Part shown: in pieces, positions 1-64,000 of the stretch | Layout: each line of letters begins with the position of its first letter | How positions within the stretch are numbered: position 1 is the first letter of the stretch | Notes under the pieces: model-generated | The model's database searches: none | Told to the model about the DNA's origin: nothing | Seen by the model: the letters and a program-made list of their open reading frames with translations, nothing else | Made by a program: the position numbers and the translations under genes | Assembly: GCF_900564145.1 (NCBI RefSeq) | Contig: NZ_UOOB01000001.1 | Location: 2,048,754 to 2,112,753 of the forward strand | Source: Comamonas sp. lk | Lineage (GTDB): Bacteria; Pseudomonadota; Gammaproteobacteria; Burkholderiales; Burkholderiaceae_C | Length of the DNA: 64,000 bases | Direction: 5' to 3'

Positions 1-1
1 C

Positions 2-55
2 CTGGGCCATGGAGCGCGCACCGCTGCGCGAGAGAGAAGAGGTGGTGGATGTCAT
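2..55 (-). CDS. Probable BioY N-terminus (partial, runs off the window)
   Basis: An ATG 26 bases after the bioN stop opens a frame that stays open to the left edge of the window and gives 18 residues beginning MTSTTSSLSR. BioY is the biotin-binding membrane (S) component of the ECF biotin transporter, and bioM-bioN-bioY is a common order in proteobacteria. Position and strand fit bioY, but the visible residues precede any recognisable domain, so the identity rests on context only. Confidence 0.4.
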   Translation of the reverse strand, partial: MTSTTSSLSRSGARSMAQ

Positions 56-81
56 GTCGTGCCTCGAATGCTTGAATTGTC

Positions 82-675
82 TTACTGTCCCAGCCGTGCC
101 CAGATGGCGTCGGCCACGCGCTTGCTGGCCTGCAGCATGTGAATGGTCAGCGGCGCGATCAGCGCCAGGCCGCCGGGCTTGCCGGTACGCAGACGATGGG
201 CATCGTCCAGCTTCTTCCATTGCACAAAAAAATGCTCGGTAAAGCGCAGCATCAATGCCAGCTGCAAGGCCACTCGCTCGGGTGAAACACCCAGCGGTGC
301 AAATGGCTTGAGCAGGCGCTCCAGCACCTCCACCAGATCGCTGGGGCGGGTGGTGACCGTCAGCGCAATGCCCAGGATGGAGGCTGACACCAGCCGCAGC
401 GAGCTGACTGCCGCCAGCGTGTAGTTCTGCATGAAGACGTGAAAACCCGCCACCAGCAGCGAGGTGACAATCACCGTTCGCAGCAGGCGGCCGGCAATGC
501 CTGTGGCCTCACCCAGGGAGAGCCACAGCAGGGCGCAGCCCACCGTGGCAGCAGCCAGCACCCAGGGATTGGGGATGAGAAACAGCAACGTGCCCAGCAC
601 GGCCAGCAGCAGCAATTTGCTGCCTGCCGTCCAGCGGTGCAGCCAGGTCAGCTGTTCGCTATAGAGACTACCCAT
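82..675 (-). CDS. bioN: Energy-coupling factor transporter membrane protein BioN-like (CbiQ family)
   Basis: Membrane (T) component of an ECF-type vitamin transporter, about 197 residues, which couples the ATPase to a substrate-binding S protein. It has hydrophobic segments near residues 20-55 and 65-105 and a CbiQ-like cytoplasmic part with LDDAHRLR near residue 155. The ATG at 675 was chosen because it overlaps the last codons of the upstream ATPase gene by 8 bases, which implies translational coupling; a longer open frame upstream lies inside bioM. With a BioM-type ATPase before it and a probable bioY after it, biotin is the likely substrate. Cobalt or another vitamin remains possible because the S component is outside the window. 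Confidence 0.75.
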   Translation of the reverse strand: MGSLYSEQLTWLHRWTAGSKLLLLAVLGTLLFLIPNPWVLAAATVGCALLWLSLGEATGIAGRLLRTVIVTSLLVAGFHVFMQNYTLAAVSSLRLVSASILGIALTVTTRPSDLVEVLERLLKPFAPLGVSPERVALQLALMLRFTEHFFVQWKKLDDAHRLRTGKPGGLALIAPLTIHMLQASKRVADAIWARLGQ

Positions 676-1474
676 GGGGCACCTGTGCTGCTGTCTGCAG
701 CGGCGTTTGCAGTCTGTTGGCGACATCGGCCTCATAGGCGGCGCAGACCTCCCGGCCCGGGCCGTCGCCGCGCAACTGGCCTTGGTCGAGCCAGATCACG
801 CGTTCGAAGTCGCGCACATGGTCGAGCACATGGGTGGAAATGATGATTTGCTGAGGCGCTGCCGCGATGTCCTGCGCCAGCCGCGCCTGCCCGGGTAGGT
901 CAAGGCTGGCAAAAGGCTCGTCCAGCAGCAGCACCCGGGGCGATGCGATCAGCAGCGACAGCCAGCACACCTGCTGGCGCTGGCCCTGGCTCAGGCTGCT
1001 CACGGCGCGCTCGGCCCAATGGGCCAAGCCCCGGCGTTCCAGCAGGGTGCGGGCCTGGGCCTTGGCTTCTTTCTTACCCAGGCCCTGGGGGCGCAGGCTC
1101 AGGGCCAGCTCTTCTTCTACCGTGGGGAAGATGATCTGGTCGTCCGGGTTCTGGAACATCATGCCCACCATCCCCGGCTGCTTGGCCCGGGCGGCATGCA
1201 GCTCGGCCTCGTCAATCAGCACCTGGCCGCCGTGGGCCTGATCCAGCCCGCACAGCAGGCGAAACAGACTGCTTTTGCCGGCCCCGTTATCGCCGATCAG
1301 CCCTATGCGCTGCTCCAGCAGAGTGAGGTTCAGTCCTTCAAACACCTGGGTCATGCCGCGCTTGAGCGAGACATTGACCAGGCGCATGCCCGCAAGACCC
1401 GGTGCGGCACGGATTCCTGCAGGCGCGGGCATGGGCGGGGGGGCGGCGAAACCAGGACTTGAGAGACTATCCAT
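668..1474 (-). CDS. bioM: ECF transporter ATP-binding protein, BioM-like
   Basis: Cytoplasmic ABC ATPase that powers an ECF transporter. Seen in the sequence: Walker A GDNGAGKSS, the ECF/CbiO-type Q-loop region FQNPDDQIIFPTVEEE, the signature SLSQGQRQQ and Walker B LLLDEPFASLD. The FQNPDDQ motif is typical of A components of ECF transporters rather than of importers with periplasmic binding proteins. I used the ATG at 1474. It gives an unusually proline- and alanine-rich leader of about 30 residues, so the ATG at 1387 (MRLVNVSL) is a real alternative; neither has a clear Shine-Dalgarno sequence. It is the first gene of the leftward bioM-bioN-(bioY) unit. Confidence 0.8.
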   Translation of the reverse strand: MDSLSSPGFAAPPPMPAPAGIRAAPGLAGMRLVNVSLKRGMTQVFEGLNLTLLEQRIGLIGDNGAGKSSLFRLLCGLDQAHGGQVLIDEAELHAARAKQPGMVGMMFQNPDDQIIFPTVEEELALSLRPQGLGKKEAKAQARTLLERRGLAHWAERAVSSLSQGQRQQVCWLSLLIASPRVLLLDEPFASLDLPGQARLAQDIAAAPQQIIISTHVLDHVRDFERVIWLDQGQLRGDGPGREVCAAYEADVANRLQTPLQTAAQVPHG

Positions 1475-2122
1475 GACGGCAAACACAAAGATTGAAGCGG
1501 GCAACTGACCACAGCCCTGAATTTGCCAAAGCAGCTTCGCGACCGAGACCGAATGCGGCGGATTCTAGCGCCGTCCATTTGTTTTCAACGTCTCGCAACT
1601 CGGCTTCTTCTTGTGTGAATTACACGCAAGAATTTTCCTCACCGGTCGCATTGACTGGTGATGGTTGGGATGGCGTGCATATGCGGTCTTTAAACGTCAC
1701 TTGGCTGGCTGTAGCGCTCTCTTGCGAGAGTTTGCTTTGAATAGGCTCTATGTTTGCCTATCGTCTTGCAAATTTGCGACTTGCATGTGTGGAAGTTGCC
1801 GTAGAAGCAGTGTTTTGGCAGTGCGATGCGCGGCGTTGGGCTAGGGCGGCCGCGCTGCGCGGGGTGATCTAGCGCTTTGGTGGCCGTGCGAGTGCGGGAT
1901 AAGCGGCGAATCGGTTCAGAGAGTAGGTGGCTTGGCACCGAAAATATTCTCGGAAAATTTGTAACGGGCACTGTGTGGAGTGCGCTACGAATCGCCTGTG
2001 TGTCTGCCGGTCGCGCACCGCCAGGCATCAATCGCTGGCTGATATGAGAGGAAAAGTGCTTTCAGACCTTGCCAGTCAAGTGCAGTCAGCTATTGAATTG
2101 GTATGAAACCCGCCTTGTCTAC
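1475..2122. other. Intergenic region without a recognisable gene
   Basis: About 650 bases between bioM and the small membrane-protein gene, both leftward. Short open frames exist on both strands (for example 1690-2031 minus), but none has a good ribosome binding site or a familiar protein pattern. The bioM promoter should lie here. I saw no clear BirA-type operator or riboswitch. Confidence 0.5.
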
Positions 2123-2530
2123 TCAAGGCTTGGATGTTTTTCCGGCAGCCTGAGCCTGGTCAATGGCGTCGATGATGGTTACGCCTGTGGCTTGAACACC
2201 GGGTGCGTTAAAGCCGGGGCCGGGCGTAACGCCGGGATGCTCGAGCAGCTTTTGCGTCACGCTGGACTGGACTGGTGCAGCCGGTGTGGCTGCGGGGGGC
2301 TGTGTCTTTGGCTCGGCCGCCTCTTGGGTGCTCAAATAGTCGTTGTAGCGGCGTAGCGCCTGCTGATCGGACTGCTTTTGCTCGCGCTCCTGCACGTACT
2401 TCCAGTACTGGTAACCGCCCGTGCCCAGAACCAGTGTCAGCAGAAGAAAAACGCCCAGCACCGTGATGACGATGTTTTCGTCGGAGCGGCTGTGCTTGCT
2501 GGTAATGCGGGGAATGGGGGCGGAGGACAT
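2123..2530 (-). CDS. Small single-pass membrane protein of unknown function
   Basis: A 135-residue protein not recognised as a family. Residues 1-18 are polar and basic, residues about 20-40 form one strongly hydrophobic segment (VITVLGVFLLLTLVLGTGGY), and the rest is hydrophilic and rich in Gln, Ala and Pro. A charged stretch after the membrane segment (KYVQEREQKQSDQQ) could be a short coiled coil. The pattern suggests a protein anchored by one N-terminal helix. It stands alone: bioM is far to the left and azoR begins its own unit to the right. Codon use looks native. Confidence 0.6.
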   Translation of the reverse strand: MSSAPIPRITSKHSRSDENIVITVLGVFLLLTLVLGTGGYQYWKYVQEREQKQSDQQALRRYNDYLSTQEAAEPKTQPPAATPAAPVQSSVTQKLLEHPGVTPGPGFNAPGVQATGVTIIDAIDQAQAAGKTSKP

Positions 2531-2760
2531 GGGGCAGAGGCTCAGATAAACGCACCATCGCTGCTGGCTGGCTCAGCGGCTATCTGCGCAAAATTGGCGA
2601 GATATTCGGTATGTTTTCAGCGTATCAAAAAACGCGGGGTGCAAGGGCCAGAACAGAGCTGCTTAGCCCTGCCTGACCACTTGTTTGATTGACGTCAAAA
2701 AGCCGGCAGGCTCTGGGCGCTGCCGGCTTGGCTGACCTGTTAGCCGTGATGAGTCGGTTA

Positions 2761-3378
2761 TCAGGCGGCCACGGTCACCAGGGCGTCGATGCTGGCGTGG
2801 GCGGCTTCCAGGGCCTTGGCGCGGGCTTCAGGGCCCATGCCAATGCCTTCAGCGCGCACATAGCTGACATCGGTCACGCCCATGAAGTTGAACATCACCT
2901 TGACATAGCTTTCCTGGTGTTCCAGGGCCTGGCCGATTTCCGAGGTGGAGTACATGCCGCCACGGGTGGAGGCCACGATGACCTTTTTGCCGCCGGCCAG
3001 ACCCTGAGGGCCGGTGGCGGTGTACTGGAAGGTGCGGCCGGCCTGGGCCACGCGGTCAAACCAGGCCTTGAGCTGCGAAGGAATGGTGAAGTTGTAGAAG
3101 GGCGCGCCCATCACGATCACATCAGCGGCCAGGAACTGGCTGACCAAGGCTTCAGAGATGGCGTTCTCCTGGCGTTCGGCTTCGGTGGAAGCTTGTTGGC
3201 CGGTGCGAAAGCCGATGGAGACGGGGCTCAGGTGCGAAGGGGCGTTTACTGCCAGATCCAGGTAGTCGACCTGGGCTTCGGGGTTGGCTTGCTTGAGGTT
3301 TTCAACCACGGCGGCCGTGAGTTCGCGGGAGACGGAGTTGGCGCCGGTGATGGAGGAGTCGATGTGCAGGATACGCAT
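2761..3378 (-). CDS. azoR: FMN-dependent NADH-azoreductase
   Basis: A 205-residue flavodoxin-fold NAD(P)H:quinone/azo reductase. The family reduces quinones and azo dyes by two-electron transfer through bound FMN, in the cytoplasm. N-terminal MRILHIDSS, the central [16 protein letters not shown] block near residue 95 and STRGGMYS near residue 140 are hallmark AzoR positions, and the length matches the family. The ATG at 3378 is preferred over an upstream start that adds 22 residues unlike the family. It is divergent from a LysR-type regulator that probably controls it. Confidence 0.88.
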
Positions 3379-3580
3379 AGGTAATTCAGTCCGATTGAGG
3401 TGGATGTAGCAGGCCTCAGGCGGCTGAGTGTTGCTGCATTGCAATAACTCGCCTACCGAAACCAGTGATTCGATGGATAGATTATGAATTTATTGAGATT
3501 GCGCGATAAGTCGTCAAATATGCGATAGATTGTCCTGAATATCGAAGTAATTGATCCCAGAAAATCAAAGGCAGGTGTGC
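3379..3580. promoter_or_regulatory. Divergent promoter region azoR / lysR-type gene
   Basis: About 200 bases, clearly more AT-rich than the flanking genes, between two divergent starts. LysR-type regulators usually bind such regions and control the neighbouring gene, so a binding site is expected here. The related blocks ATTGCGCGATAAG and ATATGCGATAGAT near 3498-3530 could be paired half-sites, but no operator can be proved by eye. Confidence 0.4.
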
Positions 3581-4495
3581 ATGGTTGATCTCAATGACAT
3601 GCTGTATTTCGTCGAAGTGGTGGAGCGGGGTGGCTTTGCCGCTGCAGGGCGGGCACTGGGCATCCCCAAATCCCGGCTCTCGCGTCGTGTGGCCGAGCTG
3701 GAGGAGCATCTGGGCGTTCGCCTGCTGCAGCGCACTACGCGAAAGTTGTCGCTCACTCAGGTGGGGGAAACTTATCTGCGTCATTGTCAAGCCATGCGCG
3801 ATGCGGCATTGGCCGCCTCCGACGCGGTGGCTGAAGTGCAGACCGAGCCGCGTGGCGCCATTCGGGTGACCTGCCCGGTAACCCTGGCCCAGACGGTGCT
3901 GGGCGAGTTGATGCCGGACTTCCTCAAGCGCTGCCCTTTGGTGCAGGTGGAGATGCAGGTGACCAACCGACCGGTCAATCTGGTTGAAGACGGCGTGGAC
4001 GTGGCTTTACGCGTACGCGCCAGTCTGGAAGACAGCGGCTCCATGGTGGTCAAGCGCCTGGATACCTCGCGTCAGGTGCTGGTTGCCAGCCCCGATTTGC
4101 TTGAGCGTCAGGGCACGCCCACCCAACTGGAAGATTTGCAATTGCTGGACAGCATGGCCATGTCGGCCGTTGATGGTCACTACAGCCTGTTGCTGCTGGG
4201 CCCCGAAGGCAAGGAGCACCGGCTGCAGTTGCAACCGCGCTATGTGGTGGATGATTTGCTGACCCTGAAATTTGCCGCCCTGGCCGGCAGCGGCATGTGC
4301 TGGCTGCCTGACTATATGTGTCAGGAAGAAGTGGCCGCCGGGCAGTTGGTGCAGCTGATGCCCGACTGGGCGCCGCCGCCGGGCATTGTTCATGCCGTGT
4401 TTCCGTCAAGGCGCGGGTTGGCGCCTGCGGTCAGGCATTTCCTGGATTTCCTGGCTGAAACCATGCCGGGACGCAACAGCCTGGCCCAGCCCTGA
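3581..4495 (+). CDS. LysR family transcriptional regulator
   Basis: A 304-residue regulator with an N-terminal winged helix-turn-helix (MVDLNDMLYFVEVVERGGF, then GIPKSRLSRRVAELEEHLGVRLL at residues about 28-50) and a C-terminal effector-binding domain of the periplasmic-binding-protein fold. The ATG at 3581 was chosen for the upstream AAAGGCAGG; a start 10 codons earlier lacks one. Its divergence from azoR suggests it regulates that gene, probably in response to quinones or electrophiles, as known for related LysR/azoR pairs. The ligand cannot be told from sequence. Confidence 0.85.
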   Translation: MVDLNDMLYFVEVVERGGFAAAGRALGIPKSRLSRRVAELEEHLGVRLLQRTTRKLSLTQVGETYLRHCQAMRDAALAASDAVAEVQTEPRGAIRVTCPVTLAQTVLGELMPDFLKRCPLVQVEMQVTNRPVNLVEDGVDVALRVRASLEDSGSMVVKRLDTSRQVLVASPDLLERQGTPTQLEDLQLLDSMAMSAVDGHYSLLLLGPEGKEHRLQLQPRYVVDDLLTLKFAALAGSGMCWLPDYMCQEEVAAGQLVQLMPDWAPPPGIVHAVFPSRRGLAPAVRHFLDFLAETMPGRNSLAQP

Positions 4496-4638
4496 ACGGG
4501 GAAAAGGGAGTCTCGACGCCAGGCTTTGCTTACGGTATTAGCTTCTACCCATAAAGTAAGAACAAAACATTCGTTGGGTTTGGCGGTCGGCCTCACCACA
4601 ATGCGGCTCTTGCAGGCAATGCACTCGCAGGAGGCACC

Positions 4639-5247
4639 GTGGAATCCCCTTATCAGATCGTTATCGTGCCAGGTTGGCGCAACTCAGGCCCGGGTCACTG
4701 GCAAAGCCTGTGGGCGGAGCAATTGCCAGGCGCTCAGCGCGTGGTTCAGGACGATTGGCTGGTGCCGCACCGCGATGCCTGGGTCAGCACGCTGGAGAAA
4801 GTCGTGCTGGAGTCGGACAAACCCGTCGTGATCGTGGCCCACAGCCTGGGCTGCATCACCACAGTCCATATGGGCGAGGAGGCAGCGGCCCGTGTGCAAG
4901 GTGCTTTGCTGGTGGCACCGGCCGATCCCGAGCGACGCGCCCAATTGGCAGATTTCGCTCCCGTGCCTTATGCGCCTTTGCCTTACCGCAGCGTGCTGGT
5001 GGCCAGCAGCAACGATCCGTATTGCCCCATACGCCGAGCCGGTGCTTATGCGCGTGCCTGGGGCAGCGAGCTGGTGCGTTTGCAGAACGCCGGGCACATC
5101 AATGTGGAATCAGGTTTGGGCGACTGGCCGCTGGGGCTGGCCTTGCTGCAATCGCTGCAGCAAAGCAGTTCCTGGTCGGCGGCCGGCAAAAGTACAGGGC
5201 GCCCAGTGGCGGGAACGAGTTCCGAACGGCCTGCAGTGCCGGCCTGA
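4639..5247 (+). CDS. RBBP9/YdeN family serine hydrolase
   Basis: A 202-residue small alpha/beta hydrolase. The opening VIVPGWRNSGPGHWQSLW, the nucleophile elbow VAHSLGC near residue 72 and the C-terminal AGHINVESGLG with the catalytic His are diagnostic of the family. The natural substrates of bacterial members are mostly unknown; small-ester hydrolysis is typical. Translation starts at GTG 4639, supported by AGGAGG seven bases upstream. The last 30 residues are low-complexity and Ser-rich and follow the end of the conserved domain. It is a single gene closed by a strong terminator. Confidence 0.82.
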   Translation: MESPYQIVIVPGWRNSGPGHWQSLWAEQLPGAQRVVQDDWLVPHRDAWVSTLEKVVLESDKPVVIVAHSLGCITTVHMGEEAAARVQGALLVAPADPERRAQLADFAPVPYAPLPYRSVLVASSNDPYCPIRRAGAYARAWGSELVRLQNAGHINVESGLGDWPLGLALLQSLQQSSSWSAAGKSTGRPVAGTSSERPAVPA

Positions 5248-5260
5248 TGGACATCAATCA

Positions 5261-5284
5261 AAAGCAGCAGTAGCTGCTTTTTTT
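5261..5284 (+). terminator. Rho-independent terminator
   Basis: AAAGCAGC, a 4-base loop and GCTGCTTT form a perfect 8-bp stem followed directly by TTTT, 13 bases after the hydrolase stop. It separates that gene from the sulfate transport operon. Confidence 0.8.
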
Positions 5285-5429
5285 ATAGCTAAAAGCGCTA
5301 TTCCTGTATACGTTTTGGTGCCGTTCCCTGGTGATTCCGATGACTGACTGGCGTCTGGTGCTGCAAGAATGAAATCCTGCTCTGAGTTTCTTTATATCGA
5401 AATCAACAAAACAAAGAAAAATATATTCT

Positions 5430-5460
5430 TTTGAGTTTTAAGCAGCTGTTCGCACAATGT
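5430..5460 (+). promoter_or_regulatory. Promoter-like block shared by the two sulfate-binding-protein genes
   Basis: TTTGAGTTTTAAG, then 13 bases, then AATGT. The same block with identical spacing lies upstream of the second sbp gene at 11012-11042. TTGAGT followed 17 bases later by ACAATG could be the -35 and -10 of a weak, activator-dependent promoter, as expected for CysB/Cbl-type control of sulfate-starvation genes. The activator is an inference; the shared block is seen. Confidence 0.55.
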
Positions 5461-5501
5461 GTACATCTCCAAACACATGGCACAAGAAAAGGCAGCGAAC
5501 C

Positions 5502-6503
5502 ATGCATTCCGTGAAGCTCAAGACTTTGTTGGCATCCATCGCACTGGCAGCAGCCGGTGCCGCATCGGCCCAGACGCAGCTGCTCAACGTCTCCTACGAC
5601 GTGGCGCGTGAGTTCTACAAGGACTACAACGCGGCCTTTATCGCCCACTACAAGAAGACCAAGGGCGTCGATATCAAGGTGGATCAGTCGCATGGCGGCT
5701 CCAGCGCCCAGGCACGTGCAGTCAACGACGGTCTGGCTGCCGATGTGGTGACTTTCAACACGACCACCGATGTGGATTTCCTGGCCCAGAACGGCGTGGT
5801 CGCCAAGGACTGGAACAAGAAGTTCCCTCACGATGCATCGCCCACCACCTCCACCATGCTGTTTCTGGTGCGCAACGGCAATCCCAAGAACATCAAGGAC
5901 TGGTCCGACCTGATTCGCCCCGATGTGAAGGTGGTTGTGGTCAACCCCAAGACCGGTGGCAACGGCCGTTACGCCTATCTGGCGGCCTGGGGCTCGGTGC
6001 GTGAAAAAGGCGGCACCGATGCGCAAGCCGCCGACTTTGTACAAAAACTCTACAAGAACGTGCCCGTGCTGGGCAAGGGCGGTCGCGATGCGACCAGCAT
6101 CTTCTTGCAGCGCAATATCGGCGACGTGCTGATCACTTTTGAATCCGAAGTGGTCTCCGTGGACCGTGAATTCGGTCAGGGCAAGGTCGATGCCGTGTAC
6201 CCCTCGGTCAGCATCGTGGCGGAAAACCCCGTGGCCGTGGTGGAGCGCACCGTAGGCAAGAAGGGCACAACCCAGCTGGCCCATGATTACCTGCAATGGC
6301 TGTACTCCGACGAAGCCCAGGAAATTGCGGCCAAGCATGCGCTGCGTCCCCGCTCCGAAGCCGTGCTCAAGAAGAACGCCGATGTGTTCAAGCCCATCAA
6401 GCAGTTCACCGTGGGCAAATACTTCGGCTCTCTGACTGAAGCACAAAAAGTGCACTTCAACGACGGCGGCCAGTTCGACAAGCTCTACACCCCCGGCAAG
6501 TAA
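5502..6503 (+). CDS. sbp: Sulfate ABC transporter, periplasmic sulfate-binding protein (copy 1)
   Basis: A 333-residue periplasmic protein that binds sulfate (family members also take thiosulfate) and delivers it to CysTWA. Residues 1-24 are a Sec signal peptide ending ASAQ. The mature N-terminus LLNVSYDVAREFYKDYN, the block QSHGGSSAQARAV and VVNPKTGGNGRYAYLAAWG are classic Sbp/CysP positions. The ATG at 5502 gives the correct signal peptide; the longer frame upstream does not. First gene of sbp-cysT-cysW-cysA, with a hairpin after it that probably lets it be made in excess of the membrane components. Confidence 0.92.
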   Translation: MHSVKLKTLLASIALAAAGAASAQTQLLNVSYDVAREFYKDYNAAFIAHYKKTKGVDIKVDQSHGGSSAQARAVNDGLAADVVTFNTTTDVDFLAQNGVVAKDWNKKFPHDASPTTSTMLFLVRNGNPKNIKDWSDLIRPDVKVVVVNPKTGGNGRYAYLAAWGSVREKGGTDAQAADFVQKLYKNVPVLGKGGRDATSIFLQRNIGDVLITFESEVVSVDREFGQGKVDAVYPSVSIVAENPVAVVERTVGKKGTTQLAHDYLQWLYSDEAQEIAAKHALRPRSEAVLKKNADVFKPIKQFTVGKYFGSLTEAQKVHFNDGGQFDKLYTPGK

Positions 6504-6557
6504 GCCTTGCCAACTGAGCTGCATCTGACCCGCAGCTGAATCGTCTTCGAGTGCAAC

Positions 6558-6608
6558 AAGCAGGCGAGAGCCATGGGGGCTGGCCCCCGATGTTTCTCTT
6601 GCCTGCTT
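6558..6608 (+). promoter_or_regulatory. Intercistronic hairpin between sbp and cysT
   Basis: AAGCAGGC (6558-6565) pairs with GCCTGCTT (6601-6608), and an inner GGGGGC/GCCCCC-type hairpin sits in the loop. A pyrimidine-rich run follows. This kind of structure attenuates or stabilises transcripts and would give more binding protein than permease. Function inferred. Confidence 0.45.
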
Positions 6609-6662
6609 TCTTGCTCTCTGATCTCTTTATTTTCCTCACCACAAGGCTGCCTCGGAACGTTT

Positions 6663-7544
6663 ATGTCGACTGCTGTCCCGACCAGTCCCACGCTTGCTAA
6701 GGAGAGCCCCCGCAAGGCTCGCAGCAGCAAGCGCGTTTTGCCCGGTTTCGGGCTGACGCTGGGCTACACGATTTTTTATCTGAGCATCATTGTGCTCATT
6801 CCGCTGGTGGCTTTGCTGTCCGCCAGCTTCACCCTGACCTGGGGGCAGTTCTGGAACGCCGTGGCATCGCCTGCCGTGGTGGCTTCTTACAAGCTGTCGT
6901 TTTTCATGTCCTTTGTGGCGGCCTGTGTGAACGTGGTGTTCGGCATGCTGATTGCATGGGTGCTGGTGCGCTACCAGTTTCCCGGCAAGAAGGTGGTGGA
7001 TGCACTGGTGGATCTGCCGTTTGCCCTGCCTACGGCCGTGGCCGGTATCTCGCTTTCGGCGCTGTATGCCGGCAACGGCTGGATTGGGCAGTACTTCGAG
7101 TCGCTGGGCATTCAGATGGCTTACAACCCCAAGGGCATTGCCATTGCGCTGATTTTTATCGGCCTGCCTTTTGTGGTGCGTACGGTGCAACCGGTGCTGG
7201 AGGACTTCGAGAAAGAGCTGGAAGAAGCGGCAACCAGCCTGGGCGCTTCGCGCTGGCAGATCTTCTACAAAGTGATCCTGCCGCATATCGGTCCGGCACT
7301 GCTCACCGGCTTTGCCATGGCGTTTGCACGCGCCGTGGGCGAGTACGGCTCGGTCATCTTCATTGCGGGCAATATTCCCATGGTTTCCGAAATCACGCCG
7401 CTCATCATCATGGCCAAGCTCGATCAACACGATCTGGCCGGCGCTACTGCCGTGGCGGTGGTCATGCTGCTGATCTCGTTTGTATTGCTGCTGCTGATCA
7501 ATGCCTTGCAAGCGTGGCAGCGCAAGGCACAGGGAGGCCGCTGA
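6663..7544 (+). CDS. cysT: Sulfate ABC transporter permease CysT (CysU)
   Basis: A 293-residue inner-membrane permease with about six hydrophobic segments. The cytoplasmic EAA loop, which contacts the CysA ATPase, reads [20 protein letters not shown] near residue 190. The start at ATG 6663 (MSTAVPTSP) gives a 25-residue polar N-terminus; the frame extends upstream into the hairpin region without family similarity. Its TGA overlaps the cysW ATG (TGATG), so the two permeases are translationally coupled, as expected for a CysT/CysW heterodimer. Confidence 0.9.
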
Positions 7545-8584
7545 TGCAAAAAATTCATGAATTGCTAGTGGGCTTTTTCCCCGGCCTGCTGCCCATCTGG
7601 ACGGAGCTGCTGGTCTGGGTCATCGCAGCTCTGGTGCTCTTGGTGGCGCTCTACAAGATCACGGCGCCCAAGAAAAGCACCAAACTGGAAAAGATCAGCA
7701 CTACCGAGCCGCGCTGGGTGCGCTGGGTACTGACCTCGGTGGCCCTGGTTTTCATGGGCCTGTTCCTGATCCTGCCGCTGCTGTCCGTGTTTGGCGAAGC
7801 GCTGCGCAAGGGCTGGGACGTCTATATCAGCGCCCTGGGCGAGCCCGATGCGCTGTCTGCCATCAAGCTCACGCTGATCACGGCCTTGATTGCCGTGCCG
7901 CTGAATCTGGTGTTCGGCGTGGCAGCTGCCTGGTGTATTGCCAAGTATGAGTTCAAGGGCAAGGCTTTTCTGACCACGCTGATCGATCTGCCGTTTTCCA
8001 TCTCGCCGGTGGTGGCCGGTCTGATGTATGTGCTGGTGTTTGGTGCCAACGGCTGGCTGGGCCCCTGGCTTGCCAAGCACGAGATCCAGATCATCTTTGC
8101 CGTGCCCGGCATCGTGCTGGCCACCATCTTCGTGACCTTCCCCTTCATTGCCCGGGAGCTGATCCCGCTGATGCAGGCGCAGGGCAGCGATGAAGAGCAG
8201 GCCGCGATCGTGCTGGGTGCTTCGGGCTGGCAGACCTTCTGGAAGGTGACGCTGCCCAACATCAAGTGGGGTCTGGTCTACGGCGTGATTCTGTGCAATG
8301 CCCGTGCCATGGGCGAGTTTGGTGCCGTATCCGTGGTCTCCGGCCATATTCGCGGTCAGACCAACACCATGCCGTTGCATGTGGAGGTGCTTTATGCCGA
8401 CTACCAGGCTGCAGCCGCTTTTGCGGTGGCATCGCTGCTGGCACTGCTGGCTCTGGTGACGCTGTTCATCAAGTCCATCGCCGAGTGGCGTGCCGAGCAG
8501 CAGGCCAAGGCCGCAGCAGAATCGCCTCCTGAGCGCCCCAGCCCGGTCGGCAGCATTTCAAGCAATACCGCCAAGGCAGCCTGA
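7544..8584 (+). CDS. cysW: Sulfate ABC transporter permease CysW, with an N-terminal extension
   Basis: Second permease of the sulfate importer. The core has the EAA loop [19 protein letters not shown] and the usual CysW end [15 protein letters not shown]. At 346 residues it is about 50 longer than typical CysW. The extra N-terminus contains a hydrophobic segment (about residues 18-38, [18 protein letters not shown]) before the normal first membrane helix, so it may have seven transmembrane segments. The start at 7544 overlaps the cysT stop and has AGGGAGG upstream, so the extension is probably real. The C-terminus also carries about 25 extra Ala/Pro/Ser-rich residues. Confidence 0.9.
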
Positions 8585-8613
8585 GCTGCCTGCATCTGAA
8601 GCAGAGTTTCATC

Positions 8614-9741
8614 ATGAGTATCGAAATCCGTAACGTCAGCAAGCAGTTCGGCGACTTTCAGGCGCTGCGCGATGTGAGCCTGGACATCAAATCTGGCGAG
8701 CTGATCGCCTTGCTAGGCCCCTCGGGCTGCGGCAAGACCACGCTGCTGCGCATCATTGCCGGCCTGGAAACTGCCGATGTGGGCACCATCCATTTCAGCG
8801 GTGAAGACACTACCGATGTGCATGTGCGCGACCGCAACGTGGGCTTTGTGTTTCAGCATTACGCGCTGTTTCGCCATATGACGGTGTTTGAGAACGTGGC
8901 CTTTGGCCTGCGCGTCAAGCCCCGCAAGGAGCGCCCCAGCGAGGCCTATATCCGCGACAAGGTCATGAGCCTGTTGAAGCTGGTTCAGCTCGACTGGATT
9001 GCCGACCGCTATCCCTCGCAACTGTCGGGTGGCCAGCGTCAACGTATTGCCCTGGCCCGCGCTCTGGCTGTGGAGCCCAAAGTGCTGCTGCTGGACGAGC
9101 CTTTTGGCGCGCTGGATGCCAAGGTACGCAAGGAGCTGCGCCGCTGGTTGCGCCGCCTGCACGACGAGTTGCACGTGACCTCCATCTTCGTGACCCATGA
9201 CCAGGAGGAAGCGCTGGAAGTGGCCGATCGAGTGGTGGTCATCAACCAGGGCAAGATCGAGCAGGAAGGCACGCCCCAGGAAGTCTGGGACAACCCGGCC
9301 ACGCCTTTCGTCTACGGTTTTCTGGGTGACGTCAACCTCTTCAAGGGTCGCGCCAGCGATGGCCGCGTCTATCTGGAAGAAGGCATGCAGCTCGATAGCA
9401 AGGATGCCCAAGGCGCGCAGAACAGCCACGCTTTTGCCTATGTGCGTCCGCATGATCTGGAGGTGGAACGCTACTCCCCGGGCCAGAACCTGGACGCTCA
9501 GGGCCGACCCACCGGCATCGTGGCCCAGCTCTCGCGGGCGATTGTGGTCGGACCGATTGCGCGCCTGGAACTTATTCCCTCCGAAGGCACACAAAACACC
9601 GACAATGCGGGAAGCGATGGGCTGATTGAAGCCCAGATTCCTGCGCAGCAATTCAAGGACATGGGCTTGCGTGAAGGAGAGACCCTGGTGGTCACTCCGC
9701 GCCGAGCCAAGGTGTTCCTGGATGAGGCTGCCGGTATTTGA
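8614..9741 (+). CDS. cysA: Sulfate/thiosulfate import ATP-binding protein CysA
   Basis: A 375-residue cytoplasmic ABC ATPase. Walker [10 protein letters not shown] is at residues 35-43, the Q-loop at VFQHYALF, the signature at [16 protein letters not shown] and Walker B at [12 protein letters not shown], followed by the H-loop VTHD. Residues from about 240 form the regulatory TOBE-like domain ([10 protein letters not shown]). It ends the sbp-cysTWA operon, followed by a terminator. Length and motifs are normal for the family. Confidence 0.93.
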
Positions 9742-9768
9742 GGATGCACTAGCTTCCATTCGCATGGA

Positions 9769-9811
9769 AAAGGCTGTGGCTTCTTGCAGATGCCGCAGCC
9801 TTTGCTTTTTT
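9769..9811 (+). terminator. Rho-independent terminator after cysA
   Basis: AAAGGCTGTGGC pairs with GCCGCAGCCTTT (12 bp, one G-U) across an 11-base loop, then GCTTTTTT. It closes the sulfate transport operon 27 bases after the cysA stop. Confidence 0.75.
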
Positions 9812-9854
9812 GTACTGGGTATTTCCTTGAAATGACGCCGAAAGAGAAGTAGAC

Positions 9855-10355
9855 ATGCTTGAATGGTTTGCCACCGCGCCCCGGCGCATCCTTGCCCTGG
9901 TCAGCGCCACCTGTGTGGCCATGCTGGCCTTTGGCCTGTATCTGCAACATGTGGTGGGCCTGGAGCCATGCCCCATGTGTATCGTGCAGCGCTATGCGCT
10001 GATTGCTGTTGCGGTATTCACGGCTCTGGCAAGCGCCAGAAGCTCAAAAGGCTGGTGGATGAGCTTTGGCCTGCTGGCCTTGCTCATGAGCGGCTTTGGT
10101 GCCTTTGTCGCCGCCCGCCAAAGCTGGTTGCAGTGGTACCCGCCCGAGTTCGCCACCTGCGGCCGCGATTTCTACGGCATGATCGAGAACTACTCCATCA
10201 GCCGCGCTGTCCCCATGATCTTCCGCGGCTCGGGCGACTGCGCAGCGGTGGACTGGAGCTTTCTGGGGGGCTCGATTGCCAACTGGTCCTTTGTCTGCTT
10301 TGCCGTGTTCTCTGTGGTCTTGCTGCTGTTGCTGCTCAAGGGGCAGCGCAAGTAA
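9855..10355 (+). CDS. dsbB: Disulfide bond formation protein DsbB
   Basis: A 166-residue inner-membrane protein that reoxidises periplasmic DsbA and passes electrons to ubiquinone. It shows four hydrophobic helices, the first-loop cysteines in EPCPMCIVQR (Cys39, Cys42) and second-loop cysteines in FATCGRDF and GSGDCAAVDW. The start ATG 9855 is preceded by AAAGAGAAG. It lies behind the cysA terminator, so it is probably transcribed on its own. Its neighbourhood with sulfur uptake genes need not be functional. Confidence 0.92.
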   Translation: MLEWFATAPRRILALVSATCVAMLAFGLYLQHVVGLEPCPMCIVQRYALIAVAVFTALASARSSKGWWMSFGLLALLMSGFGAFVAARQSWLQWYPPEFATCGRDFYGMIENYSISRAVPMIFRGSGDCAAVDWSFLGGSIANWSFVCFAVFSVVLLLLLLKGQRK

Positions 10356-10403
10356 GCCACACCTCGCGATCTGAAGGCGAGGTATGGCCCTCAACACGAT
10401 CTG

Positions 10404-10425
10404 GCGCCCTGCAGGGGCGCTTTTT
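10404..10425 (+). terminator. Terminator after dsbB
   Basis: GCGCCC, a 5-base loop and GGGCGC, followed by TTTTT. A weaker ACCTCGC/GCGAGGT hairpin lies just upstream at 10361-10383. Confidence 0.65.
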
Positions 10426-10510
10426 CATGCCCAAAAACTGGAGGGTTGATGCTGAGTGCTTGCCAGAGCGCCACTTTAATTTTTTAACTCTTCAGAAATT
10501 GCCAAGCCAA

Positions 10511-10556
10511 AAAGCCAAGCCCCTACAGCGCGAACTGTAGGGACTTGGCTTTTTTT
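10511..10556. terminator. Bidirectional terminator between dsbB and yggX
   Basis: AAAGCCAAGCCCCTACAG (10511-10528) pairs with CTGTAGGGACTTGGCTTT (10535-10552) with a single mismatch around a 6-base loop. A T-run follows on the plus strand and an A-run precedes it, so it can stop transcription from both convergent genes. Confidence 0.8.
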
Positions 10557-10675
10557 GCGGAAATTTGGGCGGAATCAGGCTGAAACCCAATCAAATAAAG
10601 CGTAGCAAGCTATCTATTTGAGAGTGTGTCGCTCTAGTTTAGAGCGATACGCCAGCCTGGGAGCCCAGACCTTGA

Positions 10676-10951
10676 TCAGGCGGCCGTAGGCGGCACGTAG
10701 CCCTGGGCGGCATCGGCGCCGCCGCCGAAGAAATGGTTCTCCATCTGGCGGGCCAGGTACTGGCGGGCGCGTGCATCGGCCAGATTCAGGCGGTTTTCAT
10801 TGACCAGCATGGTCTGGTGCTTGAGCCAGTCGGCCCAGGCCTGCTTGCTCACGCTTTCATAAATGCGCTTGCCCAACTCACCGGGATAGGGAGGAAAGTC
10901 CAGGCCATCAGCGTCAACGCCGAGCTTGATGCAGTGAACGGTACGTGCCAT
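10676..10951 (-). CDS. yggX: Oxidative damage protection / Fe(2+)-trafficking protein YggX
   Basis: A 91-residue cytoplasmic protein of the YggX family, which protects iron-sulfur clusters and is proposed to help iron trafficking. [11 protein letters not shown] with the conserved Cys7, the [14 protein letters not shown] block and the [14 protein letters not shown] block are all present, and the length is normal. The C-terminal tail is Gly/Ala-rich. Transcribed leftward towards a shared terminator with dsbB; its promoter lies in the gap before the second sbp gene. Confidence 0.93.
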
Positions 10952-11011
10952 GAATGGGGTCCTTGTTGGTGATTCAGATGTTTGAGTAATAACAAACTGA
11001 AATCTTATTGG

Positions 11012-11042
11012 TTTGAGTTTTAAGTCTGTGGATGAAGAATGT
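11012..11042 (+). promoter_or_regulatory. Promoter-like block before the second sbp gene
   Basis: TTTGAGTTTTAAG, 13 bases, AATGT, identical in sequence and spacing to the block at 5430-5460. A partial extra copy TTTGAGTAATAA lies at 10981-10992, between the yggX start and this block. Confidence 0.55.
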
Positions 11043-11093
11043 AAAGCAACGAGGGATGCCCGCGTTGTTCACTCACTCAAAGAATACAGACTC

Positions 11094-12125
11094 ATGAAAA
11101 ATCGCCGTCACTTTATCAAGTTTCCTCTGGCTGCCAGTCTTGCTCTGGGCTTGACCTTGTCCGCTCTGCCTGCATTGCCCGCTTTGGCGCAAGGCAGTGC
11201 CCAGCTGCTCAACGTCTCCTATGACCCGACACGTGAGCTGTACGTGCAATACAACCAGGCTTTCAGCAAGCACTGGAAGGCGGAAAAAGGCCAGGACGTC
11301 ACCATCAAGCAATCGCATGGCGGCTCGGGCAAGCAGGCGCGCTCCATCATTGACGGCATTGAGGCCGATGTGGCCACATTGGCTCTGGCCGGTGATATCG
11401 ATGCCCTAGTCAAGAACGGCAATGTCAAGGCCGACTGGCAAAAGCGCCTGCCGCACAACAGCGCGCCTTACAACTCCACCATCGTGTTTCTGGTGAAAAA
11501 GGGCAACCCCAAGGGCATCAAGGACTGGGATGACCTGGTCAAGCCCGGTGTGCAGGTGATCACGCCCAACCCCAAGACCTCGGGCGGTGCCCGCTGGAAC
11601 TATCTGGCAGCCTGGGAATTTGCCAAGCGCAAATACGGCGGCGATGCTCAGGCCAAGGACTTCATCACCAAGCTCTACAAGAACGTACCCGTGCTGGACA
11701 CCGGTGCGCGCGGCTCCACCGTGACTTTTGTGCAGCGCGGCCTGGGTGATGTGCTGCTGGCCTGGGAGAACGAAGCTTATCTGGCACTCAAGGAGTTTGG
11801 CGCCGAGAAATTCCAGATCATCGCCCCTTCGTTGTCCATCCTGGCCGAGCCTTCGGTGGCCGTGGTCGACAAGGTGGTGGACAAAAAGGGCACGCGTGTC
11901 GTGGCCGAGGCTTACCTCAAGTATCTGTACTCCGAAGAAGCCCAGCGGATCGCCGGCAAGAACTTCTACCGTCCCACCGATACCAAGGTGGCGGCCGAGT
12001 TCGCCAGCCAGTTCCCCAAGCTGGAGCTGTTCACCATCGACAAGGCCTTTGGCGGCTGGGCGGCGGCAGACAAGGCCCACTTTGCCGACGGCGGCAGCTT
12101 TGACCAGATCTACGTCAACAAGTAA
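11094..12125 (+). CDS. sbp: Sulfate ABC transporter, periplasmic sulfate-binding protein (copy 2)
   Basis: A 343-residue paralogue of the Sbp at 5502. It has a Sec signal peptide (residues 1-34, [10 protein letters not shown] through ALAQ), the mature start [18 protein letters not shown], the [12 protein letters not shown] block and [19 protein letters not shown]. No permease or ATPase gene follows, so it must use CysTWA encoded 3 kb upstream. Two binding proteins sharing one transporter is known in Salmonella and E. coli (Sbp and CysP). It stands at the head of the ssu region and probably responds to the same sulfate-starvation signal. Confidence 0.9.
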
Positions 12126-12132
12126 GCACAGC

Positions 12133-12152
12133 GCGGCGGGCTGGCCCGCCGC
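12133..12152 (+). terminator. GC-rich hairpin after the second sbp gene
   Basis: GCGGCGGG, CTGG, CCCGCCGC: a perfect 8-bp stem 7 bases after the stop, without a T-run. It may stabilise the 3' end or partly terminate before the following small gene. Confidence 0.4.
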
Positions 12153-12182
12153 ACCAGATCACAGCAAACACAGGAGCGGGTA

Positions 12183-12386
12183 ATGAGCAATTTCTGGAGC
12201 CGTCTGGGGCAGTCGTTTTTGAGCGCAGGAGCTATGAATGCCCGCCAGCCGTTGCTGGCGTGGGAGGCTTCGTGGGATGAAGCCGAAGCATTGATTGCCA
12301 GCGGCAAGCTGTGGCCTGAGCCACCGCAAACCCCGGTCGGTGACAGGACCCCGGATGCGTCTCCCAGCACGGTGCGGCAGCCCTAG
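12183..12386 (+). CDS. Small protein matching the N-terminal extension of SsuB
   Basis: A 67-residue protein with a good ribosome binding site (AGGAG, 7 bases before ATG 12183). Its first 44 residues match residues 1-44 of the SsuB encoded at 17618 at 34 positions by my count. The shared pattern is MSN.WSRL.QS, SAGA.N.RQPL.AWE and [13 protein letters not shown]; the last 23 residues are unrelated and Pro-rich. In SsuB this segment precedes the ABC domain. No function is known to me. It could be a free-standing partner or regulator domain, or the remnant of a duplicated ssuB that kept only its 5' end. It lies between the second sbp and ssuE. Confidence 0.7.
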   Translation: MSNFWSRLGQSFLSAGAMNARQPLLAWEASWDEAEALIASGKLWPEPPQTPVGDRTPDASPSTVRQP

Positions 12387-12534
12387 TTTTGGTAATACGC
12401 CCTTGATACGTCGCAGCGAAGTCTTGCCGTACTTTGTACTGGCTGCCGCTTTGCGCCTCGTCTCAAACGCAAATCTACGATTTTCTGGACCCTGCTAACA
12501 GCTCTTAAAGCACCAACAAAGATAAAGCCAAGCC

Positions 12535-13140
12535 ATGTCGATTTTGCTGATTGCCGGTAGCCCTACACAGCCTTCACGCTCCACCGCGCTGCTACAAGCA
12601 ACGGCTCAGCGCCTGCATGCCCACGGGCTGAGCACCGAGCCCTTGCTGCAGCTGTCCAAATTAGACCCCGTGGCCTTGCTGGGTGCCCAGTTCGATGCGG
12701 CCGAAATTCGAGAGGCCACGGCCCGCATTGCACAGGCCGATGCCATCGTGGTGGCCACGCCGGTTTACAAGGCCGCCTATAGCGGTCTGCTCAAGGTCTT
12801 TCTCGATGTGCTGCCCCAAACCGCGCTCAAGGGCAAGCTGGTCCTGCCGCTGGCCACGGGCGGCAGCCCCCACCACATGCTGGCGCTGGACTATGCCTTG
12901 CGCCCCGTGCTGCAGTCCTTGGGGGCGCGCCACATCCTTCCCGGCATTTACGCCACCGACCAGGGCGTGCCTTTGCTGCCCGAAGGCGGATACGGCATAG
13001 CCGCCGATATCGCCGAACGCGTGGAGGATGCGGCCCATTTGCTGGCTACCGATTTGCGCCGTGCCAGGTTGCAGGAGCCGCTGTACAGCGCTGCCCAATT
13101 TGAAGACATCGCTTTTGCCGATGTGCGATGTAGCGTCTGA
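12535..13140 (+). CDS. ssuE: NADPH-dependent FMN reductase SsuE
   Basis: A 201-residue flavodoxin-fold reductase that supplies FMNH2 to the SsuD monooxygenase. Visible features are the N-terminal flavin phosphate loop AGSPTQPSRSTALL, ATPVYKAAYSGLLKVFLDVLPQ near residue 78 and LATGGSPHHMLALDYALRPVL near residue 105, all standard SsuE positions. It is the first enzyme gene of the alkanesulfonate region. About 200 bases separate it from ssuA. Confidence 0.9.
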   Translation: MSILLIAGSPTQPSRSTALLQATAQRLHAHGLSTEPLLQLSKLDPVALLGAQFDAAEIREATARIAQADAIVVATPVYKAAYSGLLKVFLDVLPQTALKGKLVLPLATGGSPHHMLALDYALRPVLQSLGARHILPGIYATDQGVPLLPEGGYGIAADIAERVEDAAHLLATDLRRARLQEPLYSAAQFEDIAFADVRCSV

Positions 13141-13347
13141 AGTCCAAGGCTCAGCTCTGGTGAGCTGAGCTCCACACAGCAGTCCTGATGCATTGAATCT
13201 GACGCCTGGCGGCGCAGGTTCCGGCTGCTGCATTCCTCGAGAAATTCCTGAATTGATAGCAGTCTGTGCACTGTGAAGGTGGGCTTGCGCCCGATTTTCC
13301 TCAAAACCTTTGCTGACGACAGACGGCAAGAACCCAAGACCTACATC

Positions 13348-14361
13348 ATGAGCAAGCCATTGTTTCCCTCCGAACCGGCCAAGGCCGCCATTTCTCAAAC
13401 CACACGCCGCCAATGGCTGGCGCGCACCGCTGGTGCCGCAGCGCTGGCCGCATCGGGCTCGCTCTGGGCTCAGCAAACAGGTCAGGGCCAGCGTGTACTG
13501 CGCGTCGGCCACCAAAAAGGCTGGCTGTCCATTCTCAAGAACCGCGGCACGCTGGAAAAGCGTCTGAGCCCGCTGGGCGTGGCCGTGCGCTGGGTGGAGT
13601 TCAATGCCGGCCCGGTGCAGCTGGAGGCACTCAATGTGGGCTCCATCGACTTTGGCGATGTGGGCGAGGCCCCTCCCATTTTTGCCCAGGCCGCCGGAGC
13701 CCCTTTGGTCTATGCCGGCGCCACCGTGGCCAGACCCGGGCTGGAAGCGGTGATCGTGCCCAAGAACTCGGCCATTCGCAGCGTGGCGGACCTCAAAGGC
13801 AAGCGCATTGCCTATAACAAGGGCTCCAACGTGCATTACTTCCTGGTCAAGCTGCTGGAAAAGCACGGCCTGAAGTACGGCGATGTGCAGTCCGTCTTCC
13901 TGGCACCGGCCGATGCACGTGCGGCGTTTGAAAAAGGCGCGGTGGATGCCTGGGTCATCTGGGACCCCTTCCTGGCCGCAGCACAGAAATCGCTGGATGC
14001 CCGCCTGCTTGCCGATGCCAAGGGCGTGGCCAATAACCGAGCCTACTACTTCACCTCCCGCGATTTCGCCACCCGCAATGCCGATGTGCTGCGCATTGCC
14101 ATTGAGGAAATTGCCGTGATTGACGCCTGGGCCTCCAAGAACAAGAGTGCGGCCGCGGCCGAGCTGTCCCAGATTCTGGGTCTGGATTCTGCGGTGACCG
14201 AGCTGTACCTGAGCCGCACGGAGTTCGGTACCAAGGCCGTGAATTCCGAAATTCTGGCCGAGCAGCAAAAGATTGCCGACACCTTCTTCGATCTCAAGCT
14301 GATTCCCAAAAAGCTCAATCTGCTGCATGCCGCGCCGGTCGATCTGGTAGCCGGCCGTTGA
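13348..14361 (+). CDS. ssuA: Aliphatic sulfonate-binding protein SsuA (copy 1)
   Basis: A 337-residue periplasmic binding protein for alkanesulfonates. The leader has a twin-arginine-like motif TRRQWLARTAG followed by a hydrophobic stretch, so Tat export is possible. The core LRVGHQKGWLSILKNRGTLEKRL, GSIDFGDVGEAPPIFAQAAG and FLAPADARAAFEKGAVDAWVIWDPF is diagnostic of SsuA. The ATG at 13348 was chosen because an upstream start adds 25 residues ahead of the signal. It is followed 25 bases later by a second ssuA-like gene. Confidence 0.9.
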   Translation: MSKPLFPSEPAKAAISQTTRRQWLARTAGAAALAASGSLWAQQTGQGQRVLRVGHQKGWLSILKNRGTLEKRLSPLGVAVRWVEFNAGPVQLEALNVGSIDFGDVGEAPPIFAQAAGAPLVYAGATVARPGLEAVIVPKNSAIRSVADLKGKRIAYNKGSNVHYFLVKLLEKHGLKYGDVQSVFLAPADARAAFEKGAVDAWVIWDPFLAAAQKSLDARLLADAKGVANNRAYYFTSRDFATRNADVLRIAIEEIAVIDAWASKNKSAAAAELSQILGLDSAVTELYLSRTEFGTKAVNSEILAEQQKIADTFFDLKLIPKKLNLLHAAPVDLVAGR

Positions 14362-14386
14362 GACCTAGCAAGACAGGACATCCATC

Positions 14387-15448
14387 ATGAGTTCTTCATT
14401 GTCTCGCCCCCGTTTCAATCGGGGCCGCCGTCAGGCACTGCAGCTGCTGGGCACCACGGCCTTCAGCTGGACCTTGGCTGCCCATTACGCCAACGCGCAG
14501 GGCACGCCCGTCAGCGGCGCACCGGCTCAGCTGCGCATCGGCTACCAGAAATCCGCCGTGAACCTGGTGGTGCTCAAGCAGCATGGCGTGCTGGAAAAGC
14601 GCTTTCCCCAGACGCAGATCAACTGGCTGGAGTTTCCTGCCGGCCCCCAGCTGCTGGAAGCCTTGTCTGTAGGCAGTCTGGATTTTGGCCTCACCGGCGA
14701 TTCGCCGCCGGTGTTTGCACAGGCTGCCGGCAAGGATTTGCGCTATGTGGGCGCCGAGCCGCCCAAGCCCGAAAGCTCGGCAATTTTGGTGCAGGCCGAC
14801 TCGCCGCTGCAAGCGCTGGCCGATCTCAAGGGCAAGAAGGTCGCGCTGCAAAAAGGCTCGAGCGCCCACTATCTGCTGGTGCGCGCTCTGGACAAGGCCG
14901 GCATTGCCTGGGCCGATATCCAGCCCGTGTATCTGGCGCCGGCCGATGCACGCGCGGCATTCGAGCGCAAAAGCGTGGATGCCTGGGCCATCTGGGATCC
15001 CTATTACGCGGCCACCGAGATCAGCATCCGCCCGCGCGTGCTGACCAATGGCGAAGGACTGTCGGGCAACAACGCCTTTTATCTGTCTTCCAAAGGGCTG
15101 GTGGAGCGCCATCCCCAGGTCATCAGGGCCTTGTTCGACGAACTGACCCGCGCCGATCAACTGGTGCAGACCACCCGCAAGGAAGTGGTGCAGCTGGTGG
15201 CCGCTTTCAGCGGGCTGGAGGCCAATGTGGTCAACCGTTTCATCGGTCGGCGGCCCAGCTCGCCCACCACCTTGCTCAGCCCGGCCATCGTGGCCGATCA
15301 GCAGCGTGTGGCCGATGCTTTTTTTCGTCTGGGCGTGATTCCGCGTCAGGTGCGGGTGGCTGACATTGTCTGGCAACCCACCGCTGAGCAATACGCCAAA
15401 TACGCCCAGCTCAATTCCTCTGCCCCCAGCGTGGCCGCCAAGATTTAA
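14387..15448 (+). CDS. Aliphatic sulfonate-binding protein, SsuA family (copy 2)
   Basis: A 353-residue paralogue of the preceding gene, with the same blocks (LRIGYQKSAVNLVVLKQHG, LDFGLTGDSPPVFAQAAG, YLAPADARAAFERKSVDAWA). The leader GRRQALQLLGTTAFSWTLAAHYANAQ is also twin-arginine-like. Two tandem binding proteins before one SsuD/SsuC/SsuB set suggest a wider or differently tuned sulfonate range. The copies are clearly diverged, so the duplication is old. Only 12 bases separate it from ssuD. Confidence 0.88.
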   Translation: MSSSLSRPRFNRGRRQALQLLGTTAFSWTLAAHYANAQGTPVSGAPAQLRIGYQKSAVNLVVLKQHGVLEKRFPQTQINWLEFPAGPQLLEALSVGSLDFGLTGDSPPVFAQAAGKDLRYVGAEPPKPESSAILVQADSPLQALADLKGKKVALQKGSSAHYLLVRALDKAGIAWADIQPVYLAPADARAAFERKSVDAWAIWDPYYAATEISIRPRVLTNGEGLSGNNAFYLSSKGLVERHPQVIRALFDELTRADQLVQTTRKEVVQLVAAFSGLEANVVNRFIGRRPSSPTTLLSPAIVADQQRVADAFFRLGVIPRQVRVADIVWQPTAEQYAKYAQLNSSAPSVAAKI

Positions 15449-15460
15449 GGACATTCGATC

Positions 15461-16669
15461 ATGCAAGTTTTCTGGTTCATTCCTACCCACGGTGACGCCC
15501 GCTATCTGGGCACCAGCGAGGGCGCCCGTCAGCTCAGTCACGACTATGTGAAGCAGGTGGCCATCGCCGCAGACAGCCTGGGCTACGAGGGCGTGTTGAT
15601 TCCCACCGGCCGCTCCTGCGAAGACCCCTGGGTGGTGGCCTCCAGCCTGATTGCCGTCACCAAGCGCCTGAGGTTTCTGGTGGCCGTGCGCCCCGGCCTG
15701 CATCAGCCTAGTCTGGCCGCGCGCATGGCGGCCAGTTTTGACCGGCTCTCGGGCGGTCGTCTGCTGATCAATCTGGTCACCGGCGGCGATCAGGCCGAGC
15801 TGGAGGGCGACGGCGTGTTTCTGGATCACGCCACGCGCTATGAGCAATCGGCAGAGTTCATCAAGATCTGGCGCGAGATTCTGGAACGCAGCCATGAAGG
15901 AAAGTCGCTGGATTTTGAAGGCCAGCATCTGCAGGTCAAAGGCGCCAAGCTGCTGTTCCCGCCGCTGCAAAAACCGTATCCGCCCGTGTATTTCGGTGGC
16001 TCTTCGCCGGCGGCCCATGATCTGGCTGCAGAGCAGGTCGACGCCTATCTGACCTGGGGCGAGCCGCCTGCCGAAGTGGCCAAGAAGCTGGCCGATGTGC
16101 GAGCGAAAGCCGAGCGCCTGGGCCGCAAAGTCAAATTCGGTATCCGCCTGCATGTGATCGTCCGTGAGACCGATGAGGAAGCCTGGGCCGATGCCGAGCG
16201 ACTGATCAGCCGGCTCAAGGACGAGACCGTGGTACAGGCCCAGGCCGCATTTGCACGCATGGATTCCGAAGGCCAGCGTCGCATGGCAGCCCTGCACGCC
16301 GGCGGCAGCAAGCGCAGCCGCGCCGATCTGGAAATCAGTCCCAACCTCTGGGCCGGCGTGGGTCTGGTGCGTGGCGGTGCTGGCACGGCGCTGGTGGGCA
16401 GTGCGCAGACGGTGGCAGACCGCATCAAGGAATACGCCGATCTGGGCATAGACACTTTTGTGCTCTCGGGCTACCCGCATCTGGAGGAAGCCTATCGCTT
16501 TGCCGAATTGGTCTTCCCGCTGCTGCCGGTGAACGTGCAGCAAAAGCTGGGGGGCGGCAATCCCAGCGGCCCGTTTGGTGAGACCGTGGCCAATTTGTAC
16601 TCGCCGGGCGCCGGTGCGCTGGGCGTCCGCGATCAGGTTCGCGACCAGGTCCGTGTTTCGCAAAGCTGA
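15461..16669 (+). CDS. ssuD: FMNH2-dependent alkanesulfonate monooxygenase SsuD
   Basis: A 402-residue TIM-barrel flavin monooxygenase of the bacterial-luciferase superfamily. It uses FMNH2 from SsuE and O2 to convert alkanesulfonates to aldehyde and sulfite. [17 protein letters not shown], the conserved Cys in [32 protein letters not shown] and LINLVTGGD match SsuD closely. It is about 20 residues longer than the E. coli enzyme because of a C-terminal tail. It sits directly between ssuA copy 2 and ssuC. Confidence 0.94.
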
Positions 16670-16679
16670 AGGAGCAGGC

Positions 16680-17507
16680 ATGAGCGATGTTCAAACTCTG
16701 GCTTTGAAACCTGTAGCCCAGGCGGTGCCCCGGCTGGAGCTGTTTGCCCGTCAGCTTGGCCTACGGCTGCTGCCCTGGCTGTTGCCGCTGCTGCTGATAG
16801 CCGCATGGCAGGCCGCCTCGGCCTATGGCTGGCTCTCGACGCGGGTACTGCCCGCGCCGCTGGATGTGCTGCGCGCGGCCTGGACGCTGGCCGAGTCGGG
16901 CGAGCTGTGGACGCACGTCAAGGTCAGCGCCGGACGCGCCTTGCTGGGCCTGGCGATTGGCGGCAGCCTGGGCTTGTTGCTGGGCCTGTTCACGGGCTCG
17001 CTGCGCTGGGCCGAGACGCTGCTCGACTCCACGATTCAGATGGTGCGCAACATCCCGGCGCTAGCCCTGATTCCGCTGGTGATTCTGTGGTTTGGCATTG
17101 ATGAATCGGCCAAGCTGTTTCTGATCAGCATCTCGGTGTTCTTTCCCATCTATCTCAACACTTTTCACGGCATCCGCAATGTGGACCCGGGCCTGATCGA
17201 GATGGGCAAGAGCTACGGCCTGACCCGCTGGCAGCTGTACCGCGACATCGTGCTGCCGGGAGCGCTGTCCTCGATTCTCGTGGGCCTGCGTTTCTCTCTG
17301 GGGCTGATGTGGGTGATTCTCATCGTGGCCGAAACCATCTCGGCCCAGGCAGGCATTGGCTATCTGACCATGAATGCCCGGGAGTTTTTGCAGACCGATG
17401 TGGTGCTGGTAGGAATTTTGCTCTATGCCTTGCTGGGCAAGCTGGCCGATCTGTTTGCCCGGTCGCTGGAACGCTGGTGGCTGCGTTGGCATCCGGGGTA
17501 TCAGTGA
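16680..17507 (+). CDS. ssuC: Aliphatic sulfonate ABC transporter permease SsuC
   Basis: A 275-residue inner-membrane permease with about six hydrophobic segments. The EAA-type loop EMGKSYGLTRWQLYRDIVLPGAL near residue 175 and the block RNIPALALIPLVILWFGIDE are typical of SsuC/TauC. The ATG at 16680 follows AAGGAGCAGGC, 10 bases after the ssuD stop; a longer frame upstream lies within ssuD. Confidence 0.92.
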   Translation: MSDVQTLALKPVAQAVPRLELFARQLGLRLLPWLLPLLLIAAWQAASAYGWLSTRVLPAPLDVLRAAWTLAESGELWTHVKVSAGRALLGLAIGGSLGLLLGLFTGSLRWAETLLDSTIQMVRNIPALALIPLVILWFGIDESAKLFLISISVFFPIYLNTFHGIRNVDPGLIEMGKSYGLTRWQLYRDIVLPGALSSILVGLRFSLGLMWVILIVAETISAQAGIGYLTMNAREFLQTDVVLVGILLYALLGKLADLFARSLERWWLRWHPGYQ

Positions 17508-17510
17508 TCA

Positions 17511-17567
17511 CCCCCTGAGGGGGACGACGCCTTCGCCGCGAGGCGGCTCTTGCTTGGCGTCTCTCGC
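17511..17567 (+). repeat. Dispersed intergenic repeat, copy 1
   Basis: CCCCCTGAGGGGGACGACGC starts a block that continues with CGCGAGGCGGCTCTTGC and ends GCGTCTC. A related copy lies on the other strand at 21071-21124, also between genes. CCCCCTGAGGGGG is a perfect palindrome and the whole block is rich in stem-loops, as in REP/BIME-type elements. Confidence 0.6.
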
Positions 17568-17617
17568 AAGGAGTGGGTCGATTTTGAGCTTGATGGGAAA
17601 AATTTGAGGAGCTTGTG

Positions 17618-18586
17618 ATGAGCAATTTGTGGAGTCGTTTGACGCAGTCGCTGACCAGTGCCGGCGCCTTGAATGTGCGTCAGCCACTGGTGGCCTGGGA
17701 GTCCTCGTGGGACGAGGCCGAGGCCTTGCAGGCAAGTGGCCTGCTGTGGCGCAAGTCGAAAGATGCAGAGCCAGCGGAGGCCGACCGTGTGAAGCTGCAA
17801 GGTGTGCATTTGCAGACGCAGCAGCTGACCAAGCGCTATGGCGAACGTGAAGTCCTGAAGCAGGTGCAGCTTGATGCGCGGCCCGGCGAATTCATCGCCA
17901 TCGTGGGGCGCAGCGGCTGCGGCAAGTCCACCTTGTTGCGTCTGGTGGCGGGGCTGGAAAAATCCAGCGTCGGCCAGGTGCTGATTGACGACGCGGCCGC
18001 CGACACGGCGCGGCAGGACACGCGCATCATGTTTCAGGATGCCCGCTTGCTGCCCTGGCTGCGCGTGCTGGACAACGTGATTCTGGGCCTGCCGCCATCG
18101 GCAAAGGACAAAGGCCGGGAGGTGCTGGCCCAGGTGGGTCTGGCAGATCGCGAGAACGAATGGCCTGCCAAGCTTTCCGGCGGCCAACGCCAGCGCGTGG
18201 CCTTGGCCCGGGCACTGGTGCACCAGCCGCGTCTGCTGCTGTTGGACGAGCCTCTGGGTGCACTTGACGCGTTGACGCGCATAGAGATGCACAGACTCAT
18301 CGAAGGTCTCTGGCAGCGCCATGGCTTCACGGCCTTGCTGGTGACCCACGATGTGCAGGAGGCCGTAGCCTTGGCAGACCGGGTCATCCTCATTGAAGAC
18401 GGGCGCATTGCGCTGGACGAACGCATTGAGCTGCCGCGGCCGCGCGTGCATGGCGATCCGCGCTTCGCGGCGCTGGAGACCCGCATTCTCGATCGCGTGC
18501 TGCAAAAGCCCGATGTGGCGCCGCCTTCGCTTCCCTCAGAACCCTGGCCCGGTGTGTCCGCATCAGGCCTGCGCTGGGCTATTTAA
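17618..18586 (+). CDS. ssuB: Aliphatic sulfonates import ATP-binding protein SsuB, with an N-terminal extension
   Basis: A 322-residue ABC ATPase for sulfonate import. Residues about 58-285 form the ABC domain: Walker [10 protein letters not shown], signature [15 protein letters not shown], Walker [16 protein letters not shown]-loop VTHD. Residues 1-57 precede the domain and are absent from E. coli SsuB. The first 44 match the free-standing 67-residue protein at 12183. ATG 17618 is used (TTGAGGAGCTTGTG upstream), so the extension is probably translated. A dispersed repeat separates it from ssuC. Confidence 0.9.
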
Positions 18587-18618
18587 CTTTCTTTTTCACC
18601 CCTCTCAAAGGAAACATC

Positions 18619-18834
18619 ATGTCGATTCAAGCTATCAACGTTCGCAACCAGTTCAAAGGCAATATCAAGGAAATCATCCGTGGCGACGTGGTCTCGGAAG
18701 TGGATGTGCAAACCCCTTGGGGCATCGTCACATCGGTCATCACCACGCGCTCGGTGGATGATCTGGGCCTGGTTGTCGGCTCGGAAGTCGTGGCCCTGGT
18801 CAAGTCTACGGAAGTGTCGCTGGCCAAGCTTTAA
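18619..18834 (+). CDS. Small TOBE/Mop-domain protein (molbindin-like)
   Basis: A 71-residue protein made of one Mop/TOBE domain (residues about 4-68: INVRNQFKGNIKEI, then SVITTRSVDDLGLVVGSEVVALVKSTEVSLAKL). Free-standing Mop proteins bind molybdate or tungstate as oligomers, and small oxyanions related to sulfate are plausible ligands. It follows ssuB by 32 bases with AAAGGAAACATC before the ATG, and a terminator ends the unit. Its role in sulfonate uptake is unknown; oxyanion sensing or storage is an inference. Confidence 0.85.
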   Translation: MSIQAINVRNQFKGNIKEIIRGDVVSEVDVQTPWGIVTSVITTRSVDDLGLVVGSEVVALVKSTEVSLAKL

Positions 18835-18867
18835 GTTGTTCTCGGCGAGTCTCACCACGAGGTGATT

Positions 18868-18901
18868 GGCGGTCGTGCCTAGGGTGCGACCGCCTTTTTT
18901 T
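18868..18901 (+). terminator. Rho-independent terminator closing the ssu operon
   Basis: GGCGGTCG pairs with CGACCGCC across an 11-base loop, followed by seven T. Confidence 0.85.
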
Positions 18902-19039
18902 ATGGTGGAAGGTTTTGGCCTGATATGTCACGCAGATGGCTTCTTGAAGACAGTTGCTGCCTGCATAATCTGCTGCGCACCGGGCGAGCGTTCCCCCTGG
19001 TCCGGTCGATAAAACAGATGTTTCAAGGAGCCTTCAACC

Positions 19040-20179
19040 ATGATCGAGAATTCAAGCAGCGCTGCGGCGAGCCAGTCCGAAGTGATAGCCGAAGTGCGCG
19101 GCACGCTGGGCATGATCACGCTCAATCGCCCCCGGGCCTTGAATGCTCTTTCGCTGGGTATGGTGCGCGAGCTGCTGGCGACGCTGCTGACCTGGCAAAA
19201 GGACGACGCCATCCTGGGCGTGGCGATTCGGGGTAGCAACAAGGAAGGTGTCTTTGGCGCTTTCTGCGCTGGCGGCGATATCCGCTTTCTGCATGGCGCA
19301 GGCAGCAGCGGCAACCCGGAGCTTGAGGATTTCTTCACCGAGGAATATGCCCTCAACCATCTGATCCACAGCCTGGGCAAGCCTTATATCGCCTTCATGG
19401 ATGGCATCGTCATGGGCGGCGGCATGGGTATCAGCCAGGGAGGCTCGCTGCGCATCGTGACCGAGCGCACCAAGATGGCCATGCCCGAGACGGCCATTGG
19501 CCTGTTCCCCGATGTGGGCGGTGGCTACTTTCTGTCGCGCTGCCCTGGAGCCGTGGGCGAGTGGCTGGCGCTGACCGGCGACACCATTGGCGCCGGCGAT
19601 GCCGTGGCCTTCGGTCTGGCCGATGGCTGCATGCCTGCCGAACAACAGGCAGAGCTGTGGGAGACGTTGGCCACCACGAAATTTACCAATGTGGAAGCGC
19701 TCAATGCCGTGGTGCGCTCCCGCTTTGTGAGCATGGACGGCAAGAATACGGCGCACCGTGCCGAGATTGATGCCTGTTTTGGTCAGCCCACGGTGGCTGC
19801 CATCGAGCAGGCGCTGCAAGCGGGCAGCGATTGGGCCCAGGCCGAGGCCGCTACCTTGCGCAAGCGTTCGCCGCTGATGCTGCATGTGGTGCTGGAGCAA
19901 ATCCGCCGGGCGCGAAAAATGACGCTGGCCGAGGACCTGCGCATGGAGCGCGATATGGTGCGCCACTGCTTTTATCTGCGCCCCGGTCAGAGCGAAACCC
20001 TGGAAGGCATTCGCGCTCTGGCGGTGGACAAGGACCATAACCCCCGCTGGAATCCCGCGCGAATCGAGGACGTGAGCGATGCGCAGTGGCAGGCATTCTT
20101 TGCCAGCCCCTGGCCCGCACATTCCCACCCGCTGGCTGCGCTGAAGGACTGGTTTTTCGGGCAGGGCTGCTGTCCGTAG
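19040..20179 (+). CDS. 3-hydroxyisobutyryl-CoA hydrolase-like protein (enoyl-CoA hydratase superfamily)
   Basis: A 379-residue crotonase-fold protein. The oxyanion-hole blocks FCAGGDIRFLH and MDGIVMGGGMGISQGG, and METAIGLFPDVGGGYFLSR (read here as MPETAIGLFPDVGGGYFLSR), match the HIBCH class rather than a simple hydratase, and the length also fits HIBCH. HIBCH removes CoA in valine breakdown; related enzymes act on other hydroxyacyl-CoAs. Starts at ATG 19040 with AAGGAGCC upstream. It stands alone between the ssu terminator and a convergent SDR gene. Confidence 0.85.
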   Translation: MIENSSSAAASQSEVIAEVRGTLGMITLNRPRALNALSLGMVRELLATLLTWQKDDAILGVAIRGSNKEGVFGAFCAGGDIRFLHGAGSSGNPELEDFFTEEYALNHLIHSLGKPYIAFMDGIVMGGGMGISQGGSLRIVTERTKMAMPETAIGLFPDVGGGYFLSRCPGAVGEWLALTGDTIGAGDAVAFGLADGCMPAEQQAELWETLATTKFTNVEALNAVVRSRFVSMDGKNTAHRAEIDACFGQPTVAAIEQALQAGSDWAQAEAATLRKRSPLMLHVVLEQIRRARKMTLAEDLRMERDMVRHCFYLRPGQSETLEGIRALAVDKDHNPRWNPARIEDVSDAQWQAFFASPWPAHSHPLAALKDWFFGQGCCP

Positions 20180-20212
20180 CCTGTTGATCCGCTGATGCGC
20201 TGATCCGTAAGT

Positions 20213-21010
20213 TCAGCGCATCACCAGGCCGCCGTCCACCAACAACACCTGTCCCGTCATAAAGCCGCTGAGCTCCGAGGCCAGGAACAGCACCGGCCCG
20301 GCCACGTCCTCTGGTCTGGCCAGGCGTCTGAGCGGCGTGGCCGCCATCAGTGACTCGCGAAACGATTCCTTGGTGTTTTGCGTGCCCTGCGTGGGGTAGA
20401 CCAGGCCTGGTGCCACGCAGTTGACGCGTATGCCCATAGGTCCCAGCTCGCAGGCCAGATTGCGGCTGAAGGACACCAGCGATGCCTTGGCTGTGGTGTA
20501 GTCGTGATAGGGCACGACAGGGTGCTCCACCAGATTGCTGACGATGTTGACGATGCTGCCCCGTGCGCGCTGACGCATCTGCGGCAGTACTGCGCGGCAG
20601 ACGTTGAAGGCTGCGCCCACGGCGCCGTCGAACTGGGCCTGATAGTCGCTCCACTCCAGATCGTCGAAGCGCTTGCGACGCTCGGGGTCGAAAGCATAGG
20701 GTCTGAAGGCGTTGTTGACCACGATGTCTATGGCCCCGGCCTCGCGGACGATGCCGTCCACCATGGACTGGACGTCGGCTTGCGAGCCCACGTCGGCCTT
20801 GACGGCCCAGGCATCGCCGCTCATGTCCTGGCCAGCAGCCTGGCAGGTCGCCACCGTGCTGGCGGCAGCCTCATCATTGGACAGATAGTTGACCGCCACG
20901 GTCGCGCCCTGGCGTGCCAGCGCCGTGGCAATGGCGGCGCCTATGCCACGGCCGGCACCCGTGACCAGTGCCACCTTGCCGCGCAGATTCATTCCAGAAG
21001 CTTGATTCAT
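20213..21010 (-). CDS. SDR family oxidoreductase (FabG-like), possible last gene of the TPP-riboswitch cluster
   Basis: A 265-residue short-chain dehydrogenase. The nucleotide-binding motif TGAGRGIG is near residue 18, NNAF replaces the usual NNAG, and the catalytic YTTAK follows a Ser-containing stretch (NIVSNLVEHP). The end LLVDGGLVMR is typical of classical SDRs. It shares orientation with the LuxE/LuxC/ABC cluster, 139 bases downstream of the binding-protein gene, with a dispersed repeat between. If co-transcribed it could reduce the aldehyde made by the LuxC-like enzyme to an alcohol. That link is inference; a separate transcript is equally possible. Confidence 0.8.
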   Translation of the reverse strand: MNQASGMNLRGKVALVTGAGRGIGAAIATALARQGATVAVNYLSNDEAAASTVATCQAAGQDMSGDAWAVKADVGSQADVQSMVDGIVREAGAIDIVVNNAFRPYAFDPERRKRFDDLEWSDYQAQFDGAVGAAFNVCRAVLPQMRQRARGSIVNIVSNLVEHPVVPYHDYTTAKASLVSFSRNLACELGPMGIRVNCVAPGLVYPTQGTQNTKESFRESLMAATPLRRLARPEDVAGPVLFLASELSGFMTGQVLLVDGGLVMR

Positions 21011-21070
21011 CTCAATTTTCCATTGTGCTGATATGTCGCTCGCAGACCTTCAAGCTGGCGCGGGCAAAGT

Positions 21071-21124
21071 GTGAGACACCGAGGAAGGGCCGCCCCGCAC
21101 CGAGGGCGTCGTCCCCCTCAGAGG
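21071..21124 (-). repeat. Dispersed intergenic repeat, copy 2
   Basis: Read on the minus strand it begins CCCTCTGAGGGGGACGACGC and ends GGTGTCTCAC, paralleling the copy at 17511-17567 without length difference in the aligned part. It lies between the binding-protein gene and the SDR gene. Confidence 0.6.
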
Positions 21125-21149
21125 GAAGCTGCATAGCGACTCAGGGGAA

Positions 21150-22154
21150 CTACAGCAAGCTGGTGGTCACGACGTCAGACACCTTGATCTGGCGCTGTAC
21201 CAGACCCAGAGCGTGATAGGCATCGGCCCCTTTTTGCAGGGCTGCGATGTCGAAGCTGCCCAGAGGCTTGCCAGCCTGTACCGGCTGGGAGGACGCATTG
21301 CGCAGGCGGATCACGTCGAGGTTGATGTCGCGCTGCGTGCCGTCGATGGCGTACTTGCCGGCCAGGGTCGCTGCCTCCTCGGGGTTGGCCATCATCCAGG
21401 CCGCGCTGTCGCGGTAGCCCTTGAGGAAAGCCTTGAGCAAATCCTTCTTCTCGCGCAGCACATCCTCGCGCACCACGAACATATCGCTGGAGATGTTCAG
21501 GTGCTCGCGCACCTGCATCACGTTGACTTCGCCAATGCCTTTGCGCAGGCCCACGGTCAGACCGGTGTCGGTGGCAGCCGTGGCATCGACCTGGCCTTGC
21601 ATCAGCGGCGCGAAGTTGAGCAGGCCGGTGACGACGATGGTCACATCCGATTCCTTGAGGCCGGCCTGGTGCAGCATCACCAGCAGGTTCTGGCGCGTGC
21701 CGCTGGACAGGCTGTAGACGCCAATTTTCTTGCCCTTGAGGTCGGCCGGCTTGTGAATGCCTGCCGACTTGAGCGAGACCACGTTGAATACGTTTTGCGG
21801 ATAGATGTCGTAGATGGCGACCAGCTTCTCGCCCTTGTCCAGTGCCATGAAGAAGGAGCCTGGATCGGTGAAGGCCACATCGGCCTGGCCGCTGAGCATA
21901 TTGCGTATGGCATCGCCACCGCCCGCCCCCGGCAGGTAGGCCAGCTCCAGGCCCTGGGCCTTGAAAAAGCCTTTTTCGGGCTCGACCAAAATGTTGGTGA
22001 TCTCGCTGATGGGCTTGCTCCAGCCTGCCAGGCGGATCTTTCCCTGGACAGGAGCGGCCAGGCTGGTGCCCGCCAGCGTCAGGCCGGTGAGAGCGGCACC
22101 GGCGCCAAGCAGGCTGCGGCGGGAGATGAACGGAGGCTGAATCGGTGTGTGCAT
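21150..22154 (-). CDS. ABC transporter substrate-binding protein, THI5/NMT1-like (ThiY-type)
   Basis: A 334-residue periplasmic binding protein of the NMT1/THI5 fold, which includes binding proteins for thiamin pyrimidine precursors, nitrate, taurine and sulfonates. The leader has a twin-arginine motif (SRRSLLGAGAALTG) and an AA cleavage region. PEKGFFKAQGLELAYLPGAGGGDAIRNMLSGQADVAF is the classic fold start. The ATG at 22154 gives a normal leader; an upstream TTG at 22166 is possible. Sequence alone would allow sulfonate or nitrate, but the TPP riboswitch at the head of the cluster points to a thiamin-related ligand. Confidence 0.8.
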   Translation of the reverse strand: MHTPIQPPFISRRSLLGAGAALTGLTLAGTSLAAPVQGKIRLAGWSKPISEITNILVEPEKGFFKAQGLELAYLPGAGGGDAIRNMLSGQADVAFTDPGSFFMALDKGEKLVAIYDIYPQNVFNVVSLKSAGIHKPADLKGKKIGVYSLSSGTRQNLLVMLHQAGLKESDVTIVVTGLLNFAPLMQGQVDATAATDTGLTVGLRKGIGEVNVMQVREHLNISSDMFVVREDVLREKKDLLKAFLKGYRDSAAWMMANPEEAATLAGKYAIDGTQRDINLDVIRLRNASSQPVQAGKPLGSFDIAALQKGADAYHALGLVQRQIKVSDVVTTSLL

Positions 22155-22179
22155 GGCGCGGATCAAACAGTGGAGAAAC

Positions 22180-22968
22180 TCAAGACTTGCCGCTTGAGCG
22201 AGAGATTGGAAAGGCGTGGGTGCGCAGCAGTCTGCGCTCCAGCATCAGACAGGCCTGATACAGCAGCAGGCCCATGGCGGCGATGATGACCAGGGCCGCG
22301 AACATCAAAGAGGTGTCCATCATTCCCTGGGCGGCAATGACCACGGCGCCCAGGCCGCGGCTGGCGCCCATGAACTCGGCCACCACCGCACCGACCAGAG
22401 CCAGAACCACGGCCACGCGCAGACCCGCCAGGATGGCGGGCAGGCCCGCGGGCAGTTTCAGGCGCAGCAGCGTCTGCAGGCGCGTTGCCCCCAGCATGCG
22501 AAACAGCTGCAGCCGCTGGGCATCGACCTGCCTGAGGCCGGTCAGCGTGTTCTCCATCAGCGGGAAAAAGCAGATCAGCGCCGTGATCAGCACCGTGGGC
22601 AACATGCCAAAGCCGAACCACAGCACAAACAGCGGCGCCAGCGCCAGCTTGGGTACGACCTGGCTGACCACCACATAGGGCTTGAGCACACGCTCCAGCA
22701 ATTCCCATTCGGCCAGTGCCATGCCCATCAGCAGACCGGCCAGGCTGCCGGCCGCCAGGCCCAGCAGCAGGGCTTGCAGCGTTGCTAGCAGGTGCGGCCA
22801 GAAATAGCCCGAGGCCAGGCCCGTCCATAGCGACGCTGCCACCACCGAAGGCGCGGGCAGCACCAGGGCCGACAGACCCCATTGCCGCACCAGCAGCTCC
22901 CACAGGCCCAGCAAAATCAGCAGCAGGGCAGCGGCCAGCAGCCGTGCCTGAAATGGCGTGGCGCTCAT
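22180..22968 (-). CDS. ABC transporter permease (ThiX/SsuC family)
   Basis: A 262-residue inner-membrane permease with about six hydrophobic segments. KYV-type block VLKPYVVVSQVVPKLALAPLFVLWFGFG and the EAA-like loop QLFRMLGATRLQTLLRLKLPAGLPA near residue 165 place it in the BPD_transp_1 family of nitrate/taurine/thiamin-precursor permeases. Its ATG overlaps the stop of the ATPase gene (ATGA), so the two are translationally coupled. Ligand assignment depends on the riboswitch. Confidence 0.85.
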   Translation of the reverse strand: MSATPFQARLLAAALLLILLGLWELLVRQWGLSALVLPAPSVVAASLWTGLASGYFWPHLLATLQALLLGLAAGSLAGLLMGMALAEWELLERVLKPYVVVSQVVPKLALAPLFVLWFGFGMLPTVLITALICFFPLMENTLTGLRQVDAQRLQLFRMLGATRLQTLLRLKLPAGLPAILAGLRVAVVLALVGAVVAEFMGASRGLGAVVIAAQGMMDTSLMFAALVIIAAMGLLLYQACLMLERRLLRTHAFPISRSSGKS

Positions 22969-23723
22969 AGGGCAGTCCTGTCCATGGATGCGCGCACGCG
23001 GGCACAGTATTCGTTGAAGAGCGGACCATGGCGCATGGCCTGGGTGCGGGGCGCGGGCAGCTCAATCGTCCAGTCGTCCACAATGCGCCCGCCATGCATG
23101 AGTGCGATGCGGTCGCCCAGGTAGACGGCTTCATTGATGTCGTGGGTGACGAAGAGCACCGTGGTGCCGCGTTCGCGGCAGGTGCGCAGCAGATCGTCCT
23201 GCAGCTCGGCGCGTGTGATGGCGTCCAGGGCGGCAAAAGGCTCATCCAGCAGCAACAGCGGTGGGGCAAGAATCAGCGCCCGTGCCAGAGCCGCACGGCT
23301 TTGCTGGCCGCCAGAGAGCTGGCGTGGATGCTGTTGTGCATGGCTTGCCAGTCCCAGTTGATCCAGCAGTTGCAGCGCATGCTGCCTGTCCTGTGGTGTG
23401 GGTTTGCGCTGCAGCGAAACAGGCAGCAGCACATTGTTCAGCACTGTCAGCCAATCGAGCAGCGTGGGGGCCTGGAACATAAAGCCCACTTGCGGCCCGG
23501 GTGCGGCCAACTCGCCCCTACGTTCGCGATCATGCAACACGATGCGGCCAGATTGCGGTCTGAGCAGGCCTGCAGCCAGCTTGAGCAGCGTGGTCTTGCC
23601 GCAGCCGCTGCGGCCCAGCAGGCAGTGAATTTCGCCGGCTTGCATACGCCAGTCCACACCGTCCACTACCGGGGCATGGCCGGGATAGGTGAAGACCGCT
23701 CGTTCGATCTCGAGAAAAGCCAT
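22965..23723 (-). CDS. ABC transporter ATP-binding protein (ThiZ/SsuB family)
   Basis: A 252-residue ABC ATPase: Walker [11 protein letters not shown], signature QLSGGQQSRAALARAL, Walker B LLLLDEPFAALDAI, H-loop VTHD. The ATG at 23723 (MAFLEIE) is preferred because GAGG lies just before it; the frame also opens five codons upstream. The start is 4 bases after the luxC-like stop. With the permease and binding protein it forms a full importer of the thiamin-precursor/sulfonate/nitrate type. Confidence 0.87.
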   Translation of the reverse strand: MAFLEIERAVFTYPGHAPVVDGVDWRMQAGEIHCLLGRSGCGKTTLLKLAAGLLRPQSGRIVLHDRERRGELAAPGPQVGFMFQAPTLLDWLTVLNNVLLPVSLQRKPTPQDRQHALQLLDQLGLASHAQQHPRQLSGGQQSRAALARALILAPPLLLLDEPFAALDAITRAELQDDLLRTCRERGTTVLFVTHDINEAVYLGDRIALMHGGRIVDDWTIELPAPRTQAMRHGPLFNEYCARVRASMDRTAL

Positions 23724-23727
23724 GTCC

Positions 23728-25179
23728 TCAGTCCGCATAAGAGGCCAAGGGTTGGGCCGCTAGCTCGGCCGATTGCTCGATCTCGGTCATGCGCACCAGA
23801 TCGATCAGATTGAAGCGCCCGTCATGGTGCCAGCCGGCCTCGGGCATGCTCATGGAACCTATGGCACTGATGCGCGTAACGCCGGCGGCGCCCAGCAGAC
23901 CGGCCAGCCGGTATAGCTGCTCGGGTGTGGCGGCAATGCCGGCGGTCTGCAGGAATTCGCGCTGCGCGGCAACCACGGGGACCACGGCATCCAGGCTGTC
24001 CACGCCGACCACGGCAATCGTGCGGTATAGGGCCGTGGGCGTCAGCGGCTGCAGGCTGTCGCTATAGGCCACGCTCCAGGGTGCATCCACCGGGCCCAGC
24101 AACTGCTGCTCGTCACCTGCCCACTCCACGCTCTGCTGCCATTTGGCGATGGCCGTGCCTTCCTCCAGAGCCAGGGGGCGGCGCGCAAAGCGGCGCTGCA
24201 GATTGGCCAGCTCGGCGGCCAGATAGTCGGTAAAGGCGCGCGGGCTCACGGGAGCGCCACGCTCCACATAAAAGACATGGGGCGAGTAGCAGCCTTGCTG
24301 GTCGTAGCGCATCACGTCCCAGGCGGCGAGGCGGGCCGTAGCGGGAGCTTTGAGCGTATCCATTGCGGCCGCGCCGATCAGGCCAAAGCCCAGCTTGTGG
24401 CCGTGGGGCAGAAAGCGGGTGGTCACGGGCAGGCGCCGGCGCAGCGCATCCAGCGTCTGGTTGCCGCCATAGGCCAGCACCGTATCAGCGCGCTCGTACA
24501 AGGCGCTGGCTTCCTCTGTGCCCGCGCCGCTCCACCACACCACGGCCAGACAATCGGCCAACGGCGGATGGACTTCGGCCAGCAGCCGTGCAAACCAGCC
24601 TGCGAACAGTGGCTCGGCGCTTGCCAGCTTGCCTATGCTGGGTGCCTTGACCAGCAGGCCGCAGACCAGGCTCCACAGCGACAGCGCCGGTACGTTGCCC
24701 GCCCAGCTGTGCACCAGCAGATCAGGCCCGAAGGCCCGTACGGCTCCGCCCTTGGGCGCGGGCTGGAAACCGTCCAGTACGGCGGGGTTGGCAAAATCCT
24801 CGGCCACAAAGCGCCGCAGCTGCGCGGCGCGGAAGGTCTTGAAAAACCCGGTCAGTCCCAGCCGCACCATGTCCGCGTCGTAGCCGCTGACCACGGGCAG
24901 CCAGGCTTCGGCCTGTTGGCGATACGGATCATTGCGGTCAAGCAGGCGCGCAATGGCTCGGTCGATCACGGCGATGATCTCTGCCACCGTCATGGTTCGC
25001 AGATGGCGATCTGCCGCCTGCTGCACCCGATCCGCCAGCGCCCGCATCTGGGCGGCGCTCAGCACGGGAACAGAGACTTCCAGCCGCAGGTCCTCGCGTT
25101 CAAAGGGCAGCACTTGCCACTGAACCTCGTCGTCGCGTAAGCCGGGCAGATAGCCGGCCGTGATCCGCTCGATCTTCAT
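23728..25179 (-). CDS. LuxC-like acyl-CoA/acyl-protein reductase
   Basis: A 483-residue protein of the LuxC family, which is related to aldehyde dehydrogenases and reduces an activated acyl group (thioester) to an aldehyde with NADPH. Visible features: HSWAGNVPALSLWSLVCGLLVKAPSIGK near residue 150, YGGNQTLDALRRRLP near residue 235, and DQQGCYSPHVFYVERG near residue 290 with the conserved catalytic Cys. The C-terminal RISAIGSMSMPEAGWHHDGRFNLIDLVR is also typical. The ATG at 25179 overlaps the LuxE-like stop (ATGA). No luxA, luxB or luxD is present, so the aldehyde is not for luminescence. The TPP-controlled context suggests reduction of a carboxylated thiamin precursor; this is inference. Confidence 0.88.
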   Translation of the reverse strand: MKIERITAGYLPGLRDDEVQWQVLPFEREDLRLEVSVPVLSAAQMRALADRVQQAADRHLRTMTVAEIIAVIDRAIARLLDRNDPYRQQAEAWLPVVSGYDADMVRLGLTGFFKTFRAAQLRRFVAEDFANPAVLDGFQPAPKGGAVRAFGPDLLVHSWAGNVPALSLWSLVCGLLVKAPSIGKLASAEPLFAGWFARLLAEVHPPLADCLAVVWWSGAGTEEASALYERADTVLAYGGNQTLDALRRRLPVTTRFLPHGHKLGFGLIGAAAMDTLKAPATARLAAWDVMRYDQQGCYSPHVFYVERGAPVSPRAFTDYLAAELANLQRRFARRPLALEEGTAIAKWQQSVEWAGDEQQLLGPVDAPWSVAYSDSLQPLTPTALYRTIAVVGVDSLDAVVPVVAAQREFLQTAGIAATPEQLYRLAGLLGAAGVTRISAIGSMSMPEAGWHHDGRFNLIDLVRMTEIEQSAELAAQPLASYAD

Positions 25180-26258
25180 GCGGCAGCAGCTTTCACAAAC
25201 TCCTCTACGGCCAGCGAACAGCCCTTGGCGGCCGCACCCTCGGCACGGCCCAGCAGCAGAAAACCACCCTCGGCCCACAGGCCCACGTCCTCGGTCAGTA
25301 TGGTGGTGACGGCGTTGTAGTTGGCCAGGTCGCAGTGCACGAGGATGCCGCGCTCGCCGGGTGCCACGTTGCGGCCGGTGACGGGCTCGACCAGGCGCGA
25401 GCGTATCCAGTGCGGCCCCGATTTGACCGAGGGCAGCACGGTGTTGCCGTCGTCATAGAACTGCGTGCTCAGCTCGGTCATGCCATACATATTGATGCAG
25501 TGACTGAGCGGCACGCCCAGCAGCTGGGACAGGTCGGCATAGAACTCCTCCAGCGGCAACTCGCGCGACTGGCCTTTGTAGCCGCCCGTGTCGAGAATGC
25601 GGCTGCCCGCAGGCAGGCGAAAGCTACGGCCCTGGGCACGCAGAGCGTCCATCACATGTACCAGGCTGAAGCTGGCACCCAGCAGTGCATAAGGTCGGTC
25701 TGTACGTTCGGATTCCTCCAGAGCCGCGCACAGCGCCGGCATGTCCAGCCCCTCAGAGCCCAGGAAATAGCGGCTGTCAGGCGTGCCGAACTCAGACTTG
25801 GCCAGCGCTAGATAATGCGCCAGCGAGGAATTGGGCATGGCTTGCTCGTCGGGGAAAAGAATGCCCATGGGCAGACGCTCCGCTCCTTGCATGAAGCGCT
25901 GTGCGAAGTTGCGCGTCATCGACAGATCGTAGACGTCGAGCAGGGGGTGGAAGTGGCGGCCGCGCGCAGCCCGACCCGTAGTGCCGCTGGTCATAAACAC
26001 GCGCTCGGTGGGGGAGGCGGGCTCGCTGCGCAGCTCCATGGCCTTGAAAGCGTCAATGGGTACGGCCGGAATATCGCTCCAGGTCTTCACATTGCGCAGC
26101 GTGGCACCGCGCCGCTGGCAGAAGCTGCGAAACGGCGCATTGGATTCGAACTGATAGGCAAACAGCCGCAGGGCGAGCTGGTCGAACTGGTCGTCGGTGC
26201 AGCCATCCATGGCAATGAATGAGAGCAGGTCTGCGACCAGCGAGGCGGCCTTGTCCAT
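25176..26258 (-). CDS. LuxE-like acyl-protein synthetase (acyl-activating enzyme)
   Basis: A 360-residue protein of the LuxE family, in the ANL/adenylate-forming class. LuxE activates a carboxylic acid with ATP and passes it to the reductase. Seen: phosphate-binding-like FMTSGTTGRAARGRHF near residue 90, LLGASFSLVHVMDALRAQG near residue 190, ILDTGGYKGQSRELP near residue 215 and CINMYGMTELSTQFYDDG near residue 255. The start ATG 26258 is preceded by GAAGGAATTCC. First gene of the unit, 80 bases downstream of the TPP riboswitch; luxC follows with a 4-base overlap. Substrate unknown. Confidence 0.88.
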   Translation of the reverse strand: MDKAASLVADLLSFIAMDGCTDDQFDQLALRLFAYQFESNAPFRSFCQRRGATLRNVKTWSDIPAVPIDAFKAMELRSEPASPTERVFMTSGTTGRAARGRHFHPLLDVYDLSMTRNFAQRFMQGAERLPMGILFPDEQAMPNSSLAHYLALAKSEFGTPDSRYFLGSEGLDMPALCAALEESERTDRPYALLGASFSLVHVMDALRAQGRSFRLPAGSRILDTGGYKGQSRELPLEEFYADLSQLLGVPLSHCINMYGMTELSTQFYDDGNTVLPSVKSGPHWIRSRLVEPVTGRNVAPGERGILVHCDLANYNAVTTILTEDVGLWAEGGFLLLGRAEGAAAKGCSLAVEEFVKAAAA

Positions 26259-26337
26259 GGAATTCCTTCGAGAGCTGGGACATGATGCTCCGAAGGCCCC
26301 TGGCTGTGCCGCAAGCAGGTGCGGTCACGTCAGGATG

Positions 26338-26415
26338 CAAGCTCTTCTTCCGCCGGAATGACCCGGATCAAGTTCTCGGGTGTGGATCTCAGCACGGCAG
26401 TGCACCCCGGAGCGG
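26338..26415 (-). promoter_or_regulatory. TPP riboswitch (THI element)
   Basis: Read on the minus strand, the conserved TPP-aptamer blocks occur in order: CGGGGTGC (26409-26402), GCTGAGA, ACACCC, GAACTTGATC and CGGGTCATTCCGGCGGAAG. These match the THI-element consensus CGGGGUGC, CUGAGA, ACCC, GAACCUGAUC, GGGUAAU.CC.GCG. It ends about 80 bases before the LuxE-like start and points at it. When TPP is abundant such leaders switch off the downstream genes, usually by hiding the ribosome binding site in proteobacteria. So this cluster should be on when thiamin is short. Confidence 0.92.
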
Positions 26416-26483
26416 AGGGCCATCTTACCGCAGTTGCGCTGACGCCGTCGTGTACGGCGGCAAGCGCCCGAATGTCGGTCTGG

Positions 26484-27584
26484 CTAGGCGGGGCCGCTTT
26501 GGGCCAACGCCTGTGCCAGCAGGGCAATCGAGCGTGGCGCGCAGCCCTCGGCATCGTTGCTGATGGTCACAAAGGCGGGCTGGCCGGCACCCGTAATGCC
26601 CTGGATGGTGCGCGCCAGCAGGGCGCGGGTATGCAGGTCCTCGGAGCGGATTTCGTTGAAAGGCTCATGTTTTTTCTGCGCATCGGCGTAGCCATAGGCG
26701 CCGAAGATGCGGTTCAGGCTCCAGCGACAGACCAGGGGGCCGGGCCACAGGGCGCGCAGCATGGGTAGCTGCTGCTCTATGGGCGGCATCTTGCCGTGCA
26801 GCCCCAGGCAGAAGGTGGCTGCGTGGGCCTTGAGCGTGGCGGCCAGCGCAGGGCCCAGCAACTCGGGGTCGCGCACTTCCACGGCCACGATGACTTGCGG
26901 CCGAGCGGCCAGTGCCTGGCGCACGGCAGCCAGCATGACCCCCAGTTTGTCCAGCAACGCGCCGGGGCGGCTGAGCCAGCTCCAGGGCAGGGGGCTGAGC
27001 TGAAAGACCAGCACGCCCAGCTTTTCGCCCAGGCCTTCCAGCGTGGGCTCCACGAAATGTTCCACGGCCAGGCGCGGGTCCAGAAAGGCCGGGTTGCTCT
27101 GGCGGGGCTTGCCGTCCTCGCTGCGAACCTGGGCATCGGTGACTCCGGCCGGACATTTGACGACAAAACGAAAATCGGCATCGACCTGGGCTGCAAAAGC
27201 CGCGTATTGGCTGGCCGTCAGCGGGCGCCAGAAGGTGCGGTCCACGCAAACGGTGCGCAGCAGCGGGTGCTGGTGATAGGCGGTGAGCCCTTTTTTGGAT
27301 AGCACGCTGGCGTCATAGGCGCCGTCCCAGACCAGTCCATCCCAGCCGGGATAAGACCAGGTGGATACGCCCATGCGCAGACCCGCAGGCAGTTGGGCCG
27401 CCAGCTCTGCCAGCTGCAAAGCGCTTGGCGCAAGCGCTACACCGCCGGATTTAGCCGCTGTTTTGGGCGCGGGTTTGGCATCGGCCTGTCCGGGCGCCAA
27501 GCGCGATGCGGCCGTGCCGGGCGCGGGCTGGCGCTCCGGTGGGCTGGCATCGGCAAACAAGTCATCCTGGACAGAGTCGGGCAT
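26484..27584 (-). CDS. DUF72 domain-containing protein (YecE family)
   Basis: A 366-residue protein. The DUF72 domain starts near residue 68 (GLRMGVSTWSYPGWDGLVWDGAYD) with a TIM-barrel pattern: FVVKCPAGVTD, LGVLVFQLSPLPW, VAVEVRDPELL and a C-terminal FVTISNDAEGCAPRSIALL. The biochemical role of the family is unknown. Residues 1-65 are Ala/Pro-rich and disordered-looking, beyond the usual domain. It is upstream of, and in the same direction as, the TPP riboswitch, but ends before it and is probably separate. Confidence 0.82.
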   Translation of the reverse strand: MPDSVQDDLFADASPPERQPAPGTAASRLAPGQADAKPAPKTAAKSGGVALAPSALQLAELAAQLPAGLRMGVSTWSYPGWDGLVWDGAYDASVLSKKGLTAYHQHPLLRTVCVDRTFWRPLTASQYAAFAAQVDADFRFVVKCPAGVTDAQVRSEDGKPRQSNPAFLDPRLAVEHFVEPTLEGLGEKLGVLVFQLSPLPWSWLSRPGALLDKLGVMLAAVRQALAARPQVIVAVEVRDPELLGPALAATLKAHAATFCLGLHGKMPPIEQQLPMLRALWPGPLVCRWSLNRIFGAYGYADAQKKHEPFNEIRSEDLHTRALLARTIQGITGAGQPAFVTISNDAEGCAPRSIALLAQALAQSGPA

Positions 27585-27763
27585 GGTGAGTCTGATTTTA
27601 ATGAAATAGACCTCAAGCCCATAGTGAGAAAGCGCGAGCAGCTATGAAATGCATAGTTTTTTCGTTTCTGTTGCATTTCAGCCGGCTTGCATGCGCAGAG
27701 GGGCGGAATGCCTATGGCACACTCATTGGCTTTCTGGGTTGAACGCCATGGGGCGGGTATCAA

Positions 27764-30136
27764 ATGCAAAAAATCATTGGTCAGATTGCCGAAGAACTGA
27801 ATGTCAAGCCGCAGCAGGTGAGTGCCGCGGTGGAGTTGCTCGATGGCGGTGCCACGGTTCCGTTTGTTGCCCGCTACCGCAAGGAAGCGACGGGCGGCCT
27901 GGACGATACGCAGCTGCGTACGCTGGACGAGCGCCTGAGCTATCTGCGCGAGCTGGCTGATCGCCGCGAGACGGTGCTCAAAGCCATTGACGAGCAAGGC
28001 AAGCTGACCGACGCATTGCGTCTGGCCATTGCCACCGCTCCCACCAAGCAGGAGCTGGAAGACATTTACCTGCCTTTCAAGCAAAAGCGCCGCACCAAGG
28101 GTCAGATTGCCAAGGAATTCGGTATCGAGCCGCTGGCCGACAAGCTGTTTGCCGACCCTAAGCTGGATCCGCACAAGGAGGCCGAAGCCTTCTGCCAACC
28201 CGCTACCACCTTGGATGACGGCAAGCCGGGCCCGGATTTCTCGAACACGTTTGCGGTGCTGGACGGCGTACGCGACATCCTGTCCGAACGCTGGGCCGAA
28301 GACCCGGCGCTGGTGCAGAAGCTGCGTGAGTGGCTGTGGGAGGAGGGCCTGATCCGCTCCAAGAAGGTGGAAGCCAAGAACGAGGACGATCCCGAAGTCT
28401 CCAAGTTCCGCGACTATTTCGAATATGACGAGCCTATCGGCCGCGTGCCCTCGCACCGTGCTTTGGCCGTTTTCCGTGGCCGGGCGCTGGAGATTCTGGA
28501 AGCCAAGCTGGTTCAGCCGCTGGAACCCGAACCCGGCCAACCCAGTCTTGCCGAAGGCAAGATTGCCCTGCATCTGGGCTGGAGCCACGCCAAGCGCGCA
28601 TCGGATGACCTGCTGCGCAAATGCGTGGCCTGGACCTGGCGCGTGAAGCTGAGCCTGTCCACCGAACGCGATCTGTTCAGCCGCCTGCGTGAAGACGCTG
28701 AAAAGGTGGCCATCAAGGTGTTTGGCGACAATCTGCGTGATCTGCTGTTGGCAGCGCCTGCCGGCCAGCGTGCGGTGATCGGCCTGGACCCCGGCATTCG
28801 CACGGGCGTGAAAGTGGCCGTGGTGGACAGCACGGGCAAGCTGGTGGATACCACCACCATCTACCCGCATGAGCCGCGCCGCGACTGGGACGGTTCCTTG
28901 GCCGTGTTGGCCAAGCTGGTGGAAAAGCACAGCATCAACCTGATTGCCATCGGCAACGGCACGGCGAGCCGCGAAACGGACAAGCTGGCGGCCGATCTGA
29001 TCAAGATCGCAGAAAAAGCCGACAAGAAGATCGAGAAGGTGGTGGTCAGCGAAGCCGGTGCCTCGGTGTATTCGGCCAGTGAATTTGCGGCGCTGGAAAT
29101 GCCCGATATCGACGTAAGCTTGCGCGGTGCGGCATCGATTGCGCGCCGCCTGCAAGACCCGTTGGCCGAGCTGGTCAAGATCGACCCCAAGAGCATTGGC
29201 GTGGGCCAGTACCAGCACGATGTGAATCAGAGCGAGCTGGCTCGCCAGCTCGATGCCGTGGTGGAAGACTGTGTGAACTCCGTGGGCGTGGACCTGAATA
29301 CGGCCTCCGCCCCGCTGCTCAACCGCGTCTCCGGCCTTTCCGGCTCGGTCGCCAAGTCGGTGGTGCGCTGGCGCGATGCCAACGGTTCCTTCAAGAATCG
29401 CAAGCAGCTGATGGACGTGGCGGGTCTGGGTGCCAAGACCTTCGAGCAGGCCGCAGGCTTTTTGCGCATTCGCGGCGGTGACAATCCGCTGGATATGACG
29501 GGTGTTCACCCTGAAACCTATGCGGTGGTCGAGCAGATCATTGTCTCCACCGGCAAGGCCGTGGACCAGCTGATGGGCCGTGGCGAGTTGCTCAAGACTT
29601 TGAAGCCCGAGCAATTTGCCAGCGAGAAATTCGGCGCTGTCACTATCAAGGACATTCTGGGCGAGTTGGAAAAGCCGGGCCGCGATCCGCGTCCGGATTT
29701 TGTGGTGGCCCGCTTCAACGAGGGCGTGGACGACATCAAGGACTTGAAGGAAGGCATGACGCTGGAAGGCACGGTGAGCAACGTGGCCCAGTTTGGTGCT
29801 TTTGTGGATCTGGGCGTGCACCAGGACGGCCTGGTCCACGTGAGTCAGATGAGTCACAAATTCATCGAAGACGCACGCGAAGTGGTCAAGACCGGCCAGA
29901 TCGTCAAGGTCAAGGTGCTGGAGGTGGACGTGGCGCGCAAGCGCATCAGCCTGACCATGAAGCTGGATGCCGCACCTGCACGCAGGGATGGACCGCGCGA
30001 CAACCGGTTCGAGAGCGCCGGCCGGGGCCAGGGCCAACAGCGTGGCGGCTATGCCCAGGCCCAGCGTAGCAATGAGGCAACACAGCAAAATGCCATGTCA
30101 TCCGCTTTTGCCAAGTTGCAGAGCTTGAAGAAGTAA
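27764..30136 (+). CDS. tex: Tex family RNA-binding transcription accessory protein
   Basis: A 790-residue cytoplasmic nucleic-acid-binding protein related to eukaryotic Spt6. Order of domains: N-terminal helical Tex domain (VPFVARYRKEATGGLDD near residue 25), YqgF/RNase H-like domain (VIGLDPGIRTGVKVAVVD near residue 338), helix-hairpin-helix region (LNTASAPLLNRVSGLSGSVA near residue 510), and C-terminal S1 domain (residues about 660-735, VSNVAQFGAFVDLGVHQDGL). A basic, Gln/Gly-rich tail follows. Length and layout are normal. Confidence 0.95.
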   Translation: MQKIIGQIAEELNVKPQQVSAAVELLDGGATVPFVARYRKEATGGLDDTQLRTLDERLSYLRELADRRETVLKAIDEQGKLTDALRLAIATAPTKQELEDIYLPFKQKRRTKGQIAKEFGIEPLADKLFADPKLDPHKEAEAFCQPATTLDDGKPGPDFSNTFAVLDGVRDILSERWAEDPALVQKLREWLWEEGLIRSKKVEAKNEDDPEVSKFRDYFEYDEPIGRVPSHRALAVFRGRALEILEAKLVQPLEPEPGQPSLAEGKIALHLGWSHAKRASDDLLRKCVAWTWRVKLSLSTERDLFSRLREDAEKVAIKVFGDNLRDLLLAAPAGQRAVIGLDPGIRTGVKVAVVDSTGKLVDTTTIYPHEPRRDWDGSLAVLAKLVEKHSINLIAIGNGTASRETDKLAADLIKIAEKADKKIEKVVVSEAGASVYSASEFAALEMPDIDVSLRGAASIARRLQDPLAELVKIDPKSIGVGQYQHDVNQSELARQLDAVVEDCVNSVGVDLNTASAPLLNRVSGLSGSVAKSVVRWRDANGSFKNRKQLMDVAGLGAKTFEQAAGFLRIRGGDNPLDMTGVHPETYAVVEQIIVSTGKAVDQLMGRGELLKTLKPEQFASEKFGAVTIKDILGELEKPGRDPRPDFVVARFNEGVDDIKDLKEGMTLEGTVSNVAQFGAFVDLGVHQDGLVHVSQMSHKFIEDAREVVKTGQIVKVKVLEVDVARKRISLTMKLDAAPARRDGPRDNRFESAGRGQGQQRGGYAQAQRSNEATQQNAMSSAFAKLQSLKK

Positions 30137-30192
30137 GCTCTGGTGGTTGCACCAGTCCATCCACACAGCTTGCCTCAAACGCTACGGAAATC

Positions 30193-31035
30193 ATGAGTCT
30201 GTCACGTCCCATGGATCTGGCAGCCTTGCTCAGCTTGCCAGCTTCGCTGCCCAGCCAGCCACGCACCGTGGCTTTGCTGGCCAGCGAGCTGCGCAGACCT
30301 GAGCCCAGCCTGCGCCGACTCTGCCAGCTGTTTTCCACCGATCCGGCCCTGGCCGCTTCGGTTCTGGCGTCGGCCAATGGAGCCGGGTCTTTGATGGGGC
30401 AGAGCGTGCCCGGTGTGCCTGAAGCCTTGGTCGTCCTGCCGCAAGCCCAGTTGCGCCAGCTGGTGCATGAGGCGCTGGCAGGCCTGGGTGGACAGAACCT
30501 GCGCGGTTTCGATTTGCCGGCTTTCTGGCGCCACAGCCTTGAGACGGCCAAGCTGGCGCGAACGCTGGCTGCCACGGTCCAGAGCAATGGTTCTACAGCC
30601 TATGCATTGGGCCTGCTTCATGGTCTGGGGCAGCTGCACATCCATCGCGTTGCGCCCGAGCAGGCCGCCAAGGTCAGCGAACTGGTATCGCCCTGGGATC
30701 CTCAGCGGCCGCTGCTGGAGTCGCAGTTGTGCGGCTACGCATTCAGCCTCGTGACTGCCGGGCTGGCGCAGTCCTGGCATTTGCCTCAATTCATGGTGGA
30801 TGCGCTGCAATACATGCACGCGCCGCTGACGCAAGCCCAGTTCGAACCGTTGACCGGAGTCTTGCATCTGGCTGCATGGCGGGCCAGCACCTATATACAG
30901 CGCTGGGATGAGCGCCAACTGGCGGTGTCATTCCCCTCCGAAATAGGCCTGGCCCTGGGCCTGGATATCGATATGGTGCTCAGACAAGCCTCCATCGATT
31001 GGCATGCGGTAAGCGGTGTGGATGTACAGGTGTAG
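30193..31035 (+). CDS. HDOD domain-containing signalling protein
   Basis: A 280-residue protein whose core (residues about 15-215) follows the HDOD pattern: LASELRRPEPSLRRLCQLFSTDPALAASVLASANG, then HSLETAKLARTLAAT and GLLHGLGQLHI. HDOD domains are HD-like but usually lack the full metal site and act in signalling and virulence or motility control. It begins 56 bases after tex, so co-transcription with tex is possible. Confidence 0.8.
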   Translation: MSLSRPMDLAALLSLPASLPSQPRTVALLASELRRPEPSLRRLCQLFSTDPALAASVLASANGAGSLMGQSVPGVPEALVVLPQAQLRQLVHEALAGLGGQNLRGFDLPAFWRHSLETAKLARTLAATVQSNGSTAYALGLLHGLGQLHIHRVAPEQAAKVSELVSPWDPQRPLLESQLCGYAFSLVTAGLAQSWHLPQFMVDALQYMHAPLTQAQFEPLTGVLHLAAWRASTYIQRWDERQLAVSFPSEIGLALGLDIDMVLRQASIDWHAVSGVDVQV

Positions 31036-31452
31036 GCCGTGATCGTTTGATCCGCGAGGCATCGGATGCGGGGGTGTAATTTGTTTATGCTGTGAAACAA
31101 ATTCTTGCGTGGCGCTTACATCCAGAGTTACAAATTGCCACCGGTCGATGGAGCTGGCATCCCTGTGAATGAGGGTAAGTCCAAAACATTTCACCGAACT
31201 TGTATTTCCTGTTCCATAAGTCTTGGGCTGCGTGAGGTATGGGTTGTGCCAATGGCTGAACGCTGGTTGCTAGGTGGGCACTGACTTCTTTGTCCGATAA
31301 ATTTGCTTACCAATACAGCTTGTTCGCTTACATTGACAGCGTAAGGAAATTGATAAAAACTATCCTTGTGTTTCTTGGAGAGTTTTACTTAATTAAAACG
31401 GTGCTCTGGGATGTTGCAGCAATCACACAGTCTGACTGGCAAGGAGAGCGTC
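31036..31452. other. Intergenic region, AT-richer, no gene recognised
   Basis: About 400 bases before the response-regulator gene, with a stretch near 31290-31400 that is notably AT-rich (promoter-like). A 62-codon frame from 31290 has no ribosome binding site or family pattern and was not called. Confidence 0.5.
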
Positions 31453-32220
31453 TTGAAACCGTCCAACATCCCAGCTGACACTGGTGCCAAGGTACAGCCG
31501 GTGGCCGGCGAGACCCAGGGTTCAAGCATGTGGCCGGATTTTCTTGTCGGCCAACCCGACAAGCCGGTACGCGTGATCGTGGTGGATGATGATCTGCATA
31601 TCCGCCGGGTGATGGCCCAGGAAATCATGAATGACAAGCGCACCATGGTGGTTGCCCAAGCTTCCAGTCTGCGCGAAGCCAAGAAAGTCATACGCCAGCA
31701 CGAGTTTGACGTGATGCTGGTGGACCTCAATCTTGGTGACGGTAATGGGCTGGAGCTGCTGGATTTGATGAAGAGCGCCTGTCCACATGCCGAGGCTGTG
31801 GTGGTCTCTGTGGTGGAGACGGACGATCAGGTGCTCAAGGCCTTTGAATTGGGTGCTGCCGGCTATATGGTCAAGAACTCCTGGTTTGGCAATTACGCAC
31901 AAGCGGTCTTGCAAGTGGCCAATGGCGGCGCCTCCATCACTCCCAATCTGGCGCGACGTCTGCTGCAGCGGTTTGACAAGACTGCGACCTCGGCAGACGC
32001 TGTGCCCCGAGCGCCTGACCCTACGCTGGACCGTCTCTCCGCGCGTGAGCGCGAGGTGCTGCGTATGGTGTCCAGCGGCTACACCAGTGCTGAAATTGGC
32101 GAACGTCTGCTGATCAGCGCCATGACAGTGAACACCCATATCAAAAATATTTACCGCAAGCTGCAAGTGCGCACCCGTGCACAGGCCGTACGCTTTGCCT
32201 CGTTGCGCGGTTTGTTCTGA
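31453..32220 (+). CDS. Response regulator, NarL/LuxR-type
   Basis: A two-domain transcription factor of 255 residues from the TTG at 31453. The receiver domain has the acidic pair VVDDD, the phosphoacceptor Asp in VMLVDLNLGDGNG and the conserved Lys in GYMVKNSWF. The C-terminal LuxR-type helix-turn-helix reads LSAREREVLRMVSSGYTSAEIGERL, then VNTHIKNIYRKLQV. The TTG start has AAGGAG six bases upstream; an ATG at 31411 without a ribosome binding site would add 14 residues. It is followed 14 bases later by its probable partner kinase. Confidence 0.87.
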   Translation: MKPSNIPADTGAKVQPVAGETQGSSMWPDFLVGQPDKPVRVIVVDDDLHIRRVMAQEIMNDKRTMVVAQASSLREAKKVIRQHEFDVMLVDLNLGDGNGLELLDLMKSACPHAEAVVVSVVETDDQVLKAFELGAAGYMVKNSWFGNYAQAVLQVANGGASITPNLARRLLQRFDKTATSADAVPRAPDPTLDRLSAREREVLRMVSSGYTSAEIGERLLISAMTVNTHIKNIYRKLQVRTRAQAVRFASLRGLF

Positions 32221-32234
32221 GAGGGCTGAACACC

Positions 32235-33107
32235 ATGGCCATGCAGCCGCCAAGCGATATTTGGGTGCGTTTGCTGCTGGCTTTGCTGCAATTGGCCGTT
32301 TTGATTGCCTGGGGTTTGCAGCCGCAGGCAATGCAGTCTCCGCTGCTGCTGGCGATGACCGCGCTGACGGCGCTGGCCACATTTTTTTGGCTGCTTTGGC
32401 TCTTGCCTCTGGCGTATCGCAGTATTTTGTGGCGCAGAAGGCGCAGCGTGCGCCCCTCGCGCGAGGTTCAGGCCGAGCGCCGTCGCATTGCGGCGGCCTT
32501 GCACGATGGTGTGGGCAGTCAACTGGTGCAGGCTATGCTGCTGCTGGATGAGACCCCTGGCAACGAGCATCCTGTGCAAGCCATGCTGGAGCAGTCCTTG
32601 CTGGATTTACGCTGGATTGTGGACTCCATGGATGGGCAAGGCGATGCCTTGATCATTCGCCTGGCCCGCTTTCGCCACCGCTTGCAAGCCGTGACCGAGC
32701 GCCGTGGCATGCATCTGTATTGGGAGGTCTGGGATCCGGAATTCGATGAGGCCAGTTTGGGTCGCAGGTTGCCAGCCGGGGCCATGGCCGAGCAGATCAT
32801 GGCCATCTTGCAGGAAGCAGCGAGCAATGTGCTGCAGCATTCCCAAGCGACCGAACTCTGGATCACTCTGGAGCCTTTCGATCCAGCCAGCAATAAAACG
32901 CCGGGCCAGGTAGCAGTTCGAGTTGCTGCTCATTCTTTTGCCCATGCGCAACTCTCGATTCGAGACAATGGCCGTGGGCTGGAAGTTCAAACCCCGTCTG
33001 CAGGTTTGGGGCTTTCCAGCATGCGCCGACGGGCTGCGGAGATAGGTGCGCAACTACAGCTACAGCCGCGAGAGGGCGGAGGCGTTTCGGTTCTTCTGTA
33101 TTGGTAG
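32235..33107 (+). CDS. Sensor histidine kinase, NarX-like (HisKA_3)
   Basis: A 290-residue membrane kinase. Two hydrophobic segments (residues about 9-26 and 34-62) are joined by a very short loop, so there is almost no periplasmic sensor. The phosphoacceptor motif RRRIAAALHDGVGSQL is near residue 82 and the ATP-binding domain has ILQEAASNVLQHSQA (N box), DNGRG and GLGLSSMRRRA. With the preceding response regulator it forms a two-component system. The stimulus is unknown; the compact membrane part suggests sensing within the membrane. Confidence 0.87.
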   Translation: MAMQPPSDIWVRLLLALLQLAVLIAWGLQPQAMQSPLLLAMTALTALATFFWLLWLLPLAYRSILWRRRRSVRPSREVQAERRRIAAALHDGVGSQLVQAMLLLDETPGNEHPVQAMLEQSLLDLRWIVDSMDGQGDALIIRLARFRHRLQAVTERRGMHLYWEVWDPEFDEASLGRRLPAGAMAEQIMAILQEAASNVLQHSQATELWITLEPFDPASNKTPGQVAVRVAAHSFAHAQLSIRDNGRGLEVQTPSAGLGLSSMRRRAAEIGAQLQLQPREGGGVSVLLYW

Positions 33108-33190
33108 CGGTGCAGTAGCGCTGCTTGGCCTTGGGCGTCTTGTCGCACTCGCAGTGTGCCGGTCTGGCATTGGGCTGCACAATGGCGGGC

Positions 33191-34291
33191 ATGAGTCATA
33201 CACCTGCGCTTCGCATATACGCTGGCCCCAAGGCCTTGGCCCATATTCGCCAGAACGGCCTGGCGCCAGACTCCATTCGCGTGATTCCTGCTGCCGCCGG
33301 CGGGCCCAAGGGCTTGATTCTGGGGCCGCTGGATCGCTTCATCTTCGGCCAGTGGTTGCCGCAGTCGTCTCAAACCGTGGATCTGGTGGGCGCCTCCATC
33401 GGTGCCTGGCGCATGGCCACGGCCTGCCTGGAGCAGCCTACCGCTGCGTTGGAGCGGCTGGAGCGCGACTATATTGCCCAGCGCTTTGATCCTCCCCCAG
33501 GCCAGAAGCGAACTCCATCCTGGTTGGTGAGCGAACGCTTTGCGCAAAGCCTGCAAGACTTTTATGGCGGTCGGGTGAGCGAGGTGCTGACCCATCCCCG
33601 CTATCGCCTGCATGTGATCGCGGCGCGCGGTCACAAGCTGCTGGCCCGAGAATCCCGCTGGCGCACGCCGCTGGGCTATCTGGGTGCATTTGCCTGCAAT
33701 GCGGTACGGCGGCCGGCTCTGGGTCATTGGCTGGAGCGGGTGGTTTTTTCCACGGCAGCAGGCGGCGCGCTGCACGCCATGCCTTTTGGAGCTGATGATC
33801 TGCGCACCCGCCAGGTGGAACTGACCTCACGTAATTTCATGGAGGCCGTGCGGGCCAGCTGTTCCATTCCCTTTGTGCTGAAGGCCGTACACGATATCGA
33901 GGGCGCTCCGCGCGGTGCGTACTGGGATGGCGGGATTACCGACTATCACATGCATCTGGATTACGCTGCCTCGCGTGCCGGAGAAGGCATTGTGCTGTAT
34001 CCGCATTTTCAGAAAGCCGTGGTACCCGGCTGGCTGGACAAGAGCTTGCGCTGGCGCCACAAGCCCAGCCACTATCTGGACTCCATGGTGGTGCTGGCCC
34101 CGGATGCCGCCTGGGTGGCCGGCCTGCCGCGCGGCAAGCTGCCCGATCGGCATGATTTTCTGGATTACGGCAGCGATCACCAGGCCCGTTCCCGCGCCTG
34201 GAATGCCGCGACGGCGGCAAGTCAGCAATTGGCCGACGAGTTCGCCCAGTGGCTGGACAGGCCGGACCCCGGCTGTGTGCAGCCACTTTGA
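33191..34291 (+). CDS. Patatin-like phospholipase family protein
   Basis: A 366-residue predicted serine acylhydrolase with a Ser-Asp dyad. The oxyanion hole is AAGGPKG near residue 36, the nucleophile elbow GASIGAWR near residue 67 and the catalytic Asp in YWDGGITDYH near residue 245. The first ATG pair at 33182/33191 is ambiguous; frames upstream (from 33125) add residues unlike the family. No signal peptide is visible, so it is probably cytoplasmic or membrane-associated. It starts 83 bases after the kinase. Confidence 0.83.
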   Translation: MSHTPALRIYAGPKALAHIRQNGLAPDSIRVIPAAAGGPKGLILGPLDRFIFGQWLPQSSQTVDLVGASIGAWRMATACLEQPTAALERLERDYIAQRFDPPPGQKRTPSWLVSERFAQSLQDFYGGRVSEVLTHPRYRLHVIAARGHKLLARESRWRTPLGYLGAFACNAVRRPALGHWLERVVFSTAAGGALHAMPFGADDLRTRQVELTSRNFMEAVRASCSIPFVLKAVHDIEGAPRGAYWDGGITDYHMHLDYAASRAGEGIVLYPHFQKAVVPGWLDKSLRWRHKPSHYLDSMVVLAPDAAWVAGLPRGKLPDRHDFLDYGSDHQARSRAWNAATAASQQLADEFAQWLDRPDPGCVQPL

Positions 34292-34526
34292 GTGGATGCA
34301 TGATTTACCTTTGATAGCAGGCAGCGCCCATATTCAAAGGGTTTAATAGATTTTTCATTCATAAATGAAGACTGGTAAAGCGCGAGCAGCTCCTCTTTTG
34401 GGTGAGCTGCATCGCAGTGCTGGCATCGAGGGCTTGCACTTGGATCGAGTCGCAACTTTTTCAGGCTTGGCTACCATGTAAACCAGTTTCTGTGTCTGGC
34501 AAATCATCCATCGAGTAACGTTGATC

Positions 34527-37172
34527 ATGTCCCAGTCTGCTACTCCCTCCACCGTTGGCGAGTCCTCCGCTTCAGGCGAAGATGCGTCGGCCGTGCCGGT
34601 CCAGGTCGGAGCCGTTGCGCCCGCCAAGCCCTATGCCGGGGCTCCGATTGAAGTGGAGGGCGATGCCTTGAGCCCGCGTTCCCGCAGCGTCCCTGCACCC
34701 TGGGGCCGCTTGGACAGGCGCGAACTTGAATCTGCGCTGCCGGGCCTGATGCAGCTGGCCGCCATGGTTCCGGCGCTGCGCCTGCTGGCCGGGCTGATGA
34801 TTGCCACGCTGGTCATCGCGGCACTGTATTTCGGGCGCGAGCTGCTGATTCCGCTGGCGCTGGCCATGTTGTTTGGCTTTTTGCTGGACCCTGCCGTCTC
34901 GCGGCTCAAGCGCTGGGGCTTGCCGCGCATGGCTTCGGCGATTGTGGTTGTCGCGATTGCTCTGGCTGCGCTGGGCGGCCTGGGTATGTACTTGGGCAGC
35001 CAGGTTCAGCAGCTCAGCACCGATTTGCCGACCTATCAATCCACCATTCGAGACAAGCTGCGCAGTCTGCGCAAAAGTGCCAACATGCCCAGCGCCTGGG
35101 ATGGTGTGTTCAAAACCTATAACACGGTGGAGAAAGAGATTTCCAGGCCGGAAGGCGCTGCGCCGCGGGTGCAAAAGGTCGAAATCCAGACGGCCCAATC
35201 CAATCCAACTACCCGCTTGCTGCAATGGCTGGGCCGTATCGCCGAGCCCGTGACCACGGCGGGCATCGTGCTGCTGTTTGTGATTCTGATTTTGCTGGAC
35301 CGCGATGATTTGCGTGATCGGCTGCTGAGGCTGATGGGCGGCAATCTGCATGTGGCCACCGATGCGCTGGATGAGGCGTCCCAGCGCATAGGCAAGTATC
35401 TGCGCATGCAGTTCATCGTGAATGTGAGCTATGGCGTGCCGCTGGCAGCCGGTCTGTGGCTGATTGGCGTGCCTGGCGCCATTTTGTGGGGGGTGCTGGG
35501 GGCCATCATGCGGTTTGTGCCCTATGTGGGGCCCATGCTGTCGGCCGTATTTCCGCTGGCGCTGGCGTTTACCGTCGATCCGGGCTGGAATATGTTTCTG
35601 CTGACGCTGAGCCTGATCCTGCTGCTGGAGCTGATCAGTAACAACGTGATCGAGCCCTGGCTTTACGGCGCCAGCACCGGGCTTTCCACCTTGTCCATCA
35701 TCGTCGCCGCCACGTTCTGGACAGCGCTTTGGGGGCCTATCGGCCTGATTCTCTCCACGCCGCTGACGGTTTGTCTGCTGGTGCTGGGGCGCAATATTCC
35801 CGCGCTCAAGTTCATGGAAGTGCTGCTGGGCAGTGAGCCCGTGCTGGGGCCGCAGCAAAGGCTTTACCAACGCTTGCTGGCCGATAACGTGGATGACGCC
35901 ATAGGCATGGCGCTTGATGCGGTGCAGGCCCAGCTGCCGGCCAGACCCACGCAAAAAGACAAGGCCCAGGCCGTGGGCAGCTTCTACGACGAAGTGGCGA
36001 TTCCTGCACTGCGCATCGCAACCCAGCAGCATCTGGAGTCGGCCACGGCAGAGCATCGTTTGCGCTTGTCCAGCGGCATGGATGCACTGATCGACGAGCT
36101 GCAGGACCACTATGCGCCGGCTCTTTTGCCGGCAGATGCGCCAGGGCCGCAGAGACGCTTGCGTATTCATTGCGCTGGCGTGCGCTGGGAGGTGGATGCC
36201 CTGGCGGCGGCCATGGTGGCCCACGCCGAAAGACTGCATGGACATGAGGTCAGCTGCTCGGAATGGGCGCTGGCCGCAGACCCTTTGCTGGCGCAGCGCA
36301 GTGCCAAGGCCGTACTGGCGGACAGCGACTGGGTGCAGAGCATGCAAACCACGGATTTGCTGGTGCTCTCCATCTTCAATCATCAGCCCCAGGGCACGGC
36401 GCGACGCATGGTGCGCCGTATACGCCGCTACTGGCCGCATATGCGCGTGGTTCTGGTGCTGTGGAATGCGCCTCAGGTTGCTGCAGACCCGGACTTTGCG
36501 GCGCAGTGTGGTGCCCAGGCCTGCGTGACCAGCTTGCGTGAGTTGAGGTTATGGGTGGATGCCATGCAAAGCGCTGACATGGACGAGGGCGTGATTGCCG
36601 CCCCCATTTCTGAAAACGACAGGGAGCGGGTAGAGGTTTTGCATGGCAGCGGCGTGCTGGATGAGGGTTTTACGCCGCTGTATCACGAGGCAGCGCAAAA
36701 GGCTGCTAATGCCTTCAACACCCGGTGGGCGCAGATTGCCTGGGTGGATTCGCAAGAGGTTCTGACGCCGGGCAGTCTGCTGCCTATGCCGCCATCCCAG
36801 GTGCTGAATGGCCAGAGCGCAGGCATCCCCCGGGCTGAGAGCATCTGTTCCTATGTGATTTATGACGGAACGGCCATCGTCATCGGAGACATTGCCCGCG
36901 ACCCGCGTTTTGCCGGCAATCAACGCTTGCTGGATTTGCAGGTGCGCTTTTATGCTGGCGTGCCTTTGACCGACAGAAAAGGCCAGCTGCTGGGCTGCTT
37001 TGCGGTACTCGACGACAAGCCCAGAAACATGTCGGAAGGCGAGCTGGAGCTGCTGAGCTCCATGGCCAGGCAGCTGATGGAGGATGTCAGAGCCGCTCAA
37101 AAGCAAGGTGGCAGTAGCGCACAAAGTACGCCCAGCATGCAAGCAGAGAGCGATAGCAAGCCATTGGTTTGA
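34527..37172 (+). CDS. AI-2E family (PerM-like) membrane protein fused to a C-terminal GAF domain
   Basis: An 881-residue protein. Residues about 85-430 form an AI-2E/PerM transporter domain with about eight hydrophobic segments (LLAGLMIATLVIAALYFG, TTAGIVLLFVILILLDRDD, GAIMRFVPYVGPMLSAVFPL, GPIGLILSTPLTVCLLVLG). Residues about 440-690 are soluble and not recognised. Residues about 704-855 look like a GAF domain (AQIAWVDSQEVLTPG, ICSYVIYDGTAIVIGDIARDPRFAGN, VRFYAGVPLTDRKGQLLGCFAVLD). Ordinary family members end near residue 370, so the C-terminal half is an unusual addition suggesting ligand-gated transport or signalling. ATG 34527 is preferred over TTG 34521. Confidence 0.85.
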   Translation: MSQSATPSTVGESSASGEDASAVPVQVGAVAPAKPYAGAPIEVEGDALSPRSRSVPAPWGRLDRRELESALPGLMQLAAMVPALRLLAGLMIATLVIAALYFGRELLIPLALAMLFGFLLDPAVSRLKRWGLPRMASAIVVVAIALAALGGLGMYLGSQVQQLSTDLPTYQSTIRDKLRSLRKSANMPSAWDGVFKTYNTVEKEISRPEGAAPRVQKVEIQTAQSNPTTRLLQWLGRIAEPVTTAGIVLLFVILILLDRDDLRDRLLRLMGGNLHVATDALDEASQRIGKYLRMQFIVNVSYGVPLAAGLWLIGVPGAILWGVLGAIMRFVPYVGPMLSAVFPLALAFTVDPGWNMFLLTLSLILLLELISNNVIEPWLYGASTGLSTLSIIVAATFWTALWGPIGLILSTPLTVCLLVLGRNIPALKFMEVLLGSEPVLGPQQRLYQRLLADNVDDAIGMALDAVQAQLPARPTQKDKAQAVGSFYDEVAIPALRIATQQHLESATAEHRLRLSSGMDALIDELQDHYAPALLPADAPGPQRRLRIHCAGVRWEVDALAAAMVAHAERLHGHEVSCSEWALAADPLLAQRSAKAVLADSDWVQSMQTTDLLVLSIFNHQPQGTARRMVRRIRRYWPHMRVVLVLWNAPQVAADPDFAAQCGAQACVTSLRELRLWVDAMQSADMDEGVIAAPISENDRERVEVLHGSGVLDEGFTPLYHEAAQKAANAFNTRWAQIAWVDSQEVLTPGSLLPMPPSQVLNGQSAGIPRAESICSYVIYDGTAIVIGDIARDPRFAGNQRLLDLQVRFYAGVPLTDRKGQLLGCFAVLDDKPRNMSEGELELLSSMARQLMEDVRAAQKQGGSSAQSTPSMQAESDSKPLV

Positions 37173-37187
37173 TTTGCTATTTTTTTG
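37153..37187 (+). terminator. Terminator overlapping the end of the AI-2E/GAF gene
   Basis: ATAGCAA (37153-37159, inside the last codons) pairs with TTGCTAT (37174-37180), followed by seven T. The convergent alcohol dehydrogenase gene ends 60 bases further on. Confidence 0.5.
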
Positions 37188-37232
37188 ATGGCTGCAATCG
37201 CTTGCCTTTAAAGGGTAGGCATTGGATTTATC

Positions 37233-38369
37233 TTACATGGAGCTGCTCAGCAGCAGCTGGTAGTCCTCCACCGACGCAAGGCGTGGATTGGTGGCGTGGC
37301 AATGGTCTTTGAGCGCGCCGCCAATCACGGCATCAAACTGCGAGCGCTCCACGCCCATGGCCGCAAGCCCGGTCGGCAGGCCCAGGCGTGCATTCATGTC
37401 GCGGATGGCATCGGGAATGTCGCTGCCGCTGCTCAGGCCCATGGCGTGGGCCATGCGGTTGAGACGGTTATCGCGCTGCACGCTTTCGGCCTGTGCATTG
37501 AAGAGCACGACTACGGGCAGAAACATGGCGTTGAGCGTGCCGTGGTGCAGGCGCGGGTTCACGCCGCCCAGGCTGTGACTCAGGCTGTGCACGCAGCCCA
37601 GCCCTTTTTGAAATGCCATCGCACCTTGCATGCTGGCACTCATCAACTGGCGGCGCGCTTCGCCGTCATTGCCGTTACGTGTGGCACGTTCGATGTGCGC
37701 CCAGCCGCGGGCCAGGCCATCCAGGGCAATGCCGTCCGCCGGTGGATTGAAGGCAGCGGCCATAAAGGTTTCCATGCAGTGGGCAATGGCATCCATGCCG
37801 GTGGCTGCCGTCAGCATGGGCGGCAGGCCGTAGGTAAGTTCGGGATCGCAAATGGCGGCCTTGGGAACCAGATGCCAGCTGTGAAAGCCCAGCTTGCGGT
37901 GGTCATCCACGATGATGATGGCGCCGCGTGCCACCTCGCTGCCGGTGCCGCTGGTCGTGGGTACGGCAATCAGCGGCGCTACGCGCTCGCTGATGCGCGG
38001 CGATCCACCCTCTATCGTGGCGTAATGCGCCAACGGGCCGTCATGGGTGGCGGCAATCGCCACGCCCTTGGCACAGTCGATGGCGCTGCCGCCGCCCACG
38101 GCGATCAGCCCGTCGCAGCCATGCTGGCGGTAGAGCGCGGCAGCGGCGCGCACGGCCGCTTCCGTAGGGTTGGAGGGGGTCTGGTCGAACACGATATATG
38201 GCAGATCGCCAAGAGCATCCAGCGCCTTTTGCAGCACGCCTGCGGCTTTGACGCCCTGGTCGGTGACGATCAGCGGGCGGGCGATGCCCACGCGTTCGCA
38301 CTCCTGGCGTAGAAGGCGAACAGCGCCGAAATCAAATTGAATCTGGGTAACGTAGTTGATGAAGGCCAT
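37233..38369 (-). CDS. Iron-containing alcohol dehydrogenase
   Basis: A 378-residue NAD(P)-dependent alcohol dehydrogenase of the iron-activated (type III) family. GGGSAIDCAKG near residue 95 and VPTTSGTGSEVARGAII near residue 140 form the nucleotide-binding region. The C-terminal half has GCVHSLSHSLGGVNPRLHHGTLNAMFLP with the metal-binding histidines. ATG 38369 (MAFINYVTQ) matches the family; an upstream TTG adds 13 residues. Substrate unknown. It is the last ordinary gene before the Tn7-like remnant, whose end lies about 120 bases upstream of its start. Confidence 0.87.
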   Translation of the reverse strand: MAFINYVTQIQFDFGAVRLLRQECERVGIARPLIVTDQGVKAAGVLQKALDALGDLPYIVFDQTPSNPTEAAVRAAAALYRQHGCDGLIAVGGGSAIDCAKGVAIAATHDGPLAHYATIEGGSPRISERVAPLIAVPTTSGTGSEVARGAIIIVDDHRKLGFHSWHLVPKAAICDPELTYGLPPMLTAATGMDAIAHCMETFMAAAFNPPADGIALDGLARGWAHIERATRNGNDGEARRQLMSASMQGAMAFQKGLGCVHSLSHSLGGVNPRLHHGTLNAMFLPVVVLFNAQAESVQRDNRLNRMAHAMGLSSGSDIPDAIRDMNARLGLPTGLAAMGVERSQFDAVIGGALKDHCHATNPRLASVEDYQLLLSSSM

Positions 38370-38498
38370 GGCGTGCAGCGTTTGAAGCGAAGCAGGAAAT
38401 AGCTCCAATCTAAAAGCCTCATGCTGCAGTGCAAAGAAAGCAAACCCTCAATGTGCGTGATTTTCGTCGCGGCGGAGACAGGGGCTATTATTCTGGGT

Positions 38499-38594
38499 AA
38501 ATAAAGTCGCAAACTCGCAAATAAAGTCGCAAACACCGACCTAGCATTCATGCGGGTTTGCGGGGGACAGTGGTGCAGAACTAAAGTCGTAAAC
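38499..38594 (+). repeat. Three repeats resembling Tn7 TnsB-binding sites (transposon end)
   Basis: AAATAAAGTCGCAAAC occurs exactly at 38499-38514 and 38519-38534, and AACTAAAGTCGTAAAC at 38579-38594; the spacings are 20 and 60 bases. The Tn7 end repeat contains AATAAAGTCTTAAACT, which matches closely. All three point the same way, as at one end of a Tn7-like element with the transposon body to the right, where a tnsD/tniQ gene remnant lies. The expected terminal TGT is not seen about 12 bases outside site 1, so the extreme end may be decayed. Confidence 0.7.
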
Positions 38595-38820
38595 TCGCTC
38601 GCTTCAAAAAAATAGCTCCCATGGAGGTCTTTTTTGGAGGGGGAGTAGATTGCCTTCAAGTCGCTAGCGTCTCTGTTCGGCGCATGTCCAAGAGATGACA
38701 CCAGAAAGCATGCTGTTGACTCCTACTTAATTACGCGAGGCGCATCTGAGAGGGGCGGCCACAATTGGCCCAAAGAGGAAGCCAACAAGATCTTGCAATC
38801 CAAATCGGTGCTGCTAGATT

Positions 38821-40318
38821 ATGTTGATGCCGCTTGATGATGGTGTCTCTATCCAGCTTCCACTCCTGGATTGGCTCCAGGATGAGACCTGCTTTAGCCT
38901 TGCGAGCCGCCATCACTACCTATGGGGGTATCCAAGCTCGGAAAGCACTTGTGAGCTGTTGTTTGCACATGCGCGTGGTGGCGTGCAACATGATTTACCT
39001 AATAACCTTCAGACCTTCGTTGAGCGTACGAACGGTAGGGTAGGTGACACAGGGCGTGTTGCCCGTGAACACACCTTGCTGAAGTTTTATCAAGCCTTCA
39101 TTTCCGCTGGAGATCGTGAGGATGCAGTCAACTGTTTGGCCGGCTCCAATGTGGCGCGGTTGAAGCTTCGTCTAGGCATCCTTTCAAGCCGCTTCAGGGC
39201 AAGTCATCCGCTTAAAGCTTGCCCTGCTTGCATCAATGAAGACGTGCGAAACGTCGGGTGGGCCTATTGGCATCTTCGCCACCAGTACCCTGGAGTTTGG
39301 GTATGCACAAAGCACCAGCAACTCCTCTCCCAGTCCGTTTACAAATCGACTGGACTAAAGCGCTTCAATTGGTTGTTACCAAGTTGTCATCTGCTACAGA
39401 GCGCAATAGAGGGCCAGGCCTCGATGCCGGACAAGACATTCGCGTTGCTCTGGCGTCTGGCACAGCTCATTGAGGAGATCGTGGAGGGCGGTGCGATAAG
39501 GCCCTTGTTGGCTCCGCAATTGAATGAGGTTTACTCGGGTGAGCTTGCTCGTCGAGGGTGGGTGACCCATGGGGGTTACCTTCGGCTTGCGCAGCTCTCC
39601 AGCGCCTTTCTCGAATATGCCGCTCCACTTGGGAAGGTTGCAGAGTTCGCAAGGCTTCCCATCGATACGGACGCTGCGGCGATGCAATTAGGGCGATTGC
39701 TGCATCCATCAAGAACAGGGACGCATCCGCTGAGCCACTTGTTGGTGATTCACTGGTTGTTTGGCAGTGCATCCAAGTTCAGAGAAGCTCAATCCATTAA
39801 CCCGCAATCCCAAAAGTTGTGCTCCTTTTGCTTCGCTGATTCCTGGCAGCCGGTGGGTCTTGACGTCATTGCGCAGCCAGGTCATGCGCGCTCAATCGAC
39901 TTGACTGCGGTGACTCAAGCTTGCGGAGGTGTTGGCTCAGAGACTCAAGCCACCACATTGCAGGGAGGTGATGCATTCACCGTAGGGCAGGACGTTTCAC
40001 CGTCAGTGCTCCCCGCAATTGATGCTGCAGCGAGCAGGAAACTACGCCGTGGCAAAGGTGATGCCGAGATTGCTGTGCAGATGGGTGTCTCGATGGAGGT
40101 AATCTCACAGATTGAGTTGCCCGAAGATGATGCTCGTTCCAGTCGGAACCAAGCTCAAAAGGACAAAACAGATAGGAGAGACCAGGAGCGAGCTATCTGG
40201 CTTAGCTTGTTGGAAGCTTCAGGCTTTCGAGGCATCACTTGGATGATCAAAAAGGCGCCGAGCACTCATACATGGCTTTATCGCAATGATCGCGTTTGGC
40301 TAGACAAGCACAAGCCGC
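38821..40318 (+). pseudogene. TnsD/TniQ family transposition protein, 5' part (interrupted by IS3 element)
   Basis: The first 499 codons of a TnsD-like target-selection protein. It opens like TniQ (LPLLDWLQDETCFSLASRHHYLWG). A zinc-finger block follows at residues about 134-170 (CPAC ... YWHLRHQYPGVWVCTKHQQLL). The C-terminal THTWLYRNDRVWLDKHK matches the AWLYRHDRDWL region of Tn7 TnsD. The open frame runs 8 codons into the inserted IS and stops at 40344. Joined to the 3' piece after the IS it would give 587 codons in frame. The piece has no transposase partner (tnsA, tnsB, tnsC) in the window, so it is a remnant. Base composition is AT-richer than the neighbours, a sign of transfer. Confidence 0.8.
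39685..40318 (+). repeat. 634-bp direct repeat, left copy (inside tnsD)
   Basis: Matches 41549-42182 at a constant offset of 1864 bases without any insertion or deletion. I counted 31 mismatches by eye (about 95% identity). It ends exactly at the left end of the IS element. Confidence 0.85.
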
Positions 40319-40381
40319 TGAATCGACCAACTTTTTGTAGATAGTTCACAGCCTCCTATTTCCGTTCAAATAGGAGTCCAT

Positions 40382-40660
40382 ATGAACGCACAACGCTACC
40401 CAGAAGAATTCAGGATTGAGGCCGTCAAGCAAATCTTGGAACACGGCCACAGCGCAGCCGACGTCTCACGCCGTTTAGGCGTGAGCACGCATAGTCTGTA
40501 TAAGTGGATTCGACTGCAGCAAATCCCCGCAGCTCAGCGGCAGGAGCAAGTCAGTCAAAGCGAAGAATTACGCCGTATCAAAGCAGAACTCAAAAGGGTC
40601 ACCGAGGAGCGTGACATCCTAAAAAAAGCGGCGGCGTACTTCGCTCGCCAGTGCGACTGA
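40382..40660 (+). CDS. IS3-family transposase OrfA
   Basis: A 92-residue DNA-binding protein with an N-terminal helix-turn-helix (YPEEFRIEAVKQILEHGHSAADVSRRLGVSTHSLYKWI) and a C-terminal leucine-zipper-like helix (EELRRIKAELKRVTEERDILKK). Family members bind the IS ends and regulate transposition. A run of seven A at 40621-40627, read CTA AAA AAA GCG, is a slippery site where a -1 shift makes the OrfAB transposase. Confidence 0.92.
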   Translation: MNAQRYPEEFRIEAVKQILEHGHSAADVSRRLGVSTHSLYKWIRLQQIPAAQRQEQVSQSEELRRIKAELKRVTEERDILKKAAAYFARQCD

Positions 40661-41532
40661 AGTACGCCTTCATTGCCAAGCACCAGTTGATTTACAGCGT
40701 TGTGCGCATGTGCCGGGTGCTGCAATTGCACCCCAGTGGTTACTACGCTTGGAGGGTTCGGCCGCTCAGTCAACGTGCGGCCGATGACCAGCGTCTATTG
40801 GGCCTTCTAAAGCAGGCATGGCTAGAAAGCGGTGGCGTATATGGCTACCGCAAGTTGACATTGGACATGCGTGACTTAGGCGAGACCTGCAGCAGGCACC
40901 GGGTAGCAAGACTGCTGCGCTGTGAGGGATTAAAGGCTCAGCGAGGCTACGGACGACGCCCTCGTGTGCGAGGAGGTGCTCCAGCAGTCGTGGCTCCCAA
41001 CTTACTATCGCAGCAGTTCACCGTGCATGCTCCGAACAAAGTCTGGGTGACTGATATCACCTATATCAGCACTCATGAGGGGTGGCTGTACCTGGCAACG
41101 GTAATTGACCTGTTCTCACGCCAAGTTGTTGGCTGGGCAACAGGTAGCCGCATTGATACCCAGCTGCCCTTGGATGCATTGCATATGGCGCTCTGGCGTA
41201 GAAGACCATGCAATACCGTGACCGTGCACTCTGACCAAGGCTGCCAATTTACAAGCCATGAATGGCAGCGCTTCCTTGCTAGCCACAACCTGCAATCGAG
41301 TATGAGCAGGCGAGGAAACTGTCACGACAACGCAGTTGCTGAAAGTTTTTTTCAGTTGCTTAAGCGGGAGCGCATCCGCAGAAAAACCTATCCTACGAGG
41401 CAAGAGGCGCACAGCGATGTCTTCAGCTACATCGAAATGTTCTACAACCCCATTCGCAGACATTCGTCTGCTGATGGTCTGTCTCCAATAGAGTTTGAGA
41501 GACGTAATTCCGTGAGGCTGGCAGCTATCTAA
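40651..41532 (+). CDS. IS3-family transposase OrfB (DDE integrase domain)
   Basis: A 293-residue catalytic part. HTH_21-type segment SGGVYGYRKLTLDMRDLG is near residue 63. The rve core has Asp in VWVTDITYIS, Asp in TVHSDQGCQFTS and Glu in NAVAESFFQLLKRE, the DDE triad. The frame is -1 to orfA and stays open back to the A7 slippery run at 40621, so the real product is probably an OrfAB fusion; the listed GTG start is the first possible independent one. Confidence 0.93.
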   Translation: MRLKYAFIAKHQLIYSVVRMCRVLQLHPSGYYAWRVRPLSQRAADDQRLLGLLKQAWLESGGVYGYRKLTLDMRDLGETCSRHRVARLLRCEGLKAQRGYGRRPRVRGGAPAVVAPNLLSQQFTVHAPNKVWVTDITYISTHEGWLYLATVIDLFSRQVVGWATGSRIDTQLPLDALHMALWRRRPCNTVTVHSDQGCQFTSHEWQRFLASHNLQSSMSRRGNCHDNAVAESFFQLLKRERIRRKTYPTRQEAHSDVFSYIEMFYNPIRRHSSADGLSPIEFERRNSVRLAAI

Positions 41533-41548
41533 AAAAATCTGGTCGATT

Positions 41549-42182
41549 CAATTAGGGCGATTGCTGCATCCATCAAGAACAGGGACGCATCCGCTGAGCC
41601 ACTTGTTGGTGATTCACTGGTTGTTTGGCAGTGCATCCACGTTCAGAGAAGCTCAATCCAACACCCCGCAACCCCAAAAGTTGTGCTCCTTTGGTTTCGC
41701 TGATTCCTTGCAGCCGGCGGATATTGACGTCATTGCGCAGCCAGGTCAGGGGCACTCAATCGACTTGACTGCGGTGACTCAAGCTTGCAAAGGTATTGGC
41801 TCAGAGACTCAAGCCACCACATTGCAGGGAGGTGATGCATTCACCGTAGGGCAGGACGTTTCACCGTTAATGCTCCCCGCAATTGATGCTGCAGCGAGCC
41901 GGAAACTACGCCTTTGCAAAGGTGATGCCGAGATTGCTGTGCAGATGGGTGTCTCGTTGGAGGCAATCTCACAGATTGAGTTGCCCGAAGATGATGCTCG
42001 TTCCAGTCGGAACCAAGCTCAAAAGGACAAAACAGATAGGAGAGACCAGGAGCGAGCTATCTGGCTTAGCTTATTGAAAGCTTCAGGCTTTCGAGGCATC
42101 ACTTGGATGATTAAAAAGGCGCAGAGCACTCATACTTGGCTTTATCGCAATGATCGCATTTGGCTAGACAAGTACAAGCCGC
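41549..42182 (+). repeat. 634-bp direct repeat, right copy (inside the tnsD 3' part)
   Basis: Starts at the right end of the IS and corresponds base for base to 39685-40318. The two bases CA at its start also belong to the IS end, so the true junction may be at 41551. Confidence 0.85.
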
Positions 42183-42445
42183 CCTTCCTGCCTAAAGGAG
42201 CAAAGGTAAGAGGAGTGACTGTGGATTGGGACGCTCGTGACAAACTCTTAAGTAGCTTGGTGCGGGACACCACGCTGTTGTTGCTCAAAGAGCAGGGTGC
42301 TCGGCGTATCTTTTTCTGGCAGCTGTATCAAAAGATCCCGGAACTTCTTGCCAAGAAAGATTCTTTGCATCGGTTGCCGCTTACACGACAGGCGGTTCAG
42401 GATGCTTTGGGAGCTCATCAAAGTTTCAGAAAAATGCTGGATTGA
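41551..42445 (+). pseudogene. TnsD/TniQ family transposition protein, 3' part (second, diverged copy)
   Basis: An open frame from the IS end to a stop at 42445. It repeats the last 210 residues of the 5' piece with about 20 changes, then continues into the C-terminal domain missing there (GVTVDWDARDKLLSSLVRDTTLLLLKEQG and a helical end). The matching Tn7 TnsD region reads RVDWNQRDRIAVRQLL, so this is the true TnsD C-terminus. It lacks its own start and N-terminal half. First possible ATG-like start is 41561, without a ribosome binding site. Confidence 0.8.
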
Positions 42446-42798
42446 TCCGGAGGGCGTCTTCTGGTTACGCTGACCTTCTTACCTTCCATCGCTGAGCATT
42501 CCGTTGCTTGTGGCCTCCGGCGTTCGGTCTGTAGCTGTCGGCTCACGCATTCTCATGGTGGCTGCTTCAGGCTGGTTGCGGCCCCTGAGCTTTGGTAAGC
42601 CTGTGACCGCTGCCATCGATACCAGACGTTGACCCGCTACCTGGCCAGACGTCCGCTGTACGCCTCAATCCGGAAACTTACTGGATCGATACAACCTGAA
42701 CGGCAGCTTTCGTAAGCTGCGAACCGGTGGTGTCGACTCATAGGAGTCAACCTACAGCGGAACTGGGAGCTCGAAAGCAGCCACTGAAAGCATCGCCT
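42446..42798. other. Non-coding stretch at the right border of the Tn7-like remnant
   Basis: No coding frame is supported. It contains an inverted pair GGCAGCTTTCG (42702-42712) and CGAAAGCAGCC (42772-42782), matching at 10 of 11 positions. Between them lies a small hairpin GACTC-ATAG-GAGTC. This may be debris of another mobile element; no further TnsB-like repeats were seen here. Confidence 0.4.
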
Positions 42799-43575
42799 CT
42801 AAGCCGAAATCTGCGAGAAATCAGGTGCTCTTTTCTGTGCAAAGGCAGCAAAGGCTTCGCGAGCTTCAGGGCTCTTGAGGCACTCGACGAACTGGGCACC
42901 TTCCAGGTCCATCTGACTTGCAACGGACTCTCTTTGTTTCATCAGACCTTTTGTCAGCTTCAATGATCCAGCGGCGCGGCTGGCAAGAAGCTGTGCAATT
43001 TTCTGGGCCTCCTGATGTAAATCCGCCGTTGGTACAACGCGATTCGCGATGCCCCAGGACGCTGCCTGCTCAGCAGTCACAGGCATGCCCAAAGCAAACA
43101 TCTCGTAAGCTCGTGCGTAGCCAATGCGGGCAGGCAGGAGCAAGCTCGAAGCCGCCTCGGGGACTAGCGCCAAATTGACGAAGGGTGTGGACAGCAGTGC
43201 ATCGTCGGCGAGAAGCACGAAGTCGCAGTGCAACAGCATTGTTGTCCCCACTCCCACGGCACGTCCGTTCACAGCTGCTACCAACGGGCGCGTTGAGCTG
43301 GCGAGAGCACGCAGAAACCGAGATGAATGGCGTTCTTCACTGCCTGCTTTCCCGGAAGCCACTGCGGAAAATTCGCCCAAATCGTTGCCAGAGGTGAACA
43401 TGCCACCTTCGCCTCGAATCACGATAACTCGAACGGATGTGTTGTTCTCGGCGCCTGCAATTGCATCAGCTAACCTCGCGTACATCGCGTTGGTCAGTGC
43501 ATTCATCTTCTCTGGTCTGTTCAGAGTGAGGGTCAAGACATTCTGGGCTGAATTGACGGTTACATGCTCAGTCAT
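42799..43575 (-). CDS. Enoyl-CoA hydratase/isomerase family protein
   Basis: A 258-residue crotonase. VRVIVIRGEGGMFTSGNDLGEF near residue 45 and VNGRAVGVGTTMLLHCDFVLL near residue 95 form the oxyanion hole. The second catalytic-loop region is FVNLALVPEAASSLLLPARIG. The first Glu of a classical hydratase is replaced (VGVGTTML) while a Glu is kept in the second loop (ALVPEAASS), a pattern closer to isomerases. Start ATG 43575 has AGGAGA upstream; the frame runs further up without family similarity. Last gene of the leftward catabolic group. Confidence 0.85.
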   Translation of the reverse strand: MTEHVTVNSAQNVLTLTLNRPEKMNALTNAMYARLADAIAGAENNTSVRVIVIRGEGGMFTSGNDLGEFSAVASGKAGSEERHSSRFLRALASSTRPLVAAVNGRAVGVGTTMLLHCDFVLLADDALLSTPFVNLALVPEAASSLLLPARIGYARAYEMFALGMPVTAEQAASWGIANRVVPTADLHQEAQKIAQLLASRAAGSLKLTKGLMKQRESVASQMDLEGAQFVECLKSPEAREAFAAFAQKRAPDFSQISA

Positions 43576-43726
43576 AGATTCTCCTGGCGGTATCGTTCGT
43601 GTCTTGCAAGCGGTGGAGCGGGGGAAAGAGACCAAGGGCGATGGCCTACCGACGTTGTCGGCTGCGCAGGAACGATGTATTTCCTTTCGACAAACCGATG
43701 CATTTGAAACAATGGAGTTAAGCGTG

Positions 43727-44695
43727 TTAATCGATCTTGATGCCGATTGTGTTGATGATCTTTCCCCACTTCGCATAGTCATTGTTAATGATGTCTGAGA
43801 ACTGCTCCGATGTGGTCGGCTGCGGAAGGAAGTTGATTGACATTAGGCGGTCTCGGAGATCAGGCAGTTCCAGCGCCTTGTTGAGCTCCGTGTTCAGTTG
43901 CTTGATAGTCGCGGCCGGAGTGCCGGCTGGCGCAAACAGCCCATACCAGGATTCCGCTTCGAAATCGACCCCTTGCTCGATCAAGGTCGGCACATCTGGC
44001 AGTGTCGGAACCCGCTGTTTCGTCACGAGGGCCAGCGCGCGCATTTTCCCAGCTTTGATATAGGGCAGTGCCGAACTCAGCCCCGTGAACATGACCGGGA
44101 TATGGCCAGCCATCAAGTCGTTCATTGCGGGGGCGACGCCTTTGTAGGGCACGTGGATGAGGTCCACGCCCACCCGGGATTTGACAGCCTCGCCGATGAG
44201 ATGGCCGCCAGAGCCATTGCCCCAAGACGCATAGGAGAGCTTGCCCGGCTTGGCTTTCGCAAGTGCGGTTAGCTCGGATAAGGATTTGACGGGCAGGGAC
44301 GGGTCTACCACCAATACGATGGCGGACCGAACAGCCATTCCGATGGGTACGAAATCTTTGAGTGCGTCATAGGACATTCGCGAATGCAGGTGAGGCAGCA
44401 TCGTATGGGTCGCTGCCAGCGTCAACAGCAGGGTATGGCCATCGGGCTTGGCCTTGGCGACGGTTTCCACACCGATGATTCCGGTGGCCCCGGGGCGGTT
44501 ATCCACCATGACGGACTGCTTGAGTCCTGTGCCGAGCTTTTGTGCCAGGAGGCGGCCCAGAATGTCGGAGTCGCCGCCAGCGGGAAATGGCACGACCAGC
44601 TTGATCGGCTGGCTCGGGTAGCTGGGTTGGGCTGCGGTTTGGCCTGCGAGGGTCAAGGCAGCACAGGCTGTCAGAAGCGAATAGATGAGTTTCAT
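43727..44695 (-). CDS. Bug family (TctC-like) tripartite tricarboxylate transporter binding protein
   Basis: A 322-residue periplasmic binding protein with a Sec signal (residues 1-22). The pattern YPSQPIKLVVPFPAGGDSDILGRLL, VDNRPGATGIIGVETVAKAKPDGHTLL and IHVPYKGVAPAMNDLMAGHIPVMF is diagnostic. No tctA/tctB membrane genes are in the window, as is common for the many orphan Bug proteins of Burkholderiales. Probably binds a carboxylate related to the pathway here. It lies between the hydratase and the IclR genes. Confidence 0.9.
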   Translation of the reverse strand: MKLIYSLLTACAALTLAGQTAAQPSYPSQPIKLVVPFPAGGDSDILGRLLAQKLGTGLKQSVMVDNRPGATGIIGVETVAKAKPDGHTLLLTLAATHTMLPHLHSRMSYDALKDFVPIGMAVRSAIVLVVDPSLPVKSLSELTALAKAKPGKLSYASWGNGSGGHLIGEAVKSRVGVDLIHVPYKGVAPAMNDLMAGHIPVMFTGLSSALPYIKAGKMRALALVTKQRVPTLPDVPTLIEQGVDFEAESWYGLFAPAGTPAATIKQLNTELNKALELPDLRDRLMSINFLPQPTTSEQFSDIINNDYAKWGKIINTIGIKID

Positions 44696-44849
44696 GTTTC
44701 CAGTTCCGTGGGGCTAGGCAATCCGTCGCAAAATCTTCGTGCAGTTGCCCTGTACGAAGCTCCTGACAAAAGCATAGGCATCCCATGCTGGCTTTCGATA
44801 GGTGTTTTGCTGTGTGAACCGTTTGGCCACCCGGCCCGTGCCGTCGCTG

Positions 44850-45632
44850 TTATCGCAGGCCCAGCGCGCGCTCCACGCTGCGCACCAGTGTCACCAGCCG
44901 CGGTCCGATCTCGCGTTCGAGCACCCCGTCCTCAGCCTGCTCCGCCATGATGCCGCAGTTGAACACTAGGATTTCGGCATTCACCGGCATGGCCATCGGC
45001 ACACCCACTGAGTGGTGCTCCGGGCGCCAGTCGCCGCGGTTGCGGCAAAAGCCCAGTTCCAGCAAATCGCGTTGCGCTTCTGCGATGCGTGCATGGTGTC
45101 TTTGGTATGACCTCGGCTCGTTGACTTTCAGTTGGTTCAGAATTTCGTCCCTCTTGCGGGCGCAGGCGTGCGACAGCCAGGCCCGTCCCATCGCCGTTTC
45201 CAGCAGCGGAAGCGGCAAGCCGATGTCGGAGCGCGGCATGGGGCTTTCCGCGCGCCGGCACGCCTCGACGTTGATCATGTGGAGCCGGTCACGTATGCCC
45301 AGTGCGACCGTGCCGTTGTACTCATCCGCCAGCGCCTGCATGTACGGACGCGCCACCTGGCGAGCACGCATGCCGGCGAGCAGGGAGTAGCCCATGGACA
45401 GCACCGACGACCCCAGGCGATACCGGTGGAGGATCTTGTCGTGCCGAAGGTAGCCCTGCTGGACGAGTGTGTAGAGCAGGCGCGAAACCGTCGCTTTGTT
45501 AAGGCCCGTGCGCTCCACGAAATCGCGGCAGCGAAGCGCCGCTTCTCCGGCGCGAAAGCATTGCATCAGCTCCAGCCCGCGCGCCAGCGTATTGGCGAAC
45601 TGCCGGTCTTTTTCAATGGTGTGCGGGGGCAT
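44850..45632 (-). CDS. IclR family transcriptional regulator (copy 1)
   Basis: A 260-residue regulator. N-terminal winged helix: RGLELMQCFRAGEAALRCRDFVERTGLNKATVSRLLYTLVQQGYL. The C-terminal IclR effector domain contains GTVALGIRDRLHMINVEACRR and ETAMGRAWLSHA. Start ATG 45632 lies inside the 3' end of the preceding IclR gene (20-base overlap), so the two are translationally linked. The paralogues are similar throughout and probably control the flanking catabolic genes. Confidence 0.88.
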   Translation of the reverse strand: MPPHTIEKDRQFANTLARGLELMQCFRAGEAALRCRDFVERTGLNKATVSRLLYTLVQQGYLRHDKILHRYRLGSSVLSMGYSLLAGMRARQVARPYMQALADEYNGTVALGIRDRLHMINVEACRRAESPMPRSDIGLPLPLLETAMGRAWLSHACARKRDEILNQLKVNEPRSYQRHHARIAEAQRDLLELGFCRNRGDWRPEHHSVGVPMAMPVNAEILVFNCGIMAEQAEDGVLEREIGPRLVTLVRSVERALGLR

Positions 45633-46482
45633 CGCGCATTCCCGTGGTTTCGGCGTCGAGCCGATGCCGTACCTCGGCGACCAAGGCCAGCAGACGCCGT
45701 CCCAGTGCCTCCTCCAGGGCCCGCGAGGCAAGGGCCTTTCCCGGGACGCAGCAGTTGAAAACCAGCAACTCGTCTTCGACGGTGACGCCGAGCGGCACGG
45801 CCACCGCATGGACTCCGTCATGGAAGTCGCCTCGCGTAAAGCAGTAGCCAAACTGCGCCATGTCCTGGCGCGCCGCGTCCAGTTCGGCCTGGTATCTGCG
45901 CCATATGTCCGGCGTATCGCATTCCAGCGCCTGTTGCACCGTAGCAGCCTGCTCGCTTGGCGCGCGCGCCAGCCAGGCCCGGCCCATGGCCGTCTGCAGC
46001 ATGGGAATGCTGGCGCCAATGTCGGGCAATTGATCCACCAGGTCGCGTGCACGGCAGGTCTCCAGATAGACCATCTGCGTGCGGTCGCGCATGCCCAGCG
46101 CGACCGTTCCACCCATCTCGGTCGCCAGCGCATGCATCAGCGGCCGGGCGACCTGCCGAACCTTCAAACTGACGAGCAGCGGATAGCCCACGGTGATGGA
46201 CGCCGAGCCCAGCCGGTACCTGCGCATCGCTGTGTCAAATCGCAGAAAGCCCAGCAGCGTCAGCGTGTACGTCAAGCGCGTGATGGTCGCTTTCGACAGG
46301 CCGGTGCGGTGCGCCAGCTCGGCATTGCTGAGCAACTGCTCGGCCAGTGTGAAGCAGCGCAGCAGGTCGAGGCCGTGGACCAGTGAGGTGGCAAACTGGT
46401 AGTCCCGCGCCGGCTTCTTGGTCGAGCGGACTCTGGGCACCTTTGCAGGGAAGCAAGAGGAATGGGGCATGCCTGTCTCCAT
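45613..46482 (-). CDS. IclR family transcriptional regulator (copy 2)
   Basis: A 289-residue IclR-type regulator. The helix-turn-helix reads GLDLLRCFTLAEQLLSNAELAHRTGLSKATITRLTYTLTLLG, and the effector domain has GGTVALGMRDRTQMVYLETCRA and QTAMGRAWLARA. ATG 46482 is listed; ATG 46470 is equally likely because GGAG lies 7 bases before it. It is the first gene of the IclR pair and has its own promoter region behind the acs-like terminator. Confidence 0.87.
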   Translation of the reverse strand: METGMPHSSCFPAKVPRVRSTKKPARDYQFATSLVHGLDLLRCFTLAEQLLSNAELAHRTGLSKATITRLTYTLTLLGFLRFDTAMRRYRLGSASITVGYPLLVSLKVRQVARPLMHALATEMGGTVALGMRDRTQMVYLETCRARDLVDQLPDIGASIPMLQTAMGRAWLARAPSEQAATVQQALECDTPDIWRRYQAELDAARQDMAQFGYCFTRGDFHDGVHAVAVPLGVTVEDELLVFNCCVPGKALASRALEEALGRRLLALVAEVRHRLDAETTGMRDAPAHH

Positions 46483-46618
46483 GTGGCAGCGGATCTTCGA
46501 GACGGACGAAGAACGCCTTCACAGGGTATGGCTGATAGCCGCACGTGCCTATGCGTGTTTCTTTATATTAAACAGCGTTGCACGCAGCCGGCATGCGCAG
46601 GCGGCTGTGACAACAGCC

Positions 46619-46656
46619 AGAAAAGACGCCCTCCAGGCCGCACGGGCCTGGAGGGC
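46619..46656 (-). terminator. Strong terminator after the ADP-forming acyl-CoA synthetase gene
   Basis: GCCCTCCAGGCC (46628-46639) pairs with GGCCTGGAGGGC (46645-46656). On the minus strand the stem is followed by CGTCTTTTC. It sits a few bases after the stop at 46663. Confidence 0.75.
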
Positions 46657-46662
46657 TGCGGC

Positions 46663-48810
46663 TTAATGTTGCGGGTGTGCACCGACCTCGATAACGGCAT
46701 CCACGGCGACGCCGCCCTGGCCTTGCGGCAGCACCAGGAAGGGGTTGATGTCAATGGACTGCAGTTGGTCCTTGGCCGCGTAGGCGAACTGCGACAGTCG
46801 CACCAGCGCATCGGCCAACGCCGCTACATCGCATGCCGGTCGGCCACGCACGCCGTACAGCACGTCTTTTCCCTTGAGCGAGTCGATCATGTCGAGAGCG
46901 GTCGCATGGTCGAATGGGGCCAGCCGGAAGCTGACGTCGCGCAGCACTTCCACCAGTATTCCACCCAGCCCCACCATCACCACGGGGCCGAACACCGGAT
47001 CGGTGTGCACGCCCAAAATGCATTCGACGCCGTCCTTGACCATGGGAGCCACCAGCACGCCTTCGATGCGCGCATCGGGACAATGCTGGCGCGCCGAGGC
47101 CATGACATCGTCGAAGGCGCAGCGAACGCCTTCCGAGGTGCCGAGACTGAGCCGGACACCGTCAACGTCGCTCTTGTGCAGTACGTCCGGCGACAGCAGC
47201 TTGACCACCACCGGTGGGCCAAAGCGCTCTAACGCCGCCACGGCTTCGTTAGCATTCGAGCATGCTGCATGGGCGACCACGGGGAAGCCCGCCTGTTTCA
47301 GCAGGTCCAGCGCCTGCGCTTCGGTGAAATGGGACGTGCTTTGCAATGCCGTGCGCAGGCCCGCGGTCAGTGGCGCCACGATGCTGGCTTGGACGTGGGT
47401 GACGGGGCGGGAGATGGCCGCCAAGGTTCGGATCGCTGCCGTGGGGTCACTGAACAGCAGCACGCCAGCCTCTTCCAACGGCTTGCGCTGGTGCGCGGGT
47501 ATCAGCGTGCAGATCGCCATCAGCATGTCGGGAAAGCGCTTACGCGTTTTCATCAGGCTGTCGCGGTACTGGGGCCACAGCGTTTCGGACATGCCGGATG
47601 CGGCCAGGAAAACGATCAGGCTGTCGTAATTGCCGCTGTCGGCCATCAGGTCGGCGGCGAAGCTCAGCAGGTCGGGCTCGGAAGACGACTGGCCGGTGAT
47701 GTCCACCGGGTTCTTGGGGCCGGCAAAAGGCACGCGCTCCACGATGGCACGCTGCGCTTGAGCCGGCATTTCGGGCAGCACCAGTCCCGCGTCTTCCGCG
47801 TCGTCCGCCATCAGCGCGCCGACCCCGCCGGACACCGTGAGTACGCCCAGGCGCTGGCCTGCGGGGCGCCGCTGGGCCACGCTCAGGGCATAGCCGAAGT
47901 TAAAGAAGTCTTCAATCGTCAGGGCGCGGATCACCCCGTATTGGCGGAACAAGGCGTCATAGACGGCGTCGTCACCCGCCAGCGACGCCGTGTGCGAGGC
48001 CGCCGCCTGGGCCCCCGAGCCGGTGCGCCCGACCTTGGTGACTACCACCGGTTTTCCCAGTTCGTGCGCGCGGGCCAGGGCCCGCTTGAGTGCCTCACCG
48101 TCACGGCAGCCTTCCACGTAGGCCATGATGACTTTGGTGTGGGGATCGTTGGCCAGCCATTCGATGCAGGCGGCCACGTCCACGCTGCACTGGTTGCCCG
48201 TACTCATCCAATACGAGAGTCCCATGCCACGCTCGCGGGCCATGCTGTAGGCATAGGCACCAAAGGCACCGCTTTGCGTCACCATGCCCACGTTGCCGGC
48301 CTCGACCAGTCCGGCAAAGGGGGCGGGTGAAAAGGTCGCGTACAGCTTTTCGCGCACGTTCATGAAGCCCAGGCAATTCGGGCCCAGGATGGCCATGTTG
48401 TGCTGGCGCGCAATGGCCGCCAGGCGCTCCTGGGCGATGACGCCTTCCGCGCCGACTTCGGCGTAGCCGGACGTGAACACCACCGCGCTGCGGGCCCCGG
48501 CGCGGGCGGCTTCCTCGATCGCCGCGCCGGCGGCGGCGGCCGGTACCGCCACGATGGCCATGTCCACGGGCGCACCGATGCTCGCGATGTCCGGATAGGC
48601 ACGCAGGCCCTGCACCTCGGTCGCTTTTGGGTTGATTGGGTAGATCTTGCCGCCGTAGCCATGGCGGATCAGGTGCGTCAAGGGCAGGGCGCCGATCTTG
48701 TGCAAGGCCGACGAGGCGCCGATGATGGCAACGCTCTGGGGGCGGAACATCGTGGTCAGCGCGCAATCGTTCTGCAATGCGTCGCTTTTGAAAGGGTGGC
48801 GTGCGTTCAT
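46663..48810 (-). CDS. ADP-forming acyl-CoA synthetase (acetate-CoA ligase family)
   Basis: A 715-residue fused alpha/beta acyl-CoA synthetase. It has an N-terminal CoA-binding Rossmann domain (SVAIIGASSALHKIGALP near residue 26) and succinyl-CoA-ligase-like domains (NVGMVTQSGAFGAYA; active-site His in AASHTASLAGDDAVYDAL near residue 260). The C-terminal ATP-grasp domain has FPVVAHAACSNANEAV, VVKLLSPDVLHKSDVDGV and VMVGLGGILVEVLRD. It would turn a carboxylic acid into its CoA ester, feeding beta-oxidation. ATG 48810 is used; an ATG at 48852 would add 14 residues. Same direction as the Bug gene upstream. Confidence 0.88.
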   Translation of the reverse strand: MNARHPFKSDALQNDCALTTMFRPQSVAIIGASSALHKIGALPLTHLIRHGYGGKIYPINPKATEVQGLRAYPDIASIGAPVDMAIVAVPAAAAGAAIEEAARAGARSAVVFTSGYAEVGAEGVIAQERLAAIARQHNMAILGPNCLGFMNVREKLYATFSPAPFAGLVEAGNVGMVTQSGAFGAYAYSMARERGMGLSYWMSTGNQCSVDVAACIEWLANDPHTKVIMAYVEGCRDGEALKRALARAHELGKPVVVTKVGRTGSGAQAAASHTASLAGDDAVYDALFRQYGVIRALTIEDFFNFGYALSVAQRRPAGQRLGVLTVSGGVGALMADDAEDAGLVLPEMPAQAQRAIVERVPFAGPKNPVDITGQSSSEPDLLSFAADLMADSGNYDSLIVFLAASGMSETLWPQYRDSLMKTRKRFPDMLMAICTLIPAHQRKPLEEAGVLLFSDPTAAIRTLAAISRPVTHVQASIVAPLTAGLRTALQSTSHFTEAQALDLLKQAGFPVVAHAACSNANEAVAALERFGPPVVVKLLSPDVLHKSDVDGVRLSLGTSEGVRCAFDDVMASARQHCPDARIEGVLVAPMVKDGVECILGVHTDPVFGPVVMVGLGGILVEVLRDVSFRLAPFDHATALDMIDSLKGKDVLYGVRGRPACDVAALADALVRLSQFAYAAKDQLQSIDINPFLVLPQGQGGVAVDAVIEVGAHPQH

Positions 48811-48943
48811 GCTGAAATTCTCAAAGGATGCGCCCGCGGGGGCGTGGTCTCGCATTTGCGCCAGGCGATGGAGCAAGCTTGCGACAGGGATGAAAGGGGC
48901 GAGGCAGGGGTGACTGCCTGGAACTACGGGTGCCGCAGGGCGT

Positions 48944-49930
48944 TTACTCCAGCTTCGCGCCGGAGAGTTTGGCAAGCCGTGCCCAGGTGGCCACGTCCTT
49001 GCGCTGCATCACGGCGAATTCATCGACGTTGAGCGTTGAAGGGTTCAAACCGAGACTGGCCAGCGTTTTCTGGATTTCCTGGTCCACGACGAGCTTGGCC
49101 AGTGCTGCCCGCAGTTTTTCCTGTACCGGACGCGGCGTCTGGGGCGGAGCGAAAACGGCATACCAGCTGTCGGTGTCGAAAGTGATGCCCTGTTCGGTCA
49201 GCGTGGGCACATCGGGCATGCTGGGTGCTCGCTTGGAGCCGGTCACGGCGATCACCCGTACCTTGCCCGTCTTGTAAAACGGAGTAATCGTCGTCACATC
49301 GACCATCGTCAGCGGCAACTGGCCGGCGATGGTGTCGTTGAGTGCCAGTAACGCCCCCTTGTACGGGATGTGGAGCATCTTGGTGCCACTCTCGCCCTGG
49401 AGCATTTCCATGGCCAGGTGTCCCGCCGAGCCTATGCCCCAGCTACCGTACGAGCCTCCGTTGGAGGTCTTCTTGCTCCAGGCAATCAACTCCTTGACGT
49501 TGTGGACGGGCAGCGACGGGTGGACGGCGATGGCGTTGCCGAAGCTCGCAATATGCACCAGTGGCACAAAGTCTTTGACCGGGTCGTAGGGCAACTGTGG
49601 ATACAAGGCAGGAGCAATGGCATGGGTGGCGGTGTTGCTTAGCATCAGGGTGTAGCCATCGCCCCGCGCCCGGGCCACGCTGCTCGCAGCCATGGTGCCA
49701 GCCGCACCGATGACGTTTTCCACCACGACCGCTTGCTTGAGTGATTCGGAAAGCTGCTTGGCGAGTACACGACCCAGGGTGTCGGCGCCACCACCAGCAG
49801 GGTAGGGTACGACGAGGCGTAGCGGGCGATCGGGGAAATCGGCAGCAATGGTTGGAAACGAAGTTCCTGCCGTGGTCGCGACCAGCGCGATGGCAGCCAA
49901 AACTGCGCGTCGTTGCAATTGAATCGTCAT
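48944..49930 (-). CDS. Bug family (TctC-like) binding protein
   Basis: A 328-residue periplasmic binding protein. The leader has LQRRAVLAAIALVATTAGTSFP, with a twin Arg. The core is FPDRPLRLVVPYPAGGGADTLGRVL, GAAGTMAASSVARARGDGYTLM and LHIPYKGALLALNDTIAGQLPLTM. It is the first gene of the leftward group and faces the acyl-CoA dehydrogenase operon across a 296-base divergent promoter region. Confidence 0.9.
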   Translation of the reverse strand: MTIQLQRRAVLAAIALVATTAGTSFPTIAADFPDRPLRLVVPYPAGGGADTLGRVLAKQLSESLKQAVVVENVIGAAGTMAASSVARARGDGYTLMLSNTATHAIAPALYPQLPYDPVKDFVPLVHIASFGNAIAVHPSLPVHNVKELIAWSKKTSNGGSYGSWGIGSAGHLAMEMLQGESGTKMLHIPYKGALLALNDTIAGQLPLTMVDVTTITPFYKTGKVRVIAVTGSKRAPSMPDVPTLTEQGITFDTDSWYAVFAPPQTPRPVQEKLRAALAKLVVDQEIQKTLASLGLNPSTLNVDEFAVMQRKDVATWARLAKLSGAKLE

Positions 49931-50226
49931 GGTGCTCTTTCCAAAATTACCGCTGAAACATGGTGTGGTCCGAAGTCAGTGTCGTCGCCGACCATGGCAG
50001 CGGCAAGCCGCCGAGCGTAAGGTTTTGCTATGTGAGCCTGGCAGGGTGGGCGCGCACTTTTCGCGACGCAAAAGGTGAACAGGTTCTAGGGAAAACGCGC
50101 GCCTGCGGCAAAAGGCGTGCGGCCGCTGTGGAACACATAGCGAAACACCGCGCCGGAAAACGGGTCGTCGCTCCAATAATTAATTTCTTGCCTACCTTGG
50201 CATGCGATTCGATTCAGGAGACACGC

Positions 50227-51420
50227 ATGGGTTTGAAGTTCAGTCCGGCCGACGAGGCCTTCCGGCAGGGCGTACGCACTTTTGTGCGCACACATCTTCC
50301 CGACCGCATCCGCGACAAGGTCGCTGCTCACCGTCCATTGGATAGGGAAGACTATCTGGACTGGCATCGCCTTCTGGCGGCCAAGGGATGGGTGGCCCCT
50401 GGCTGGCCGGTGGAGTATGGCGGTACCGGATGGACACCGGTGCAGACCTATATCTACGAAGAGGAGCTGGATCTGGCCAATGCCCCGCGTGTGCCGGCCT
50501 TCGGCCCACGGATGGTGGCGCCGGTGATTACGGCGTTTGGCACAGAAGCTCAGAAAAGCCGGTTTCTGCCGCGCATTCTCAGCGGCGAGGACTGGTGGTG
50601 CCAGGGCTACTCCGAGCCTGGTGCAGGCTCGGACCTAGCCGGGTTGAAGACCCGCGCTGAAGTGCGCGATGACGGCTTCGTCGTGAACGGCCAGAAGACC
50701 TGGACCACGCTGGCGCAGCACGCCAATATGATTTTTTGCCTGGTGCGCACCGATGGCAGCGCCATCAAGCAAAAAGGCATTTCCTTTCTGCTGATCGACA
50801 TGGCGACGCCCGGCATCACGGTGCGGCCCATCATCACCCTGGACGGTGAGCACGAGGTCAACGAGATCTTTTTTGAAAACGTGTTCGTGCCGCGTGAGAA
50901 CCTTGTGGGCGAAGTGAATGAGGGCTGGACCTACGCGAAGTACCTGCTGAGCCACGAGCGCTTCGGTATCGCCCAGATCGGCCGCTCCAAGCGTGAGCTG
51001 ACCCTGCTCAAGCGCATCGTGCGCGGCCAGCTCGGTGGCATGTTCACATCGGCCCGCGCTGCGCGGTTGAATGAACGCATCGCGGAACTGGAGATCGACC
51101 TGCTGGCGCTGGAGTACACCAATCTGCGACTGGTCAGCGAGGCCCAGGCCGGCGGCGAGGTGGGCGCGCGGCCGTCAATCCTGAAAATCAAGGGCAGCGA
51201 ACTGGCACAGGGCATCAGCGAGCTTCTGGTCGAGGCCATAGGGCCGCGCAGCCTGTCTTATGTCGACCCCCATGTCGCGACCCAGACAGCGCTGGATGCC
51301 GAGCTGCGCGAGGCGTCGGCCATCACGCGCCAGTACCTCAACTGGCGCAAGTTATCGATCTTCGGCGGCAGCAACGAGATCCAGAAAAACATCCTGTCCA
51401 AGGTCGCCCTTGGGCTGTAG
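50227..51420 (+). CDS. Acyl-CoA dehydrogenase, first subunit of a probable heteromer
   Basis: A 397-residue flavoprotein. Seen: WVAPGWPVEYGGTGWTPVQ near residue 58, CQGYSEPGAGSDLAGLKTRA near residue 127 (FAD/substrate loop), WTTLAQHANMIFCLVRTD, and the C-terminal LSIFGGSNEIQKNILSK, which binds FAD. The region where a catalytic Glu usually sits (before the IFGGSNE block) reads ALDAELREASAITRQYL and lacks the normal G.GY..E pattern. The following gene has that Glu-bearing motif instead, so the two probably form an alpha2beta2 enzyme. ATG 50227 follows AGGAGACACGC. Confidence 0.9.
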   Translation: MGLKFSPADEAFRQGVRTFVRTHLPDRIRDKVAAHRPLDREDYLDWHRLLAAKGWVAPGWPVEYGGTGWTPVQTYIYEEELDLANAPRVPAFGPRMVAPVITAFGTEAQKSRFLPRILSGEDWWCQGYSEPGAGSDLAGLKTRAEVRDDGFVVNGQKTWTTLAQHANMIFCLVRTDGSAIKQKGISFLLIDMATPGITVRPIITLDGEHEVNEIFFENVFVPRENLVGEVNEGWTYAKYLLSHERFGIAQIGRSKRELTLLKRIVRGQLGGMFTSARAARLNERIAELEIDLLALEYTNLRLVSEAQAGGEVGARPSILKIKGSELAQGISELLVEAIGPRSLSYVDPHVATQTALDAELREASAITRQYLNWRKLSIFGGSNEIQKNILSKVALGL

Positions 51421-51434
51421 AAAGGGTCAATACC

Positions 51435-52541
51435 ATGGATTTTTCCTTGAATGAAATGCAGCAAATGCTGTCCGATAGCATTGCACGCTACGTCTCGCGT
51501 GAGGGCGCCAGTGCCCGCGATTTTTCGCCCGCCCGCTGGAAGCAGTTTGCCGAGATGGGCCTGCTGGGCCTGACGGTTTCCGAGAGTCTGGGCGGATCGG
51601 GAGGCAGCGCGGTCGACGCGGCCTGTGTGATGGAGCAGCTCGGACGCGGCTGTGTGCGCACGCCCTACGCTTTCAGCGCGGTCTACGCCAGCAGCCTGCT
51701 GGGCGATCTGGGCGACGCTGCGCAGCAAGATCGCTGGCTCACGGCACTGGCCAGCGGCGAAGCGATGTTCGCTTGCGCTGTCTACGAAGTCGAGGCCCGT
51801 CATGACCTGTTGCCGCTGGCTGCACGGGCTGAGCGCCAGGGCGATGGGTTCGTGCTCAGCGGACACAAATCCAATGTCTGGTATGCCCAGCATGCCTCCC
51901 ACGTGATCGTCGCCGCACGCACCGAAGGCGTGGCCGGCGATGCACAGGGCCTGAGCTTGTTTGTCCTGCCGACCGATGCGCCGCAGCTCGTCTGGCGCCA
52001 CTTTCCCACCGTCGACGGGGGCTGCGCATCGGAGCTGACGCTGAACAAGGTGGTGGCTACGGCGGCACAGGTGCTGGGGCCGGTCGGCGACGCGCATGCC
52101 GCGCTGAGCACGGCCGAGCGGCGCACGACGGCGGCGCTGGCCGCTGAGAGCGTGGGCCTGTCCACGGTGATGCTGGACATGACCGTCGAGTATGCCCGCA
52201 CGCGTCAGCAGTTCGGCCAGGCGATAGGTGCGAGTCAGGCGCTGCAGCACCGCATGGTTGACATGCTGATTGAGGTCGAACAGGCGCGCTCGCTTGCCTG
52301 GTTCGCGGCCACCTCGGTCGACGAGGGCGATGCGGTGGCTCAGACCCGGGCCGTGTCGGCCGCCAAAGCGCGCACCGGCGCGGCTGGCAGCAGGGTCGGT
52401 AAGGATGCCATCCAGTTGCACGGTGGCATGGGCATGACCGATGAGCTGCTGCTGTCCCAGTACGTCAAGCGCCAGATGGCCGTCGAACAGACGCTTGGTG
52501 ATACGGCGTTCCATGTCGAACGTTTTGCCCGCATCGACTGA
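51435..52541 (+). CDS. Acyl-CoA dehydrogenase, second subunit of a probable heteromer
   Basis: A 368-residue acyl-CoA dehydrogenase family protein. FAEMGLLGLTVSESLGGSGGSAVDAA is near residue 37 and TVEYARTRQQFGQAIGASQALQHRMVDM near residue 252. The likely catalytic-base motif IQLHGGMGMTDELLLSQYVKR is near residue 320. It lacks the GSNEIQ-type FAD motif that its partner has at the C-terminus. It starts 14 bases after the first subunit. Complementary pairs of this sort are known from steroid side-chain degradation (FadE26-27, FadE28-29) but occur elsewhere too. Confidence 0.88.
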   Translation: MDFSLNEMQQMLSDSIARYVSREGASARDFSPARWKQFAEMGLLGLTVSESLGGSGGSAVDAACVMEQLGRGCVRTPYAFSAVYASSLLGDLGDAAQQDRWLTALASGEAMFACAVYEVEARHDLLPLAARAERQGDGFVLSGHKSNVWYAQHASHVIVAARTEGVAGDAQGLSLFVLPTDAPQLVWRHFPTVDGGCASELTLNKVVATAAQVLGPVGDAHAALSTAERRTTAALAAESVGLSTVMLDMTVEYARTRQQFGQAIGASQALQHRMVDMLIEVEQARSLAWFAATSVDEGDAVAQTRAVSAAKARTGAAGSRVGKDAIQLHGGMGMTDELLLSQYVKRQMAVEQTLGDTAFHVERFARID

Positions 52542-52578
52542 AGCCGAGCGCCTTTTTCATTCTTCATTGAGTATCGAC

Positions 52579-54690
52579 ATGACTGCACATATTCACATCC
52601 ACCGCGACGGCGATGTCGCATTGATTCGCCTGGAAAATCCACCCGTCAATGGGCTTGGTTTCGAGCTGCGCCAAGGTTTGGACGAGGCTTTGCATGCCGC
52701 CGAAGCAGATACCAGCGTGCGCGCCGTGGTGATCTACGGGGGCGGCAAGATGTTCTGCGGCGGCGCGGACATCCGGCAGTTCAACACGCCCAAGGCCGGC
52801 GCTGAGCCGACGCTGCGTTCGCTGGCCACGCGTCTTGCGGCCTCCACTAAGCCGGTGGTAGCGGCCATTCACGGGATGGCGCTGGGCGGTGGCCTGGAGC
52901 TGGCGCTGGCTTGCCACTACCGTGTGGCCACCAAGGTCAGCCAATTGGGCCTGCCCGAAGTCAAGCTGGGCCTGCTGCCTGGCGGCGGCGGAACGCAGCG
53001 GTTGCCGCGCCTAGTCGGCGCGGTCCAGGCGCTGCGCATGATCGTCACGGGCGAGCCCGTGGGCGCAGAGGCGGGACTGACTTGCGGGTTGCTCGACGCG
53101 GTGGTCGACGGCGAGCTGCTGGCTCAGGCCACGGCGTTTGCGCGTGACAAGGCCGGTGCAGCCCTGCCGCTGGTGTCCCGCATGGTGGCGCGTAACGATG
53201 GGGCTGCCACGCTGTTCGACGACGAGCGTGTACGGCTGCGCCAGGCCAAGCCGGGCTTCACTGCTCCGCAGGAGTGCATCAACTGCGTCGAGCAGGCGAT
53301 GGTTCTGGATTTCGAAGCAGGTCTTGATTACGAGCGCGAGCGTTTCGGTGTGCTGGTACAAGGCCCGGAGTCCAAGGCCTTGCGCCACCTGTTCTTCGCC
53401 GAACGCGAGGCCGCCAAGCTCGACGATCTGCCTGCAGGCACCCAGCCACGTCCTATCCACCATGTGGGCGTCATAGGCGCGGGCACCATGGGCGTGGGCA
53501 TTGCGATGAGCCTGGCCAACGCGGGCTTGCGCGTGACCTTGCTGGAGATGCGGCAAGCGGCGCTGGACCGCGGCTTGGGCATGATTCGCGACAATTACGC
53601 TGCCACCGCCGCCAAAGGCAAGCTCAGCGCGGCGGAGCTGGAGCGCCGTGTCGGGTTGATCCAAGGCACGCTCAGCTATGACGCACTCAGCGACGTGGAC
53701 CTGGTGATCGAGGCGGTGTTTGAAGAGATGTCGGTCAAACACGAAGTCTTCGAGCGCTTGGACCGTGTGTGCAAGCCGGGCGCCATTTTGGCCACCAACA
53801 CGTCGCGACTGGATATCGACCAGATCGCCGCCGTGGTCTCGCGTCCGCAGGACGTGATCGGCCTGCATTTTTTCAGTCCGGCGAATATGATGCGGCTTCT
53901 GGAAGTAGTGCGCGGCGCCAAAAGTGCGCCGGATGTGATCATGACGGCCATGCGCCTGGGCCAGCAGATAAAGAAGCTGCCCGTGCTGGTGGGCAATTGC
54001 GATGGTTTCGTGGGCAACCGCATGGTGCTGCCGCAGGCGATCGAAGCCGAGTTCCTGTTGGAAGAGGGCGCGACGCCAGAACAGGTGGACGCTGCGCTCA
54101 AAGATTGCGGCATGGCGATGGGGCGCTTTGCTGTGGCCGACCTTGCAGGTCTGGATATCGGATGGACCATTCGCAAACGCATGGCCGAGACGCGCAAGCC
54201 TGGCACCCGGTCTTCTCGAATTCTCGAGCGTGTCTGCGCGCTTGGCCGCTTCGGGCAGAAAACCGGTGCTGGCTTCTACCGCTACGAGGCCGGCAGCCGA
54301 ACGCCGCTGCCCGATCCCGTAGTGCATGGACTGATAGACGAATGCTCACTTGCAGCAGGCATCCCGCGCCGGGAGATCAGCGACGCGGAGATCGTCGAGC
54401 GCAATGTTTATGCCCTGGTCAATGAAGGCGCGCGCCTGCTCGCGGAGGGCATCGCCCGCCGAGCATCCGACATCGACCTGATTTACGTCAACGGCTATGG
54501 CTTTCCCCCCTTCCGCGGTGGCCCTATGTTTTATGCCGACACGGTAGGCCTGGACAAGGTCTACGCGCGTATCCGGGAATTCCACCAGGAACACGGCGAC
54601 CAGTGGGAGCCCGCACCTTTGCTGGCCCAACTGGCGGCTTCCGGCGGCCGCTTTCAGGATCTGGGCGATTCCCAGGCTTCGACCCAATAA
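52579..54690 (+). CDS. FadB-like bifunctional enoyl-CoA hydratase / 3-hydroxyacyl-CoA dehydrogenase
   Basis: A 703-residue fusion. Residues 1-190 are a crotonase domain with both catalytic Glu regions ([20 protein letters not shown] and [20 protein letters not shown]). Residues about 295-475 form the NAD-binding dehydrogenase domain ([37 protein letters not shown] with the catalytic His before it in IGLHFF). Two C-terminal dehydrogenase domains follow to residue 700. ATG 52579 gives the family N-terminus; the frame runs into the preceding gene. It catalyses two consecutive beta-oxidation steps after the dehydrogenase pair. Confidence 0.93.
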
Positions 54691-54705
54691 CCAAGGAGAT
54701 TTCCC

Positions 54706-55878
54706 ATGAATGACGCAGTCATCGTTTCTACTGCCCGTACCCCCATTGGCAAAGCCACACGCGGGGCATTCAATGACACCAATGGCGCGGAGCTCGGCGC
54801 CCATGTCGTGCGCCATGCCGTGGCGCGTGCAGACATTGATCCGGCCGAAATCGAAGACGTGATGATGGGCACGGCGCGCCCTGAAGGCACGACCGGCTTC
54901 AATATCGCGCGCCAGATTGCACTGCGCGCCGGCCTGCCCGTCACGGCCTCGGGCGTGACCGTCAATCGTTTCTGCAGCTCGGGACTGCAGACCATCGCCA
55001 TGGCCGCACAAAGCGTCATGGGCGGCGCACCTATCGTGGTGGCCGGCGGGCTGGATTCGGTGAGCCTCACGCTCAACCACACCAATATGCACCAGGCGCG
55101 CAACGCGTGGTTGCTGGCCCACAAACCGGCCATCTACGCGGCGATGATAGATACCGCTGAAACGGTTGCCCGGCGTTATGGCGTTTCTCGCGAGCGCCAG
55201 GATGAATACGGACTGCAAAGCCAGCAGCGCATGCTGGCCGCGCAGGAGGCGGGGCGTCTGGCCCGGGAAATCGTGCCCATGACGACACGTAAGCTCGTCG
55301 TGGATAAACAGACCGGCGAAGCGCGCCAAGAGGAAGTGACGCTGACGCAGGACGAGGGCATCCGCGTCACCACCTTGGACGGTCTGCGGGGCCTGAAACC
55401 GGTGGTGGAGGGCGGCTGCATCACCGCCGGGAATGCGAGCCAGCTGTCGGATGGTGCCAGTGCCTGCGTGGTCATGGATGCTCGCCTGGCCCAGCGTCGC
55501 AACATTCAGCCGCTGGGCATCTTCCGTGGCTTTGCGGTGGCCGGCTGCGAGCCAGACGAAATGGGTATTGGCCCGGTCTTCGCGGTGCCCAAGCTGCTTA
55601 AGCGTGCCGGACTGAAGATGGAGGACATCGGTCTGTGGGAGCTGAACGAGGCTTTTGCGGTCCAGGTGCTTTACTGCCGCGATCGCCTGGGCATCCCGAA
55701 CGAACGCCTGAACGTTGACGGCGGAGCGATCGCCATCGGCCATCCGTTCGGCATGTCGGGCGCGCGCATGGTGGGCCATGCTTTGATCGAGGGCAAGCGC
55801 CGTGGCGTGAAATATGTGGTCACGACCATGTGTGTGGGCGGCGGCATGGGCGCGGCAGGCCTGTTCGAGGTCGTCTAG
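54706..55878 (+). CDS. Acetyl-CoA acyltransferase (thiolase)
   Basis: A 390-residue thiolase that completes beta-oxidation by cleaving a 3-ketoacyl-CoA. The nucleophile Cys90 is in [11 protein letters not shown], the catalytic His regions are ELNEAFAVQ and [15 protein letters not shown], and the acid/base Cys is in [19 protein letters not shown] 54706 is preceded by AAGGAGATTTCCC, 15 bases after the fadB-like stop. Length and motifs are normal. Confidence 0.94.
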
Positions 55879-55888
55879 CGACTCTACG

Positions 55889-55910
55889 CCTGCCAGCGGC
55901 TGCTGGCAGG
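55889..55910. terminator. Perfect hairpin between thiolase and lacI-type gene
   Basis: CCTGCCAGC, GGCT, GCTGGCAGG: a 9-bp perfect stem 10 bases after the thiolase stop and 10 before the convergent stop. No T-run on either side, so termination is inferred. Confidence 0.55.
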
Positions 55911-55919
55911 GACCACAGG

Positions 55920-56972
55920 CTATGGCTTGCGCACAAGGCCAGTGGAGTCGCGCTGGATCAACTGGATCGGTAGGATGTCCCGTGTCGCGGGTGAGAAATG
56001 GTTGCCCTGCATCCGCTCCACGAGTCGACGTGCTGTCGTGCGTGCCATGGCTTCCACTGGTTGGCGAATCGTCGTTAATGCGAGCAAGGGGGAGCCTGCC
56101 AGGGGAATGTCATCGAAGCCGATCACCGACAGCTGCTGCGGCACGGCAATGCTGCGGCGCTTCGCTGCGTCAAGTACGCCCATGGCTATGGTGTCATTGC
56201 CGGCGATGATGGCCGACACGGGCTGAGGCTGCGCTAGCAGCGAAACTGCGCCGGAGTAGCCGCTTTCGGTGGTGTACTCGCCGAAGATGACGGGCACGTC
56301 CTGGCGTGGAATGCCCTGGAGTTCCAGCCATTTCATCGCTCCTTCGTAGCGGTCACGGCTGGTCGAAGTGTTGCGCGGCCCCATCACGATGCCGATGTTC
56401 CTGTGGCCGAGCTCGTACAGGTGGCGCGCCGCTTCCGCGCCGGCGTGGCTGTTGTCGATCTCGACAGTGTCGATACCGGGCTCGTCGACGGAGCGGACGA
56501 CGAGTACCAGCGGAATGCCGCGCTGCTTGAGTTCGGCCACCACGGGCGAGTCCAGCGAAGCCGTCGCAAAGATGAGCCCGTCGAGAAACCCGTCGATCAG
56601 CGGCCGCAGGGTCTGCAGGCTGCTGGCTTCGTTCATGGAGTCGATGATCAGCGTGACGTGGTAACCGCAGGCCAGCAATTCGTCGTGCAGGTGCTCCAGC
56701 AGCACCGTCATGAAGCGGTTATGCAGTGCGCCGATCACAACACCGACGATCTTCGTGGCCGACTTTCTGACCTTGCGGCCTTGCGTGGGAAGGCGGTAGC
56801 CGAGCGCGCTGGCCGCCGCCTGCACCAGGTCGCGCGTGCCCGCGCTGATGGATGCGTGCCCTGACAACGCACGTGACACAGTCGAGGTGGAAACGCCTGT
56901 GCGTTGCGCAACGTCGTCCAGTGTAGGGGCGCTGGGCATGGAGGCGCTTCGGTGGGCGGTCTGGGATTTCAT
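55920..56972 (-). CDS. LacI family transcriptional regulator
   Basis: A 350-residue repressor-type protein. Helix-turn-helix and hinge helix: PTLDDVAQRTGVSTSTVSRALSGHASIS (residues about 15-43). The periplasmic-binding-like effector domain starts KIVGVVIGALHNRFMTVLLEHL and contains VIGFDDIPLAGSPLLALTTIRQP, the standard LacI-family end. It is divergent from the HpsN-like gene, with two TTGCGCAA palindromes between. Its effector is probably the substrate or an intermediate of the sulfatase pathway. Confidence 0.9.
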   Translation of the reverse strand: MKSQTAHRSASMPSAPTLDDVAQRTGVSTSTVSRALSGHASISAGTRDLVQAAASALGYRLPTQGRKVRKSATKIVGVVIGALHNRFMTVLLEHLHDELLACGYHVTLIIDSMNEASSLQTLRPLIDGFLDGLIFATASLDSPVVAELKQRGIPLVLVVRSVDEPGIDTVEIDNSHAGAEAARHLYELGHRNIGIVMGPRNTSTSRDRYEGAMKWLELQGIPRQDVPVIFGEYTTESGYSGAVSLLAQPQPVSAIIAGNDTIAMGVLDAAKRRSIAVPQQLSVIGFDDIPLAGSPLLALTTIRQPVEAMARTTARRLVERMQGNHFSPATRDILPIQLIQRDSTGLVRKP

Positions 56973-57004
56973 AAGTGATTCCTGCCAGGGTTAACCATGA
57001 ATGT

Positions 57005-57037
57005 TTGCGCAACATTTGCGCAATTTGCTAATGCAAA
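57005..57037. promoter_or_regulatory. Paired operator-like palindromes for the LacI-type regulator
   Basis: TTGCGCAA occurs at 57005-57012 and 57016-57023, 11 bases apart (one helical turn), followed by TTTGC-TAAT-GCAAA at 57024-57037. LacI-family operators are palindromes with a central CG, as in TTGCGCAA. The group lies between the divergent lacI-type gene (start 56972) and the HpsN-like gene (start 57099). Confidence 0.65.
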
Positions 57038-57098
57038 CTGTACACATCTTGCGTGAAATTGCAAAGAAATCCCAACTCAGATGATCGGAGAGACACAT

Positions 57099-58406
57099 AT
57101 GGTTCGCTATCTCAAAGAAGGCCGCACGGCAGAACAGTCCGCCCAGGACGCATCGCAAGTGCAGGCCACCGTCCGCAATATTCTTTCCGACATTGAAGAG
57201 CGTGGCGATGCCTCCTTGCTGGAACTGTCCACCAAGTACGACAACTGGTCGCCGGAAAGCTTTCGCCTGTCGGATGCCGAAATTGCCGCCTGCGTGAAAC
57301 AGCTGACGCCCGGTCAGCTCGACGATATCCGCTTTGCGCAAACCCAGATCCGCAATTTCGCGCAACACCAGAAAAACACCTTGCACGATCTGGAAGTGGA
57401 AACCTTGCCCGGCGTGATCCTGGGCCATAAGAACATGCCCGTCGAGAGTGTGGCCTGCTATGTGCCGGGGGGAAAGTTCCCGCTGGTGGCGTCGGCCCAC
57501 ATGGGCGTGGTGACGGCCAAGGTCGCAGGCGTGTCGCGCATCATCGCTTCGTCGCCGCCCGTGGGCGGCAAGCCAGCACCCGCAGTGGTCGCCGCCATGC
57601 ACCTGGGTGGTGCAGATGAAATCTACACGCTGGGCGGTGTACAGGCGATCGGCGCTTTCGCTTTGGGGACTGCAAGTATTGAACCGGTGACTATGGTGGT
57701 CGGCCCCGGCAACGCATTCGTCGCGGAAGCCAAGCGTCAGCTGTTTGGCCGCATCGGCATTGACCTCATTGCCGGCCCTTCGGAAACCCTGGTCATCGCC
57801 GATGACTCGGTCGATGCCGAACTGTGCGCCACTGATCTGCTGGGCCAGGCCGAGCACGGCTTCAATACGCCTGCCATTTTGCTCACCAACTCCGAGAAGC
57901 TGGCACGCGACACCATCACCGAAATCGAGCGCCTGCTGAAAATCCTGCCGACGGCCAAGACGGCCGGCGTGTCCTGGCGCGACTATGGTCAGGTGATCGT
58001 CTGCGACTCCTACGAGGAAATGGTGACGGAGGCCGACCGCATCGCCAGCGAGCATGTCCAGGTCATGACGCGCGATCCGGATTATTTCCTGAAGAACATG
58101 CGCAACTATGGGGCCCTGTTCCTGGGCGCACGCACCAACGTAGCTTACGGTGACAAGGTGATCGGCACCAACCACACGCTGCCTACCGGCAAAGCCGGCA
58201 AGTACACCGGCGGGCTGTGGGTCGGCAAGTTCATTAAGACATGCACCTACCAGAAGGTCTTGACCGACGAAGCCTCGGCCATGATCGGCCGATACTGCTC
58301 GCGCCTGTGCGCTATCGAAGGCATGGTCGCCCACGGCGAGCAGGCCAACATCCGTGTGCGCCGCTATGGCAATGAAGATGTGCCCTACGCAGGCGTAGCC
58401 GCCTGA
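57099..58406 (+). CDS. HpsN-like dehydrogenase of the histidinol dehydrogenase family
   Basis: A 435-residue zinc- and NAD-dependent dehydrogenase of the HisD fold. [50 protein letters not shown] and GQAEHG with the C-terminal [13 protein letters not shown] are family blocks. The wording [13 protein letters not shown] and [23 protein letters not shown] is closer to sulfopropanediol 3-dehydrogenase (HpsN) than to true HisD, and no histidine genes are nearby. HpsN oxidises a primary alcohol to a carboxylate in two steps. Here it may oxidise the alcohol freed by the sulfatase. ATG 57099 follows GGAGAGA. Confidence 0.82.
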
Positions 58407-58550
58407 GCTCAGGCGACAGCGACAGGATGGGGCGGACTAGCAGCCGTGCAGGTCTAGCCTGCTCCAGGCCTGTACCCGCCCCACGCTGGTGGACTACAGC
58501 GCTTTTTACCTATCTGAAGCCAGAGGCTTCACTTTCGGAGACACAACAAG

Positions 58551-60800
58551 ATGAACCCCGCAAATGCGTTCAAGGGAACAATCGGCAAGACCTACAAGGA
58601 CTCCGTGCCATGGTGGCCTGACAAGGTGGCGCCACCGGCGGGCGCACCCAACGTAGTGTTTGTCGTTTTGGACGATGTGGGCTATTCCGACATCGGCTGC
58701 TACGGCTCCGAGATTGCCACGCCACGCATGGATGAATTGGCCGCCAAGGGCGCGCGCTATTCCAATTTCCATGTGACGTCGATGTGCTCGCCTACGCGGG
58801 CCTGTCTGCTGACGGGGCGCAATGCCCATACCGTGGGTGTCGGCATCATTGCGGAATGGTCCAGCGGCTTTCCTGGCTACAGCGGCCAGGTGTCTAGCGA
58901 AGCGGCGACCATCCCTGAAGTGTTGGGCCAGCATGCGTACGGAAGCTACGCCGTCGGCAAATGGCATCTAACCAATATCGCCGACTATGGTTCGGCTGGC
59001 CCGCACGACAACTGGCCCATCGGCAAGGGCTTCAGCCGCTGGTATGGCTTCCATGGCGCGCTGACTGACCAGTGGAACCCGGAGCTGTGCCAGGACAACC
59101 GTCCTATCCGCCTGGAAAAGCCGGAGAACTACCACCTGAGCACGGACCTGGTGAATCACGCGATCACCGACGTGCGTGACCACCTGTCTTCCGCGCAGCA
59201 GCGTCCCTTCTTTCTCTACCTGGCTTTCGGTGCCTGCCACTGGCCGCACCATGTGCCACAGGAATACATAGACCGCTACAAGGGTCGCTACGACGGTGGC
59301 TGGGACGGTATCCGGGCCGAGCGTCTGCAAAAGCAGATCCGCCTGGGCGTTGTGCCACCCAACACCACGCTGTCGCCCTTGAACCCTGGTGTCCAGCCCT
59401 GGACCGAGTTGACAACCGACCTGAAGACCTTGTTCACGCGGCTGCAGGAAACCTACGCCGGTTTTCTGGAGCACACCGATTCTGAAATCGGCCGCCTGGT
59501 GGACTACCTCGATTCCGTTGGCCAGCTCGACAACACGCTGTTCGTGCTGCTGTCCGACAACGGCGCCAGCGCCGAAGGTGGCCCGACAGGAGCCATCAAT
59601 CTGCGCAAGCACATGGTGTACGAGAAGGAGTCGCCAGAAGTGGGACTGGCGAACCTGGACAAGATCGGCAGCGAGCAGGCCTACAACCACTACCCGACAG
59701 GCTGGGCCCAGGTCTCGAACACACCGCTGAAGTGGTACAAGAAAGGCACGCATGGTGGCGGCGTGCGCGCGCCGCTGATCATGCACTGGCCGGGGCAGAT
59801 CAAGGACGAAGGGGCCATCCGCCACCAGTTCCATCACGTTATCGACCTCGCGCCCACGGTTTACGACATTCTGAAGGTGCAGGCGCCGCAAACCTACAAG
59901 GGCACGCCGCAGTTGCCGATCCATGGCCTCAGCATGGCCTATACCTTTGGCGAGTCGACAGCACCCACGCGCAAGGAAAGCCAGTTCTTCGAATTGCTCG
60001 GTGATCGCGCCATCTGGCACCGCGGCTGGAAGGCCGTCGCACGCCATCCCAAGGACGGAGACTTCGAGAAGGATGAGTGGGAGCTGTACCACTTGGACCA
60101 GGACTACGCGGAGATCCATGACCTGGCGGCGCAAAAGCCCGAAAAGCTCAAGGCAATGGTCGACCTGTGGTGGGATCAGGCACGCCAATACGGCGCGCTC
60201 CCGCTCGATGACCGGGACTGGGAACGGGCGGCCGCACGCCTGAAGATGAACCCGGTGGCGCATTACGAGCTGCATGGCGACATGGCCCGGATCGACCGGC
60301 TGACTTCGCCCGATATCACCGACCGTAGCTACCGGATCAAGGCCACGTTCAACGGTGCGCGCGCTCCCGGGGTGGAAGGCATTCTCCTGGCCTGGGGTAG
60401 TCACTTCGGTGGCTTTGTGCTGTTCCTTCAGGGCGGCAAGCTGTGCTACGAATACGTCTACTCCGAGTCAGTGACGCACCGCCTCCAGGTGGACTTCCGG
60501 CCGGCAGCGGACAAGGCGAGCATCGAACTGCGGTTCCAGCGCCAGGGTAAGAATGCGGGCGCGGCCTCGCTTTACGTCGATGGCGTGGAGCTCGGCTCGG
60601 TGGTCATTCCCAGCACCTGGCCCACGCACGGTACCACCGCCGGCCTCAACTGCGGACTGGATGCGGGCGCACCCGTCAGCCGCTCCTACGAGGCACCGTT
60701 TGCCTTTACCGGTGCGTCCCTGCGGGTCTTCGTCGACCTCGACATTGATGGCGGAACCGAGCCGAGCGCGATTTACGCCGCGATTCTCGGTGAGCAATGA
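58551..60800 (+). CDS. Type I sulfatase (arylsulfatase-like)
   Basis: A 749-residue sulfatase that hydrolyses a sulfate ester. The calcium-binding Asp pair is in VVFVVLDDVGYSD (residues 41-42) and the formylglycine-forming site is CSPTRACLLTGR with Cys79. Further active-site regions are VGKWHL, PTGAIN and LLSDNGAS near residue 340. A C-terminal domain of about 170 residues beyond the catalytic core is beta-rich in appearance. No signal peptide is seen, so it is probably cytoplasmic. Maturation of Cys79 needs a formylglycine-generating enzyme, not found in the window. The next gene follows after 13 bases. Confidence 0.92.
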   Translation: MNPANAFKGTIGKTYKDSVPWWPDKVAPPAGAPNVVFVVLDDVGYSDIGCYGSEIATPRMDELAAKGARYSNFHVTSMCSPTRACLLTGRNAHTVGVGIIAEWSSGFPGYSGQVSSEAATIPEVLGQHAYGSYAVGKWHLTNIADYGSAGPHDNWPIGKGFSRWYGFHGALTDQWNPELCQDNRPIRLEKPENYHLSTDLVNHAITDVRDHLSSAQQRPFFLYLAFGACHWPHHVPQEYIDRYKGRYDGGWDGIRAERLQKQIRLGVVPPNTTLSPLNPGVQPWTELTTDLKTLFTRLQETYAGFLEHTDSEIGRLVDYLDSVGQLDNTLFVLLSDNGASAEGGPTGAINLRKHMVYEKESPEVGLANLDKIGSEQAYNHYPTGWAQVSNTPLKWYKKGTHGGGVRAPLIMHWPGQIKDEGAIRHQFHHVIDLAPTVYDILKVQAPQTYKGTPQLPIHGLSMAYTFGESTAPTRKESQFFELLGDRAIWHRGWKAVARHPKDGDFEKDEWELYHLDQDYAEIHDLAAQKPEKLKAMVDLWWDQARQYGALPLDDRDWERAAARLKMNPVAHYELHGDMARIDRLTSPDITDRSYRIKATFNGARAPGVEGILLAWGSHFGGFVLFLQGGKLCYEYVYSESVTHRLQVDFRPAADKASIELRFQRQGKNAGAASLYVDGVELGSVVIPSTWPTHGTTAGLNCGLDAGAPVSRSYEAPFAFTGASLRVFVDLDIDGGTEPSAIYAAILGEQ

Positions 60801-60813
60801 ACCGGAGGCTTCA

Positions 60814-61554
60814 ATGACAGATTTTTCGCTTGCGGGAAAAGTGGCCTTCGTGACCGGTGCAGGTCGTGGCATAGGACGCGCGATTGCCCTGGGTTACGCC
60901 AGGGCTGGCGCGGACATCTGCTGCGCGGCACGCTCGCCCGCTGAAATCGATGAAACCGTGGCACTGATCGTCCGTGCCGGGGGTAAGGCGACCAGCGTCA
61001 CGATAGACGTTACGGACTACGCCAGCGTGGAGGCCGCGTTCAGCCATGCCGCAACCACCTTGGGGGGGGTCGACATCATCGTGGCCAACGCCGGCAGCTC
61101 CGCAGAGAACATGCTCGTGGAAGAGTCCGACCTGCACAGCTGGAAGCAAACCATCGATACCAATCTGATCGGTGCTTACCACACGGCCAGGGCGGCCATC
61201 CCCCACATGCGCGCACGTGGCGCGGGGAAGCTGATCTTCATCGGCTCGGGCATGGGGCACCGTAGTTCAGCCACGCGTTCCGCCTATGCAGTCTCCAAGG
61301 CGGGCGTGTGGATGTTGACTCGGGTGCTCGCGCAGGAGCTGGCCGAGCACAACATCTGTGTTAATGAGCTCGTTCCCGGGCCGGTAATGACCGCGTTCAT
61401 CAAGGGCCGCGAGGAGGCGCTACGTGCAGGTGGCCCGGGCGGCGAATGGATGAAGGAACCAGACGAAGTGGTCCCTATGGCCCTCTTCATAGCGGCGCAA
61501 CCGACGCAAGGTCCGACAGGTCAGAGCTTTAGCCTGGCCCGTAGGGAGCTGTAA
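60814..61554 (+). CDS. SDR family oxidoreductase
   Basis: A 246-residue short-chain dehydrogenase: NAD(P)-binding TGAGRGIGRAIA (residues about 14-25), DVTDYASVE, VANAGSSAE, catalytic Ser in FIGSGMGHRS and YAVSK near residue 155, end QSFSLARREL. ATG 60814 follows CGGAGGCTTCA. The frame extends upstream into the sulfatase gene and is not used there. Together with the sulfatase and HpsN-like enzyme it would oxidise or reduce a hydroxyl group of the desulfated product; substrate unknown. Confidence 0.88.
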   Translation: MTDFSLAGKVAFVTGAGRGIGRAIALGYARAGADICCAARSPAEIDETVALIVRAGGKATSVTIDVTDYASVEAAFSHAATTLGGVDIIVANAGSSAENMLVEESDLHSWKQTIDTNLIGAYHTARAAIPHMRARGAGKLIFIGSGMGHRSSATRSAYAVSKAGVWMLTRVLAQELAEHNICVNELVPGPVMTAFIKGREEALRAGGPGGEWMKEPDEVVPMALFIAAQPTQGPTGQSFSLARREL

Positions 61555-61713
61555 ATAGGGCAGGTAAATGCATGAAACGGCCATTCACCCCATGCGTTTG
61601 CGTATGCAGGTGCGCATGGAGCGATTCGTCCAGGTGAGCAACCACAGCGCCGGATAAGCCGGCCCTCGTTGGGCCTGGCAGGTCACTCACTCAAAAAAAC
61701 TGGAGACAAGACA

Positions 61714-62685
61714 ATGCAAAAAAGCAAATCATTCGCCCTGTGCGCATTGGCGGCACTTGCGATTCAGCCTGCCATAGCGCAGCAGGCTTATCCCAGCAAG
61801 CCCATTAAATTGATGGTGGGTTTTGCTCCAGGCGGCTCGGGAGACATTGCGGCACGCCTAGTTGCGGAAAAGCTGACTCAGGAGCTCAAACAGCCGGTCA
61901 TTGTGGAAAACCGTCCTGGTGCCGGCGGCAACATCGGTGCCGAGCTAGTTGCCCGGGCTGCACCCGATGGCTACACCCTGCTCGTATCGTCAACGGGGCA
62001 GATTGTGATCAATCCGAGTCTTTACAAAAAGATGTCGATCAATCCGATGAAGGACCTAGCCCCCATCATCCTGATACAGAACGAACACAACCTGATGGTG
62101 GTCAACCCTTCAATTCCTGCGAAGACGCTCAAGGAATTCGTTGCCTATGCTAAGACCGTCTCAACGCCGATCACATTTGCATCGCCAGGTCAGGGCTCGC
62201 CGGCACACCTGGCTGGTGAGCTCATGAACCAGGCTGCTGGTTTGAAGATGCTGCATGTACCCTATAAGGGTTCCAGCGCCGCCGTGAGTGATCTTCTGGC
62301 CGGACATGTGGTGATGGCGATCGACAACATGCCTGCACTCCTACCGCAAGTCAAGGCTGGAAAATTGCGTGCACTGGCAGTGGCGAGTACGCACCGTGCT
62401 GCGGCAGCGCCCGATATCCCGACCATGGATGAGGCCGGTCTAGCCGGCTATGTTGTTCCGGCTTGGAAGGGCTTGATGGCCCCGGCGGGAACGCCCAAGC
62501 CAATCATCGACAAGCTGAACGCGGCCGTTCTCAAGATGCTGGCAATGCCCGACGTGCGACAGCGAATGGTCGATATCGGCGCAGAGCCCGCAGGCGGAAC
62601 GCCCGAGCGCTTTGGCGAACTCATCAAAGCTGAAACAGCGAAATGGTCGATGCTGGTGAAGTCCACAGGCACCACCTTGGATTGA
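61714..62685 (+). CDS. Bug family (TctC-like) binding protein
   Basis: A 323-residue periplasmic binding protein with a Sec signal peptide ending AIAQ (residues 1-22). Core blocks are YPSKPIKLMVGFAPGGSGDIAARLV, VENRPGAGGNIGAELVARAAPDGYTLL and LHVPYKGSSAAVSDLLAGHVVM. ATG 61714 follows TGGAGACAAG. It is the last gene of the sulfatase group and may capture the sulfated or desulfated substrate. It is the third orphan Bug gene within 20 kb. Confidence 0.9.
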   Translation: MQKSKSFALCALAALAIQPAIAQQAYPSKPIKLMVGFAPGGSGDIAARLVAEKLTQELKQPVIVENRPGAGGNIGAELVARAAPDGYTLLVSSTGQIVINPSLYKKMSINPMKDLAPIILIQNEHNLMVVNPSIPAKTLKEFVAYAKTVSTPITFASPGQGSPAHLAGELMNQAAGLKMLHVPYKGSSAAVSDLLAGHVVMAIDNMPALLPQVKAGKLRALAVASTHRAAAAPDIPTMDEAGLAGYVVPAWKGLMAPAGTPKPIIDKLNAAVLKMLAMPDVRQRMVDIGAEPAGGTPERFGELIKAETAKWSMLVKSTGTTLD

Positions 62686-62714
62686 TCGCCCCTTTTTTTA
62701 GGGGAGTTATCGTC

Positions 62715-62731
62715 GGCCGCTGTGAGCGGCC
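62715..62731 (+). terminator. Possible terminator after the third Bug gene
   Basis: GGCCGC, TGTGA, GCGGCC at 62715-62731, preceded at about 62689-62704 by CCCC, seven T, A, GGGG. Neither has a T-run after the stem, so confidence is low. Confidence 0.35.
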
Positions 62732-62953
62732 TATCGGGCCTTCAACGGGGACATTGGACTCTAAGCTTTTCGTTTGGTGCTTGGAGCCGATGTGCCGCAC
62801 CGGGGGTAACTGACCTGTCTGTGGGCGAGCTCAATCTGGGAAACGTCGTCATCCAGCTAGATTTCTCCTGTATAGGCATTTCCCAGTTGAGCGGCGTGAA
62901 TGAACCGTTCACCTAACTGGAGCGCACGCTCTTCGACATAAGAAAGTAAGGCG

Positions 62954-63355
62954 ATGGTGAATGAGCACTCTGAGAAATCACCCAAGAAAACAGGTTTTGT
63001 GGGCGAGCCGCAATGGAGGCGAGAAGGAATAGAGCCTGATTACCGTTTCTCGCTGGCCAATGAACGCACTTTTCTCGCCTGGATTCGTACAGCCCTAGCG
63101 CTGCTGGCCGGCGGAGTTCTGTTGGAGCAGTTCTCTACTCAGCTTGCTTCGCATCAGGTGATCGTGTCCCTCGCCATCGCTATGGGCATGTTGGCTGCCG
63201 CGCTGTGCGGACTGGCTTATGTGCGCTGGCGCGCCAACGAGATTGCTATGCGCAATTCATGCAGATTGCCTGGCACGCTGGCCATTCCGCTGATCTCTGC
63301 AGGCACGCTGAGCATTACGGCTGTGCTCGTATTTTTGCTGGTGGTACAAGCTTGA
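62954..63355 (+). CDS. DUF202 family (YidH-like) membrane protein
   Basis: A 133-residue inner-membrane protein. The DUF202 signature DYRFSLANERTFLAWIRTALALLAGGVLL is at residues about 30-58, followed by two further hydrophobic segments (VIVSLAIAMGMLAAALCGLAYV and LAIPLISAGTLSITAVLVFLLVV). The function of the family is unknown. Starts at ATG 62954 after AGTAAGGCG. Its last codons overlap the start of the next gene. Confidence 0.85.
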   Translation: MVNEHSEKSPKKTGFVGEPQWRREGIEPDYRFSLANERTFLAWIRTALALLAGGVLLEQFSTQLASHQVIVSLAIAMGMLAAALCGLAYVRWRANEIAMRNSCRLPGTLAIPLISAGTLSITAVLVFLLVVQA

Positions 63356-63675
63356 ACTCATTAGCTCGGCCCCGGGACCCCGGCCTGCAGCCCGAACGCA
63401 CCGCGCTGGCTTGGAGTCGCACCGGCTTGGCGATGTTGCTCAATGCGCTGTTGGCACTTCGCTCTGGCTGGGTGGGGCAACATGCGCCGATCACGGGTCT
63501 GGGTCTGGTATTGCTGATGGCCTCAGGCGCCATCATTTTTTATGGTGCTTGGCGCCGGCGACACCTGTTGTGTGGTCATGGAGTGGTGGCACCGTCGGCG
63601 CACGCCATCACTGCCGTGGCGGCGGTCACGTTTTTGGCGTGTGTTGTCGCACTTGCATCTGCCATCACGAGCTGA
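63352..63675 (+). CDS. DUF202 family (YidG-like) membrane protein, TTG start
   Basis: A 107-residue membrane protein with the second type of DUF202 opening, DPGLQPERTALAWSRTGLAMLLNALLALR, and two more hydrophobic segments. The only start that keeps the motif is TTG 63352, which overlaps the stop of the preceding DUF202 gene (TTGA), so translation is probably coupled. The yidH-yidG pairing is conserved in many bacteria. Confidence 0.8.
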   Translation: MNSLARPRDPGLQPERTALAWSRTGLAMLLNALLALRSGWVGQHAPITGLGLVLLMASGAIIFYGAWRRRHLLCGHGVVAPSAHAITAVAAVTFLACVVALASAITS

Positions 63676-63855
63676 ATTGGCGTTTTTTCCCCGTGGGAGC
63701 AATGATCTCTGTCAGTGCCTCATCCTGCTTTCGAACGAGGAAGCTGATCCAGACGCCGTGACGCAAATTCTGCTTGCTGTTTTCCTTTCTCTTTGAGCGC
63801 TTTGCCCAGATGGCGGCTTTGCGGCAAGCCCGCTGAGTTGGTGTGCGAATATTTG

Positions 63856-63869
63856 TTTAATATATTAAA
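63856..63869. promoter_or_regulatory. AT-rich palindrome upstream of the last gene
   Basis: TTTAATATATTAAA is a perfect 14-base palindrome in an AT-rich stretch 65 bases before the final start codon. It could be an operator or part of a promoter. TTTATATTAAA upstream of the IclR copy 2 gene (about 46562-46572) is similar, so an IclR protein is one candidate. Confidence 0.35.
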
Positions 63870-63933
63870 ACTGAAATTGCATTATATGCAGCAGTGAAAC
63901 AAACTCATGGCACTTCTAAAGGATCGATGTGCC

Positions 63934-64000
63934 ATGACCAACTCTGCGCAAAATTCGGGTATTTCTACAGTGAAAGGCGGACCGCTTGTCGGTGTTCGCA
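63934..64000 (+). CDS. Probable CaiB/BaiF CoA-transferase, N-terminus (partial, runs off the window)
   Basis: An ATG at 63934 opens a frame of 22 residues ending VKGGPLVGVR at the window edge. CaiB/BaiF family III CoA-transferases usually begin with a block like GPLxGVRVLDLSR, and such genes are common in catabolic clusters like this one. The domain itself is outside the window, so the call is tentative. Confidence 0.5.
   Translation, partial: MTNSAQNSGISTVKGGPLVGVR

Follow-up and report, generated by a model that had tools for sequence, protein, structure and literature searches.

Closest described systems

The ThiXYZ/YlmB/TenA system is a salvage pathway for N-formylaminopyrimidine. It resembles the unit described here in having an NMT1/THI5-type ABC importer under TPP control, in supplying HMP to ThiD, and in a binding-protein fold shared with the FAMP-binding protein 3ix1. 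In contrast, the unit has no deformylase or TenA (no tenA occurs in the unit of the window), and the proposed chemistry is an ATP-driven reduction of an acid, not a hydrolysis. The luminous LuxC-LuxE system (7xc6) comprises the same two enzyme families, encoded by adjoining genes, and the LuxC cysteines are in register. The unit differs from it in that luxE precedes luxC, genes for luciferase and LuxD are missing, a TPP aptamer is present, and another substrate is proposed. The putative HMP permease of the CytX type, which likewise has a TPP aptamer, is similar in its TPP-controlled uptake for the HMP branch, but it has no attached enzymes and is presumably an importer of HMP itself. THI5 HMP-P synthase (4h65 and relatives) is a cytosolic enzyme with the common binding-protein fold. 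Unlike THI5, the protein of the unit has a signal-like N-terminus and adjoins an ABC permease and ATPase. The initial annotation knew of no system of this kind, and paper searches likewise found no description, although a mention in supplements or in classical surveys of thiamin regulation is possible.

The unit in the window

The window is the whole analysed stretch of 64,000 nucleotides from Comamonas sp. lk. The aptamer is followed by luxE, luxC, the ATPase, permease and NMT1/THI5-type binding-protein genes, and an SDR gene, all on the minus strand:

26328..26419, minus: TPP riboswitch aptamer (THI element); RF00059, 51.5 bits, E 1.1e-7 over 20 kb
26259..26327, minus: leader from the aptamer to luxE, with a predicted hairpin pairing the ribosome-binding site, a putative expression platform; from the fold of 26240-26425
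25176..26258, minus: LuxE-family acyl-activating enzyme (adenylation, proposed acyl-Cys347); PF04443, 67.7 bits; solved relative 7xc6_E
23728..25179, minus: LuxC-family acyl reductase (proposed catalytic Cys); PF05893, 261.2 bits; aligned to 7xc6_A
22965..23738, minus: ABC importer ATPase; PF00005
22180..22968, minus: ABC importer permease; PF00528
21150..22166, minus: NMT1/THI5-type binding protein; PF09084, 177.7 bits
20213..21010, minus: SDR oxidoreductase, proposed aldehyde-to-alcohol step; PF13561, 196.5 bits

The Pfam matches and coordinates confirm the row of five genes from LuxE to the binding protein that the initial annotation had read behind the aptamer, as well as the SDR downstream. 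The luxC open reading frame is listed from 25278, and the ATG at 25179, which gives a 4-base overlap with the luxE stop, is the likelier start judging from the sequence. The N-terminus of the binding protein contains RR and appears signal-like. As had been claimed, luxA, luxB and luxD are absent from the unit. A Bac_luciferase-family gene at 15461-16669 sits in an ssu-like cluster.

TPP aptamer and leader

The aptamer had been placed at 26338-26415, and the RF00059 match encloses this interval on the minus strand. Scanned with Rfam defaults, the whole window gives no TPP match at the gathering score, and a permissive scan recovers the aptamer with an alignment spanning model positions 1-105 of 105. 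With an E value of 2.2e-9 over 401 bases, it is a full-length match in sequence and structure beyond chance. Its score does not reach the RF00059 gathering score of 54.3, a noise threshold set by the curators rather than a structural property of its members. The same model matches all of 12 related loci, five of them above the cut-off (56.5 to 69.3 bits), and the gathering score is also passed by loci L127 and L128 and by 7/8 plasmid loci.

The leader between aptamer and luxE may serve as the expression platform. The fold of 26240-26425 is no more stable than its shuffles (z 0.17). A ribosome-binding site is recognisable in 26 of 32 hand-picked relatives, and in 23 of these 26 it is predicted to be paired with a probability >0.7 (a count without shuffle control).

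Enzyme and importer families

The first two enzymes belong to the LuxE and LuxC superfamilies, with Pfam scores well over the cut-offs of 24.9 and 21 bits, respectively. They do not reach the NCBIfam equivalog cut-offs for the luminous proteins (LuxE 66.0 of 550 bits, LuxC 75.4 of 750 bits). Catalytic residues were counted in length-filtered open reading frames, with 83 LuxE, 62 LuxC, 75 binding-protein and 76 SDR sequences kept from 83 loci, plus those of the window. The LuxE residues T90-S91-G92-T93 are kept in 84/84 rows, and Cys347 in 83/84, with one alignment gap. The LuxC residue Cys330 (numbering of the long open reading frame) is kept in 63/63 rows and is in register with the cysteine of 7xc6_A. 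The SDR residues N100, N155, S or T158, Y171 and K175 are kept in 77/77 rows.

The importer has the make-up of the ThiXYZ type: a TPP aptamer precedes genes for a PF09084 binding protein, an ABC permease and an ATPase. By structure comparison, the binding-protein fold is closest to FAMP-binding 3ix1, a likeness that is suggestive only and would point to the binding of a thiamin pyrimidine.

Distribution and gene order in relatives

A genome search for LuxC/LuxE homologues behind TPP aptamers and beside THI5-type transporters bears out the association proposed for the window. The aptamer heads the unit in 112 of 113 distinct loci, window included (LuxE genes of 127 loci compared, duplicates removed), and in the one remaining locus the contig breaks off. 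A simple TPP regular expression matched 1/80 loci and was replaced by the covariance model. Of the 80 main loci, 73 have all six genes in a single order, and the other seven are cut short. The SDR is therefore part of the unit, being the sixth gene in these 73 loci, which are all those with enough downstream sequence.

The unit is also present in Azospirillum, Pantoea and Bacillota, with the six-gene order in Azospirillum and Priestia. In Niallia and in plasmid-borne loci of Lactobacillaceae, the ABC importer gives way to a nucleobase permease. The Niallia operon also contains thiW, which we take to be a predicted thiazole importer. Ramlibacter-type genomes have thiD first (TPP-thiD-luxE-luxC-...), and thiE, thiO or thiG may come downstream. 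A draw from the phylum gave 7/398 matches, of which one (G417) is weak. G417 carries LuxE and LuxC fused, close to a gene of nitrogenase type, has no TPP match in 6 kb, and is thus outside this system. The probable recycling route occurs in soil, plant-associated and food bacteria.

Thiamin genes in carrier genomes

The genome of the window has ThiC, ThiO, ThiG, ThiE and ThiD, so the unit would only supplement synthesis there. It also has a CytX-type permease behind a weak TPP match (TIGR02358, 249 bits, under the cut-off of 310). The identity of the ThiC, ThiG, ThiE, ThiO, ThiD and CytX queries was checked separately.

The prediction that carriers lack ThiC is not borne out, as ThiC is present in 39 of 50 carriers tested. 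The 11 carriers without it, Ramlibacter monticola and R. montanisoli among them, include nine of the thiD-first type and eight metagenome-assembled genomes that are possibly incomplete. When 300 genomes were drawn from the order, seven were carriers, six of these with ThiC; overall, ThiC occurs in 262/300. ThiG is found in 49/50 carriers tested. The full-length HET kinase ThiM is found in 4/51 genomes, and not in that of the window.

In the Ramlibacter group, ThiC is missing from 27/33 genomes with LuxE and 19/27 without it, and LuxE itself is not associated with ThiC loss. Among the 46 ThiC-less genomes of this group, ThiG is present in 25/27 with LuxE versus 3/19 without (Fisher p 1.2e-7). 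The latter three genomes possess ThiG while lacking both ThiC and LuxE. TenA matches above cut-off occur in seven of the 25 genomes with LuxE and ThiG but no ThiC, and the other 18 have no TenA match. These counts score partial matches as present: LuxE in two pieces (G390 and G393) or short (G352), ThiC in G379, G384, G387 and G392, and ThiG in G340, G347 and G384.

Correction with a Tex tree, which leaves out 4/60 genomes with an absent or fragmented marker (G377, G379, G380 and G383), gives about 4.8 to 0 independent LuxE-ThiG pairs among ThiC-less genomes (median p 0.06), and 7.5 to 0 when any pyrimidine source is considered (median p 0.016). The tree-corrected support for co-retention of LuxE and ThiG is modest and weaker than the Fisher test. 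Retention of ThiG, and not absence of ThiC, is the informative test.

Proposed pathway and alternatives

The unit is probably a thiamin-repressed salvage pathway for the oxidised pyrimidine half of thiamin. Import of an oxidised precursor under TPP regulation, followed by reduction from acid to aldehyde to alcohol, had been the original proposal, and the conservation of the aptamer, the genes and the catalytic residues supports it. It is also supported by the position of the unit inside thiD/thiE operons and by the ThiG kept in ThiC-less carriers.

The binding protein and ABC importer, or elsewhere the nucleobase permease, would take up a pyrimidine carboxylate, most likely 4-amino-2-methylpyrimidine-5-carboxylate. 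This acid is a known thiamin metabolite according to the title of Neal and Pearson 1964, cited in PMC7780320. The LuxE homologue would adenylate the acid with ATP and then hold it as a thioester on the C-terminal Cys347. The LuxC homologue would move the acyl group to its own cysteine and, using NAD(P)H, reduce it to the aldehyde, which the SDR would convert to HMP. Phosphorylation by ThiD and coupling to the thiazole by ThiE would follow. High TPP would bind the aptamer and turn the unit off, probably by masking the ribosome-binding site.

The acid may conceivably be a heterocyclic compound other than a thiamin breakdown product, giving a ThiC-independent source of HMP. The genomic evidence indicates HMP as the product and leaves the source of the acid free, but we hold this reading to be unlikely. 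The three enzyme families change only the oxidation state of a side chain, and the ring must therefore come ready-made; the binding-protein fold is also closest to FAMP- and thiamin-binding proteins. Less likely still is thiamin acetic acid, an oxidised form of intact thiamin, as the compound taken up and reduced. TPP control and the resemblance in fold between the binding protein and thiamin-bound 4nmy agree with such a substrate, but ThiG, needless where intact thiamin is recovered, is kept in 25/27 ThiC-less carriers, and the thiD and thiE linkage also opposes it.

Of the two candidate substrates in the initial annotation, the pyrimidine acid fits better, and the thiazole acid is disfavoured. 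Reduction of thiazole acetate to hydroxyethylthiazole would suit the acid-to-alcohol chemistry and TPP control equally well, and thiW in the Niallia operon presumably concerns thiazole. Such a product is nevertheless quite improbable given the rarity of ThiM, the near-universal ThiG of carriers, the thiD-headed operons of the Ramlibacter group, and the exchange of the importer for a nucleobase permease. Least plausible of all, and very improbable, is that LuxE and LuxC use fatty acids and TPP control reflects some link between a TPP enzyme and aldehydes: the database name 'long-chain fatty acid-CoA ligase' and distant homology to the 7xc6 complex are countered by scores far under the luminous cut-offs, the NMT1/THI5-type importer or nucleobase permease at most loci, and the thiD/thiE operons.

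Significance

Salvage of the pyrimidine acid leads to a broader reading, which we somewhat favour: an additional source of thiamin pyrimidine beside ThiC and FAMP/TenA, in which an imported pyrimidine carboxylate would be reduced by TPP-controlled LuxE-LuxC-SDR enzymes in both Pseudomonadota and Bacillota, with some of the loci on plasmids. This source would be able to replace ThiC, and an unmeasured B1 vitamer, the pyrimidine acid, would be traded among microbes. The available portion of PMC10881298 lists FAMP, AmMP and HMP as pyrimidine vitamers, and the predicted B1-related compound, a pyrimidine carboxylate, is absent from that list. If the reading is true, it gives a function to a large protein group named 'long-chain fatty acid-CoA ligase', 'CoF synthetase' or 'acyl-CoA reductase', and explains thiamin synthesis in some bacteria without ThiC. 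Enzymes of the bioluminescence type would then also serve vitamin recycling.

TPP aptamer and genes of the unit

The initial annotation placed a TPP aptamer at the head of a lux unit, and a covariance-model scan bears this out.

26328-26419, minus strand: TPP aptamer (RF00059), whole model, 51.5 bits (permissive scan; gathering score 54.3)

The default Rfam scan gives no match above the gathering score in the window. The E-value of the permissive match is 2.2e-9 with 401 bases searched and 1.1e-7 with 20 kb searched. With four aptamers in 4.9 Mb, the probability that one falls by chance in the 400 bases ahead of a gene is about 1.6e-4. For the DUF3800-VI RNA family the window has only a weak match at 12761-12813 on the plus strand (24.5 bits for a cut-off of 35, E 0.4), which is probably due to chance.

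Downstream of the aptamer, the Pfam order is LuxE (PF04443), LuxC (PF05893), ABC ATPase, permease, NMT1/THI5-type binding protein, and SDR. Judged from the sequence, luxC most likely starts at 25179, with a 4-base overlap with luxE. Both Lux proteins align to the solved LuxC-LuxE complex 7xc6, but fall far short of the NCBIfam cut-offs for luminous LuxE (66.0 of 550 bits) and LuxC (75.4 of 750 bits). An ssu-like sulphonate cluster at 14387-18586 (plus strand) begins, according to Pfam, with an NMT1-like binding protein and a luciferase-family monooxygenase (PF00296); the next genes resemble a permease and an ATPase. The luciferase-family gene of this cluster is not to be confused with luxAB.

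The Comamonas genome contains three further TPP matches of 55.2, 43.7, and 35.4 bits, the first alone above the cut-off. By position, they precede ThiC, a ThiO-ThiG-ThiE run, and a CytX-type permease, and a ThiD gene adjoins ThiO on the opposite strand. These names are backed by NCBIfam and Pfam; ThiC, ThiD, and ThiG exceed the curated cut-offs, and ThiO, ThiE, and CytX score somewhat under their NCBIfam cut-offs. Since ThiC, ThiO-ThiG-ThiE, and ThiD are all present, the host looks capable of making thiamin de novo.

Spread of the aptamer-headed unit

GTDB genomes were searched with 12 aligned LuxE proteins. This gave 397 relatives, of which the best 80 loci were kept, a sample biased to close relatives. 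A covariance model trained on ten aptamers finds the aptamer in 79 of the 80; it lies immediately ahead of luxE, or ahead of thiD in loci that begin with thiD. The sole exception is L082, whose sequence starts 269 bases upstream of luxE. The aptamer is also present in 20/20 Ramlibacter-group loci (30 less 10 repeats of earlier loci), in L012, L013, L127 (another class), and L128 (another order), and in 8/8 plasmid loci (annotated loci chosen from 27 plasmid records, two of them, L187 and L194, holding the same cassette).

The initial annotation had suggested searching genomes for LuxC and LuxE behind TPP riboswitches. With the window counted, the aptamer heads the unit in 112 of 113 loci, although all ten training aptamers come from these loci and are matched by construction. 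The six genes, importer included, stand in a single order in 73 of the 80 loci, the remaining seven being cut by contig ends. Rfam's independent model recovers the aptamer in 12/12 loci given to it (one of them truncated, 5 passing the cut-off), in both L127 and L128, and in 8/8 plasmid loci, 7 of which pass the cut-off. The finding is genuine and occurs widely. L115 (270-379, minus) and L122 (285-405, minus) have a second, divergent TPP match beside the lux-unit aptamer.

An exchangeable importer

By annotation, the same six genes are carried on plasmids of Azospirillum lipoferum and Priestia megaterium; the Priestia proteins share 49-64% identity with the window LuxE, LuxC, binding protein, and SDR. 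In Pantoea plasmids and in L128, luxE-luxC-SDR stands without an adjoining importer. On Lactiplantibacillus and Levilactobacillus plasmids, a xanthine/uracil-type permease precedes luxE-luxC-SDR. The Niallia taxi megaplasmid (L191) has two tandem TPP aptamers at 3718-4014 (plus), then thiW, a xanthine/uracil-type (nucleobase) permease, luxE, luxC, and SDR. Thus, what the variants share is LuxE-LuxC-SDR under a TPP aptamer, and the importer can be exchanged. Many further Bacilli have LuxE proteins with 51-95% identity to that of Niallia (best 120 listed; proteins only, by sequence).

Recent transfer is suggested by one cassette, with the same four protein accessions, that occurs in both L187 (1390-6321) and L194 (2947-7878); these plasmids belong to two Lactobacillaceae genera and come from South Korean sources. 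Besides the aptamer, the Pseudomonas silvicola plasmid L193 (5740-9267) shows matches to luxE, luxC, and SDR; luxE and SDR are each in two pieces, and the copy may therefore be broken. L014, a record named Pantoea sp., differs from the Pantoea plasmids in holding all six genes in the usual arrangement, and its LuxE is 92% identical to that of the window; its label may be wrong, or the record mixed. L130 (148-2625, plus) encodes an 825-aa LuxE-LuxC fusion near a nitrogenase component 1-type gene with no TPP match in the 6 kb scanned, another use of the enzyme pair.

Linkage to thiamin genes

The gene thiD comes first in 11 of the 80 loci, and in eight of these thiE, thiO, or thiG follows the SDR (several contigs end early). 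A thiD match lies just upstream of luxE in 30/30 Ramlibacter-group loci (from 33 carriers). The order in L129 is TPP-thiD-luxE-luxC-ATPase-permease-binding protein-SDR-thiE-thiO, and ThiC was not found in its source genome, G240.

Pyrimidine or thiazole

Of the two substrates proposed initially, thiazole acetate is disfavoured and a pyrimidine acid is favoured. Among 51 genomes (the Comamonas genome, with no match, included), 19 have some match to the HET kinase ThiM at E 0.001 and five have one above the cut-off, of which the fifth is only partial and lies in an 880-aa frame. Full-length ThiM is thus present in only 4/51, and a thiazole alcohol from the unit would therefore be unusable by the usual kinase in most genomes.

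Fifty of the 80 carrier genomes were searched for ThiC and ThiG. ThiG is present in 49 and ThiC in 39; nine of the 11 ThiC-less carriers are of the thiD-first type. By title, these 11 comprise three isolates (Variovorax dokdonensis, Ramlibacter montanisoli, and R. monticola) and eight metagenome-assembled genomes. An Achromobacter genome (G315, L038) has thiC in duplicate, as two Thauera genomes (G304, L022; G307, L026) have thiG.

Among 60 Ramlibacter-group genomes, LuxE is present in 33, ThiC in 14, and ThiG in 41. LuxE shows no association with ThiC absence as such (ThiC missing in 27/33 with LuxE versus 19/27 without). ThiG accompanies ThiC in 13/14 genomes. In the 46 ThiC-less genomes, ThiG is kept in 25/27 with LuxE versus 3/19 without (Fisher p 1.2e-7, a test that counts related genomes). 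Kinship was corrected for with independent pairs on a Tex-gene tree, built by a quick method from 56 genomes. The pairs then stand at 7.5 to 0 for ThiG with any pyrimidine source (median p 0.016), and at about 4.8 to 0 for ThiG with LuxE in ThiC-less genomes (median p 0.06, too few pairs for 0.05). TenA explains little of the ThiG retention, as 18 of the 25 genomes with LuxE and ThiG and without ThiC have no TenA match over the cut-off; of the three with ThiG and neither ThiC nor LuxE, G378 has a strong TenA and G398 a weak one. Thiazole synthesis is useful only given a pyrimidine source, and its retention alongside LuxE suggests that the unit supplies pyrimidine.

Putative role in thiamin salvage

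ATP-driven activation, reduction to the aldehyde, and a second reduction would make the substrate an acid two steps above the alcohol HMP. A literature search linking thiamin, HMP, or the TPP riboswitch with LuxE, LuxC, acyl-CoA reductase, or CoF synthetase gives no account of such a unit among the matches listed. LuxE and LuxC are unmentioned in the excerpts of a comparative RNA-regulon study (PMC3766115). The excerpt of a coastal-water survey (PMC10881298) names the pyrimidine vitamers HMP, AmMP, and FAMP and no carboxylate. Import followed by acid-to-aldehyde-to-alcohol salvage under TPP control, as first proposed, is supported by the conservation of the aptamer and the six genes, the thiD/thiE linkage, and the ThiG retention in ThiC-less genomes. 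The unit is best explained as salvaging a pyrimidine acid for thiamin by reduction, with a putative substrate and putative enzymatic steps.
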